Shown here: in pieces, positions 1 to 46,617 of the stretch
Layout of the letters: each line of letters starts with the position of its first letter
How positions within the stretch are numbered: position 1 is the first letter of the stretch
From: Magnetococcales bacterium DCbin2
GTDB taxonomy: Bacteria; Pseudomonadota; Magnetococcia; Magnetococcales; UBA8363
DNA: 46,617 nucleotides
Assembly: GCA_002753615.1 (NCBI GenBank)
Contig: PEAO01000007.1
Location: forward strand, 1-46,617
Reading direction: 5' to 3'
The notes under the pieces: model-generated
Database searches by the model: none
Seen by the model: only the letters and a program-made list of their open reading frames with translations
What the model was told of the DNA's origin: nothing
Program-made: the position numbers and the translations under genes

Positions 1-74
1 ACCCCTTTTTTCTTTTAATAATTGATTCTTTCCGAAGCATTTGGATGTGCCAATTTCAAATGCGATTGCCCTGG
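1..74 (-). repeat. Left copy of long dispersed/terminal repeat (inverted relative to right end)
   Basis: The first 74 bases are the reverse complement, with about ten differences and one indel, of 46430-46502 at the other end of the window. Shared blocks include CCAGGGCAATCGCATTTGAA and the purine-rich AAAAGAAAAAAGGGGT. In the right copy the repeat runs on into a G/C stem-loop and a T-rich tail; here that part would lie left of base 1 and is cut off. The sequence inside the two copies is unrelated, so the repeat edge near base 74 is sharp. It contains no transposase or gene. Confidence 0.85.
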
Positions 75-92
75 CAGACTGATTTGGATATC

Positions 93-121
93 TTGAGAAA
101 AATCGGAATCGCATCCATTAT
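93..121 (+). promoter_or_regulatory. Candidate sigma70-type promoter for the first glycan operon
   Basis: TTGAGA at 93-98 (five of six matches to TTGACA) is separated by 17 bases from CATTAT at 116-121 (four of six matches to TATAAT). It lies about 60 bases before the TTG start at 182, in the only non-coding stretch upstream of the ten-gene plus-strand run. This is a consensus match by eye only. Confidence 0.35.
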
Positions 122-181
122 GAAGCGGCAACGCGGGTCATGACGACTTACAGATAGGGAACGCTCCCATCGGAGAGAATC

Positions 182-1702
182 TTGAAAGTTCTTTTGTTTT
201 CGATGCAAAAAGATACCGAGGGACTGGGGCTGAAGTTCATCCATTATGATCTATTGGCCCAGGGACATGATTCCAGCATCCTTTTTCTGCCGCGTTTCCA
301 TCTGGAAAGTGTCGGAAGGCGGCAGGAACTCAAACGTTTCATCGACACCCACGCCCCTGGTCTGGTCGGTGTCAGTCTCATGTCCCAGGAGTACGAGAAG
401 GCCCGTATCCTAACCCGGTTTTTGAAAGAATATGTTCCCTCCCTGCCTGTTATCTGGGGGGGCATTCACCCGACGATCGATCCGACCTCATGTCTGGAGG
501 AGGCCGATTACGTCTGCATCGGTGAAGGGGAACAAACCATGCGGGAGGTATGCGCTCTCCTGGACCGTAACCAACCGATCACCGGAGTTGGCAATCTGTG
601 TTACCTGGAACAAGGGACGTTACGACGCAATCCACTTTATCCCCTGCTCGCTAACCTCGACACGTTGCCAAGCTACGAACATGTGGCGCATAACAGTTTT
701 ATTCTGCATCGGGAGACCATCCAACCCCTGACACCCCAGATCAATCGGCACTATGCCCCCTATCTGGGTCGAACCTATAGTGTCTTGAGTTCCCGTGGCT
801 GTCCATTCGCCTGTAGCTACTGTTGTAATTCGTTGTTCAATCAACTCTATCAGGACAAAAAAATCCGCCGACGTAGCGTGGAACACGTCATTCAAGAATT
901 GGAACGGGCCATCCGCGACTATCCTGAACTCAAAATGATCAATATTCAGGACGACTGCTTTCTAGCCTATAACATCAAACAAGTCCGCCAGTTTTTCGCA
1001 GAGTATAATCGTCGGATCGGCTTACCTTTTATCGTGCATGTCATTCCCACCTATCTGACCGAAGAGAAGATGGTGGTTCTCAAGGAGTCTGGGCTGGCTT
1101 GGATCGTTTTGGGATTGCAAAGTGGCAGTGACCGGGTATTGCGAGATATTTATCAGCGCAAATCCTATCGCCGCCATTTTCTCCAGGCCGCAGCCCTTGT
1201 ACATCACTATCAGGTGGCGGGTATCTACGACGTGATTATGGACAATCCCCTGGAAAACGAGGAGGATACCATCGCCACCATTGAAACCTTCATGGAGACC
1301 CCCAAACCCTTCATGCCGGAAATCTTCTCGTTAAGCCTCTATCCGGGAACAAAGATCCACGATCTGGCCAAATTGGCCGCCAAGACGGACGCCGTGGAGG
1401 ATTATCGCAAAAAAAGTTACCTCGTCTATCGCAAGACCGTCCTGAACCATTTGACCCGTCTGGCCGCCTTTTCCAGTCGGTCCATGGTCGCCCCCTTGCT
1501 GCACCTTTATCGTCAATCACCCAACTCCTGGCAGTTTCGGGCGTTGTTGCTGGCCGCCCGCGCTCTCAACTTTCTCGTGATCGAACCTGTAACCTATTTT
1601 CGCATGATCAAGCTTTCCCAAGGGGGTTCTTTATCGCGGGCACTGCGCACTGTCCCCTTGTACGTCAAGGAAGGTGGGCAGCGTTTCTTGGACCAGTTCT
1701 AA
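182..1702 (+). CDS. B12-binding-domain radical SAM protein
   Basis: A 506-residue protein. Residues ~1-130 form a cobalamin-binding-like Rossmann domain (GLVGVSLMS, then IWGGIHP and GEGEQT, typical of the BchE/HpnR-like class). Residues ~200-400 form a radical SAM barrel with the 4Fe-4S motif Cys207-x3-Cys211-x2-Cys214 (GCPFACSYC). Family members use SAM to start radical methylations or rearrangements on lipids, sugars or antibiotics; the substrate here is unknown. The start is TTG at 182, chosen because GGAGAG (172-177) sits at good spacing. It opens the plus-strand glycan run, and its stop overlaps the first possible start of the next gene by one base. A second protein of this architecture is encoded at 19277-20740 beside another set of sugar genes, so a role in modifying a glycan or its lipid carrier is reasonable inference. 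Confidence 0.85.
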   Translation: MKVLLFSMQKDTEGLGLKFIHYDLLAQGHDSSILFLPRFHLESVGRRQELKRFIDTHAPGLVGVSLMSQEYEKARILTRFLKEYVPSLPVIWGGIHPTIDPTSCLEEADYVCIGEGEQTMREVCALLDRNQPITGVGNLCYLEQGTLRRNPLYPLLANLDTLPSYEHVAHNSFILHRETIQPLTPQINRHYAPYLGRTYSVLSSRGCPFACSYCCNSLFNQLYQDKKIRRRSVEHVIQELERAIRDYPELKMINIQDDCFLAYNIKQVRQFFAEYNRRIGLPFIVHVIPTYLTEEKMVVLKESGLAWIVLGLQSGSDRVLRDIYQRKSYRRHFLQAAALVHHYQVAGIYDVIMDNPLENEEDTIATIETFMETPKPFMPEIFSLSLYPGTKIHDLAKLAAKTDAVEDYRKKSYLVYRKTVLNHLTRLAAFSSRSMVAPLLHLYRQSPNSWQFRALLLAARALNFLVIEPVTYFRMIKLSQGGSLSRALRTVPLYVKEGGQRFLDQF

Positions 1703-1722
1703 TGTCGGGAGGTCAGCCAGTC

Positions 1723-2571
1723 ATGTCGAAAACGCGCGTCGCGGTCGTCATGCCCGGCTTCAACGTCGGCCCCACGGTGGCGCGGGCGTTGCTAGCCCTG
1801 GAGCCTTTCGTGGGGGATGGAATCGACGCGGTGATTTTTATCGACAACAACAGCTTGGACGACACCCGAGCAAGGGTGGGACAGATACAGACCCACAATC
1901 CGGTTCTAGGGCCAGTGCTGACCCGGATCGAAAATGCCCGGAATCACGGCTACGGCGGCAGCATGAAGATTGGACTGGCTTATGTCCTGAAGCAGGATTT
2001 CACCCATTGCCTGTTTCTCCACAGCGATGACCAGGGAGACAACACCCAGATCGCCGCCGATTTTCTGAAAGTTTTGCGCAACGATCCCGAGGTGGGAGTG
2101 ATTCTGGCCAGCCGCTTTCACCCCCAAGCGCAGGTCAGTGAGTACAGTCTGATCCGTCTTGTGGGCAATCGTTTTTTCAACCTCCTGATCCGTTTCGTCA
2201 CAGGGGTACGTCAAAGCGACCCTGGAACCGGCATCACCGGTATGCAAACCCGCCTTGCCAAAGAGGCACCTTATCCCCATTTCAGCAACGGCCTATTTTT
2301 CAACCTGATGCTGAATGTTTTTCTGCTGCAAAAGCGGGAAGTGCGTTGTGTAGAGACCCCGTTGCACTGGGTTGATTCCAGTATTGGTTCCACGGTGGTA
2401 CCCTGGCATCATGTGATCACCATGTTCACCTTGCTATTGGGCTATGGTGTGCGTCGGCTGCGGGGACACCCTGGTTTTGTTGACCCGCACAGCCCCCCCC
2501 GTACCCATTGGCTGGAAGACTATCCCCATGCCATTTTTTCACCTTACCCTAACCATAAAGGCCAAACGTGA
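1723..2571 (+). CDS. Family 2 glycosyltransferase (copy A)
   Basis: About 282 residues with a GT-A fold. N-terminal VVMPGFNV is followed by the nucleotide-binding FIDNNS segment and an acidic HSDDQGD stretch at the usual place of the metal-binding DxD. A conserved C-terminal part contains TPLHWVDSSIGS and a WLEDYPH ending. No multi-pass membrane region is seen, so it probably works at the inner face of the cytoplasmic membrane. It most resembles dolichyl-phosphate-mannose-synthase-like GT2 enzymes. ATG 1723 is preferred over ATG 1702 because GGGAGG (1707-1712) lies ten bases before it. It is a clear paralogue of the gene at 8292-9161, matching along its full length. Acceptor and donor sugar are unknown. 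Confidence 0.85.
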   Translation: MSKTRVAVVMPGFNVGPTVARALLALEPFVGDGIDAVIFIDNNSLDDTRARVGQIQTHNPVLGPVLTRIENARNHGYGGSMKIGLAYVLKQDFTHCLFLHSDDQGDNTQIAADFLKVLRNDPEVGVILASRFHPQAQVSEYSLIRLVGNRFFNLLIRFVTGVRQSDPGTGITGMQTRLAKEAPYPHFSNGLFFNLMLNVFLLQKREVRCVETPLHWVDSSIGSTVVPWHHVITMFTLLLGYGVRRLRGHPGFVDPHSPPRTHWLEDYPHAIFSPYPNHKGQT

Positions 2572-3083
2572 AAGCGTTCATACTCGATGTCGATGGTGTC
2601 ATGACCGATGGGAAATTCTACTATTCCCAGGAAGGAAAAATCATGAAACAGTTTGGCCCCGATGATAACGATGGGCTATCGCTTCTGAAACCATATATTG
2701 AAATATGTTTTGTTACAGGTGACCGTAAAGGATTTGCTATCAGCAAAAAAAGAATTGAAGATGACATGAAATTTCCATTACATTTGGTCAGCACCATTCG
2801 CCGAGTCGAATGGATTGCACAGCATTATCCCCTGGATCAGGTCATTTATATGGGGGATGGTATTTTTGACCACTACGTCATGAAAAAAGTCGCTTATTCC
2901 ATTGCCACAGCCGATGCCGACCCCTTGGCACGCCACTGTGCCAACTATGTTACCCAACGGTCTGGAGGCAACCGGGCTGTCGCAGAGGCGTGCCTGCACG
3001 TTCTGGAACGATTCTTCCAACCCTATAACCCGGATGCGTTGCCTGACGAACAAATCAAACTTTCGGGAGAGTGGGCGGTATGA
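2568..3083 (+). CDS. KdsC-like HAD phosphatase
   Basis: A 171-residue HAD-superfamily protein of the cap-less C0 type, typical in length for 3-deoxy-D-manno-octulosonate-8-phosphate phosphatase (KdsC). Motif I is LDVDGVMTDG, with nucleophile Asp7 and acid/base Asp9. VTGDR follows, and motif IV is MGDGIFD. KdsC-family enzymes remove phosphate from 8-phospho-KDO or from 9-phospho-sialic-acid-like sugars. No KDO or nonulosonate synthase is in the window, so the true substrate may be another sugar phosphate made by neighbours. GTG start at 2568 overlaps the preceding stop by four bases, which suggests translational coupling. Family call is firm; substrate is inference. Confidence 0.8.
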   Translation: MKAFILDVDGVMTDGKFYYSQEGKIMKQFGPDDNDGLSLLKPYIEICFVTGDRKGFAISKKRIEDDMKFPLHLVSTIRRVEWIAQHYPLDQVIYMGDGIFDHYVMKKVAYSIATADADPLARHCANYVTQRSGGNRAVAEACLHVLERFFQPYNPDALPDEQIKLSGEWAV

Positions 3084-4243
3084 TTCGGCGCAAACTGGAG
3101 TCTTTCACTGCCAATCGCCGCTGTACGTTGCTCGGTGTCGGCCCCATGAGCCTCAATTGTGTCAACGCGGCCATCGAGTTAGCCAATGAACATGACTCGC
3201 TGATCATGCTGGTGGCCAGTCGGCGACAGATTGATTCCGCAGACTTCGGCGGCGGTTATGTTAACCATTGGTCAACCGAACAGTTTGCCGAATATGTCAT
3301 CCAGAAAGATAAAAAAGGTCGGGTTGTCATCGCCAGAGACCATGGTGGTCCGTGGCAGAACGACAAAGAAAAACAAGGGCAACTGAGCCTGCGCCAAGCG
3401 ATGAACTCTGCAAAAAAGTCTTTTAAAACCGACATAGAATCGGGTTTTGACATGATCCATATCGATCCCAGCATCGATATCCATGGAACACCAGATGTCG
3501 ATGAAGTTTTACAGCGTATCTTTGAGCTTTATGAATACTGTTGGAGTGTTGCCCAAGAGAATAAACGTAATATTCTTTTTGAAATTGGAACCGAAGAGCA
3601 AAGTGGTGCCACCCATCATATCGACTATTTGGCCTACGTCCTGAAGAAAGTCAAAACATTTTGTGAACAAAACGGATTGCCCAATCCGACGTTCGTCGTC
3701 TCCCAAACAGGTACTCGTGTCATGGAAACCAGAAATGTCGGTTCCTTTGAATCTCCCGTGCGTCTCCCATATGAATTACCCGCAGGCATTCAGGTTCCCA
3801 GAATCGTTGACCTTTGTGATCAGCATGGCGTCTGGCTCAAAGAACATAACACCGATTATCTTTCCGATGAAGCACTCTCCTGGCATCCCAAACTTGGAAT
3901 CCACGCCGCAAATGTCGCCCCTGAATTTGGCGTCGCGGAAACAAAAGCCTTTATTACGTTAATGAACCACAATGGGCACCGCAAGGAACGTGATGATTTT
4001 CTGGATCTTGCCTTTAATTCCAGAAAATGGGAAAAATGGATGATGCCGCAGACCCATGCCGATGATACGATGCGTGCTATTATCGCCGGTCATTATGTTT
4101 TTTCCGATCCGTTGTGTATCGAAATCAAGAACAAGGTCCAATCGAAAATTCCAGATATCGTCATCGATGATTTTCTTAGAAATTCAGTAAAAAACAAGAT
4201 ATTACGCTATATGAAGTTTTTTCACCTGACGAGGTCCCAGTGA
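3080..4243 (+). CDS. GatZ/KbaZ-like class II tagatose-bisphosphate aldolase family protein
   Basis: About 387 residues resembling the so-called non-catalytic subunit of D-tagatose-1,6-bisphosphate aldolase (GatZ/KbaZ/AgaZ). Visible are a DHGGP segment, HIDPSIDI, FEIGTEEQSG and VSQTGTRV, which line up with the conserved strand ends of this TIM-barrel family, plus several His/Glu residues able to bind metal. In enteric bacteria the protein stabilises GatY/KbaY in galactitol or N-acetylgalactosamine breakdown. No GatY/KbaY partner is encoded here, and the gene sits in a biosynthetic glycan run, so it may act alone as an aldolase that makes or splits an unusual sugar phosphate (inference). ATG 3080 overlaps the previous stop as ATGA, with GGGAG just upstream. 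Confidence 0.75.
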   Translation: MIRRKLESFTANRRCTLLGVGPMSLNCVNAAIELANEHDSLIMLVASRRQIDSADFGGGYVNHWSTEQFAEYVIQKDKKGRVVIARDHGGPWQNDKEKQGQLSLRQAMNSAKKSFKTDIESGFDMIHIDPSIDIHGTPDVDEVLQRIFELYEYCWSVAQENKRNILFEIGTEEQSGATHHIDYLAYVLKKVKTFCEQNGLPNPTFVVSQTGTRVMETRNVGSFESPVRLPYELPAGIQVPRIVDLCDQHGVWLKEHNTDYLSDEALSWHPKLGIHAANVAPEFGVAETKAFITLMNHNGHRKERDDFLDLAFNSRKWEKWMMPQTHADDTMRAIIAGHYVFSDPLCIEIKNKVQSKIPDIVIDDFLRNSVKNKILRYMKFFHLTRSQ

Positions 4244-5067
4244 AAAAAAACACCGCGACCATCATCCTGAACCGGAACCTTCCGGCGGTGACCGATGGTC
4301 TTTACGATTCCCTGACGCGCAACAATGGGCATGTGACCGATGTGTTCGTTGTCGAAGCGGGTTCCGACGATGATAAGCTATCCCGGAATTGTTCGTGGCA
4401 CGCCAACTGGGAGCAGGCACGCAAGGAGGGCTTGCGACCGCCTCGTGGATTCAATTTTGGCTTGACCAAACTTTGGGAGGCGGGAAAATTCGCCCAGTAT
4501 GATTATTTTTTCCTTCTGACCAACGATACCGAGTTTGACAACAGCCCCTACCTGGAAATTTTATTGGATGAACTGGAACACCATCCCCGCGTCGGTATTA
4601 TTTCGCCGTGTTCCAAAAATTGGGGTGAGTGGTTTCTGCTCAAAGAACAAACGACGCTCTATTTTTGGTATGTACTCAACACCGCATTGCTTTTGCGAAG
4701 AGAGTTTATTGAATCGGTCATGACCCCAGATCAACCCGATTATCATAATTTCCTCTATGATGGCACCAATTTTAGGGGATACGGGACGGAGTTGGAATTG
4801 GTTGCCAAAGGTTATGCCAATGATTGGGCAACCGCCCTGACGCGCCGGGTATGGTCGGAAGAAAACGAAAGCTATCTCCAGACACAACATCACCTCATCA
4901 ATACCGAGGCCTACCATGACAATCTGCGTATGGCCGTCGAAGAAGGTGAACAGTGGATGCGCCGAAAATATGGTTTCAAAAGCCGATGGAACATGCAACT
5001 CTACTCAAAAAGCTTCTATGATCTTTTTTTCAGATTTTTCCCTGAATACCGAAAATACAGGATATAA
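4240..5067 (+). CDS. Glycosyltransferase, GT2-like
   Basis: A 275-residue protein with GT-A features: an N-terminal ATIILNRNLP strand-loop, VVEAGSDDD, then FFLLTNDTEFDN, where the NDTEFD stretch sits at the DxD position. GIISPCSKN and an aromatic-rich acceptor region follow. No membrane helix is obvious. GTG at 4240 overlaps the stop of the GatZ-like gene as GTGA. It differs from the other two GT2 genes of this run, which suggests at least two different linkages are made. Donor and acceptor are not predictable from sequence. Confidence 0.7.
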   Translation: MKKNTATIILNRNLPAVTDGLYDSLTRNNGHVTDVFVVEAGSDDDKLSRNCSWHANWEQARKEGLRPPRGFNFGLTKLWEAGKFAQYDYFFLLTNDTEFDNSPYLEILLDELEHHPRVGIISPCSKNWGEWFLLKEQTTLYFWYVLNTALLLRREFIESVMTPDQPDYHNFLYDGTNFRGYGTELELVAKGYANDWATALTRRVWSEENESYLQTQHHLINTEAYHDNLRMAVEEGEQWMRRKYGFKSRWNMQLYSKSFYDLFFRFFPEYRKYRI

Positions 5068-5086
5068 GCCATTGTCGATCCATTGC

Positions 5087-5458
5087 ATGAAAACACATCT
5101 TGGGATAATCACGGATATGCCCGTTGTGGAAAAACCCTGGGGCCGTGAGATTCTGATCGTGTGCAACCAACACTACGCCTTCAAACGCATTGAAATGATT
5201 GCGGGAACCCGTTCTTCATTGCAATCCCACGAACGCAAGGTGGAAACCATCCTGATACACTCGGGAAATATCCGGCTGGAGATTGGCAACACCCCGGACA
5301 CGTTGGAGATCAGAGATTATGGTCCCAACGAAGCCTATCATGTCGAACCGGGCATCGTACACCGCGTGACGGTGCTGACCGATTGTACGCTCTTTGAGGT
5401 TTCCACCCCAGAGCTGCAAGATGTCATACGCCATGCCGATGATTACAACAGGATATAG
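5087..5458 (+). CDS. Cupin, mannose-6-phosphate isomerase type II-like
   Basis: About 120 residues forming one double-stranded beta-helix. VEKPWGREIL near the N terminus is the signature of the isomerase half of PMI-GMP enzymes. SLQSHERKVET and EPGIVHRV supply the likely metal-binding His and Glu residues. It may interconvert mannose-6-P and fructose-6-P or another ketose/aldose pair for the nucleotidyltransferase encoded next. The start is uncertain: TTG 5072 (AGGA nine bases upstream), ATG 5087 or ATG 5117 (GGGATAA upstream, and closest to the family's usual start). The gap to the next gene is four bases. Confidence 0.75.
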   Translation: MKTHLGIITDMPVVEKPWGREILIVCNQHYAFKRIEMIAGTRSSLQSHERKVETILIHSGNIRLEIGNTPDTLEIRDYGPNEAYHVEPGIVHRVTVLTDCTLFEVSTPELQDVIRHADDYNRI

Positions 5459-5462
5459 ACAG

Positions 5463-7049
5463 ATGAAGGGATGCATTCTGGCAGCCGGCCAGGGGAGTCG
5501 CATGGGGCCGATGGGCGATGTGACCCACAAGGCGTTGCTGCCTCTGGGCAATCAGGCGATCATTTCCCATATCATCCGTGCTTTGGGACCACATTTGTCC
5601 TATGTTGTCGCGGTCTCCCCCGAACGTGGTGATGCCATTCGCGATTATCTTGCCCTGGCACACCCCGACCTTGATGTGGCATTCGTCACCGTAAAGCACC
5701 ACGCGGGTCCAGGTTCGGGGCCTGGTCAATCGCTGTACGAATGCCGCCATCTGCTGCAAGAACCATTCTACTTTGTTGCCTGCGACACCATTGTGACGCA
5801 ACCGCTTCCCGATTGCGATGAAAATTGGCTTGGCATCAAGGCAGTCGCCGACCCCGCACGGTTCTGTACCGTCGTATTGGACCATCAACAACAAGTCACT
5901 GCCGTAGAAAACGGTGGCATCCGCTCCAATCAAGCGTTTATCGGGTTGGCATTCGTTAAGGATTACATCCCATTTTGGGAAGCCCTGGCCCACGATGCCT
6001 CGCTACACAAAGGGGAAAAACAGGTCAACCAGGGGTTGGCCGGATTGATTCCCCACCGATTGCGGGGAATACCCATGGCATGGTTGGATACAGGCACCGA
6101 AGAAAGCTATCGGCAGGCGTTGGAAAAGTTTGAGAAAAATCTTACTTTTTATGGAAAAACCACCGACATCACTTATCGGTTTGATGATAAGATCATTAAA
6201 TATTTCAAGCCCGATGGCGTAGCCAGGAGACGATTTGAACGGGGTAAAAATCAACCGGGAGTCTTTGTGGAAACGTTGGAAGCACGTGGTTGTTTCTTCA
6301 GCACCCGATTTATCCAAAACGCCCGCTTATTTTCCGCTGCGCTAAACCACAGTGCCACGTTACGTTTTCTTCAATGGGTTCAGGAAAACCTGTGGCAACG
6401 GAGGGAACCGGAAGCAGGCGATTTTTCGGAAGCCTGTACTCTTTTTTACGCCGACAAAACCATCGCCCGATTGGTCGCCTATGACAAACGCTTTCCAGAA
6501 CACGAAAGCAACGCCAACATGATCATCAATGGTCGTTCCTGTCAGCCGGCAAGAAAGTTGATGGCACGACTCCTCCCCGCTTTTTACACCACAGGGATTG
6601 CGTCGGGCTACCACGGGGATCTTCATGGTGACAACATCCTCATCGATGCGCAGGGAGACTATCGACTCATTGACTGGCGTGATGGCTTTGGCCCGTTGAC
6701 CCATGTTGGTGATCTCTATTATGACCTCGCCAAATTTCTCCATACGCTGGAGTTGAGCGTCGAAGTCATGGACACCGGGAACTATGCGTTAACCCATCAC
6801 ACTGGGGAAGTTCACTTAGAACACCGGATTTCCTGGAGTCAACTGGACGCCTTGATGGGATTCGATGAATTTGTCCAACGCAACGGATACAATCCACGTC
6901 GCATCCGCATCATCGATGCCTTGATTTTTTTAAACATGGCACCGCTCTACGACGATACGATGGCGGTGTATCTCTATCATTTGGGACGTTATCTTCTACA
7001 GGGAATGGCCGATCAGGATCATGGACAACAGTTTTTCCAATCAACATAA
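5463..7049 (+). CDS. Bifunctional sugar nucleotidyltransferase-kinase fusion
   Basis: A 528-residue fusion. Residues 1 to ~235 are a GT-A-fold nucleotidyltransferase starting with CILAAGQGSRMG, the NTP-binding loop, with THKALLPL downstream. Residues ~245-528 are an aminoglycoside-phosphotransferase/choline-kinase-like domain with the catalytic loop HGDLHGDN near residue 384 and the metal-binding IDWRD about twenty residues on. Such a pair would phosphorylate a sugar or amino alcohol and then activate it as an NDP derivative, as LicA/LicC or AmgK/MurU do as separate proteins. ATG 5463 is chosen because the nucleotide-binding loop must be N-terminal and AGGAT lies eight bases upstream. The last 29 bases overlap the methyltransferase gene. 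Confidence 0.82.
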   Translation: MKGCILAAGQGSRMGPMGDVTHKALLPLGNQAIISHIIRALGPHLSYVVAVSPERGDAIRDYLALAHPDLDVAFVTVKHHAGPGSGPGQSLYECRHLLQEPFYFVACDTIVTQPLPDCDENWLGIKAVADPARFCTVVLDHQQQVTAVENGGIRSNQAFIGLAFVKDYIPFWEALAHDASLHKGEKQVNQGLAGLIPHRLRGIPMAWLDTGTEESYRQALEKFEKNLTFYGKTTDITYRFDDKIIKYFKPDGVARRRFERGKNQPGVFVETLEARGCFFSTRFIQNARLFSAALNHSATLRFLQWVQENLWQRREPEAGDFSEACTLFYADKTIARLVAYDKRFPEHESNANMIINGRSCQPARKLMARLLPAFYTTGIASGYHGDLHGDNILIDAQGDYRLIDWRDGFGPLTHVGDLYYDLAKFLHTLELSVEVMDTGNYALTHHTGEVHLEHRISWSQLDALMGFDEFVQRNGYNPRRIRIIDALIFLNMAPLYDDTMAVYLYHLGRYLLQGMADQDHGQQFFQST

Positions 7050-7935
7050 AAACACCAAGCAGACCGCTTACTGGGACGATCTGGTCAACGGTACAACGGG
7101 CCGGTACAAAGAAGCGTGGATCAAAAAGCTTGTGGATGAACACCTGGAACTTTCCGGTGGCGCACTCCTGGATGTCGGATGCGGTTCTTGTGCGTTCATC
7201 CTGGCTTTTCGTGATCAAATCCGTGCCACCTCGGCGACGTTCCTGGATTATGATGAAACCATCGTCGATCAAATGCGGCGAAAAATTCAAGGCGATGGCG
7301 TTTATTTTCAGGTGGCAGATATCCTTTCGTCACAGGTAAACGGACGATTTGACCTGGTTTTTTTCCTGGACATGCTGCATGAGGTCTATTCTTTTCATGG
7401 ACGGCCTCAAAAAAACATGGAAAGTCCGGTGGATCATCTTCTTGGCGTGCAGGCGGTCAAAAAAGCGATTGCCCACATTTCCCCATCGATCAATCCGGGA
7501 GGGGGGATTGTCATTACCGATAATGTGCTGTGCGAAGAGGATGTGACCATTGAAGTCGCGGTACTTCACGCCGAAATCAAAGAGACCCTGATCCATTTTT
7601 TTAAAGACTATCCCTCCCGCCGCATGAAGCATGAATGGCTGGAGAATCAATATTTGCAAATCAATTCCCGTGACTTTTGCATTCTGTTGACCCAATACAA
7701 CAAGATCAAACATCACGATACCGCCCGCTGGGCAACCGAACGGATGGAGATTCATCAATACATGACCTTGAGCGAATATCGCACCTTGTTTGCAGATTTG
7801 GGATATGTGCTGCACTATGAAGTCGGAACGCCTAAATCGGCCTACGAAGAGTGGTGCAATGATTTCAAGGTGATCAAGGGGCTTGAACGGATTCCGCAAA
7901 AACGGATTACGCTGCTGGCTGTCAAACAAGCCTGA
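7021..7935 (+). CDS. Class I SAM-dependent methyltransferase
   Basis: A 304-residue protein with SAM-binding motif I LLDVGCGSCAF at residues ~49-59, an acidic residue after the second strand (FLDYDE), and FDLVFFLDMLHEV for motifs II/III. The C-terminal half (~170-300) is not recognised and may bind the substrate. It probably methylates a sugar or lipid intermediate in the cytoplasm. It overlaps the upstream fusion gene by 29 bases and ends 17 bases before the next likely start, so it is part of the same transcript. The start ATG has AGGA rather close (two bases), so initiation may depend on coupling. Confidence 0.8.
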   Translation: MDNSFSNQHKNTKQTAYWDDLVNGTTGRYKEAWIKKLVDEHLELSGGALLDVGCGSCAFILAFRDQIRATSATFLDYDETIVDQMRRKIQGDGVYFQVADILSSQVNGRFDLVFFLDMLHEVYSFHGRPQKNMESPVDHLLGVQAVKKAIAHISPSINPGGGIVITDNVLCEEDVTIEVAVLHAEIKETLIHFFKDYPSRRMKHEWLENQYLQINSRDFCILLTQYNKIKHHDTARWATERMEIHQYMTLSEYRTLFADLGYVLHYEVGTPKSAYEEWCNDFKVIKGLERIPQKRITLLAVKQA

Positions 7936-7952
7936 TGGGGGGTAATCAATTT

Positions 7953-8285
7953 ATGGATACTGCCGCTTTGGCACGACGCTACTTCACTGCTTTTGAACGC
8001 AAGGATATGGCATCCCTGGTGGAACTGTTCCATCCTGATGTGGTTCTGACCGACTGGGAAAATCATCTATGCGGTCGTGATGCGGTGTTGGCACACAATC
8101 AAAAGGTGTTTCAATCTCTCCAAGATATCCGGGTTAACCTGCTGCACTTACATGAAGCCGGGGCGACAGTCATCGGGGAGATGGAGATTATTCTCAACGG
8201 AGGGGCCATCCAACTCAAGGTCGTCGATGTGATCACCTTTGACGAAAGGGGTGCCATACTTTCCATCCGGGCATACCAAGGATAA
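7953..8285 (+). CDS. SnoaL/NTF2-like small protein
   Basis: About 110 residues with the NTF2-like cone-fold pattern: an N-terminal helix (LARRYFTAFERKDMASLVELFHP), then VVLTDWENHLCGRDAV and a set of beta strands ending in SIRAYQG. Family members are small isomerases, cyclases, dehydratases or binding subunits. Here it may act on the glycan precursor (inference from context). ATG 7953 is selected because GGGGGG (7937-7942) lies ten bases upstream. The frame stays open back to the previous stop, but the earlier ATG at 7935 has no ribosome-binding site. Confidence 0.7.
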   Translation: MDTAALARRYFTAFERKDMASLVELFHPDVVLTDWENHLCGRDAVLAHNQKVFQSLQDIRVNLLHLHEAGATVIGEMEIILNGGAIQLKVVDVITFDERGAILSIRAYQG

Positions 8286-8291
8286 ACACTC

Positions 8292-9161
8292 ATGAATTCA
8301 GTTCCCCCCGTTGGAAAGGAAAAACTTTCATTAGCCATTCTGATGCCCGGTTATAACGTAGCGAGTACGATCGAGCAAGCCTTATGCTCCCTTTCACAAC
8401 AAACTTTGGATGCGGTTGCCGAGATCGTTTTCATCAACAATGCCAGCAAAGACGCAACTCTGGCGAAAGTACGCGCCATTCAGGAGGAAAATAAAAGCGT
8501 TGGCACCAAGTTGACGGTGATCAACAACTACCATAATTATGGGCTTGGTGGGAGTCTGAAGATTGGAATCTGGCATATTTTAAACTGCGGGCATGATGCC
8601 CTGATGATTCTTCATAGTGACGGGCAGGGGGACAACGAATCGATTGCCGATAGTTTTCTCCAACGCGCCCGGCAGGAGCAGGCGTGGGATCTGATCCTGG
8701 CAAACCGATTTGTACAAGGTGCTGATCTGCGTGGCTATGATCGAAAAAGAATTCTGGGCAATCTTTTTTTTAACATTCTGACACATGTGTTGGTAGGGGT
8801 CAGGATGTCCGATGCGGGTACGGGTATCATACTGGTCAAAACGCATCTGCTACGCCAGATTGCATTTGCCAACTTGACATCAGAATTACAGTTTAACCCA
8901 ATGCTGAATATTTTGATGTATAAAACGCCAGGGATCCGCATTGCGGAGATGCCCCTGCATTGGCACGATTCAGAAATCGAATCCGCCGTGGTTCCCTGGC
9001 ACTACGTTTTGAATCTGACCAAAATTCTTCTTCTCTATCGAATGCGCAGAATTCTCGGTCTACCGGGGTTTTCCGACGCACCGCACAAGACCGATTGGAT
9101 CCAGGATTATCCGCACGAACTTCTTCTTCCTGTCCACAAAACCGCCCATTCCCCCCTTTGA
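8292..9161 (+). CDS. Family 2 glycosyltransferase (copy B)
   Basis: A 289-residue paralogue of the gene at 1723-2571, matching end to end: ILMPGYNV, FINNAS, ILHSDGQGDN at the DxD position, MSDAGTGI, MPLHWHDSEIES and a WIQDYPH ending. It closes the plus-strand glycan run six bases after the NTF2-like gene. The two copies differ at the acidic motif (HSDDQGD versus HSDGQGD) and in the middle, so they probably add different sugars or use different acceptors. A C/G-rich imperfect stem overlaps its stop, but without a T-run it is not a convincing terminator. Confidence 0.85.
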   Translation: MNSVPPVGKEKLSLAILMPGYNVASTIEQALCSLSQQTLDAVAEIVFINNASKDATLAKVRAIQEENKSVGTKLTVINNYHNYGLGGSLKIGIWHILNCGHDALMILHSDGQGDNESIADSFLQRARQEQAWDLILANRFVQGADLRGYDRKRILGNLFFNILTHVLVGVRMSDAGTGIILVKTHLLRQIAFANLTSELQFNPMLNILMYKTPGIRIAEMPLHWHDSEIESAVVPWHYVLNLTKILLLYRMRRILGLPGFSDAPHKTDWIQDYPHELLLPVHKTAHSPL

Positions 9162-9204
9162 GGGTGGGGCTTTGATCCTGGGAGTACTACACCATTGTTT
9201 TCAC

Positions 9205-9281
9205 TGGCGTCCCCGGCGCGATTTGAACGCACGGCCTACGGATTAGGAATCCGTTGCTCTATCCGGCTGAGCTACGGGGAC
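9205..9281 (-). tRNA. tRNA-Arg(CCU)
   Basis: The reverse complement folds as a standard cloverleaf. The acceptor GTCCCCG pairs with CGGGGAC, the D arm is GCTCAGCCGGATAGAGC, the anticodon stem is ACGGA/TCCGT around loop TTCCTAA (anticodon CCT), and the T arm contains GTTCAAATC. CCA is encoded at 9205-9207. It reads AGG codons. It lies between the glycan run and the GGDEF-EAL gene. Confidence 0.97.
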
Positions 9282-9441
9282 TTTGATCATCTTCGTCAAT
9301 AGGCAATCTGGTGTCTGGATCAAAGGCGTTCCTGACGGATGTGCACTTTGAACACACAACCCATGAACCGGGGAAAACCACCACGATCCTCCAACCACCC
9401 CCCGCATTCTGACATAATACCCTGCCATTTTCCAGTGACGA

Positions 9442-11232
9442 TCATGAGTCAAAACACGCTATCATGTTGCCTCCCATGGGAAGCCGCCCATGCAAGAGTT
9501 CCAGAAAGGCAATACCACATAACGGGGGGCTGAAAAGGTACCCCTGAACCTCATCCCCTCCGTGAACCTTCATGATCCGCAGTTGCTCAAGATCTTCGAC
9601 ACCTTCCACCACCACATGCAGTCCCAGTTGCTTGGCCATGGCAAGAATGGCGGCCAGAAAAGCGGAATTTTCCGATCCGTCGGTCAGGTCAGACAAAAAA
9701 GTACGATCAATTTTGATGGATTGTATCGGCAGATTCTTCAACAGCGCGAAAGAAGAGTAGCCAGTGCCAAAATCATCCATGGTAATGGTGATTCCCATCG
9801 CCCGGAGTTGGTCCAAGGTCGCCGTGGCATGATCTGGGTTACCCATCATCATACTCTCGGTAATTTCCAATTCCAAGTCCTGGGGGGGGAAACCAGTCTC
9901 CCGCAGATGTTCTCGGACCATAGCCAAAAGTTGTGCACTATCGCGAAATTGGATCGCAGAAAGATTGACGGCCAGCTTCAATCCTAAAAAACCCTGATTG
10001 CGCCACAGGACGGCATCCCTGAGGGCAGTGCCCATAACCCAGGCACCCAGTTGGGTGATCAGACCATTGCCCTCGGCTATGGAAAGAAAATCTTTCGGAA
10101 AAAGTATCCCCATGGTGGGATGATCCCAACGGACCAAGGCTTCCATGCCCGTGACACTGCCAAGTGATGTTTTTATGCGTGGTTGATAATCCAAAAAAAA
10201 CTCATTGTTTTTTATCGCTAAATGCAGTTCCCTCTCCATTTCCATGCGTCTTGTAACCAACTGGCTGATATCGTGTGAGAAAAATTGAAACCGATTGCGC
10301 CCCGACTCCTTGGCCTGATACATGGCGATATCGGCGTGTTTCCCCAGTGTTTCCGCATCCGCACCATCGTCTGGAAATAGGGCAATCCCGACACTACCAG
10401 AAATCTCCACATCTTTGTCTTTTAATCGAAAAGGGGCGGCGAGTTGCTCCAGAATTTTTCCGGCAACCAGTTTCACAGAGGTATTATGGGAAACCTCGTT
10501 AAGAATGACGGTGAACTCATCCCCTCCGAGACGGGCCACCGTATCGGATCGACGCAAAACGCTTTCCAAGCGTCGCGCAACCCCAACAAGCAGTTCATCC
10601 CCGGCATCGTGTCCCAGATTGTCGTTCACCCACTTGAAACGATCAAGATCAATGAACATTAACGCAAAAGATTTTTTGCTGCGGCTACAGAGTTGCACAG
10701 ATTGCTTCAACCGATCGCGAAACAAAAGGCGGTTGGGTAGACCCGTCAGATGGTCGAACTCCGCTTGTTCCCGGAGTTTCTCCTCCAACTGTTCGCGTAC
10801 CTTGATTTCCTGTTGTAACCTGCCGTTGGCGGTAATCAAGTCATCTCGTTGTCGTTTCAAGATCAGGTGGGCATTCACTCGGGCACGGACCGTAGGTGGA
10901 TTGACGGGTTTGCTCAAAAAATCCACGGCACCTGCCGCAAAGCCCAAGGCCTCAGAAGTGAAGTCGTTCATGACCGTGACGATGATGATGGGTACGTTCC
11001 TAGTCCGTATATCCTCCTTGAGCTTAGAACAGACGGTGAAACCATCCATGCCCGGCATCATGACATCCAAAAGAATCAGATCCGGTGGTTCTAAAAAAGC
11101 CATTTCCAAGGCTTCTTCACCACTGGTTGCAAAACGCAGCCGCAATCCTCCGAGGATCTTACCCAGGATACGAATATTATCGGGATTATCATCGACAACA
11201 AGAACTGTCTGCCTAGATTCCTGCGAGGTCAT
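9442..11232 (-). CDS. REC-GGDEF-EAL response regulator (c-di-GMP turnover)
   Basis: About 596 residues in three domains. Residues ~8-125 are a receiver with phospho-acceptor Asp in LILLDVMMPGMDG. Residues ~160-325 are a diguanylate cyclase with intact GGDEF (ARLGGDEF) and an RxxD inhibitory site (RRSD) five residues before it. Residues ~345-590 are an EAL phosphodiesterase with MEALVRW, NLSAIQF, ELEITES, MDDFGTGYSS, KIDRTF, VVEGVE and DEVQGYLFS, so all catalytic positions look intact. Both activities are therefore possible in this cytoplasmic protein, and phosphorylation presumably sets the balance. ATG 11232 is preferred because GGAG lies eight bases upstream and REC starts right after; a longer frame to 11331 lacks support. 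It stands alone, 264 bases from the next gene upstream. Confidence 0.93.
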   Translation of the reverse strand: MTSQESRQTVLVVDDNPDNIRILGKILGGLRLRFATSGEEALEMAFLEPPDLILLDVMMPGMDGFTVCSKLKEDIRTRNVPIIIVTVMNDFTSEALGFAAGAVDFLSKPVNPPTVRARVNAHLILKRQRDDLITANGRLQQEIKVREQLEEKLREQAEFDHLTGLPNRLLFRDRLKQSVQLCSRSKKSFALMFIDLDRFKWVNDNLGHDAGDELLVGVARRLESVLRRSDTVARLGGDEFTVILNEVSHNTSVKLVAGKILEQLAAPFRLKDKDVEISGSVGIALFPDDGADAETLGKHADIAMYQAKESGRNRFQFFSHDISQLVTRRMEMERELHLAIKNNEFFLDYQPRIKTSLGSVTGMEALVRWDHPTMGILFPKDFLSIAEGNGLITQLGAWVMGTALRDAVLWRNQGFLGLKLAVNLSAIQFRDSAQLLAMVREHLRETGFPPQDLELEITESMMMGNPDHATATLDQLRAMGITITMDDFGTGYSSFALLKNLPIQSIKIDRTFLSDLTDGSENSAFLAAILAMAKQLGLHVVVEGVEDLEQLRIMKVHGGDEVQGYLFSPPLCGIAFLELLHGRLPMGGNMIACFDS

Positions 11233-11441
11233 GACTGACTCCAAAAGTATTCCAATAGCACATACGTACATGACGAGGATAGACAAACTTTGTGTCGGAA
11301 GCAACATCCAAGAAGGTGTGCGTCCCTGCAAGGATCTCGGAAGAGATCATGGTAAGCCCAAATTCATCTCACATAGGGGGTAAGGAGATGACTCTGGCAG
11401 AAACAGACTTTTTTCGGGAGTTGACACCACCAAAACTACCG

Positions 11442-11461
11442 GTTTGCACAAATTTGCAAAC
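11442..11461. promoter_or_regulatory. Perfect short inverted repeat, possible operator
   Basis: GTTTGCA (11442-11448) and TGCAAAC (11455-11461) form a perfect 7-base inverted repeat around a 6-base centre. It lies in the 264-base gap upstream of the REC-GGDEF-EAL gene and downstream of the TPR-glycosyltransferase gene. A regulator site or a weak terminator are both possible; no long T-run follows on either strand. Confidence 0.25.
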
Positions 11462-11496
11462 ACTATCTTTTTCCAACACCAAACCATCGGTGGCTG

Positions 11497-13461
11497 TTAA
11501 TTGCAGTTGGTATCCGTATTGCCGCTTTTCATGATGCCCAGTTCATCCACCAGCAGTTCCATAACCCCGGACCAATCATCGGGTTTGGTTTGACGAAACA
11601 GGCGCATCACCCCTGGATACCAGGGAGAATCACAACGATCGTGCAACCAACGCCAATCGGTGTTCCAGGCGGGTAGCAGCACCCAACAAGGTTTTCCCAA
11701 TGCACCCGCCAGATGGGCGACGGCGGAATCAATGCTAATCACCAGATCCAGGTGGGATATGATGGCTGCCGTATCTGCAAAATCACGGATGGATTGTCCC
11801 ATGGGAACAATCGGTTGTCCCGATGGTGGCTGAGTGGCTTCAACTTCTGCGCGACCTTTCTGCAAACTAATGAACACCACCCCCGGTACCGACCATAACG
11901 GTGCGTAAGTCTGTAGACTAGGCAACGACCTTTTGGCATCATTTTTATGGCTACCATCCCCCTTCCAAACCAACCCAACAAAAAATATTTCCCGTGGAAG
12001 ATATTGTTCCCAATGTTTTTTTCTATCAGATGAGGGATAAAGATAGGGAAGATCGTTGGGGATAGAGTGCAGGGTGGTTCCAAGGTGATGGGGAAGAGAC
12101 AAATAGCGGGTCCAAAAATCAGGCTCGGAAGTCATCGCCTCCTGCTTTTCGGCGACACAATCCACGCCGCGAACCGATTGAAATAATGTCACAAGCGCAG
12201 GTTCACATATCAATGTAATCTGTCGCGCACCCATGCCTTTTAATTCGTTAACATAACGGCAAAACTGAATTTGATCCCCGAAACCTTGTTCGGGAAGAAT
12301 AACCAAGGATTTTCCACGAATATCCTCACCCTTCCACCGGAGACACGGAGCCACCATAGCATGGACCGTCCGTTCTTTGGGAGCCAACGCTTGGCGTACC
12401 TCATGCAAAGGCCATCCTTCCGCGAATCGCCCCAGGGAGAGCAGGAGCAGCCCCAGGTTAAACTGGGCCTCTTCATAACCGGGTGCCATGGCCAACGCCG
12501 CACGATACAAAATCTCCGCCTCGGCAAATCTTTTCATGTTTCCAAGAAAATTCCCCAGATTATTGCAGGCTTGGGCATAGTCAGGTTTCAAGCGCAGGGC
12601 ATGTCGGTAAGCCACCTCGGTCTCTTCGGGTCGATTCAACGGAGATAACAAGTTTCCCAAATTGTTGTAGACCTCGGCGAAGCCAGGATCCAGGCGCAAT
12701 GCCTGCCTGAAAGCCGCCTCCGCCTCGTCATATCGGTGCATGATGGTCAGAATAACCCCCATATTGTTCATGACCTGAACATGGTCTGGCTTGAGTTGCA
12801 ACACTTGCCGGTCCATAGCCACCGCCTCTTCATAACGTTTCAAGCCGCCAAGAAGAATACCTAAATTTTTCAATGGGTCAATATAGTTGGGACGCAAATC
12901 TATCGCTTGTCTGAAAGCGGCTTCTGCCTCGACAAACGCACGCATCGTGTTCAGGACGACACCCAGATTGTTGTAGGCTTCCGGGTAATCGGGCTTCAGT
13001 CGCAACGCTTTACGATAGGCCGCTTGCGCTTCTGGAAAGCGTTTGAGTTCATTGAGGACAACCCCCAAATTATTATAGGCTTCGGCATAATCGGGCTTGC
13101 AACGCAGGGCTTGGCGATAGGACCCCTCCGCCTCCTGGAAACGTCTGAGTTCGTTAAAAAGGTTTCCCAGGTTGTAGTGGGCATCCGCAAAATCGGGCCT
13201 CCCCTGCAAAGCCTGTCGCCAACAGGAAATAGCCCGCTCTGGGTCTCCCAACCGTTGATGACAGATCGCCGCTAGATTCAATAAACAGGCGTCCGCTGTT
13301 TGGGAAACGATAAAAGGGTTGGCAACCTGCAAAGCCTCCGCAATACGTCCTTCCCCATAGAGGGCGTAAGCACCGGACCACTCTCTTCCCACATTGGGTG
13401 AGCCGAGAGATGTCGCTACTTTTTTCCCCTTTTCCGATTTATGTTTGATGCGATATGACAC
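11497..13461 (-). CDS. TPR-repeat glycosyltransferase fusion
   Basis: A 654-residue protein. Residues ~30-385 hold about ten tandem TPR units, recognisable by the recurring AYNNLGVVLNELKRFPEA and ALRLKPDYAEA patterns. Residues ~395-640 form a GT-B C-terminal half like ADP-heptose:LPS heptosyltransferases and O-GlcNAc-transferase-like proteins (ILPEQGFGDQIQF, FFVGLVWKGDG, ISIDSAVAHLAGALGKP). TPR-GT fusions often glycosylate proteins such as flagellins or work on surface polysaccharides; the substrate here is not known. The start is GTG 13461 with GGAG eleven bases upstream. It is the last gene of the long minus-strand sugar run, 35 bases after the previous stop. The neighbouring heptose genes make a heptosyl donor plausible (inference). 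Confidence 0.85.
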   Translation of the reverse strand: MSYRIKHKSEKGKKVATSLGSPNVGREWSGAYALYGEGRIAEALQVANPFIVSQTADACLLNLAAICHQRLGDPERAISCWRQALQGRPDFADAHYNLGNLFNELRRFQEAEGSYRQALRCKPDYAEAYNNLGVVLNELKRFPEAQAAYRKALRLKPDYPEAYNNLGVVLNTMRAFVEAEAAFRQAIDLRPNYIDPLKNLGILLGGLKRYEEAVAMDRQVLQLKPDHVQVMNNMGVILTIMHRYDEAEAAFRQALRLDPGFAEVYNNLGNLLSPLNRPEETEVAYRHALRLKPDYAQACNNLGNFLGNMKRFAEAEILYRAALAMAPGYEEAQFNLGLLLLSLGRFAEGWPLHEVRQALAPKERTVHAMVAPCLRWKGEDIRGKSLVILPEQGFGDQIQFCRYVNELKGMGARQITLICEPALVTLFQSVRGVDCVAEKQEAMTSEPDFWTRYLSLPHHLGTTLHSIPNDLPYLYPSSDRKKHWEQYLPREIFFVGLVWKGDGSHKNDAKRSLPSLQTYAPLWSVPGVVFISLQKGRAEVEATQPPSGQPIVPMGQSIRDFADTAAIISHLDLVISIDSAVAHLAGALGKPCWVLLPAWNTDWRWLHDRCDSPWYPGVMRLFRQTKPDDWSGVMELLVDELGIMKSGNTDTNCN

Positions 13462-13496
13462 GACCGTTGTGACTCCAACACGCAGGACGGCGGAAA

Positions 13497-14714
13497 TTAT
13501 TGGGCAATCATATCGAGCAGATAACCTTCCAGTTGATCAACCCGGGCATCCCATGTGTTGGCCAAAGCGACGCTACGACGTTGTTCGACAGTCCCAACCC
13601 CTTCCCCTGCCAAAGCACTGCCGATGGCCACTTCCCATTCCTCTGGCCCACTGGCTACAGTGACCACATGGCTGAAGTCGTCCACAATCACCTGTTGCGC
13701 CCCCGCCACCACCGGACGCCCCGTTGCCAAGCATTCATGCAACTTGGTCGGGTATCCATGGACCACCCAGTCTTCTTTCAACCCCTGGTGATCCCTGGCG
13801 ATCAGATAGCAAATGGCGTGAACATCCAAATGATTCAGATAAGCGGGCATCTCTTCCAAAGATTTACGCGCCAGCCAGTGAATATTGGGCCGTTGCAGAC
13901 AAAGTTCCCATTGTTTGCGTGCCCCTTCATCGCGCACGGTCAAACCGCTCATATACACCGGCCCAATAAAAACCCAGTGCCAGTCCGGGCGTCTCTGGGA
14001 AACGGTCAATACCATCTCCAGATCCAGTTTAGGATTGATGGACCCCACATAACCAATACGCGGCGCAGGAATGGCGGCCAGGTCATCCGGGCAAGGGGAT
14101 CCCGCTCCCACCAAAAACCGCTCTGAATCGGCACCATTATTGAGTACATGCGCTTTTTGATCGCCACCAAACGGCAATGTCGCCGCCATCCCTTTCGATG
14201 ATGTGGTAATCAAATTAGCCCTTCCAATCAAGCGTTCTTCCATGGCCCCCTTCTCTGGGGTCCATGTTTCCATCATCCGATAGGTGTCATAGACATGATA
14301 AATCACATGACTCGGATGCAACCATGGCAACCAAGGCTCAAAGGTGGGGTGAAACAAAAGTGCCAGAGGACGGGGAGAATGTGCCGAAAGGTTCAGTCCC
14401 GCCAGCATACGCCGGGCATGTATCCGTATAACAAGTTGGTCCCATTGTGGAAATTTTGGCCATAGGGGCAACGCTCGACCCGGATGGTCCACCTTCACAT
14501 GGTCTCGCTCTTCCAACCACCCCAACCACGGCGACTGCTGCCATTGAGGGGTATGGCGGTACCAGACATTCAGAGGACCAAAGCTGTAGATGATAGGCCA
14601 GCCACGCTCCCCCAAACGCGACAACAGTTGCTGCCGACTCAACCAATGGTTCCACCATGGGTGCGGCGCAAAAGCCAATATGGGTGGCCGTGCAGAGTTC
14701 CCCCGGTTGATCAC
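13497..14714 (-). CDS. GT-B glycosyltransferase (GT4/TuaH-like)
   Basis: About 405 residues. The N-terminal half contains ILAFAPHPWWNHWLSR and IYHVYDTYRMM, a pattern seen in TuaH-like glycosyltransferases. The C-terminal half has PRIGYVGSIN, WVFIGPV and HGYPTKLHECLATGRPVVA, the usual GT4 donor-binding region. GTG 14714 is chosen as start because GGAG stands eight bases upstream and the first recognisable strand follows closely. The frame extends to 14834 but would overlap the DUF599 gene by 82 bases. It lies in the minus-strand sugar run between the DUF599 and TPR-glycosyltransferase genes. The sugar specificity is unknown. Confidence 0.8.
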   Translation of the reverse strand: MINRGNSARPPILAFAPHPWWNHWLSRQQLLSRLGERGWPIIYSFGPLNVWYRHTPQWQQSPWLGWLEERDHVKVDHPGRALPLWPKFPQWDQLVIRIHARRMLAGLNLSAHSPRPLALLFHPTFEPWLPWLHPSHVIYHVYDTYRMMETWTPEKGAMEERLIGRANLITTSSKGMAATLPFGGDQKAHVLNNGADSERFLVGAGSPCPDDLAAIPAPRIGYVGSINPKLDLEMVLTVSQRRPDWHWVFIGPVYMSGLTVRDEGARKQWELCLQRPNIHWLARKSLEEMPAYLNHLDVHAICYLIARDHQGLKEDWVVHGYPTKLHECLATGRPVVAGAQQVIVDDFSHVVTVASGPEEWEVAIGSALAGEGVGTVEQRRSVALANTWDARVDQLEGYLLDMIAQ

Positions 14715-14752
14715 AGCGTCATCTCCATTTTCCAGGAATAGGATCGGGGTAG

Positions 14753-15442
14753 TTATTCGGAACTGTCTACCCGGCGCAACACCACCAGCATAAACAGCGT
14801 TCCAAAGAGAAACCATCCCGCACCGAACAGCCACAAAGAAAAAGGGATGACAAAATAATAACCTCTCATGCCGAGCGTATAATGGGCTGCACCACGATTC
14901 AAGGTTTCCGCAACCGGGCGCAAGCCAGCCCCGACATTGGGCAACTGGCTCATATCGATCAGAAATCCTGGTTTTTGGAAATAGCGTATATTGCTGTCAT
15001 CCGGTGCTACGTTGATATAGACTGCCACCAGATTATAATAACGGATGGACAGCATAAAGTTAAAAAAACAAAACATGAATATCATTATTAAAATTAATAA
15101 CTTTAAAATCCACCATTTTTCAAGACTAAACGCCTCGTCGGCAAGAAATTTAAATGTGTTCTCGCGTGCGGAATCCCCCAATACGGCATTCATCAGCCAC
15201 AGATCGACCATGATGGCCGTCGATGCCAAAAAACTCGCCGCCATGGTCAGATTGCGCAGGGTTTGTACCGCCAGGACATCCCTGTTTTCGCCCATAATCC
15301 GCGCAACCCATCGGGTACGCATATGGTTGGATATACCGATAGAGGTCCGCTCAGGATGGCGTTTGAGCAGAAAAAAAAGACGACCATGATAAACCACCAA
15401 CACCGTGAGCGTCAGACCAGAGAGAATAAGCTGTTCCTGCAT
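14753..15442 (-). CDS. DUF599 family membrane protein
   Basis: A 229-residue integral membrane protein with about four hydrophobic helices (near residues 5-25, 65-88, 110-132 and 195-222). The GRLFFLLKRHPERTSIG and NRDVLAVQTLRNLTMAASF segments are typical of DUF599, a family of unknown function. AAGGAG lies six bases before the ATG. It sits 47 bases after the REC-MBL-cNMP gene and 38 bases before the glycosyltransferase start, so co-transcription is likely. Nothing in the sequence reveals a ligand. Confidence 0.75.
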   Translation of the reverse strand: MQEQLILSGLTLTVLVVYHGRLFFLLKRHPERTSIGISNHMRTRWVARIMGENRDVLAVQTLRNLTMAASFLASTAIMVDLWLMNAVLGDSARENTFKFLADEAFSLEKWWILKLLILIMIFMFCFFNFMLSIRYYNLVAVYINVAPDDSNIRYFQKPGFLIDMSQLPNVGAGLRPVAETLNRGAAHYTLGMRGYYFVIPFSLWLFGAGWFLFGTLFMLVVLRRVDSSE

Positions 15443-15489
15443 GATGATCTCCTTGGAACCAATGCAAAGAAATTTTTTATCTTCTTTGC

Positions 15490-18246
15490 TCAGGACGACC
15501 GAATATATTTTCTACGTCTTTCAAATATTTCCAGAATTTTCCAATGGACAATGGGCATTTCCAAAAGGCCAAGCCATTGCAGACTGTAAAGTTTGACATG
15601 ATCTCCAGCGACAAATCGCCACGGAGAATCAGGGACTTCAAAATAGTTATGCTCCCCAAAAAAACCACCCACTTTGATCGTCTCCATGGCGTGGCCAGCC
15701 TTGTCACAAAGAATGACATTTCCCTCCAGCACCAACCATAATGTCCCCTGCGCATGGACCGCAACATCCACCCCAGCGGGCACAGATATCAGTTCCAATC
15801 TCCGGGAAATATTTCCTAACGTCATAAATGGAATCTGTTCGCCAAACAACCAAGTTTTTCGCAGAAATCCTATATTCTCCATAAGTGTTTCCATGGGGTC
15901 CAACAGATTGTTGTTCACAAGGAACGTGCGGAACAAGTCTGTCGGGAAACGGATGATACTACAATGGGAAAATGCCCGGTACGTCCCCTCCAACACCTGT
16001 TCCCCCAATAGGTTGCCCACACTGATAAGAGAACCAAAAGAAAGATGATTATGCACATTGGAAGCAGACTCGATGTAAACAACCATGCCCGCCAGGACCA
16101 TATCCACATGATCGGTACTTTCTCCAGACCGATGAAGAATGGTACCAGAATTATATTCAATAACCGGACAATTCAAAAGCATACGGATTTGGCTTAGGCG
16201 GATATTGGGAAAGAGGGTTTGCAGGCAACTGAGCATCCGTTCATGAACGTAATCCTCTCCCCCCGCAATGAGGATATCCAACGCCCCAAAAGTTGATTCG
16301 GAACCGATTTCCATCTCTTCCATGGTCAGTTTGCGATCAATATGGGACAAAACCAAGCGATCTGAGGGATCATCACGAAAATCCGCCGCAACACCGTGAA
16401 TCTGTCCTCCTCCGATATCCAGTTTTTTCAGGTTGGCATAGCGTTTGTAATCCCCTTTGACTTTATCGATAAAAGCCGCCGGAACATCTTTAGGCCCCTC
16501 GCCCACCATGGCGTCCATCACTTGGTATGAGGATAAATCGGCCCAATGGGCATACGTCTGATAACCATGCGCATCCAAAGCACGGAACATGAACAGATTG
16601 GTTTCGGTGGGATGCGGTGAATAGAGTGGCATGACCTCCAACCCATCGCAATCGTTCCAAACATCAAAAGACAAATCGCAAATTTCAAAAAACTGACCAA
16701 ATTTCTCCTCTTCCAGAGACATCAAGGCGGCAAATTTTTTGGCAACCGATGAACGAACCAGGGCGGTGGAAAAATATTTTAAACGATGATCCGAATGGAT
16801 CAATGCGGGGAGACCGGCAAAGTGGTCATCATGCCCATGGGTGTGAAAGATCCCTTCGATTTCGCTGATATCAATCCCCAAGGCAATCAAGGTATAAAAA
16901 ATCTCCGGGGCAGCATCTACCAAGTATATGCGACCCTGAAACATGATAATGCTCCCCATACTGGGACGATTCATGTCCCACCCATCCCCCTCTCCCCGAT
17001 GGAGAATCGCAAAATATTGCTGCCGAAAACGATGATTGCCCAATGTATAAGCCGGCGGGTAAAGGTCGCTGGGAGGAAGATTCAAGTCAATATCTGCGGT
17101 GTGTCCCTGGAAGGCAAACTGGTAACGATTGAAACCAATGCGGCAAACGGTCACACCGTTGCGGATTGAAACCGGCTGTTCGTCAATCTCCAGGGTATCA
17201 AGAAGCTCTGAAGGGGGTTGCACCGAACCGTAAGCAAACTTCAACTTGACCCGCATCATCACTTCAGCGGTTTCTTCATCGATACCACAGGCCAAAATCT
17301 CCTCTTTGGAAACAAGCCCATGTTTACCCCGGTGAATATACTCCATCTGTGCCTGCACTTGGGCAGAACAACCCATGAGCATCGGTTTAACCCCCGTATT
17401 GTTAGGATGCCCCGGTAGAATCATCCCCTGACGGTACAGCATTTGCAAAACGGGAAATTCGGAAAGATTGGCAAAACCACCATTCTGTACCAATAACTCT
17501 GAAAGCAGGATCACATTGGGACCGGTTTCACAGACAACACCATCTTTCTTGACCCAATGGACCAATCCCTGGCGTTTTAAATGTTTAAACACCTCCGCCG
17601 GACAACCACACAGGATGTAAAGTCCCGCTTCGGGTATCTGCAACCAAAAGACACCAGGCATAACTTGAATGGTTAGCAGATTTCCCATGGCTTTGCGCAA
17701 GGCCAACTTGGTCTGTTCCAGGGCATCAACCTTTTCCGACAGTTCCTTTTCCGTTTTGCCAAGCGTGTCTATTTTTTCCTGAAGTTGCAGCGTCTTTTTC
17801 TTCAGTTCCAATGTCCGCTGCTGAACCATCTCCTCCAAATGCCCCTGGTATCGTTTCAGTTCCAGGTGGTGTTTCACCCGAAGTTCAACGATGTGCGGTG
17901 TTACCGGTTTCACCAGATAATCGTCGGCACCCAGCTCAAAACCTTCCGTTTTATCCCTGCTTTCTCCCTTGGCGGAGATGAAAAGAATGGGAATGGCTCG
18001 CGTTTGCGCATCCGCTTTCAACCGCCGACACACCTCAAACCCATCCATTTCCGGCATCATGATATCCAGGAGGATCAGATCGGGCAGTGGTTCCATACGC
18101 GCCAAGCGCAGTGCCTGCTTGCCGTTGAGCGCAATCCTGCGATGATAGCCAGACAGGGTTTCTACGAGTACGTCGATATTGGCACGATCATCATCGACGA
18201 TGAGTACCGTCTCCATCGACTTGCCGTCAATAATCTTTTCCTTCAT
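15490..18246 (-). CDS. REC / metallo-beta-lactamase-fold / tandem cNMP-binding signalling protein
   Basis: A 918-residue multidomain protein. Residues ~12-128 are a receiver (LILLDIMMPEMDG). Residues ~130-190 are a charged coiled coil. Residues ~195-345 are a conserved region with LYILCGCPAE and FPVLQMLYRQGMILPGHP. From ~345 to ~690 lies a metallo-beta-lactamase fold with the metal motif HTHGHDDHFAG near residue 466 and IGGGQIHG later. Residues ~700-810 and ~820-910 look like two cyclic-nucleotide-binding beta-barrels (SFGSLISVGNLLGEQ; VGGFFGEHNYFE). A diiron O2- or NO-sensing role, as in ODP/FprA-like domains, is possible but unproven. Start ATG 18246 has GGAGGA upstream; ATG 18216 is an alternative. 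It splits a run of sugar genes and may tune them. Confidence 0.82.
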   Translation of the reverse strand: MKEKIIDGKSMETVLIVDDDRANIDVLVETLSGYHRRIALNGKQALRLARMEPLPDLILLDIMMPEMDGFEVCRRLKADAQTRAIPILFISAKGESRDKTEGFELGADDYLVKPVTPHIVELRVKHHLELKRYQGHLEEMVQQRTLELKKKTLQLQEKIDTLGKTEKELSEKVDALEQTKLALRKAMGNLLTIQVMPGVFWLQIPEAGLYILCGCPAEVFKHLKRQGLVHWVKKDGVVCETGPNVILLSELLVQNGGFANLSEFPVLQMLYRQGMILPGHPNNTGVKPMLMGCSAQVQAQMEYIHRGKHGLVSKEEILACGIDEETAEVMMRVKLKFAYGSVQPPSELLDTLEIDEQPVSIRNGVTVCRIGFNRYQFAFQGHTADIDLNLPPSDLYPPAYTLGNHRFRQQYFAILHRGEGDGWDMNRPSMGSIIMFQGRIYLVDAAPEIFYTLIALGIDISEIEGIFHTHGHDDHFAGLPALIHSDHRLKYFSTALVRSSVAKKFAALMSLEEEKFGQFFEICDLSFDVWNDCDGLEVMPLYSPHPTETNLFMFRALDAHGYQTYAHWADLSSYQVMDAMVGEGPKDVPAAFIDKVKGDYKRYANLKKLDIGGGQIHGVAADFRDDPSDRLVLSHIDRKLTMEEMEIGSESTFGALDILIAGGEDYVHERMLSCLQTLFPNIRLSQIRMLLNCPVIEYNSGTILHRSGESTDHVDMVLAGMVVYIESASNVHNHLSFGSLISVGNLLGEQVLEGTYRAFSHCSIIRFPTDLFRTFLVNNNLLDPMETLMENIGFLRKTWLFGEQIPFMTLGNISRRLELISVPAGVDVAVHAQGTLWLVLEGNVILCDKAGHAMETIKVGGFFGEHNYFEVPDSPWRFVAGDHVKLYSLQWLGLLEMPIVHWKILEIFERRRKYIRSS

Positions 18247-18287
18247 GGGGCTGGCGATTCCTCCACCTGATGGTTATTCTTGATGGA

Positions 18288-19280
18288 TCAACGAACGGAG
18301 GGGTTCAGCAGACCATAGACCTGACCATAACCATAGCCAAAATGCTGAATGACGAAGATGGCAGCCACCCTTGCCCAACGGTCCAGACGTTTGCGCTTAG
18401 CACAAAGTATGCCAGAATATATAACAATACACGGGAAATAGAGCAGAGGAAGCCAAAAAAATGGCCACCACGGGGCCAGAACCATGCTGGCAAAACCCAA
18501 CACGAACAGTGGCGGCAACAGGTAGATCCAGGACCACATGCCCCGATGGCGTTTCAACAAACGGGCACGCCCGCGACCGTACCGAAACATGTTTCGATAC
18601 CAAGTGGTCAAGGTTGGCCGAAAATGATGTCGGACGGCAAGATTGGGAATGAAGATCAATCTCTCCCCTTTCAGACGCAAACGGTAATTGAGGTCGGCAT
18701 CCTCCGCATCACTCTGAAGGGTGATGTCAAACCCTCCAACCTCTAAAACACGTTTTTTGTCGTAGAGTACGTTGAGGGTTGGCAAACTTACCACCTCCCG
18801 TTCATGGTCCCAAGCTCGCCCCTGGGGGCTGTTGAAACTCCCCACGAACGAGTCCAACGCAATGGCAATGGCTTCCTCCAAGGGGTGATCCCCGTCGGGT
18901 GGAATATTCCCCCCCCCCACAGCGACCACTTGGGAATCGTTCCGCGTATGATGGACAAACCTTTCCGCAAGGCGTTGCAACCACCCCTCTGGAGCTTGGC
19001 AGTCGGCGTCGATAAAGGCAACATAAGGGTTACGAGCTGCCCAAAGACCCGTGTTACGGCCAATGGCCGCACCACGCCTGGGTTCGATTTCCACCCGCAC
19101 ATGCGGCCAGCGTCGTTGAAACGAGGCAACCTCCTCCAAAGTACCGTCTTGCGACCCTCCATCGACGACAATGATCTCGACCTGTTCAACAGGATAATCC
19201 TGACAGGTCAGAGAGTGGAGACAGGCACCGATGTTGGCCGCCTCATTGAGGCAGATAATAACGACCGAGATTGGAATCAT
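18288..19280 (-). CDS. Membrane-anchored GT2 glycosyltransferase
   Basis: A 330-residue protein. The GT-A domain covers ~1-240 with SVVIICLNEAANIG, IIVVDGGSQDGT, the donor loop RRGAAIGRNTG, FIDADCQAPEGW (DxD) and DAEDADLNYRLRLKG, an ED-type catalytic region. The C-terminal ~90 residues contain two or three hydrophobic helices (LPPLFVLGFASMVLAPWW onward), so the active site would face the cytoplasm at the inner membrane. ATG overlaps the stop of the radical SAM gene as ATGA. It probably extends a lipid-linked glycan. Confidence 0.85.
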   Translation of the reverse strand: MIPISVVIICLNEAANIGACLHSLTCQDYPVEQVEIIVVDGGSQDGTLEEVASFQRRWPHVRVEIEPRRGAAIGRNTGLWAARNPYVAFIDADCQAPEGWLQRLAERFVHHTRNDSQVVAVGGGNIPPDGDHPLEEAIAIALDSFVGSFNSPQGRAWDHEREVVSLPTLNVLYDKKRVLEVGGFDITLQSDAEDADLNYRLRLKGERLIFIPNLAVRHHFRPTLTTWYRNMFRYGRGRARLLKRHRGMWSWIYLLPPLFVLGFASMVLAPWWPFFWLPLLYFPCIVIYSGILCAKRKRLDRWARVAAIFVIQHFGYGYGQVYGLLNPSVR

Positions 19281-20740
19281 GGGTTTGACCGGGATAACTG
19301 ACCGCTGAAAAATTTAGAAAAGAAAACCTTGGCTGACATCAGTGTACGATACCCTTCCATGGGGTTGCGGAGTCCCTGGAGCAGCTTTTTCAGGATATAT
19401 TTGGGACGTAGATGATATTTTTTCAGATAATAATCGCACAGTGCCACCATCTGATCGGCGGAAAGCTCCGGCGTATCCAAAACGCAATTGTGCAAACCAT
19501 CTTCCGTGAGCCATTGATCATAGGATGCCACACGCAGATACCCCTTATCCTTAGCCCAATCATACGCTTCCGTCCCCGGATAGACATAAAGCGGATAAAA
19601 TTGCATACTGTCACAATTGGCCTCGACGGAAAATTGATAACTCTCCGCCAGAGTGGCACTCGTATCCCCAGGATTGCCGACCATCATGCAACCATGCACC
19701 ATGATCCCCGCCGTCTGCACATCCTTGACAAAACGCCGATAATTTTCCAGCTTGACCCCTTTGTTCATATTGTCCAATATTTTCTGGCTACCGCTTTCAA
19801 ATCCCACAGTCACCAAGCGGCAACCCGCCTGCTTCATCAACTGCAACAACTCCGGTTTCACGTCTCCGCGGACGTTGCAATACCACTTGATTTTGATATT
19901 CCGTTCCAGAATCAACGTACAGATTGCCCTGACATGGCTGTAATTTGCCGTAAAACAGTCGTCCTCAATACCGATTTCGCGTACCTGGGGAAGATTTTGG
20001 GTGATATAAGCCATTTCGGCAACAACATTTTCCGGTGATCGGGTCCGAAATCGCCGCGAGTGAAATACCTGGGGATATACACAAAAGAAACAATGGTATG
20101 GACACCCCCGCCCGGTAATGATCTGTACCAAAGGATAGTTTGCCGCAGCAAAGAAATAATCCCGGATGTCAAGATGCCGGGCATAGACCTCAGAAACAAA
20201 AGGGAGGGCATCCAAATTCTCGATAAGCCCCCTTTTTGGGGTCAACAAAGTTGTATCTCCATGGTGGAGGCATAACCCCGCAACCTCCCGGACTGGTTTT
20301 TTTTCGTCCAGTGCCCGGGCCAGATCGACAATGGTCTGGTCGTACTCCCCCAAGGCGACGGCATCCACCCCCTCAGCAATCCCCAACGTTTCCTCAGGAG
20401 TCGCCGAGGGATGGGTACCAACAACCATGACAAAGCTTCCGGGAAACCTAGCTTTGATGGCCGCAGCAGCCGCCACATCACTATAAATGCTGGGAGTGCT
20501 GGTATCGACCACAGCCAGATCAGGGATCCAGGATCCTAATCGTTCCCAGACATCCGGCAGGGAAAGCCCCTGGGCCGGACCATCCACAAGCCGCACGTCA
20601 AACCCCTCCTGGTGGGCATATCCGGCGGCATAGGCCAGCCAAATGGGAAAATAGAAAGTGCCACCTTTGGTAACCGCCGGGCTGCGCGATGTCCGTGAAA
20701 ACCGGCCTTTGAAGGGTGGATTGAAAAATAAAATCTTCAT
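19277..20740 (-). CDS. B12-binding-domain radical SAM protein (second)
   Basis: About 487 residues. Residues ~1-140 are a cobalamin-binding-like domain (MKILFFNPPFKG, VMVVGTHPSATPEE, ALGEYD). Residues ~200-400 are a radical SAM domain with Cys213-x3-Cys217-x2-Cys220 (GCPYHCFFC), EIGIEDDCF and VTVGFESGSQKIL. The architecture matches the gene at 182-1702, but the two sequences differ enough to suggest different substrates. ATG 20740 gives the canonical family start; a TTG at 20770 would overlap the HddA stop (TTGA) and is the alternative. It lies between heptose-activation genes and a membrane GT2, so a heptose-containing lipid-linked glycan is a candidate substrate (inference). Confidence 0.84.
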   Translation of the reverse strand: MKILFFNPPFKGRFSRTSRSPAVTKGGTFYFPIWLAYAAGYAHQEGFDVRLVDGPAQGLSLPDVWERLGSWIPDLAVVDTSTPSIYSDVAAAAAIKARFPGSFVMVVGTHPSATPEETLGIAEGVDAVALGEYDQTIVDLARALDEKKPVREVAGLCLHHGDTTLLTPKRGLIENLDALPFVSEVYARHLDIRDYFFAAANYPLVQIITGRGCPYHCFFCVYPQVFHSRRFRTRSPENVVAEMAYITQNLPQVREIGIEDDCFTANYSHVRAICTLILERNIKIKWYCNVRGDVKPELLQLMKQAGCRLVTVGFESGSQKILDNMNKGVKLENYRRFVKDVQTAGIMVHGCMMVGNPGDTSATLAESYQFSVEANCDSMQFYPLYVYPGTEAYDWAKDKGYLRVASYDQWLTEDGLHNCVLDTPELSADQMVALCDYYLKKYHLRPKYILKKLLQGLRNPMEGYRTLMSAKVFFSKFFSGQLSRSNP

Positions 20741-20766
20741 ATTTTGCCAAACATCCCAAGATTGGT

Positions 20767-21735
20767 TCAAGATCGGGAAATCACCTGCGTCCCCAAGGTA
20801 TCCAGGATAAACGGTAACCGTTTCTTACCCAGCATGGCCGCCAGTTTGGGATGATTGGAACTATGCAGCAACAAAAAACCCTGGCTTCCCGCCCCAAGAA
20901 GTTTGCCACTGCTGGCCCCCAGGGCCACGGCACGGTCGAGAAGTGCTTCAATTTCGGGGTTGCAGATTCCCGATGCCAAACGTATCTTTTGCTGCCACCC
21001 TTCCCTGAGGACGGTATCCAGAAAGTCTATATTACCCTCTCGCAAAGCCTCATCAAGTTGATGCGCCATGGTAACCAGACGATCCTGGGCTTCCAGGTTT
21101 TTCTCCCGAACCAGATTGGCTTTCTGTTCACCAAGAATCTCCCGGGCCAAGCGGCTGCCCCCCGTATAGTAGAGTGCCAACCGCGATTCCATCAGTGCCC
21201 GGAGGCTGGGATCCAGGAAAATGGGGGAAACCTTGACCGATCCGTCGCCATAAAAACAAATGGTATTGAGTCCACCAAAGGCGGCGGCATATTGATCCTG
21301 TTTGCCGATGGGATCCTTCAGGACATCGATTTCAATTTCACAAGCCTCCTCGGCCAACCGTTCTTTGGAGACCAAGATTCCCTTGAAGGCATACAGGGCG
21401 TGCAAAAGTCCCACAGTGAATGAACTGGAAGATCCCAGCCCGGTACCAGCGGGGACATCGGCAAAGGAGGTGATTTCCACCCCCTGGTTCAGGGGAATCC
21501 GACGGAGGCATTCCCTGACCACGGGATGACGGATTTCATCAATGGAATCAACATCTTCCGTTTGCGAATATTTGACCCGAATCTTGTCGTAAAAATAGGG
21601 ATGGACAACGACATACATGTAATGGGCGATGGCGGCACTGACCACGGCACCATGCCCTTGGCGCACATAATATTCCCGGATATCACTACCGCCACCGACA
21701 AAACTGGCACGAAACGGGGTACGGGTTACAACCAT
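20767..21735 (-). CDS. hddA: D-glycero-D-manno-heptose 7-phosphate kinase-like GHMP kinase
   Basis: About 322 residues of the GHMP kinase superfamily. TRTPFRASFVGGGSD opens the protein, as in HddA. The phosphate-binding loop is PAGTGLGSSSSF, and LLGAGSQGFLLL is the C-terminal GHMP motif 3. HddA phosphorylates C1 of D-glycero-alpha-D-manno-heptose 7-phosphate on the way to GDP-heptose for S-layer glycans or O-antigen. ATG 21735 follows the stop of the HddC-GmhB fusion by seven bases. The neighbour supplies the other two steps, which strengthens the call. The remaining step, GmhA isomerase, is not in this window. Confidence 0.83.
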   Translation of the reverse strand: MVVTRTPFRASFVGGGSDIREYYVRQGHGAVVSAAIAHYMYVVVHPYFYDKIRVKYSQTEDVDSIDEIRHPVVRECLRRIPLNQGVEITSFADVPAGTGLGSSSSFTVGLLHALYAFKGILVSKERLAEEACEIEIDVLKDPIGKQDQYAAAFGGLNTICFYGDGSVKVSPIFLDPSLRALMESRLALYYTGGSRLAREILGEQKANLVREKNLEAQDRLVTMAHQLDEALREGNIDFLDTVLREGWQQKIRLASGICNPEIEALLDRAVALGASSGKLLGAGSQGFLLLHSSNHPKLAAMLGKKRLPFILDTLGTQVISRS

Positions 21736-21742
21736 GGCCGAA

Positions 21743-23080
21743 TTATAGTCCCATCCGTTCTTGAATCCGCCGCAACGCATACGTCACCGCCGTTTCCAGA
21801 TTGGAACACGTCCGATCCGGTTCAAGCGCGCAACGTCCGTCTCGCCCCCCCTCGCCGGTTTCCACAAGGAGTGACTTCATGCCGGCATTGCGTCCGGTCA
21901 TGATATCGACGCTGCTATCGCCAATGAACCAAGACGACTCCAGGTCGATGTTATATCGATTCGCAAGATCTTCTATCATATCCGAACCGGGTTTCCGGCA
22001 GGTGCAACGTATTTTATAGATTGGATTTTCACCAGCAAAGCCGCCATCGGGATGGTGGGGACAAAAGCGGATATCGTCAAGAAAAGCACCCCCTTCTCCC
22101 AAAAGTGTTTCAATTTTGTCATGCGCACGATAAATATCTTCGAGGGTACAAAGATTTCGTGCCACGACCGGTTGATTGGTCACCAGGAAGCAGGCGATAC
22201 CAGCACGATTGATGGTGCGGATCGCCGAAACGGACCAGGGATAGAGTTGTATGTGTTCAAGGGTGTGGGCCAAAGGGACATACTCGATGAGTGTTCCATC
22301 CCGATCCAGGAAAATGGCGGGTTGGGCCGGAGCGCACCAGGAACGTGCCTGGACCTGACCGTTGGACCAAGCCACGCGAACCTCTTCAAGCCGTGGGGGA
22401 GTTCCCATATCTTTAAGGTATTCTCCGGTGCGGTAGGCAAACAATGGTTCCCCGGCCTGAAGCATCGTGGGGAGAAGATCGCCCACCAAATCGACCATTC
22501 CCGTTTCCGGTAAATACTGAAAAACTGCCCGGTTCAATATGTGGACCCCGGCATTGACAAGATTGTTAAAGTAGCGCGGACGGGGATTTTTTTTGCACAG
22601 CAGATCGGTAATGGCACCATCCTCTCGCGCAACCACAATGTCACTGTCGTGCGGATGATTGTTGGGGTGGACGACCAGCGTAGCACGGCTGTGATTGCGG
22701 AGGTGAAAATCCACAAGACGTGCCAAGTCCATGGCCTGGAATACATCCGCGTAGATAACCAGAAAGTCTTCCGACACCCAATCCCGCAACGGCCTGAGGC
22801 ATCCAGCGGAACCTTGGGGGCTGTTTTCCCGCACATGGGTCACAGAGACCCCCATCTGGCGTCCATCGCCGAGCCGTTCCTCAATGACATGCCCCAAGTG
22901 GCCGGTTGCCAGCAAGATCTCGTTCAATCCAAATGTCCGCAATTGAAGGATGAGATGTTCCAGAATCGAACGCTCCCCCACGGTAACCAGCGGTTTTGGG
23001 ATATCCACAGTGAGATCGCCCAAACGGGTACCCCGACCTCCGGCGACGATAACGGTTTTTATTTTACGAATATTTGTCAT
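21743..23080 (-). CDS. hddC-gmhB: Fused heptose-1-phosphate nucleotidyltransferase / heptose-bisphosphate phosphatase
   Basis: About 445 residues in two parts. Residues ~1-235 are a nucleotidyltransferase with VIVAGGRGTRLGDLT and DIPKPLV, like D-glycero-alpha-D-manno-heptose-1-phosphate guanylyltransferase. Residues ~250-420 are a HAD phosphatase of the GmhB/HisB type with FLDRDGTLIEY, LVTNQP, a Cys/His zinc-binding loop (CPHHPDG...CTCRKP) and FIGDSSVDI. Together with HddA it would convert heptose 7-phosphate to GDP-D-glycero-alpha-D-manno-heptose in the cytoplasm. In well-studied bacteria these two activities are separate genes. The start is uncertain: ATG 23080 lies just before the first domain but has no clear Shine-Dalgarno; the frame is open to 23179. 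Confidence 0.83.
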   Translation of the reverse strand: MTNIRKIKTVIVAGGRGTRLGDLTVDIPKPLVTVGERSILEHLILQLRTFGLNEILLATGHLGHVIEERLGDGRQMGVSVTHVRENSPQGSAGCLRPLRDWVSEDFLVIYADVFQAMDLARLVDFHLRNHSRATLVVHPNNHPHDSDIVVAREDGAITDLLCKKNPRPRYFNNLVNAGVHILNRAVFQYLPETGMVDLVGDLLPTMLQAGEPLFAYRTGEYLKDMGTPPRLEEVRVAWSNGQVQARSWCAPAQPAIFLDRDGTLIEYVPLAHTLEHIQLYPWSVSAIRTINRAGIACFLVTNQPVVARNLCTLEDIYRAHDKIETLLGEGGAFLDDIRFCPHHPDGGFAGENPIYKIRCTCRKPGSDMIEDLANRYNIDLESSWFIGDSSVDIMTGRNAGMKSLLVETGEGGRDGRCALEPDRTCSNLETAVTYALRRIQERMGL

Positions 23081-23232
23081 ACCGAAAGGCTGGTACACCC
23101 TCATCAGTCGGCGTTGATACGATGGCGACCAAGACCGTAATTCAAACCCAAACTTCCAAACTGCAAGGGGGTTCATCATATCATTGGGATAAAGAAAATC
23201 AATTCAAAAACGTTTTGGCCAGTGGTTAGGAA

Positions 23233-24396
23233 TCAACATCCGGGTTCCATTTTCAAGAAAATTTTCAGGAGTGTTCCAATCTGTCGGGCACACTCGGTGA
23301 CCAGGGAAGGACCGATCAGGGGAATTTCTTCGGGGGTCAAGGGACGGGGGCTGGCGGCAAACCAAGCGTCGATCCCACATTGTTGTATGTTTTCAATCCC
23401 AGGACCGACGATACCGCAAATAGCGATAACCGGTATATCTAAAGATTTGGCAACTTGAGCCACTTGGCCAGGGGCTTTGCCCACCAGGGATTGGCCGTCC
23501 AGACGCCCTTCACCGGTAATGACCAGATCGGCCCCCAGCAATCGCTGTTGCAGTTGGATGGTCTGTGCCACCAACGCTGCTCCAGACTGAAGCCGCCCAC
23601 CCAGGAAGGCGACTACACCCCCTCCCAGTCCACCCGCAGCCCCAGATCCAGGGAGATTCCACACCGCAAGCCCCAATTGTTTGTCGATGAGCTGGGCCAA
23701 ATGGTGCAACCCCAGGTCTAATTGTTCAATCATCTCTGGGGTTGCCCCTTTCTGGGGTCCAAAAACTTGCGCTGCCCCCTGAGGACCACATAAGCCGGTG
23801 GAAACATCACAGGCAGCGATCCATTCCACTTGAGAGATCCTTGGGTCCACATGGGTCAAGTCCATAGCCGCCAGTTCCACAAGTCCCCCGCCACCCAGGG
23901 CAATCTCATGACCATGCCGATCCAAAAACTTGGCTCCCAACCCGCGTGCCATGCCTGTCCCCCCATCGGTGGAAGCACTACCGCCCAAACCCAAGATAAT
24001 TTTTTCAACCCCCAAATTCAGGGCAGCCCGAATCATCTCCCCCGTCCCCAAGGTATTGGCTCCCATGGGATCGTAATACCCTGGGGGAAGCAGGGCGATA
24101 CCACTGGCGGAGGCCATTTCCATAATGGCAGTGCGTCCCTCCGCCACCAATCCGAAAACGGCATCCACCATCATCCCCGGTACAGGGCCGGAAACGGTCA
24201 CTGTGCGAAGCTCTCCCCCCATAGCGGCCACCATCGCCGCAACGGTCCCTTCACCACCATCGGCCATGGGAATCAGACGGGGCGTCAATTCGGGAAACCC
24301 TTGTTGTAACCCAAATTCAATGGCCTGGGCCGCTTCCAGGGAAGACATGCATCCCTTAAAACCGTCGGGAGCAATGACAATGACCGGGGGCAACAT
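23233..24396 (-). CDS. Glycerate kinase (type I, GarK/GlxK family)
   Basis: About 387 residues. Conserved blocks are VIAPDGFKGCMSS at the N terminus, PMADGGEGT, LGLGGSASTDGGTGMARGLG, GLCGPQGAA and DLVITGEGRLDGQSLVGK, all hallmarks of glycerate kinase (glxK/garK). The enzyme phosphorylates D-glycerate with ATP, giving 2-phosphoglycerate in the GarK/GlxK class. Start is ATG 24396 or GTG 24405; neither has a strong ribosome-binding site. It is 152 bases upstream of the heptose genes, so co-transcription is possible but not certain. A metabolic housekeeping role is most likely; no other glycerate-pathway gene is present. Confidence 0.9.
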   Translation of the reverse strand: MLPPVIVIAPDGFKGCMSSLEAAQAIEFGLQQGFPELTPRLIPMADGGEGTVAAMVAAMGGELRTVTVSGPVPGMMVDAVFGLVAEGRTAIMEMASASGIALLPPGYYDPMGANTLGTGEMIRAALNLGVEKIILGLGGSASTDGGTGMARGLGAKFLDRHGHEIALGGGGLVELAAMDLTHVDPRISQVEWIAACDVSTGLCGPQGAAQVFGPQKGATPEMIEQLDLGLHHLAQLIDKQLGLAVWNLPGSGAAGGLGGGVVAFLGGRLQSGAALVAQTIQLQQRLLGADLVITGEGRLDGQSLVGKAPGQVAQVAKSLDIPVIAICGIVGPGIENIQQCGIDAWFAASPRPLTPEEIPLIGPSLVTECARQIGTLLKIFLKMEPGC

Positions 24397-24460
24397 GGCT
24401 GGCACTCACAAAGGGGGCAGATCGCTGGGCAGAGGAAGCGTTGTAACGTTTTCCTGTTCC

Positions 24461-24499
24461 AAAAACAAAAAAGGGGCCAACCCGTTAAGGTAACCCCTT
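24461..24499 (-). terminator. Rho-independent terminator after tRNA-Leu
   Basis: On the minus strand AAGGGG and CCCCTT form a stem, with ACC/GGT pairing possible inside, followed directly by TTTTTTGTTTTT (24461-24472 in plus coordinates). It starts 34 bases after the tRNA-Leu 3' end and separates the tRNA from glycerate kinase. Confidence 0.7.
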
Positions 24500-24532
24500 G
24501 ATAATCCATCGAGATCTCGTAAGATCCTAAAT

Positions 24533-24619
24533 TGGTGCCGGGAGAGGGAATCGAACCCACACGGGGTTACCCCCGCCAGATTTTGAGTCTGGTGCGTCTA
24601 CCAGTTCCGCCATCCCGGC
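24533..24619 (-). tRNA. tRNA-Leu(CAA)
   Basis: The reverse complement gives a class II tRNA of 87 bases. The acceptor GCCGGGA pairs with TCCCGGC, the anticodon stem is CCAGA/TCTGG around CTCAAAA (anticodon CAA), the long variable arm is CGGGGGTAACCCCGT, and the T arm contains GGTTCGATTCC. CCA is encoded at 24533-24535. It reads TTG codons. Confidence 0.97.
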
Positions 24620-24726
24620 GAACCTAAGTAAGGCTAACAAAATACCACCGATAGGTCAATACACTTTGGCAATAAAAATTCAATTTAAACCCAAGTCGGT
24701 TCAAGATGCGACCATACACCATCGCG

Positions 24727-26739
24727 TCAATGAGTCGAAATATAGTCGGGTACCCACAGTACGGCATCATCCACACGGGTCATGGCGGAAACCGGACCAT
24801 CGTGAGAAAGGACAAAGGCCACCGCCCCTGGATAACGGGCGACGAAATCCACCGCCGATCCGTGACGGGTGCCGTACTTCGACCGGTCTACTTCATGACG
24901 GGACGTAGAACCATCGCGGTAATCGTAGACGACCTTTCCATGCCAAGTATTGGCTGCCAGAATCGCTCCAAAAGAGAGCGGTTTAAGGCGATGCGAGATG
25001 AGAACCGCACCATCGATGCGCGTCAAATGAGATAAAAATTCGGTATGTTCAATCATCCTCCTTTTAACATCCAACAATGCCCTGCCGATCATTTTAAGGT
25101 CAGTTTGATCACACGGAACGCTTGAAGATTCACCGATTCCTTGTCTCTTGATCTCCAATTGACAATATTCACTGATGATACCAACACCTTCTTGACTCTT
25201 CTTTAGAGGGAATCGCTCTGTCAGAGATTCCTGGGTTTTGATGGTATAGGCTTCCGGTAGCCAGATGACCGTTCCGCCCGTACTATCTTCTGCAGAACGT
25301 GCCAGCAACAACAGCAGCACCGAACGATAAACCTCCCAATAAAGATCGCCGGATGCCTTGTGTTCCGGGTGATTGGTGATGGTACTGATCAACGTGTTGG
25401 CAATGATACAGTTTTCAAACGGGTCTGCCACCGGTTCGGAAAAATGCCCCGCCTGGAAATGGGCCAGCATTTTCCCCCCCCAGCGGATCAATAAGGAGCC
25501 AGCTTTCCGGGTTATGATCGTCAAAACCTGGACCGGGCTTTTTTGCAAAGGGAACGGGTCCAGCATCCCTTTCCCACGGGTGCTGGCAAACATCGCCCCC
25601 CAGATCTCCAGGCTTTTTGGATGGCCCGGTTTGGCGCGGACAAACAATGATGTCGTTGCCGAGTCGAAACCTGGCCCCAGTTTCACCAAAGAATCGACGG
25701 TAAAAGGGACTGGAGAGTTGAAGCGGATGAAGGGAGAGTTAAACCCCGGCGTATTCACAATCAAGGATTCATCACCCAAGGCGACACCGACTTTGACAGG
25801 TAAATCTTCTTCCCGACGCAACCCAGCAAGAAAAACATTTTCCATGATGGATTTGACGTGGTGGAAGCCCAATAAACCCGCCGCTTGGGGATGAACACGA
25901 TTGGCCAACGCCAAAATCTGGTCAACGATATGGGAATCAAAAAGGGCCAGACCTTCCTGCCCCCCCAAAGCTTTTTTTCGTTCACTAATATCCCGGATCA
26001 TCGCCGAGAAGAATATTTTTTTCCCAGCCTGCCAGTGGGTAATGGATATTTCCATGGGAAATTCATCATGATTCTTTCTGAGACCCAACAGTTCCAGGAG
26101 TCTCCCCGCCATTTTGGGCCGTCCGGTCTCACGAACCCGAGATAACGCTTCGCAATGTTGGCTGACAAACCGCAGTGGCATCAATAAAGTGAGGGGGCGT
26201 CCCAGCACCTCATCTTTGGAATAACCAAAGATTAACTCGGCACCCCGATTCCAAAAAACAATGTTGCCATAACCATCCGCCGTAATGATGGCATCATTCT
26301 GAGAATCGGTCGCCAGACGAATTTGCTCTTCTTTTTCCCGAAGTGCCAGAAATGACGACTTGTGACGCAAAATGCGCCGCATCCGTTGCCTAAGAAGATC
26401 CCAATTGATGGGTTTTGGAATATAGTCTTCGGCACCCGCCTGGAATACGCGATTGATTGCATCGCCGCTGGAAAGGGAGGTGACAATCATCACCGGCGTA
26501 TCATTTCCTCCTGGAAGGGATTTCAGTTTGCGACACGTTTCAAATCCATCCATGGCCGGCATTTGAGCATCCATCAAAACCAAATCGGGATGGTGTTGTT
26601 CAAAAAGTGTCAATCCATCCAGGCCGTTGTCTGCCAACAAAACCGAAAACCGGTTGTCTTTGAGAAACGCCTCCAGGAGTTGCAGAATGACAACATCGTC
26701 ATCCACAATGAGAATTAAATTGCCGTCATGCTCCACCAT
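24727..26739 (-). CDS. REC-PAS-diadenylate cyclase (DAC) response regulator
   Basis: A 670-residue protein. Residues ~8-125 are a receiver (LVLMDAQMPAMDG, KPINW). Residues ~135-262 are a PAS domain (NDAIITADGYGNIVFWN, FGYSKDEVLGRPL). Residues ~285-540 form a sensor-like region without a clear match, similar in position to the DACNV-type domains that precede DAC domains. Residues ~555-665 resemble the DisA/CdaA nucleotide cyclase fold, with the DGA motif (RIDGAVLI, ~575) and GTRHGSA (~623), which stands where DisA has TRHRAA. If active it would make c-di-AMP from two ATP under phosphorelay control. The third RHR residue is Gly, so activity must be tested. GGA lies ten bases before the ATG. Confidence 0.8.
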   Translation of the reverse strand: MVEHDGNLILIVDDDVVILQLLEAFLKDNRFSVLLADNGLDGLTLFEQHHPDLVLMDAQMPAMDGFETCRKLKSLPGGNDTPVMIVTSLSSGDAINRVFQAGAEDYIPKPINWDLLRQRMRRILRHKSSFLALREKEEQIRLATDSQNDAIITADGYGNIVFWNRGAELIFGYSKDEVLGRPLTLLMPLRFVSQHCEALSRVRETGRPKMAGRLLELLGLRKNHDEFPMEISITHWQAGKKIFFSAMIRDISERKKALGGQEGLALFDSHIVDQILALANRVHPQAAGLLGFHHVKSIMENVFLAGLRREEDLPVKVGVALGDESLIVNTPGFNSPFIRFNSPVPFTVDSLVKLGPGFDSATTSLFVRAKPGHPKSLEIWGAMFASTRGKGMLDPFPLQKSPVQVLTIITRKAGSLLIRWGGKMLAHFQAGHFSEPVADPFENCIIANTLISTITNHPEHKASGDLYWEVYRSVLLLLLARSAEDSTGGTVIWLPEAYTIKTQESLTERFPLKKSQEGVGIISEYCQLEIKRQGIGESSSVPCDQTDLKMIGRALLDVKRRMIEHTEFLSHLTRIDGAVLISHRLKPLSFGAILAANTWHGKVVYDYRDGSTSRHEVDRSKYGTRHGSAVDFVARYPGAVAFVLSHDGPVSAMTRVDDAVLWVPDYISTH

Positions 26740-26836
26740 TTTTTATTTTCCAAGGATATCAAACAATTTTGACATGGATGGAGGTTACCCCCTCTCCGGT
26801 CCCGCCAAAACCCGTTGTCACTCTTGAGACGGTTTT

Positions 26837-27550
26837 TCAGCGCACCGCCACCAAGTCTACCAACTCTTCCTGGGAAAAGGGATCTTTATTGAGCAGAGGA
26901 AGCGATTTTTCACCCGCACCCTTGGCAAAGTTTTCGGAAAAGGAGATTTGCGCAACCATTTGCAACATCTCCGGGTCCAGGTCGGACCAGAGGGGATCAT
27001 AGGGGCGGGAATATTGACCGGAGGGGTTGACCTGGGATGAAACTTGGCTGGTTTCATCCCCTCCCATATTTATGTCCATCAGTTCCTGGACCACGTCTGC
27101 TGTCTCCAGTTTTGCAACCGGTATGGAAAATCGAAGGCCACTGGATGATTCAGGGAGCCATGATAGCGCGACGGTAAAAGAACCTGTGGAAATAGAAGCG
27201 GCCTTCGTCATGGTTTCTGGCAATATAGGATTGGAACTTGGCGACAAACGATAGCGTTCCAAAATAAGACCACCCTGGAATGCGGCAATGGCCACCAGGG
27301 CAAGCAACGATACCTTGCCTATTGGGGCGAATGACGACAAACTTTTTTTTGGGAATTCGTGGCATCGGATCTCTGGGGGATCCGAATTGCCGACCACATT
27401 GGGGTCCAAGAAAAAGTCGCGCTCGTCCATCAGTTCGGGCAGTTCGGGCAGTTCGGGCAGTTCGGGCAGTTCGGTCTGTCCCGCACTCATTGGCCAAGCA
27501 ACATCCGTTGGCAGTTGGCCCAAACAATGCTTACCTTCTATTATTTCCAT
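26837..27550 (-). CDS. Single-pass membrane protein with (ELP)n repeat, unknown function
   Basis: A 237-residue protein that I do not recognise. Residues ~27-40 are an ELPELPELPELPEL run coded by a 9-base tandem repeat. Residues ~78-97 (VSLLALVAIAAFQGGLILER) form the only hydrophobic helix. The rest, likely periplasmic, is polar, with a Ser-rich part and a C-terminal acidic tail. GGGGGA stands just before the ATG at 27550. It is 97 bases upstream of the REC-PAS-DAC gene on the same strand, so the two may share a transcript. The position suggests a membrane partner for the cyclase, which is inference only. Confidence 0.6.
   Translation of the reverse strand: MEIIEGKHCLGQLPTDVAWPMSAGQTELPELPELPELPELMDERDFFLDPNVVGNSDPPEIRCHEFPKKSLSSFAPIGKVSLLALVAIAAFQGGLILERYRLSPSSNPILPETMTKAASISTGSFTVALSWLPESSSGLRFSIPVAKLETADVVQELMDINMGGDETSQVSSQVNPSGQYSRPYDPLWSDLDPEMLQMVAQISFSENFAKGAGEKSLPLLNKDPFSQEELVDLVAVR
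27431..27475 (+). repeat. 9-bp tandem repeat inside the ELP-repeat gene
   Basis: Five tandem copies of the 9-mer CAGTTCGGG, the last ending in T instead of G, read on the minus strand as repeated Glu-Leu-Pro codons. The copies are identical at the base level, which implies recent expansion or ongoing slippage. Because the unit is a multiple of three, copy-number change would lengthen or shorten the protein without a frameshift. Confidence 0.95.
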
Positions 27551-27748
27551 CTTTTCCCCCTACCGTGAATATCACCCTGACTTAACAATCATCTCGTGAG
27601 TAAAGCAATTGTCGCGCCAGGGAAAAGATTAACCCTTGAAAAATTGTCGGCGGCAGAGGAGAGTGCAACCGCATGACCATCTTGTGTACGTGTGGTTTCC
27701 TCCTCTTTACCAAACATGAAATACTTTGACTTCTTCAAAGGAGCGACC

Positions 27749-28723
27749 ATGAGCCAGAACCACCCCTGCCCCGGACCGGATCTGGAAGAATATTGGCGAT
27801 ATGACCATCTTATCAAATCCTGTTCCCCTGTAACGCCCCTGCATACCGCCATCATCCACCCTTGTGACCACGACTCTTTGATGGGTCCGGTCCAGGCCGC
27901 CAATGCCCATTTAATCATCCCCTATCTCATCGGCCCCATCTCGCGGATTCAACGCACTGCCGATGAAGCGGAAATTGATATTTCCGCCTTTAAAATTATC
28001 GATGCCAAACACAGTCACCATGCCGTCGAAATCGCCGTCGAAATGGCCCTGAGCGGTGAGGTGGAAGCCTTAATGAAAGGGAGTTTGCACACCGATGAAA
28101 TCATGGGAAGAGTGGTCAAAAAGACGAATGGTTTACGTACCGAACGCCGCATCAGTCATGTTTTCTTGATGGACATCCCCGATTTTCCCAGGCCCCTGCT
28201 GATTACCGATGCCGCCATCAACATTGCCCCAACCCTGGCGACCAAGGTTGATATCTGTCAAAACGCCATCGATCTGGCCATTTCCATGGGGATTGCCAAC
28301 CCCAAGGTTGCAATTCTTTCGGCGGTGGAAACGGTGAATCCCGATATGCAATCGACCCTGGATGCCGCAGCGTTGTCCAAAATGTCGGATCGTGGGCAGA
28401 TTGTTGGCGGCATTGTGGACGGACCCTTGGCTTACGACAATGCCGTAAGCCTGGAAGCGGCGCAAACCAAAGGGATCAAAAGTCTTGTCGCTGGACATGC
28501 CGATATCCTGGTCGCCCCCGATCTGGAGTCGGGAAACATGCTGGCCAAACAACTGACCTGGCAGGCGCATGCCGACGGTGCCGGAATCGTTCTCGGGGCC
28601 AAAGTTCCCATTATTCTCACCAGCCGTTCCGATAGTATCCGTACCCGCATGGCTTCCGTGGCGGTCGCTTCGCGGGTGGTGGATGCACGTAAAAAAGGGT
28701 TGTTGCGCAAAGGAAAGACCTGA
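27749..28723 (+). CDS. pta: Phosphate acetyl/butyryltransferase
   Basis: About 324 residues, the size of the stand-alone PTA_PTB domain. Seen are EALMKGSLHTDEIM, the arginine-containing RTERRISHVF, LLITDAAINIAP, KVAILSAVETVNPDMQSTLDAA, IVDGPLAYDNAVS and DILVAPDLESGNML. The enzyme swaps phosphate for CoA on acetyl- or butyryl-CoA in the cytoplasm. Together with acetate kinase, six bases downstream, it forms the acetyl-phosphate pathway for ATP gain or acetate uptake. ATG 27749 is chosen because AAAGGAG lies just upstream; the frame runs back to 27692 without support. Acetyl versus butyryl specificity cannot be told from sequence. The acetyl phosphate made could also phosphorylate receiver domains. 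Confidence 0.88.
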   Translation: MSQNHPCPGPDLEEYWRYDHLIKSCSPVTPLHTAIIHPCDHDSLMGPVQAANAHLIIPYLIGPISRIQRTADEAEIDISAFKIIDAKHSHHAVEIAVEMALSGEVEALMKGSLHTDEIMGRVVKKTNGLRTERRISHVFLMDIPDFPRPLLITDAAINIAPTLATKVDICQNAIDLAISMGIANPKVAILSAVETVNPDMQSTLDAAALSKMSDRGQIVGGIVDGPLAYDNAVSLEAAQTKGIKSLVAGHADILVAPDLESGNMLAKQLTWQAHADGAGIVLGAKVPIILTSRSDSIRTRMASVAVASRVVDARKKGLLRKGKT

Positions 28724-28728
28724 ATATT

Positions 28729-29904
28729 ATGGAACAACAAAATTTTGCCGTCATCAATGCCGGATCTTCAAGTCTGAAATTTTCATTGTTTGCCGCGACG
28801 CCCGCCGGGCCGGTCCGCCGCATTCGCGGTCAAATCGCCGAGATCAACTCTGCCCCGATTTTTTCCGCCCGCATCGGTACGCATTCGGCGGAGCCTGATC
28901 GTCTTCTTGGAGAATCCTACTCCGGGCATCACCGTTGCCTGGATTTTTTGTTGGCGTGGCTGGAACAACATGCCCAGGTTCACGCCGCCGGACATCGGGT
29001 CGTTCATGGTGGCTTGCATTTTTCTCAGCCTGTCGTATTGAATACCGCCATCATCAAAGAATTGGAAACCTTGATTCCGCTGGCCCCCCTGCACCAACCC
29101 CATAACCTTCAACCCATACATGCCCTGGCTAGGCTCCATCCCGGGTTGATGCAGGTCGCCTGCTTTGATACTGCGTTTCATGCTTCCAAAAGAAAAGAGG
29201 CGCAACAGTTTCCATTACCAGCCACACTTAAAGATGCGGGGGTCCGACGGTACGGATTTCATGGTCTGTCGTATGAGTACATTGCCATGAAACTCAAGGA
29301 AGTTGATCCCGCTCTTGCCCCAAAACGTGTCGTTGTCGCCCATCTGGGAAATGGGGCCAGCATGTGCGCACTTCATCAGGGTAAAGCGGTAGATTCCACC
29401 ATGGGTCTAACGGCAGCCGATGGTTTACCCATGGGAACCCGTTCGGGATCATTGGATCCGGGGGTTGTGTTTTTCATGGCGCGAGAAATGAATATGTCCC
29501 TGGATACTATCGAGGATATCCTATATCGGCAATCGGGCCTTAAGGGACTCTCCGGTCTTACCCATGACATGCGCCTTCTGGAACAATCCAACGATCCCCA
29601 GGCCCATGGAGCCATTGATCTTTTTGTTTACCGCATTCAGCAACAGTTTGGTGCCTTAAGTGCTTCCCTCGGTGGTATCGACGGTGCAGTCTTCACTGCG
29701 GGTATTGGTGAAAACTCCAGCTTGGTCCGTGGTAAAATCTTGAAAGGACTTCAATGGTTAGGATTTGAACTTGATGATCAGGCCAATGCAACCCATGCCA
29801 CCTGCATTACCACCCGGCAATCAAACATTCCCGCTTATGTAATCCCCACCGATGAAGACCTGATGATCGCGCACCATGTCCAACAAATCCTGTCATCTCG
29901 TTGA
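28729..29904 (+). CDS. ackA: Acetate kinase
   Basis: A 391-residue ASKHA-fold kinase. FAVINAGSSSLKFSLF is the N-terminal phosphate-binding motif, HRVVHGG follows, RRYGFHGLSYEYI is a family signature, and HLGNGASMCALHQGKAVDSTMG with PMGTRSGSLDPGV marks the active site; FTAGIGENS closes the ATP site. It converts acetyl phosphate plus ADP to acetate plus ATP, reversibly. Length and motifs are normal. It lies directly after the phosphotransacetylase gene and 13 bases before the PFTS-motif gene, so all three probably share a transcript. Confidence 0.95.
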   Translation: MEQQNFAVINAGSSSLKFSLFAATPAGPVRRIRGQIAEINSAPIFSARIGTHSAEPDRLLGESYSGHHRCLDFLLAWLEQHAQVHAAGHRVVHGGLHFSQPVVLNTAIIKELETLIPLAPLHQPHNLQPIHALARLHPGLMQVACFDTAFHASKRKEAQQFPLPATLKDAGVRRYGFHGLSYEYIAMKLKEVDPALAPKRVVVAHLGNGASMCALHQGKAVDSTMGLTAADGLPMGTRSGSLDPGVVFFMAREMNMSLDTIEDILYRQSGLKGLSGLTHDMRLLEQSNDPQAHGAIDLFVYRIQQQFGALSASLGGIDGAVFTAGIGENSSLVRGKILKGLQWLGFELDDQANATHATCITTRQSNIPAYVIPTDEDLMIAHHVQQILSSR

Positions 29905-29917
29905 TTAGGAATATACA

Positions 29918-31660
29918 GTGGGCACGGTATACAAGAAAATTATTATTCGTAGATATCGCAAATGGCTTCGGGGATGGCGGCGGGAGATTGAACACGGCTA
30001 CCCACTGAATATTGCCTTGCTTGCGATTCTTGAAAAAAATCAAAAGAACATCGCCTCTGTACGCTGGTCCGGTATCCTACCCAAAGGTGTCACTGAAATG
30101 GCCGCCGAGGCGTGTTTGCGGCAGGTTATCTTCAACTATGTACGATTATCCCCAGAGATGAGTCGATCCATCGTTGGATACCAAACTGGATGCGATCAAA
30201 GACTGGCCCTGTCACTTCCCAAATCATGGCTCAAAGTCCTCGAAGGTGAAGGTTGTCGCATTTCCTGGTTTCAATGCAGATGGTTATTTTTTCGGTGGGT
30301 TGTGACGCGGTATCTCCAGGGGGGACGGTCCGTATTCCACACTCTAAAAATGCTTCTCCTTTCTCAAGCCACGAGTGCCTCAAGGCCATACGGTGTGCTT
30401 GTGCATATGGGGCAGGTTCATTGGCCTCAGAGAAATGACGCCGTCAGCCCGCGTGACGCAGTTTCCTGGTACAAGGGTTGGAAAGGAAGGGATCCACAAA
30501 TCGAAGAAATCTGGGTACATGTCACCCGATCCACCGGTGAATGTCATCACAAAAATGTCACATTGGTCACCCACGAACTTCCCCTCCCCCAACTTTCTTC
30601 AAGATTTCACGGTCTCCAGGTTGCGACAGAACTTCTATGGTTGACCGCAACGTCTGGATTGGCCATGTTCGCAGGGCGGTGGCACGGTGCCGTCATGTTG
30701 CGGGAGCTTGCCCATGCGGTTTACGGAAGCCATTTGCCCGATCGTTCTTGGGGGCGTGAATACCTTTTTAATAATTCCATGCCGTTTTTCCGTCCGCTTT
30801 GGACATACCTGGCAGAGAATGCCGGAGCGCGGGTTTCATTATTTCATTACAGTGCCAATTCGCTAGCCATATTTCCCGACAGACCCCCGGAAGCCCTGCC
30901 TGGTAATGGTGAAGGGATAGCCAATTGGTCGCACTATATCACGATGAGTGAACATCATAAACAAGAACTGATCAAAGCCCGCAGCACCCAGGTTCCTGTT
31001 GACATCGATCCGTTTATTTCAATAAGCGATAATGGCCAATCATTGGGTTCAAAAGATTTATCACACGCCGTCGCCTTATTTGATATTTCAGGTTGGCGAC
31101 CGCTGTTTTTGGCTCGTTTGGGAAGCAGTGGGCTGTATTATCGACCTTCCACAATCAACGGTTTTTTACAAACGTCCATTCAATTATTATCGGAGCGCGG
31201 ATTGACAGCCGCCTACAAATCCAAGAGAAAAATACTCACGACTCGTTGGGAGCTATCAAAGTCTTACATCAATCTGAAAAAAAGCTTTGAGAACAACCCT
31301 GATGTCATTATCATCGATCCAGGCATTACTGCCCTGCGCGTGATCGAATGCTGTTGTGCTGTAATCTCCGTACCATTCACCTCTACCGCGATCATTGGCA
31401 AAGTGTTAGGAAAACCCTCGGTATATTTCGACCCCATAGGGACCATCTCTTCTTCCACCCCTTTGGTTCACGGTGTCCCCGTTGTCAGTGGTGAAAAAGA
31501 ACTTGCGCAATGGTTGGATCGGGAGGTTTTGCCACACCTTGCAACCTCCAACGCCCCGAGGCCAAACCAATCCCCTGACTTAACTCATGTTGAACCATCC
31601 AGGGAAGATAAAATCATGTCGGTTTTATCGGCTAATAATTCCGCCTCGGCATGGGAATAG
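29918..31660 (+). CDS. PFTS-motif polysaccharide biosynthesis protein
   Basis: A 580-residue protein. The segment SVPFTSTAIIGKVLGKPSVY near residues 485-505 is the signature of PFTS-motif proteins found in polysaccharide gene sets. The nearby VIIIDPGITALRVIECC resembles the donor-binding half of GT-B transferases such as the CMP-Kdo or sialyltransferase type. The N-terminal ~300 residues are basic, aromatic-rich and not recognised. GTG 29918 is supported by AGGAAT six to seven bases upstream. It follows acetate kinase by 13 bases, an odd pairing of metabolism and surface glycan. Its last 76 bases overlap the convergent PilZ gene. A role as a glycosyltransferase is likely but not shown. Confidence 0.7.
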   Translation: MGTVYKKIIIRRYRKWLRGWRREIEHGYPLNIALLAILEKNQKNIASVRWSGILPKGVTEMAAEACLRQVIFNYVRLSPEMSRSIVGYQTGCDQRLALSLPKSWLKVLEGEGCRISWFQCRWLFFRWVVTRYLQGGRSVFHTLKMLLLSQATSASRPYGVLVHMGQVHWPQRNDAVSPRDAVSWYKGWKGRDPQIEEIWVHVTRSTGECHHKNVTLVTHELPLPQLSSRFHGLQVATELLWLTATSGLAMFAGRWHGAVMLRELAHAVYGSHLPDRSWGREYLFNNSMPFFRPLWTYLAENAGARVSLFHYSANSLAIFPDRPPEALPGNGEGIANWSHYITMSEHHKQELIKARSTQVPVDIDPFISISDNGQSLGSKDLSHAVALFDISGWRPLFLARLGSSGLYYRPSTINGFLQTSIQLLSERGLTAAYKSKRKILTTRWELSKSYINLKKSFENNPDVIIIDPGITALRVIECCCAVISVPFTSTAIIGKVLGKPSVYFDPIGTISSSTPLVHGVPVVSGEKELAQWLDREVLPHLATSNAPRPNQSPDLTHVEPSREDKIMSVLSANNSASAWE

Positions 31661-32106
31661 CCCCTATGGGCTGGATTGGCCAATTGACGCAAAAACGCGC
31701 TGGTCTGGTACAACAACCCTTGAATCGCGTCATGTGTCACCATCCCCTTTTCGGGTGGTTTTTCCCTGGAGATGTCCTTCACTCTTTCCTTGAGGTCGTC
31801 GGTAGAGTAACACCGTTGGATCTCAATCCCTAGCCCATCATCACGAGAGGAGGCAACCCGGCAATTTAAATCCACAAGGGTGTTGAACATGGTGAAGGAG
31901 ATGGTTCCGGTACTACCGACAGGAACGGCATCCAGTTCCATCTCTGAGGTGAAAAACACCCCACCGAAACCAATATCATCGGCATGGCCAACAATTTCTC
32001 CGATCCCTTCCAGCAACAATGTGGCACTCTCGCGGGTACTGGCACGCAAATGTTTGCGTTTTCCTGCAATCCGGGTCGGTTCAACAAACTTGGTTGTATC
32101 GTTCAT
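31585..32106 (-). CDS. PilZ-domain protein, probable c-di-GMP receptor
   Basis: A 173-residue protein. Residues ~15-110 look like a PilZ barrel: RKHLR matches the RxxxR c-di-GMP-binding motif, and DIGFGG stands at the D/NxSxxG motif with Ser replaced by Gly. The C-terminal ~60 residues (GLLYQTSAFLRQLANPAHRG) are helical and not recognised. It probably binds c-di-GMP made by proteins such as the GGDEF-EAL at 9.4 kb and relays the signal to surface glycan or motility functions. AGGA lies six bases before the ATG. It overlaps the PFTS gene tail to tail by 76 bases, so the two transcripts must collide or pair. Confidence 0.72.
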   Translation of the reverse strand: MNDTTKFVEPTRIAGKRKHLRASTRESATLLLEGIGEIVGHADDIGFGGVFFTSEMELDAVPVGSTGTISFTMFNTLVDLNCRVASSRDDGLGIEIQRCYSTDDLKERVKDISREKPPEKGMVTHDAIQGLLYQTSAFLRQLANPAHRGYSHAEAELLADKTDMILSSLDGST

Positions 32107-32340
32107 GAAGTGTCCTTAGGCAGTGTTCAAAAGCTCACGAATACCCGAAGTTTAGGCTTTCCAGAGCATTTGTCAAATGTTCTTAATGGGATGAACATCA
32201 TTGGCAACGTTGAAACTTGTTTCCCACACACAGATCAATCACAATGGCGCGAATGGTTGCTTAAAACACGAGAGCGACTCAACCAATCCTACCTTTTGAG
32301 CCTTTTGGGCTTGTGACACCGTATTCCAGGATTCTACATC

Positions 32341-32598
32341 ATGTCTGATCAGAAAGAGCAAACACAACGGCTGGAAACTATCCTCAGAATTCTGGATGAT
32401 CTACGGGTACAAACCCGGGAAGGCCTAAGCAACTCCCCAGCCATGGAGGCATTGGTTCGTGAAATTGACAACCTCAATGGCTCCCGTGCTTGGCGTGAAA
32501 ACTTTACCTTTGTCGATGAACTGAGCAAACGTGAACGGGCACTGAAGGTATTGCAGGCACTCGTCGAAAAAGACCGAGAATCGCCAACCCTTCACTAA
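32341..32598 (+). CDS. Small helical protein of unknown function
   Basis: An 85-residue acidic, charged and probably all-helical protein with heptad-like leucine spacing (TQRLETILRILDDLRVQTREGL and LSKRERALKVLQALVEKD). It has no signal peptide or membrane helix. AGGA precedes the ATG at about ten bases. It lies 235 bases upstream-divergent from the PilZ gene and 59 bases before another small gene. I do not recognise a family; coding is supported by the ribosome-binding site and residue composition only. Confidence 0.5.
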   Translation: MSDQKEQTQRLETILRILDDLRVQTREGLSNSPAMEALVREIDNLNGSRAWRENFTFVDELSKRERALKVLQALVEKDRESPTLH

Positions 32599-32657
32599 CT
32601 TTCGTATGGTGATAAAATCGTATCTTCAGAAGTGTTTTTCTACACAGGTGCAGCCCC

Positions 32658-32966
32658 GTGAATGATAATACCAGCAGTGCGCTTAACGGATTGAGTGATG
32701 TGGCCAAAGTTCTCGAATCCATGCCGACAGACGGTGCCACCACATCACTGCTGTCCGGCTTTTCTGTGGAGGGGATCGTGGCCTCCATACTCTTCAGTAT
32801 TGTCGGCATGGCTTATACCCGCATGGGTAGAAAAAATGGCCCCATCAGTACGATGTTGTTTGGCATCGCATTAATGGTGTTCCCCTATTTTGTCACCGAA
32901 ACCTCCAATATCGTGATGATGGGTTCCGCTCTGACTATCCTACCGTTTATTGTCAAGTTTGGGTAA
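32658..32966 (+). CDS. Small two-helix membrane protein
   Basis: A 102-residue protein with a polar N-terminal ~35 residues and two or three hydrophobic stretches (GIVASILFSIVGMAYTRMG; MLFGIALMVFPYFV; MMGSALTILPFIVKFG). The GRKNGPISTMLFGIALMV-FPYFV pattern resembles small proteobacterial inner-membrane proteins loosely labelled amino-acid-transport proteins; their function is not established. GTG 32658 has AGGTG seven bases upstream. It ends 21 bases before the convergent stop of the hybrid kinase gene. Confidence 0.6.
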   Translation: MNDNTSSALNGLSDVAKVLESMPTDGATTSLLSGFSVEGIVASILFSIVGMAYTRMGRKNGPISTMLFGIALMVFPYFVTETSNIVMMGSALTILPFIVKFG

Positions 32967-32987
32967 AAGCACGGCCTTTTTGCAAAA

Positions 32988-34922
32988 CTACACCCCCAGG
33001 AAGCGACGCAAACGCGGCAACAGATCCTGAGACGCCATGGGTTTCGTGATAAAATCATAGGCACCCATCTGGAAAGCCTTCTGCCGGGTCGCCATATTCT
33101 CATCCGAGGTGATCAAGATGGTAGGAATAGACTTGAGTTTGGGGTCCGACTTCATTTTTCCTAAAAACTCAAAACCATTCATCCCCGGCATTTGAATATC
33201 ACAGATCACCAGATGGTAACGGTTGGCATTCAGCAATGACAACCCCTTTTCCCCAGTATCGCTGATGTCCAGTTGTACCCCCTCCTTGGTAAAATAGTGT
33301 TCAAACAGATTTCTGGAATCGGGATCGTCGTCTACAACCAGAATTCTGGGAATAACTTCCGGCAAGACAACAAAGAAAATACTTCCCTTGCCCGGACTCG
33401 ATTCCACCCTGAGCGAACCACCATGGGCTTTGACGATATCCATGCTGAAAGGGAGGCCAAACCCGGTCCCCGACTCCCCTGCGGTACCAATGGTCGATGT
33501 TTTTTCTTCCAATTTGAATAAATTACCAATCTGTTCTAGGGTGATGCCAACCCCTGTATCCCTGACTGCCAGGGCATTGGGTTGCCCCTCTGGGTTGAAC
33601 AAGGTGATGGTCCCGCCACGCGAGGAAAATTTGACGGCGTTGGAAACCAAATTTTGCACCACCTCCCCGATCAAGTTGGGATCTGCAAAAAAACGTGCTG
33701 TTTCAGTTACATCATTGATCAGGGCAATCCCCTTTTGCGTCGCTAATGGTGATAAATTGGAAAAAACCCTTTCGACCATAAAGCGTATATTGATAAATAC
33801 CGGCTCAATGGAAATCTTGCCCGTTTTAAAGCGGCTGATATTCAACAATTCATCAATCATGCGTAGCATTTTCTGACAACTGTCCACAACCCAGCGCAAA
33901 AACCCCCTTTGTTTATCACTGAGGGGGTTTCCCTTATCTTTTTCCATCAACTCCAGAAAACCGAGGATCGTCGTGAACGGGCCGCGCAAATCATGCGCCA
34001 CCAGGGATACAAAACGATCCTTGAGACGGGTGGATCGTTCCGCTTCTTCTTTGGCACGACGCAGAAACAGTTCATTGCGGCGGTAGAGGGTTATATCCCT
34101 GGGGATGACGATGGTGTGCCATCCCATGGAATGACGAAACCGGGCTATAGATGCGGCAACGGATAAAAATCTTCCATCTTTCTTCTTGACGACAAATTCA
34201 CTGACCTTGCCGATCAAGGCCCCGGTTCCTGTTTGTTGGAAATGGGGAAATGTTTTGATTATTTTTCTTTTAAATGAAGAGGAAGGGAGAAGACAATAGA
34301 TTTCCCTGCCAATGATTTCCTCTTCCGAATAGCCGAAGGTTCGTTGAGCAGCGGGATTCCAATAAGTGACCCTCGCCTCATGGTCAACCATGATGATGGG
34401 ATCATGGGCGGTCGAAGTGATGGCAGTAAGTTTTTCCTGGGCCGCCTGAAGCTCCATCGTCCGTTCCTTGACGCGCCTTTCCAGGGTTTCCTTGGCTTCT
34501 TGCAGGGCGTGGTGGGCGGCATCCAGGGCACGGTTGGTTTTAACCTTGGCCACGGTGTTGTGGATAACCCGATTGATGGCCTCGATACTGAGATCATCTT
34601 TACTCAGGTAGTCGTCGGCACCGGCGCGGAGGGCTTCAACCAATGCGGTCTCACCCGTCTGGCCCGTAAAGAGAATCATTCCTGATCGACAACCCGATTC
34701 CTTGAGTCTGCGAATCAGATCGGTGCCAAATTCTCCTTTTAAGCGAAAATCAATAAAGGCAACATCGGGCATCTTGCCACACACACACGAAACGGCTTCT
34801 GCTCCCGTGGAGCAAGAGGTAATGGCAATGTTCCAAGGGCGAATTTTTCCCAACAAACCGGCCAGCAGTTTTCGCTCCACAGGGTTATCGTCCACGATCA
34901 GGACTTCGAGTGCCGTATCCAT
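32988..34922 (-). CDS. Hybrid histidine kinase, REC-PAS-HisKA-HATPase-REC
   Basis: A 644-residue soluble hybrid kinase. REC1 is at ~7-125 (VAFIDFRLKGE), a coiled coil at ~130-165 and a PAS domain at ~165-285 (DPIIMVDHEARVTYWNPAA). HisKA has phospho-acceptor His in LVAHDLRGP near residue 307. The HATPase has the N box (NLVSNAVKFS), DTGVG and GTGFGLPF. REC2 is at ~528-640 (VICDIQMPGMNGFE). No membrane helix is present, so the input is cytoplasmic, probably through REC1 and the PAS domain. It lies 23 bases after the PBP stop on the same strand, so it may be co-transcribed with cell-wall synthesis. No obvious output regulator is adjacent. Confidence 0.92.
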   Translation of the reverse strand: MDTALEVLIVDDNPVERKLLAGLLGKIRPWNIAITSCSTGAEAVSCVCGKMPDVAFIDFRLKGEFGTDLIRRLKESGCRSGMILFTGQTGETALVEALRAGADDYLSKDDLSIEAINRVIHNTVAKVKTNRALDAAHHALQEAKETLERRVKERTMELQAAQEKLTAITSTAHDPIIMVDHEARVTYWNPAAQRTFGYSEEEIIGREIYCLLPSSSFKRKIIKTFPHFQQTGTGALIGKVSEFVVKKKDGRFLSVAASIARFRHSMGWHTIVIPRDITLYRRNELFLRRAKEEAERSTRLKDRFVSLVAHDLRGPFTTILGFLELMEKDKGNPLSDKQRGFLRWVVDSCQKMLRMIDELLNISRFKTGKISIEPVFINIRFMVERVFSNLSPLATQKGIALINDVTETARFFADPNLIGEVVQNLVSNAVKFSSRGGTITLFNPEGQPNALAVRDTGVGITLEQIGNLFKLEEKTSTIGTAGESGTGFGLPFSMDIVKAHGGSLRVESSPGKGSIFFVVLPEVIPRILVVDDDPDSRNLFEHYFTKEGVQLDISDTGEKGLSLLNANRYHLVICDIQMPGMNGFEFLGKMKSDPKLKSIPTILITSDENMATRQKAFQMGAYDFITKPMASQDLLPRLRRFLGV

Positions 34923-34945
34923 GCAAAATTTGGTAACCTCCGCAA

Positions 34946-37006
34946 TCAGGGGCTGGTGATTTTTTCCATAAATGTCCTCCAGATTGCCGCCGGGAAACTG
35001 CCTCCAGTAATGGCATCCATGGGAGAATTATCATCATTACCCAACCAAACCGCCGTGGTAACACGATTGGTAAACCCCACAAACCATGCATCCCTGAAAC
35101 CCTGGCTTGTGCCGGTCTTTCCATAAATTGGCTTCTTACCAAACAGAGCCCGGCGACCCGTTCCAGAACGGACGACTTTTTCCAACAACTCCTTGATCTG
35201 TTTTATAGACTTCTCTTCAACCAGTCGCTTGGGTTCAGGAACATCACGCCAATATATCAACTCTCCCTGCATATCCAAAATCCCACGAATGGCATAAGGG
35301 GTCACCATGAACCCCTCATTGGCCAAAGTCGCATACAACGTGGCCAATTCCAACATGGTCATGTCTCCCGTACCCAATGCCAAGGTGAAATTGGCTGGCA
35401 TCTGCCGTTCCAACCCCAATCGGCGTAACCGTTCCTGATAAGCCTCAATGCCAATTTCCTGCAATACCTTCACCGCAACCGTATTTCGAGATTGGATAAA
35501 CGCCTGCTCAAGAGAAATTTCCCCCAGATACTCATTATCAAAATTATTCGGCATCCACTCATCGATCTCTACCGGCGAATCATCCAGAATCGTGTTTTTC
35601 GTCATCCCCTTTTCCAAGGCGGTCAAATATAAAAATGTTTTTAACGTCGATCCCGGTGACCGGATAGACTGGGTGCAACGGTTTAACTGACTTTCGGAAA
35701 AATCAACCCCCCCCTGCATGGCTAAAACGGCCCCATCCCGGGCTAAAGTCAGAATGGCCCCCTGTGTCACTTGACGCGACTTGGCTTTGCGTAATTGTCC
35801 AACCAACGTCGTATGGGCCTCATGCTGTATTTTAGAATCCAAGGTCGTCATGACGCGGAAATGGCCTTCATAACCTTTCAAAATTCCCACCAGTTCAGGA
35901 ATAATCCAATCACGAAAATAGTGATGCTGAATAGGTTGCCACGTCAATTGACCTTTCTCAATTCCAATCTTCAGTGCCTTTTCCTTTCTCTGGGGCGTTA
36001 TAAACCCCTGTTCCTCCATTTTCTCTAACACGAGGCGCGCGCGCATTTGGCTGCGATCAGGATGTTTTTGCGGGTTGTAATAATTGGGACCTTTCACCGC
36101 CCCTGCCAACAGAGCTGACTCCAGCAAGTTCAAATCCGAGGCATGTTTGGCAAAATAATTTAACGATGCCGCTTCAATACCATAAATATTGTCACCAAAA
36201 TAAGCATTATTTAAATACATATATAGAATTTCTTTTTTTGTAAAATAATATTCAAGCTTTAAAGATAGTATTGATTCCTTAAGTTTACGCATCAGGCTAC
36301 GCGATGAACTGAAAAATAAGTTTTTAACCGTTTGTTGACTGATCGTACTACCGCCGCCTAACCGTCGGCCTTGCCACAGGGCACGGACCAGACTGGATAC
36401 CATACCCATGGGATCCAAACCCGAATGTTCATAAAACCGCTGATCTTCAATAGCGATGAAAGCCTGGGGCAGATAGGGGGGCAGATGATCCAGAGAAACA
36501 TGTACCGCATTCACGACAGCCAACTCTTCAATAGTTTCCTTGTTTTTATTAATCATTAACTGGTGTGCCTGACTGGTCACCTCAATTTGTTCCTGGTTCG
36601 GCAAAGCATCCCAAAGCTCTAAAAATTTCTTGTATCCCTCGTGTAATCCTAGAATAACCATAACCAAGGACAAAAAAATGACCATGCAACCCGAAAGATG
36701 TCTTTTTTTCGGAAGGGATGGCGTGACGACAACCGGAGAGATCGGGGTTGGGGAACCTTCAAAGATAACCTGTCCGGTCGTTTCCACTTGTTCTCGAAGA
36801 CGGATCAGTGCCTCCTGCCACTGTTCCTGGAAATGCGTCTGATTGTTCTGCGTATGCTCAATGCGCGTGAACAGATCCTGCACATCTTTTTGGATGGCCA
36901 GAATTTCATCCTGACCAGACTGACGCCATTGGAGAAAACGGTGTTGCATCCCTTCAAGTTGTTCTAGGATCTCCTTGATTTGCGGATGTGGAGGGAGATT
37001 ATCCAT
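34946..37006 (-). CDS. Class A penicillin-binding protein (transglycosylase/transpeptidase)
   Basis: A 686-residue bifunctional peptidoglycan synthase. Residues 1-85 are a charged, coiled-coil-like cytoplasmic segment, which is unusual, and the membrane helix is at ~106-123. The GT51 transglycosylase covers ~160-340 with EDQRFYEHSG and GGSTISQQTVKNL. The transpeptidase covers ~400-675 with SxxK as STLK (RSPGSTLKTF), SRNT and KTGTS near residue 630. It polymerises and cross-links peptidoglycan in the periplasm. The family usually has only a short cytoplasmic tail, so the coiled coil may dock a cytoplasmic or scaffolding partner. The kinase gene follows by 23 bases. An upstream terminator at 37023 isolates it from ompA. 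Confidence 0.93.
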   Translation of the reverse strand: MDNLPPHPQIKEILEQLEGMQHRFLQWRQSGQDEILAIQKDVQDLFTRIEHTQNNQTHFQEQWQEALIRLREQVETTGQVIFEGSPTPISPVVVTPSLPKKRHLSGCMVIFLSLVMVILGLHEGYKKFLELWDALPNQEQIEVTSQAHQLMINKNKETIEELAVVNAVHVSLDHLPPYLPQAFIAIEDQRFYEHSGLDPMGMVSSLVRALWQGRRLGGGSTISQQTVKNLFFSSSRSLMRKLKESILSLKLEYYFTKKEILYMYLNNAYFGDNIYGIEAASLNYFAKHASDLNLLESALLAGAVKGPNYYNPQKHPDRSQMRARLVLEKMEEQGFITPQRKEKALKIGIEKGQLTWQPIQHHYFRDWIIPELVGILKGYEGHFRVMTTLDSKIQHEAHTTLVGQLRKAKSRQVTQGAILTLARDGAVLAMQGGVDFSESQLNRCTQSIRSPGSTLKTFLYLTALEKGMTKNTILDDSPVEIDEWMPNNFDNEYLGEISLEQAFIQSRNTVAVKVLQEIGIEAYQERLRRLGLERQMPANFTLALGTGDMTMLELATLYATLANEGFMVTPYAIRGILDMQGELIYWRDVPEPKRLVEEKSIKQIKELLEKVVRSGTGRRALFGKKPIYGKTGTSQGFRDAWFVGFTNRVTTAVWLGNDDNSPMDAITGGSFPAAIWRTFMEKITSP

Positions 37007-37022
37007 GTTTTCTCACCAACCG

Positions 37023-37058
37023 AAAAAAAATGAGCTTGCGGCAACGCCGCAAGCTCAT
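37023..37058 (-). terminator. Strong Rho-independent terminator of the OmpA-like gene
   Basis: A perfect 13-base stem (ATGAGCTTGCGGC pairing with GCCGCAAGCTCAT) around a 3-base loop, 37030-37058. On the minus strand it is followed by at least eight T residues (A-run at 37023-37030 in plus coordinates). It starts 36 bases after the OmpA stop and ends transcription before the PBP gene. Confidence 0.93.
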
Positions 37059-37093
37059 GAAGGTGACACACTGCTTATGTTTCAACCGCAAAA

Positions 37094-37876
37094 TCAGCGG
37101 ATGGAATCAAATTCACGCGCGGTAGGACCGTCCGCGCTGTGAAGGTCACGCACCAGATGAATCTCTACACGACGATTCTTGGCACGACCATCGGAATAGT
37201 AGTTGTAGTGACGGGGCCGCTGCTCACCCATGCTGGTGACAACCACTTGGCTGGGGGCAACTTTATATTTGCCGACAAGAACCTTTTTCGCCGCTTGCGC
37301 TCTTCTGTCACCCAACGAAACATTGTAGGAGCTAGAAGCATTGCTGTCGGCATGTCCTTGGATCTCTACCCGAGAGCCACGATTGGCCTTCAACTCTTTG
37401 GCCACATCCTCAAGCTTCTTGACATCTTCCTTGGAGATGTTGGCACTGTTGTTCTTGAAGAAAAGAACCGCTTTGGCCGACGATGAGCAACCGTCGCTGT
37501 TCACCCGGTCACCCCAAGGGGTATTATCGGTGCATTTATCCATGGAATCGACAACACCGTCGATATCCCGATCAATACGACAGCCACGGGTATCAACCTG
37601 GACCCCTGGAGGGGTATATTGGCAGTCGTCGCGATAGTCGGCCACACCATCCATGTCACCGTCGGTTTCGCAACCGAGGAAGTTGACGGTGGAAAGCGGC
37701 GAAGTCCCCGGGCAATGATCCGCTGCATCATCGATGCGGTCACCATCGGAGTCGTGTCCCACGGCGTCAACGCCGTAGTAGCCGTAACCGTAGCCATAGC
37801 CGCTCCACATATCGTGGGCATACGCAGGGGCGCTGAGAAGAATCGCAAGTGCCCCCCCTAACAGAGCTTTTTTCAT
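37094..37876 (-). CDS. OmpA-family outer-membrane/peptidoglycan-linking protein with TSP3 repeats
   Basis: About 260 residues. Residues 1-20 are a signal peptide (KKALLGGALAILLS, cut after AYA). A Gly/Tyr-rich stretch (SGYGYGYGYYG) follows. Residues ~40-125 are three thrombospondin-3-like calcium-binding repeats (DSDGDRIDDAADHCPG, DGDMDGVADYRDDC, DRDIDGVVDSMDKC). Residues ~135-245 are the OmpA peptidoglycan-binding domain (EIQGHADSN, SLGDRRAQAAKKVL, GRAKNRRVEIHL). It tethers the envelope to the wall. No N-terminal beta-barrel is present, so it is not a classical porin. ATG 37876 fits the signal peptide; the frame is open to 37915. A strong terminator follows, consistent with high expression. 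A GACAC/GTGTC hairpin (37921-37935) lies in its leader region. Confidence 0.92.
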   Translation of the reverse strand: MKKALLGGALAILLSAPAYAHDMWSGYGYGYGYYGVDAVGHDSDGDRIDDAADHCPGTSPLSTVNFLGCETDGDMDGVADYRDDCQYTPPGVQVDTRGCRIDRDIDGVVDSMDKCTDNTPWGDRVNSDGCSSSAKAVLFFKNNSANISKEDVKKLEDVAKELKANRGSRVEIQGHADSNASSSYNVSLGDRRAQAAKKVLVGKYKVAPSQVVVTSMGEQRPRHYNYYSDGRAKNRRVEIHLVRDLHSADGPTAREFDSIR

Positions 37877-38083
37877 ATTTTTCAATTTACCTCTCCCTAC
37901 TCTCCGAGATTCCAATTGCCGACACTCACGGTGTCGATTGAATGGAATCTTATTAGACCTGGTTACACCAGTACAAGGATTTGTCTTTCCTCACCTGAAA
38001 TATCACCGCCAGATCGAGCCTCCTGGATGGAGCCACTCTGGACCACATCCAGAAGGATCTCTATCCTGGCGTAGAAGTCGAGA

Positions 38084-39610
38084 TTACTCGGCTTTTGCAG
38101 ACATGCAAGCAGTACCACCCAACTCACCGCGATAAGACTTGCTCAGACGCGCACGCACGCTGTTGGCATCTTCACGACTGGCGAACGGTCCGACGCGAAC
38201 CTGGGTCGCAACCTTCCCTTCGTTGAGAGCCACTTCACGCATCAGAACATTGAGAACGTCAGCCTTCTCCAACTGTTCCTTGGCCAGCAGGGTGTTAGCT
38301 TCTTTGGAAAAGACGCCAACATTGACGTAACACGGACCTTGACCATTTTGGGAAACGTGCGTGGTCCCTTCAACCTTTCCCGACTTATCACCTGCCTTGG
38401 GAGCGACCGGCGGAGTTACCTTAGCACTTTTGCCAGATGCCGCAGGTTTTTGGCTACCCATGGGAACGACGGGGCAGGAACTCTTGTCAATGGCACACAT
38501 CATGTCGGCAAGATAGACATTACCCTTATGATCAAAGGCTTCCAAGAACCCAGGATTGAAAAATTTCTTCATGTCATCCGGGGCTTCGATGGCCAAGGCC
38601 AAGTTACGCAGATAATCCAAGCCATCCTCGCGGCTCACGAGGCCATGATACAGCTTTTTGCCCAAACTCAAGCCCGCTTCGTACAAACCACGGCGATAGA
38701 ACCGCATGTAGAGTTCTTCTCCGGTGAAGACCCGGAAACCCAGATCATCCGCATCTTTAGCGAACAGGGGATGGTTGGCGTAGATGAGACCAGGAACTTC
38801 CATCTCGCCCACTTCATCCTTGCGATTGTACACCAACTCAACACTCTCCATGGAGGGGGTGCTGCAATTGATTTTCTGGGTCAGACCATCTTCGGGCTTG
38901 ACCGCTTTCTTGGAAACGCCCAACTCGGCAAGCTTGCTGAAAACATCAACCATGGTGGCATTGTAATGACAAACAAAACCAACCTTGAAAGCTTGACGAT
39001 CCGCTGGCGAACCCACCGTCAACAGCTCGTTGAAATATTCCAACTGCAACAGAGCATGGTCGTTGATTTCTTTGGCAAAATTGACAAAACGGCCATTGTA
39101 CTCAACAGACTTAGGAATATTGGTCTTGAAGAATTCCAAAGGCCATTGGGCAAAATCCTCACCCACTTCCGAACCGATGTCATGAGCCGCCTTGGCGATG
39201 TGCTGCCCCAAAACCTTCTCGGCATCCATCCGGTCGTAAGCCGTGGTGAAACAGGAGTTGAATTTCTGCTTGAGTTCGTTGGTGACGCCAAAGTAGAAGC
39301 GGCCAATGGGGGAACGCAGGTTGGTGCTGGGAGATTCACCCGTCCGCAGGAACGAGGCAAACTCCGCATCCGTTTGTTTTTCACCATAAAGCGCGCCTTG
39401 CATATCACGCAACCGACCGCCCCAGACTTCTCCGGCCCGGCAGTAAGACCCCAAATCCTGCTTGAGAAGCAAACCCGTATCCATCTTGGTTGCAACGATG
39501 GTGTCAACCACCGGGTCTACCGTTCCGTAAGGCTGTGGTGCGCAAGCTGCAAGCATAAGCAATGGCAGCGCGGCCATTTTCTTGAGTACCGATTTCACTG
39601 GTCGTTTCAT
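38084..39610 (-). CDS. Lipoprotein with C-terminal SPOR domain
   Basis: About 508 residues. The signal peptide ends in a lipobox (LMLAAC, lipidated Cys23). Residues ~25-390 form a large, conserved-looking soluble domain I cannot assign, with several Cys pairs. A Pro/Lys-rich linker (~390-425) leads to a SPOR domain at ~430-505 (YVNVGVFSKEANTLLAKEQL; VRVGPFASREDA), which binds denuded glycan strands at division sites. It probably sits on the periplasmic face of a membrane. GGGAGAG lies about six bases before ATG 39610; the frame extends to 39652 without support. It is transcribed alone from the 1-kb gene-free region and lies upstream of ompA. Confidence 0.85.
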   Translation of the reverse strand: MKRPVKSVLKKMAALPLLMLAACAPQPYGTVDPVVDTIVATKMDTGLLLKQDLGSYCRAGEVWGGRLRDMQGALYGEKQTDAEFASFLRTGESPSTNLRSPIGRFYFGVTNELKQKFNSCFTTAYDRMDAEKVLGQHIAKAAHDIGSEVGEDFAQWPLEFFKTNIPKSVEYNGRFVNFAKEINDHALLQLEYFNELLTVGSPADRQAFKVGFVCHYNATMVDVFSKLAELGVSKKAVKPEDGLTQKINCSTPSMESVELVYNRKDEVGEMEVPGLIYANHPLFAKDADDLGFRVFTGEELYMRFYRRGLYEAGLSLGKKLYHGLVSREDGLDYLRNLALAIEAPDDMKKFFNPGFLEAFDHKGNVYLADMMCAIDKSSCPVVPMGSQKPAASGKSAKVTPPVAPKAGDKSGKVEGTTHVSQNGQGPCYVNVGVFSKEANTLLAKEQLEKADVLNVLMREVALNEGKVATQVRVGPFASREDANSVRARLSKSYRGELGGTACMSAKAE

Positions 39611-40672
39611 ACTTCTCTCCCGTTTGTAGAATGATCTACTGCAAATATACATTTATGATCCCGCTTCACGAGGATCCCTGCCCGATTAACCTTTGCCACC
39701 TGCTACTGCCGTAAATACAACACCTCGAATTCCTCACTAATAAAATTGCGTCCTTTCTTCATCCGATCTGCCTGGGTACATGGTCATCACTGCGCGTCTA
39801 TCATTCATTAACTCGCGAATTTGCGCCTACCTTCCAGCTTGTTCCAGAACCAACGGCACGAAAACGGCTTTCTCCAACAAGATCGTGCCAACAAAACGGC
39901 CCTGGCATCTACGACAAGTGCTGATTTTCACCTCTTCGTGGTAGACCGTGGAAGGCCATGAATCAACCACGTCGCCACCCAGGGGATCGGTCTGAGTATT
40001 AAAACAAGCTTACTAACCAAACCTTCCCTGCTCACTCCGAAATAAATACTCAAAACAAAGCGGCGTTGTAAACAAGAAATACTCTTCTCTGACAATTTTT
40101 TTTGCTAATTTTCAATAATATCCAAGAGGCCACACGGAAACTTTCTACTACTCAAACAGTTCTACGATACGGTGTCAAGGAACAAATATTGATTAAACTT
40201 TCGATAAGGTTAAAGATTGGATCAGAGAATTCCCAGTATTCAATAATACCATGCCTTGATTTCAATAACTACAACCACCTGTTCTTTGTTATCCACTCAG
40301 AGACAAAAACATGACCTAACCGCCATAAACAAGAAATCAACTTCAACCAACTTGGCACTGTATCGGTTGCAGGCAGGGGAACAATTGAGCTTTTTTTTCA
40401 CAGAAAAAAAATTGGTGAGCCGTGTCAAACGCTTCAATAATCCTGCTTTTTGCTTTATTTTTTACTTTACTTTCCAGGAGGATTAACAAATAATTGAATA
40501 TCAACATACCCTTAAGACTAACGACATTGGGATCATCCCACCAGCCCAGGCAATATTTTTTTGGACCAAGAATTTTAAAGAAGATTATTTTGAAAAATAA
40601 GTGTATCCTACCCTAATATCTTGACCGTGTGCCGTAACATGTTTTCACTTAAGCGGAAAGGTGGTGATTGAC
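39611..40672. other. 1-kb divergent intergenic region without a recognised gene
   Basis: This stretch separates the minus-strand SPOR lipoprotein from the plus-strand GT2 gene. The first ~370 bases have ordinary composition, and from ~40000 the DNA becomes AT-rich. Open frames of 70-76 codons (40102-40314, 40256-40486) have low-complexity translations and no ribosome-binding site, and I do not accept them. No tRNA, rRNA or known small RNA is visible. It must hold two divergent promoters; one candidate is listed at 40590-40619. A small RNA or long leader remains possible. Confidence 0.6.
40590..40619 (+). promoter_or_regulatory. Candidate promoter of the GT2-DUF2304 pair
   Basis: TTGAAA (40590-40595) is separated by 18 bases from TAATAT (40614-40619), about 54 bases before the ATG at 40673. 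Both elements match the sigma70 consensus at four or more positions, and the surrounding DNA is AT-rich. AT-rich DNA gives many chance matches, so confidence is low. Confidence 0.35.
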
Positions 40673-41419
40673 ATGCTCGCATCTGGCTCCGATGCCTTGG
40701 CTACTCCGTCCGCCCCCATAGCCATCATCCCTGCTTTTAATGAAGAAATCGCCATCGCCTCTGTAGTCACCCAGCTGGTTGCCTTGGGATTTCATGTTGT
40801 CGTCGTGGACGATTGCTCCAACGATGACACGAGAAAAGTCGCTGCAAAAGCTGGTGCTGTCGTGTTGCGACACGCTTGCAATTTGGGTTATGCATGTGCG
40901 CTCCAGACTGGATATTTATATGCCCGGCGCAATGGATACCAAGCGTTGATTCAGTTGGATGGAGATGGTCAACACGACCCTAATGATGCGCACAAACTAC
41001 TGCAAACACTGATGGAGAAAAAATGTGATGTCGTTATTGGTAGTCGTTTTCTGGGGCTACAGGGCTACCAGGTTTCACGTTTGCGGCGAATGGGGCAATA
41101 CTTCTTTGGCTCTCTTCTGAACTTCTTGACGGGGATGAATATCAGTGACCCTACCAGCGGATTTCAGGCATTAAACTCCCATGTCATGGAATTTTATTGC
41201 TCTCGAATATTTCCCGATGATTTTCCTGACGCTAATATCTTAATGCTGTTGCATCGGAAAGGGTTTCGGGTCATAGACGTTCCCGTCCGTATGTTTCCCA
41301 GTGCCAGTGGTTCTATGCATTCTGGATTTTATCGGTCATTCTACTACGTGATTAAAATGACATTTTCCCTCTTTATGAGTTTGTTGCTGAAATTGCCATC
41401 CTCGGATAATCAAAAATGA
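40673..41419 (+). CDS. GT2 glycosyltransferase, dolichyl-phosphate-mannose-synthase-like
   Basis: About 248 residues. IAIIPAFNEEIAIASVV, VVVVDDCSNDDT, NLGYACALQTGY and IQLDGDGQHDP (DxD) are the standard motifs of polyprenyl-phosphate sugar transferases; DPTSGFQALN is the C-terminal signature. It probably moves a sugar from a nucleotide donor to undecaprenyl phosphate at the inner membrane. A hydrophobic C-terminal stretch (MTFSLFMSLLLKL) may touch the membrane. ATG 40673 is supported by AAAGGTGG (40657-40664); an in-frame GTG at 40661 is unlikely. It overlaps the DUF2304 gene by four bases (ATGA), a pairing seen in many bacteria. Confidence 0.88.
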   Translation: MLASGSDALATPSAPIAIIPAFNEEIAIASVVTQLVALGFHVVVVDDCSNDDTRKVAAKAGAVVLRHACNLGYACALQTGYLYARRNGYQALIQLDGDGQHDPNDAHKLLQTLMEKKCDVVIGSRFLGLQGYQVSRLRRMGQYFFGSLLNFLTGMNISDPTSGFQALNSHVMEFYCSRIFPDDFPDANILMLLHRKGFRVIDVPVRMFPSASGSMHSGFYRSFYYVIKMTFSLFMSLLLKLPSSDNQK

Positions 41420-41799
41420 CCATCCAGCAATCCATACTTATCTTTGTCTTGGCATTTGGCTTCTTTCTCGGGGTCATCTGGCTGGTACGAAGTCACCAGT
41501 TTCGCGAAAAATACAGCCTTCTGTGGATCGGGATCAGTCTGTTATTCCTTTCGGTACCATTCTTCGATGCCGCCTACCAAAAAATAGGGGAAAGCATCGG
41601 AATTATCAGTATGATCTCATTCTTATCGCTGTGTGCGTTCCTGACACTGTTTCTTCTGATGATTCAGGTGACAATCGCATTAACCTTGGCATATAACCAA
41701 CGTAAAGAAATCATCCAAAATCTGGCACTTCTTGAAGCCCGGATCGCCTCCATCGAGAAACGGTTGCCCCCTGAGGATCAAGAAAAAACATCGCAATAA
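41416..41799 (+). CDS. DUF2304 membrane protein
   Basis: A 127-residue protein with three hydrophobic helices (residues ~5-24, ~33-50 and ~62-92) and a C-terminal coiled-coil-like tail (QRKEIIQNLALLEARIASIEKR). RSHQFREKYSLLWIGISLLF is the typical DUF2304 segment. The family is regularly found next to GT2 polyprenyl-phosphate glycosyltransferases, and a membrane-partner role has been suggested from that context, but no function is established. ATG overlaps the GT2 stop. Confidence 0.82.
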   Translation: MTIQQSILIFVLAFGFFLGVIWLVRSHQFREKYSLLWIGISLLFLSVPFFDAAYQKIGESIGIISMISFLSLCAFLTLFLLMIQVTIALTLAYNQRKEIIQNLALLEARIASIEKRLPPEDQEKTSQ

Positions 41800-41854
41800 T
41801 CTTGAACATAGCGGTGGTGAATCCAGGGGCAACCGATCCCCCCCCATTTTAAAA

Positions 41855-41911
41855 TTATTGAAAGAATAAAAGAGTCTGGAGGATCTCCTCCAGGTTTTGA
41901 CTTTGTTTTTG
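41855..41911 (+). repeat. Stem-loop repeat, forward copy; also likely terminator
   Basis: TTATTGAAAGAATAAAAG is followed by GTCTGGAGGATCTCCTCCAG and a T-rich tail (GTTTTGACTTTGTTTTTG). The stem is CTGGAGG (41876-41882) with CCTCCAG (41887-41893) around ATCT. The order purine-rich lead, G/C stem-loop, TTTTGA tail is the same as at 46477-46530. Placed 56 bases after the DUF2304 stop, it can also act as a terminator. Confidence 0.75.
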
Positions 41912-41986
41912 AACTTAAAATAATATTCTAATACTTATTATTTTCATTTAAAGTCAAATACAAGTTAATAATTTAAGTTTTTAATT

Positions 41987-42040
41987 AAAGTCAAACATCT
42001 GGGGAAACAATTCCCCAGCCCCTTCCTCTTTTTCAATAGT
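41987..42040 (-). repeat. Stem-loop repeat, reverse copy
   Basis: Read on the minus strand it gives TATTGAAAAAGAGGAAGGGG, then CTGGGGAATTGTTTCCCCAG (8-base stem 41999-42006 / 42011-42018, loop ACAA on the plus strand), then a TTTGACTTT tail. It matches the element at 41855-41911 in layout and in flanking words but points the other way, so the two form a large imperfect inverted repeat with an AT-rich centre. Confidence 0.72.
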
Positions 42041-42430
42041 TTTTTTGGGTGGGACCGAACGGTCCCTTTAAAATGTAGACGAACTAATAGGAACAGTTTG
42101 ATGACGGATTCAGTAAATATATATCAATCAAGTTAAAAAATAATTTTTATAATTTGATTCGCAATCAATAACTGTAATATGTGTATGTTGGGTTATATTT
42201 ATTTGCATCATCTTTTTGTTGACAATAGAGAATAATAACAAAATAAAATTTAACATTGACGCGAAAGTCTAATGAGTGTAAAACTGAATTGAATTACTTT
42301 TAATGTCTATCATGCCTAAAAAGATAACAAGAATTTACAGTCTGCATGGATCACTAATCATCGCAGTCAATAGGTGCCGAGAGATTTTTTATGCAACTAT
42401 TAATAACTTAAATAATTGATCGAGGTGAGC

Positions 42431-43636
42431 ATGGTTATTCTCATTTATGCACGTTCTCCTACCGATGCTGTTTGGTTAGAAGGGCTTCTCGCAAAAATCC
42501 CTCATCTGAAGTTGGAAAGCCACGTATGTTCCACAGCCGAATCCATGGATGCGTGTTTCTCCAGCTTTCAGCCCTGCATTGTTTTGGTCGATGCCACAAG
42601 CAATGATGGGGAATCCATTCAAATTATGAATAAATATATTTTACTGAATCCAAAATCAGCTTTCATACTATTGATGGACGCTGAGAATGAACATTTGCGG
42701 CATGAGGCCTTGGAGATGGGAATTGTTGATTTCCTGACGAAGGAAACACTTTCACACGTCGTGTTGGAACAAACTATCCAAGAAGTAACAGAACGCAAAG
42801 ATCAGGAACTGGAACTGCTAGGACACTATAAAAATCTTGAAAAACTGGTGTTTGAACGTATGGCGGCACTATGGGCGGAAAAAGAATTGGCCCAAAATGC
42901 CCATTGTGCCACATCCGCTTTCCTAAGCGAAATAAGCCATGAACTTCGTACCCCTATGCATGCCGTTCTCAGTTTTACAGAACTGGGATTGGCGCAAATC
43001 TCTCCCCAGGATCCGATCCGACATTTCCTGTTGCGCATCCAACAATCCGGCCAACACCTGACAACGCTGTTGGACCATATCTTGGATCTGGCCAAACTGG
43101 AATCTGGAAAGGTGGAATTCAATTTTCAACCGGGCAACCTCTTGGATGTCGTCCGCGCAGCCGAAAACGGACTTTCATCTCTGTTGTGCAACCGGGATAT
43201 TTGCCTTGATGTTGTCCCCACGAACATCTCCCCATGTTTAACTTTCGATCACGAAAAAATGCTTCAGGTAGTCATAAATCTATTGGGGAATGCCATCAAG
43301 TTTGCTCCCCCCGGCAGCCGGGTCACTCTGTTTTTTTCCGAGGAAATCTTGCCAGACAAAGGAATTGGGGTTGTGCTGAACCTACACGATTCCGGTCCGG
43401 GCATCTCGGAGGAAGAGGCTGATGCCATTTTCAACAAGTTTGTTCAGGGTAAGAAAAACCGGAGCAGAATTGGTGGAACGGGTCTTGGTTTGGCGATTTG
43501 CCGTGAAATCATTGCAGCCCATAAAGGGAAAATTTGGGCAACCACCCACCCCAATGGCGGAGCCTTGTTCTCAGTTTGGCTACCAAGACATCCCATTGTC
43601 TCATCTGGGGACAATGATCACCCCTGTAAACAGTGA
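42431..43636 (+). CDS. Histidine kinase with N-terminal receiver-like domain
   Basis: About 401 residues, soluble. Residues ~1-115 are a receiver-like domain with a likely phospho-acceptor Asp in CIVLVDATSN, although the flanking acidic pocket near the N terminus is weak. Residues ~115-160 are a coiled coil. HisKA has FLSEISHELRTP, and the HATPase has INLLGNAIKFAPPGSR, HDSGPGIS and GGTGLGLAICREI, so kinase activity looks intact. ATG 42431 follows GAGGTG by a few bases; TTG 42416 is an alternative. It starts a four-gene plus-strand signalling cluster and is the only complete kinase in it, so it is the probable phosphate donor for the next three receivers. Confidence 0.88.
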   Translation: MVILIYARSPTDAVWLEGLLAKIPHLKLESHVCSTAESMDACFSSFQPCIVLVDATSNDGESIQIMNKYILLNPKSAFILLMDAENEHLRHEALEMGIVDFLTKETLSHVVLEQTIQEVTERKDQELELLGHYKNLEKLVFERMAALWAEKELAQNAHCATSAFLSEISHELRTPMHAVLSFTELGLAQISPQDPIRHFLLRIQQSGQHLTTLLDHILDLAKLESGKVEFNFQPGNLLDVVRAAENGLSSLLCNRDICLDVVPTNISPCLTFDHEKMLQVVINLLGNAIKFAPPGSRVTLFFSEEILPDKGIGVVLNLHDSGPGISEEEADAIFNKFVQGKKNRSRIGGTGLGLAICREIIAAHKGKIWATTHPNGGALFSVWLPRHPIVSSGDNDHPCKQ

Positions 43637-43775
43637 ACTGCACTGAATGACAACTACGGCATAAATTTTAGATTGTATTATATTATTTTTGATCATATTG
43701 ATCTATACTATTAGTATAATTTATTGGTCGTGACTTAAATCAATGTTAGCATAATCATGCTATATGGTCATAAAT

Positions 43776-44420
43776 ATGAAAAATAGAAAGAAAAGAATTA
43801 TAATAATCGACAATGATAATAATGTCATTGCGGCGGTCTCCGCCAAACTTAAAGCCGAAGGTTTTGATATCTATACGGCAACCAATACACCGGATGCTGA
43901 TAGACTTATATCATCGATACATCCAGACCTTATCATCCTTGATTATCACATGCCCCATGAATCAGGCTTGGACTTTCTCGCCCGATTTCGCTTACAAGAC
44001 AAAAATATTCCGGTTATCATGCTGACCGCCGATACACGTAAAGAAGTTATTATCATGGCCCTGCGCAATGGCGTGAACGATTTTCATCCAAAACCTTATG
44101 ACCTCGATTTTCTGCTCATTTCAGTGAGAAGAGAAATTCACAAAAGAAAAATGGAGATGCAACTTAGGCAATCATTGGCCATACAGCAGGTCATGCACGA
44201 ACGTACCACACAGTTGGAAGAATTCAGCCATGAAATTCGCACCGCCGCTCACCATATTTTAAGTTTCGCAGAGATCGCAAGCAGCATCGTGGAGGCCGGT
44301 CATTGCGAAGATATCAGGCTACCCCTAGAACAGATCAGAAAAGCGTCTTTATCCATTCAAGAACTGATTGATGCAACAGAAAAGGCGTCTGGGTATGGCA
44401 ATCATGACCAAGATATCTGA
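43776..44420 (+). CDS. REC-HisKA protein lacking an ATPase domain
   Basis: About 214 residues. Residues ~5-120 are a receiver (RIIIIDND, LIILDYHMPHESGLD, KPYD). Residues ~125-200 are a HisKA-like dimerisation domain with a conserved His in LEEFSHEIRTA. No N, G1 or G2 box follows and the gene ends normally, with no frameshift remnant. Such a protein could serve as a phosphotransfer module between the upstream kinase and downstream receivers, or be a decayed kinase. ATG 43776 is chosen to place the first strand normally; ATG 43764 is equally possible, and neither has a clear ribosome-binding site. It overlaps the HD-GYP gene by 26 bases. Flanking DNA is AT-rich. Confidence 0.75.
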   Translation: MKNRKKRIIIIDNDNNVIAAVSAKLKAEGFDIYTATNTPDADRLISSIHPDLIILDYHMPHESGLDFLARFRLQDKNIPVIMLTADTRKEVIIMALRNGVNDFHPKPYDLDFLLISVRREIHKRKMEMQLRQSLAIQQVMHERTTQLEEFSHEIRTAAHHILSFAEIASSIVEAGHCEDIRLPLEQIRKASLSIQELIDATEKASGYGNHDQDI

Positions 44421-45495
44421 AACCCACAGGGTAAAAGACCAATGGATTCTTGATTCGTCCATCCTGATTGTCGATGACAATTTGATCAATCTGGAAATTT
44501 ACGAGATCCAATTGCGGGGAGCCGGATACCACAACATCGCAAGTGTCTCCGATCCTGAAAAAGCATTGGAGTTTGGCCATATCTGTAAGCCAGACCTTGT
44601 AATTCTGGACATCATGATGCCAGAGTTGAATGGCTTTGAGGTGATGGAACAGTTACGTAAGGCGCAGCTCTCGACAATGATTCTGGCGGTTACAGCCAAT
44701 CATACTCATGGATTTCAACTGAAAGCGTTGGCCTGTGGGGCGCAAGATTTCCTGACCAAACCCTATCAAGCGGCTGTATTGCTTGCCCGAATACACAATA
44801 TGCTCATGGGGCATTTGGCCAAGAAATGGCTCTCTGAACAAAATAACACATTGGAGACGATCGTCCAGGAGCGGACAATCGAGTTGCGCAAGAGCCGTTT
44901 TGAACTTATCGCAGCATTGGGACGGGCCGCAAAACATCGTGACCAAGATACGGCCAACCATACCATTCGCGTTGGGAAGTTGGCCCACATGATGGGGATA
45001 AAGTTGGGACTCCCTTCCGCAACCTGTGACATTCTCAGATATGCCGCCCCGATGCATGATATTGGCAAAATTGAAACCCCCGATCATATCCTTTTTGCTC
45101 CGCGCAGGTTGGATTCCGACGAAATGGAAATCATGCGTCGCCATGCACGCACGGGTGCCTTGATTATTGGACAGCATCACGCCGATCCATTGTTATTAGT
45201 GGCGAGTGATATCGCCCTTTCGCACCATGAAAAATGGGATGGGAGTGGTTATCCAGACGGTGTGCGTGGACAGGCCATTCCTCTATCGGGGCGAATTGTC
45301 GCACTTGTCGATGTCTTTGACGCTTTGACCACCTGTCGGCCCTACAAAATATCCTGGTCTTTGGAACAAGCATTTGCCCTGATCAGGAAGGAGAGAGGAA
45401 AGCATTTTGATCCGCAGTTGGGTGATGCTTTTTTGGATTTGATTTCTGAGATTATTGCGATCAAGCAGCAATATCCTGATACCAAAAAGGGGTAA
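44395..45495 (+). CDS. REC-HD-GYP response regulator (c-di-GMP phosphodiesterase)
   Basis: About 366 residues, RpfG-like. Residues ~20-140 are a receiver (LVILDIMMPELNGFE, KPYQ). A short coiled coil is followed by an HD-GYP domain at ~165-355 with NHTIRVG, MHDIGKIETPDHIL, RRHARTGA and HHEKWDGSGYPDGVRG, so the HD dyad and GYP motif are intact. It should hydrolyse c-di-GMP, with phosphorylation as the likely switch. ATG 44395 is supported by AAAAGG nine bases upstream and lies inside the end of the REC-HisKA gene, so the two are translationally linked. Confidence 0.93.
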   Translation: MAIMTKISETHRVKDQWILDSSILIVDDNLINLEIYEIQLRGAGYHNIASVSDPEKALEFGHICKPDLVILDIMMPELNGFEVMEQLRKAQLSTMILAVTANHTHGFQLKALACGAQDFLTKPYQAAVLLARIHNMLMGHLAKKWLSEQNNTLETIVQERTIELRKSRFELIAALGRAAKHRDQDTANHTIRVGKLAHMMGIKLGLPSATCDILRYAAPMHDIGKIETPDHILFAPRRLDSDEMEIMRRHARTGALIIGQHHADPLLLVASDIALSHHEKWDGSGYPDGVRGQAIPLSGRIVALVDVFDALTTCRPYKISWSLEQAFALIRKERGKHFDPQLGDAFLDLISEIIAIKQQYPDTKKG

Positions 45496-45498
45496 TTT

Positions 45499-46392
45499 AT
45501 GTCCTTATGTAAGATTTTAGCTGTGGATGATAATCCGACCAATCTGGAAATTTTGCAACTGCAACTGCAATCAGAAAAACATGAGGTTGTCCTCGCCAAT
45601 GATGGCGAAGTGGCTCTTGAAATTCTCCGTGCCGATCCCGCAGGTTTTGGATGTGTCCTTTTGGATCGGAGGATGCCGGAAGGGATGGATGGGATGGAAG
45701 TGTTGCAGCATATCCGGGAAGATCGGTGCCTTGCCCATATTTCCGTCATCTTTCAAAGTGCCAAAGTCATGCCTAAAGACATCGTTGATGGGTTGTCTGC
45801 CGGTGCCCGTTATTATCTGAAAAAACCTTTTGGCAAGGAAGAACTGTTTGCGGCGGTCCGATCGGCCATTTTTGAGTTTGAAAAATATCAATCCTTGTAC
45901 GCCCGGGTCAAAAACGAAGAGTCCTATTGGTCGATGTGGCAATCGGGCACCCTGCATTTACGGACTTTGGATGAAGGGTGGTTTATCGCTTATCGTCTGG
46001 GCAATCTGCACTCGGCTTCCATGGTCACGATTCTTACGGAAATCATCCGCAACGCTGTGGAGCATGGAAATCTTGGAATTACTTATCATGAAAAAAGTCA
46101 ATTTTTAGCGGATGATATTCTGGATCAGGAGATCGAACGTCGTTTGTTGCTGCCAGAACATTGCGACAAGTATGTTTCCGTGCAGATGGAAAGAACCACG
46201 GGAGGGGGCTTCGTATTCAGGGTCCAAGACCAGGGAGATGGATTTGATTGGCGGCGTTATCTGACCATTGACCCTCTGCGACTGACTGACCCGCATGGGA
46301 AAGGGGTCGCCCTGGCCAACCTTATGTCGGGAGGTCGTTTATCATTCATCGGTAATGGTAATGAGGTTGTCATTCACGCCCCACGTCCATAA
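45499..46392 (+). CDS. REC fused to RsbW-like GHKL ATPase domain
   Basis: A 297-residue protein. Residues ~4-125 are a receiver (ILAVDDNPTN, CVLLDRRMPEGMDG, KKPFGKEE). Residues ~150-295 are a GHKL ATPase of the anti-sigma-factor/RsbW type: LTEIIRNAVEHGNLG is the N box, VQDQGDGFDW the G1 box and PHGKGVALANLMS the G2 box. There is no HisKA domain, so it is not a histidine kinase. By family it would bind or phosphorylate a partner (anti-sigma antagonist or sigma factor), but none is encoded in the window. AAGGGG lies six bases before the ATG, and the gap to the HD-GYP gene is three bases. It is the last gene of the cluster. Confidence 0.85.
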   Translation: MSLCKILAVDDNPTNLEILQLQLQSEKHEVVLANDGEVALEILRADPAGFGCVLLDRRMPEGMDGMEVLQHIREDRCLAHISVIFQSAKVMPKDIVDGLSAGARYYLKKPFGKEELFAAVRSAIFEFEKYQSLYARVKNEESYWSMWQSGTLHLRTLDEGWFIAYRLGNLHSASMVTILTEIIRNAVEHGNLGITYHEKSQFLADDILDQEIERRLLLPEHCDKYVSVQMERTTGGGFVFRVQDQGDGFDWRRYLTIDPLRLTDPHGKGVALANLMSGGRLSFIGNGNEVVIHAPRP

Positions 46393-46429
46393 TATCATTT
46401 TTTATGATGAACGCATCTCCTCCTCCGTC

Positions 46430-46520
46430 CCAGGGCAATCGCATTTGAAATTGGCACGTCCAAATTACCGGGAATAATCAATTATTAAAAGAAAAAAGGG
46501 GTCTGGGGGATTGCCCCCAG
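46430..46520 (+). repeat. Right copy of long dispersed/terminal repeat with stem-loop
   Basis: 46430-46502 is the inverted counterpart of bases 1-74. It is followed by a stem-loop, CTGGGGG (46503-46509), ATTG, CCCCCAG (46514-46520), then a T-rich tail. The purine-rich lead and stem-loop match the shorter copies at 41855 and 41987; the first ~45 bases are shared only with the left end. The stem-loop plus T-rich tail could also terminate the signalling cluster. Confidence 0.85.
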
Positions 46521-46616
46521 GGTTTTGATTTTGGTTTTGATTTTGGTTTTGATTTTGGTTTTGATTTTGGTTTTGATTTTGGTTTTGATTTTGGTTTTGA
46601 TTTTGGTTTTGTTTTT
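46521..46616 (+). repeat. 12-bp tandem repeat GGTTTTGATTTT
   Basis: Seven perfect tandem copies of GGTTTTGATTTT (46521-46604) and an eighth altered copy (GGTTTTGTTTTT) reach the window end. The strand is purely G/T apart from one A per unit. It directly extends the tail of the stem-loop repeat, so it probably grew from that tail by slippage. The true length is unknown because the window stops inside or just after it. Confidence 0.95.
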
Positions 46617-46617
46617 C

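Follow-up and report, generated by a model that had tools for sequence, protein, structure and literature searches.

Can a bacterial response regulator make cyclic di-AMP (c-di-AMP)? The question is raised by a gene in a stretch of 46,617 nucleotides (hereafter the window) from Magnetococcales bacterium DCbin2 (contig PEAO01000007.1). The open frame at 24727–26739 on the minus strand begins with an ATG, which we number as residue 1, and encodes a 670 amino acid protein in which Pfam domains outline a receiver (REC), a PAS domain, a DACNV domain and a C-terminal region resembling diadenylate cyclases (DACs). The diadenylate cyclases known so far are regulated through DNA structure, through partner proteins or through their membrane context, and we know of none in which a response regulator has c-di-AMP synthesis as its output. 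A literature search found no description of a REC-linked DAC, of c-di-AMP synthesis as a response-regulator output, or of c-di-AMP in Magnetococcales. We propose, with a probability of roughly 0.55, that the window protein is a response-regulator-controlled c-di-AMP synthase of the DACNV-DAC family, with catalysis, product and control by REC all predicted. We regard the protein as a real, conserved, REC-linked member of this family, and the earlier observation on this frame is confirmed.

The REC domain (26380–26715, minus strand; PF00072, 99.9 bits, E 1.2e-28) has all the residues expected of a response regulator: the acidic pair D13/D14, the phospho-acceptor Asp57 (26569–26571), T87 at the Thr/Ser position and the lysine K109. 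All are invariant in an alignment of 22 REC forms, which bears out the receiver domain claimed in the first-pass annotation. The phosphorylation site is complete and, judging by these residues, should be phosphorylation-competent. The PAS domain follows at 25987–26322 (minus strand; PF00989/PF13426; PAS_9 E 1.6e-13). All 13 of its PDB matches at E ≤ 1e-8 are the heme-PAS proteins FixL or DosP, which makes these oxygen sensors its nearest solved PAS structures by sequence. His195 (26155–26157) is aligned with the heme-ligand histidine of FixL, whereas the distal arginine of FixL is replaced by leucine. His195 is not retained in the second group of REC paralogs. An oxygen input through this PAS domain is possible. 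The order given in the first-pass annotation (REC and PAS ahead of a sensor region and a DAC-like domain) agrees with both Pfam and the predicted fold. Its guess at a probable proteobacterial host was also right: the genome belongs to Magnetococcales, and the 52 homologs found in a contig search are all labelled Magnetococcales or Candidatus Magnetaquicoccus.

The central sensor region had been described as unassigned over approximately 250 residues. It includes in fact an already named domain, the probable sensor domain DACNV (25594–25860, minus strand; PF21751, E 7.7e-12, 45.7 bits against a gathering cut-off of 27), which a genome search places at the same position. The DAC-like domain lies C-terminal to DACNV, and the window protein is homologous to stand-alone DACNV-DAC proteins across the full length. 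This arrangement is already known and named in Bacteroidota. DACNV is present in 43 of 48 Magnetococcales genomes and was not found in any of the roughly 351 others sampled from the phylum; outside the phylum it occurs on Hymenobacter plasmids, under the record name “putative sensor domain DACNV-containing protein.” No relatives were found in viral contigs. The Hymenobacter protein shares 22.9% identity with a stand-alone magnetococcal form (L013) over 84% of the latter's length. Like the window protein, it has DACNV followed by a divergent DAC with an SQDG/SxDG motif; unlike it, it has RHR and carries neither REC nor PAS, whereas the window protein has RHG with REC-PAS in front. The pairing of GTRHRAA with SQDG in the Bacteroidota protein forms a bridge to the canonical DACs.

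Is the C-terminal domain indeed a DAC? The PF02457 profile matches it only below threshold (24781–25038; E 0.016, 15.3 bits against a cut-off of 27). By sequence this sub-threshold score would technically refute the DAC-like C terminus proposed earlier, but the fold search overrides this result. An AlphaFold2 model of the DACNV-DAC half (residues 258–670), built on 45 sequences, has a mean pLDDT of 85.2; confidence is lower for a model of the whole protein (mean pLDDT 76.8). When the half model is compared with the PDB by Foldseek, the first 40 matches are diadenylate cyclases (DisA, CdaA, DacA, DacM), most of them with probabilities of 0.95–1.00, and the best is 3c1y (E 1.1e-3, probability 1.00). 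The TM-scores are modest (0.39–0.57 by target, for single-domain CdaA/DacA matches) and the rmsd is high, consistent with an insertion that separates the GALI-like strand (residues 488–493) from the DGA motif (residues 576–578). In the model, the C terminus has the DAC fold, beginning near residue 445, ahead of where the motifs suggest; we place the divergent DAC domain at residues about 445–670 (24730–25407, minus strand). Sequence comparison is less sensitive here: a family profile searched against PDB sequences gave only chance matches (SEC13 and similar), and hhalign against the canonical DACs of the phylum aligned only the GTRH..VVVS stretch, at 15% probability.

The domain shares with DisA, CdaA and DacM (PF02457) the predicted DAC fold, the DGA and GTRH motifs, the conserved serine and an acidic metal ligand. 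It differs from them in the missing second arginine, in SxD replacing SEE and in the extra insertion between GALI and DGA. Moreover, it ends after the DAC domain, with no Pfam match to the C-terminal HhH DNA-binding domain of DisA, and has REC-PAS where CdaA has N-terminal transmembrane helices. Because it lies under the DAC profile cut-off and shows two of the DAC motifs only in altered form, we file the protein as DACNV-DAC and not as a canonical DAC. Those motifs are GxRHRxA, which reads GTRHGSA here (residues 623–629), and (V/I)SEE, which reads LSHDG. DACs as such are not largely restricted to Gram-positive bacteria, as had been supposed: 76 of the 399 sampled genomes of the phylum score above the DAC cut-off.

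How much of the active site is left? We counted conservation over 65 Magnetococcales homologs. DGA (25006–25014), GTRHG (residues 623–627, 24859–24873; the counterpart of GTRHR) and SHDGP (residues 645–649, 24793–24807; the counterpart of (V/I)SEE), all on the minus strand, contain D576, A578, G623, R625, H626, S645, D647 and G648, each invariant (65/65), together with G577 (64/65) and T624, which is retained in all REC forms. Asp647 replaces the metal-binding glutamate in every homolog. The first-pass annotation had noted a glycine in place of the second arginine of RHR and took this to leave activity open. The glycine is not peculiar to this protein: that arginine is missing from all 65 homologs, so Gly627 is a trait of the lineage; decay of a single pseudo-cyclase copy was considered and rejected, since all 65 share the change and retain the other residues. 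Position 627 is N, A, T, S, G, H or I but never R. Stand-alone forms have N or S there, REC forms mostly A, G or T, and GAF forms mostly T (also N). In Listeria monocytogenes CdaA, the side chains that contact ATP or metal are L31, D71, T102, R103, H104, S122 and E124, and the second arginine is not listed (PMC7288161). By motif alignment these correspond to T490, D576, T624, R625, H626, S645 and D647: five identities, one conservative change (E124 to D647) and one substitution (L31 to T490). The ATP- and metal-site residues are retained save for the second arginine and the Glu-to-Asp change. Changing RHR to AAA kills Mycobacterium tuberculosis DacA and M. bovis CdaM (PMC3328451; PMC13022847), though these are triple mutants and do not address the second arginine alone; we found no single-residue test of it in the literature. 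The active site is equally conserved whether the protein carries REC, carries GAF or stands alone, a sign of purifying selection.

The source genome encodes three such proteins: the window protein and L031 both have the order REC-PAS-DACNV-DAC, and L032 has GAF-DACNV-DAC. In a tree of 65 proteins the 25 REC forms, from three families, make up one clade (support 99/99) and the 13 GAF forms another (97/82); nearly all other members are stand-alone proteins of 410–480 amino acids. The REC-linked form has a one-clade origin, while the root of the tree and the placement of Hymenobacter, which sits on a long branch, are unsure. The stand-alone form, which lacks REC, is the usual one in Magnetococcales, and in most families of the order no other DAC was detected. 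Elsewhere in the phylum, a long DAC frame in genome G110 turned out to encode an ordinary CdaA-like protein.

A c-di-AMP synthase would be expected to have a partner that removes its product, and a genome search for c-di-AMP phosphodiesterases found a candidate in the source genome, a PgpH-type protein with 7TMR-HDED, 7TM and HD domains. Its gene adjoins genes that, on reading their sequences, resemble phoH, ybeY and lnt. PgpH is one class of c-di-AMP phosphodiesterase (PMC12072042). Of 48 Magnetococcales genomes, 46 have the PgpH-type domain PF07697, which scores above cut-off in only one of the other approximately 351 genomes of the phylum; because Magnetococcales is one clade, this counts as one evolutionary coincidence and not many, but it does provide the partner one would expect. 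In the source genome no canonical DAC scores above cut-off, an absence that is weak since the assembly is only 78% complete. Neither the ydaO riboswitch nor the DarA-type receptor domain CdAMP_rec was found in the 48–49 genomes searched; TrkA_C domains are present and are unspecific as a sign of a receptor. Four genomes (G012, G030, G039 and G042) have PgpH and no DACNV-DAC. Three of these (G012, G039 and G042, all Magnetococcales) have no listed DAC match either, and as G039 is 93% complete, the explanation must lie in a different synthase or in a gene that is missing.

The neighborhood offers a probable operon partner. Upstream, 97 bases away on the same strand, lies a gene for a 237 amino acid protein (26837–27550, minus strand) with one hydrophobic stretch and no Pfam match; it adjoins the DAC gene in five of six congeners examined, at 34–76% identity. 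Its N terminus contains ELP units encoded by a perfect 9-base tandem repeat (27431–27474, 4.9 copies). The divergent neighbors, each kept in five of the six congeners, encode a phosphate acetyl/butyryl transferase (27692–28723, plus strand; PF01515, PRK08190/PRK11890) and an acetate/propionate-type kinase (28729–29904, plus strand; PF00871). In principle a REC might be fed by acetyl phosphate, though this is speculation. The protein encoded just downstream of the kinase gene, at 29918–31660, matches TIGR04417 (polysaccharide biosynthesis PFTS motif protein) at 142 bits, and at the end of the window lies a 12-base tandem repeat, GGTTTTGATTTT (46521–46616, 8 copies, 98% matches). A PAS-HK-REC gene at 32988–34922 was considered as the linked cognate kinase and rejected, as it is not retained beside the DAC gene in congeners; no conserved histidine kinase neighbor was seen among the congeners examined.

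How might such a protein work? A histidine kinase would phosphorylate Asp57 of the REC domain. Combined with the effect of any ligands of PAS and DACNV, the signal would travel through the connecting helices and alter the packing of two protomers. Two DAC domains brought face to face could then join two ATP molecules into c-di-AMP, which the PgpH-type phosphodiesterase of the source genome would destroy. Catalysis, c-di-AMP as the product, control by phosphorylation and a downstream target are what we infer.

Several observations speak against a synthase: the DAC score below threshold, the 15% hhalign probability, aspartate at the position of E124 and the dead RHR-to-AAA mutants, as well as the lack of ydaO or CdAMP_rec, the four genomes with PgpH and no DACNV-DAC, and the lack of a conserved kinase neighbor. 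The low DAC score and the aspartate, with the missing second arginine, would also fit a DAC fold that binds ATP or c-di-AMP without catalysis; the protein would then sense nucleotides as a response regulator, or inhibit another DAC. REC and GAF paralogs do occur together in the same genomes, so some of them could be non-catalytic. We consider this unlikely for the window protein, as the stand-alone forms, the sole DAC detected in most families, likewise keep D576, R625, H626, S645 and D647 without exception, and if no copy were active PgpH would lack a substrate made by the cell itself.

If the domain is active, the altered RH-x and S-x-D motifs might instead mark a changed choice of substrate and a different product, e.g., a mixed or linear dinucleotide. 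The motif changes are fixed across the lineage and position 627 varies with architecture; however, all ATP-contacting side chains except the GALI leucine and the Glu/Asp are retained and the PgpH present belongs to a c-di-AMP phosphodiesterase class (PMC12072042), which makes another product very improbable. It is also conceivable, if rather improbable, that the protein is an active diadenylate cyclase not set by its REC, the real control being a DACNV or PAS ligand or localization. The abundance of stand-alone forms in the order and the lack of a linked kinase gene would agree with this, but the REC forms of three families retain all the phosphorylation residues. We therefore keep to a synthase under response-regulator control as the preferred reading.

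If this reading is true, REC-DAC is the c-di-AMP counterpart of PleD. In both, a REC input is fused to a cyclic dinucleotide synthase, and the window REC is PleD-like by score; the output is GGDEF in PleD and a predicted DAC here, and the comparison concerns only the way they would work. C-di-AMP signaling would extend to Magnetococcales, with the pathway directly under environmental control, and a lineage naturally without the second arginine would test directly how much of RHR is needed for catalysis. It is tempting to go further, quite tentatively, and picture an order-wide c-di-AMP network of DACNV-DAC and PgpH in the magnetotactic cocci without canonical DACs, in which each cell of this genus has two synthases as outputs of two-component phosphorelays, a FixL-like PAS possibly making them responsive to oxygen, and in which catalysis can dispense with the second arginine of RHR.

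Two further DAC-like proteins came to light. One, L193 (contig C69 of G030), has 358 amino acids, the motifs GARHATA and VVVSQDGP, a DAC score of 26.6 bits and no DACNV match. Its gene belongs to a run of four (520–6038) that also encodes two uncharacterized proteins and a ClpX-like AAA+ ATPase; the run is possibly a nucleotide-signaling conflict system, and PADLOC gives only weak ATPase matches on it. The other, L194 (contig C162 of G037, 4494–5447), has 317 amino acids and the motifs GGRHASA and VVSQDGP, the second arginine being likewise absent; its genome additionally has a DACNV-DAC protein.
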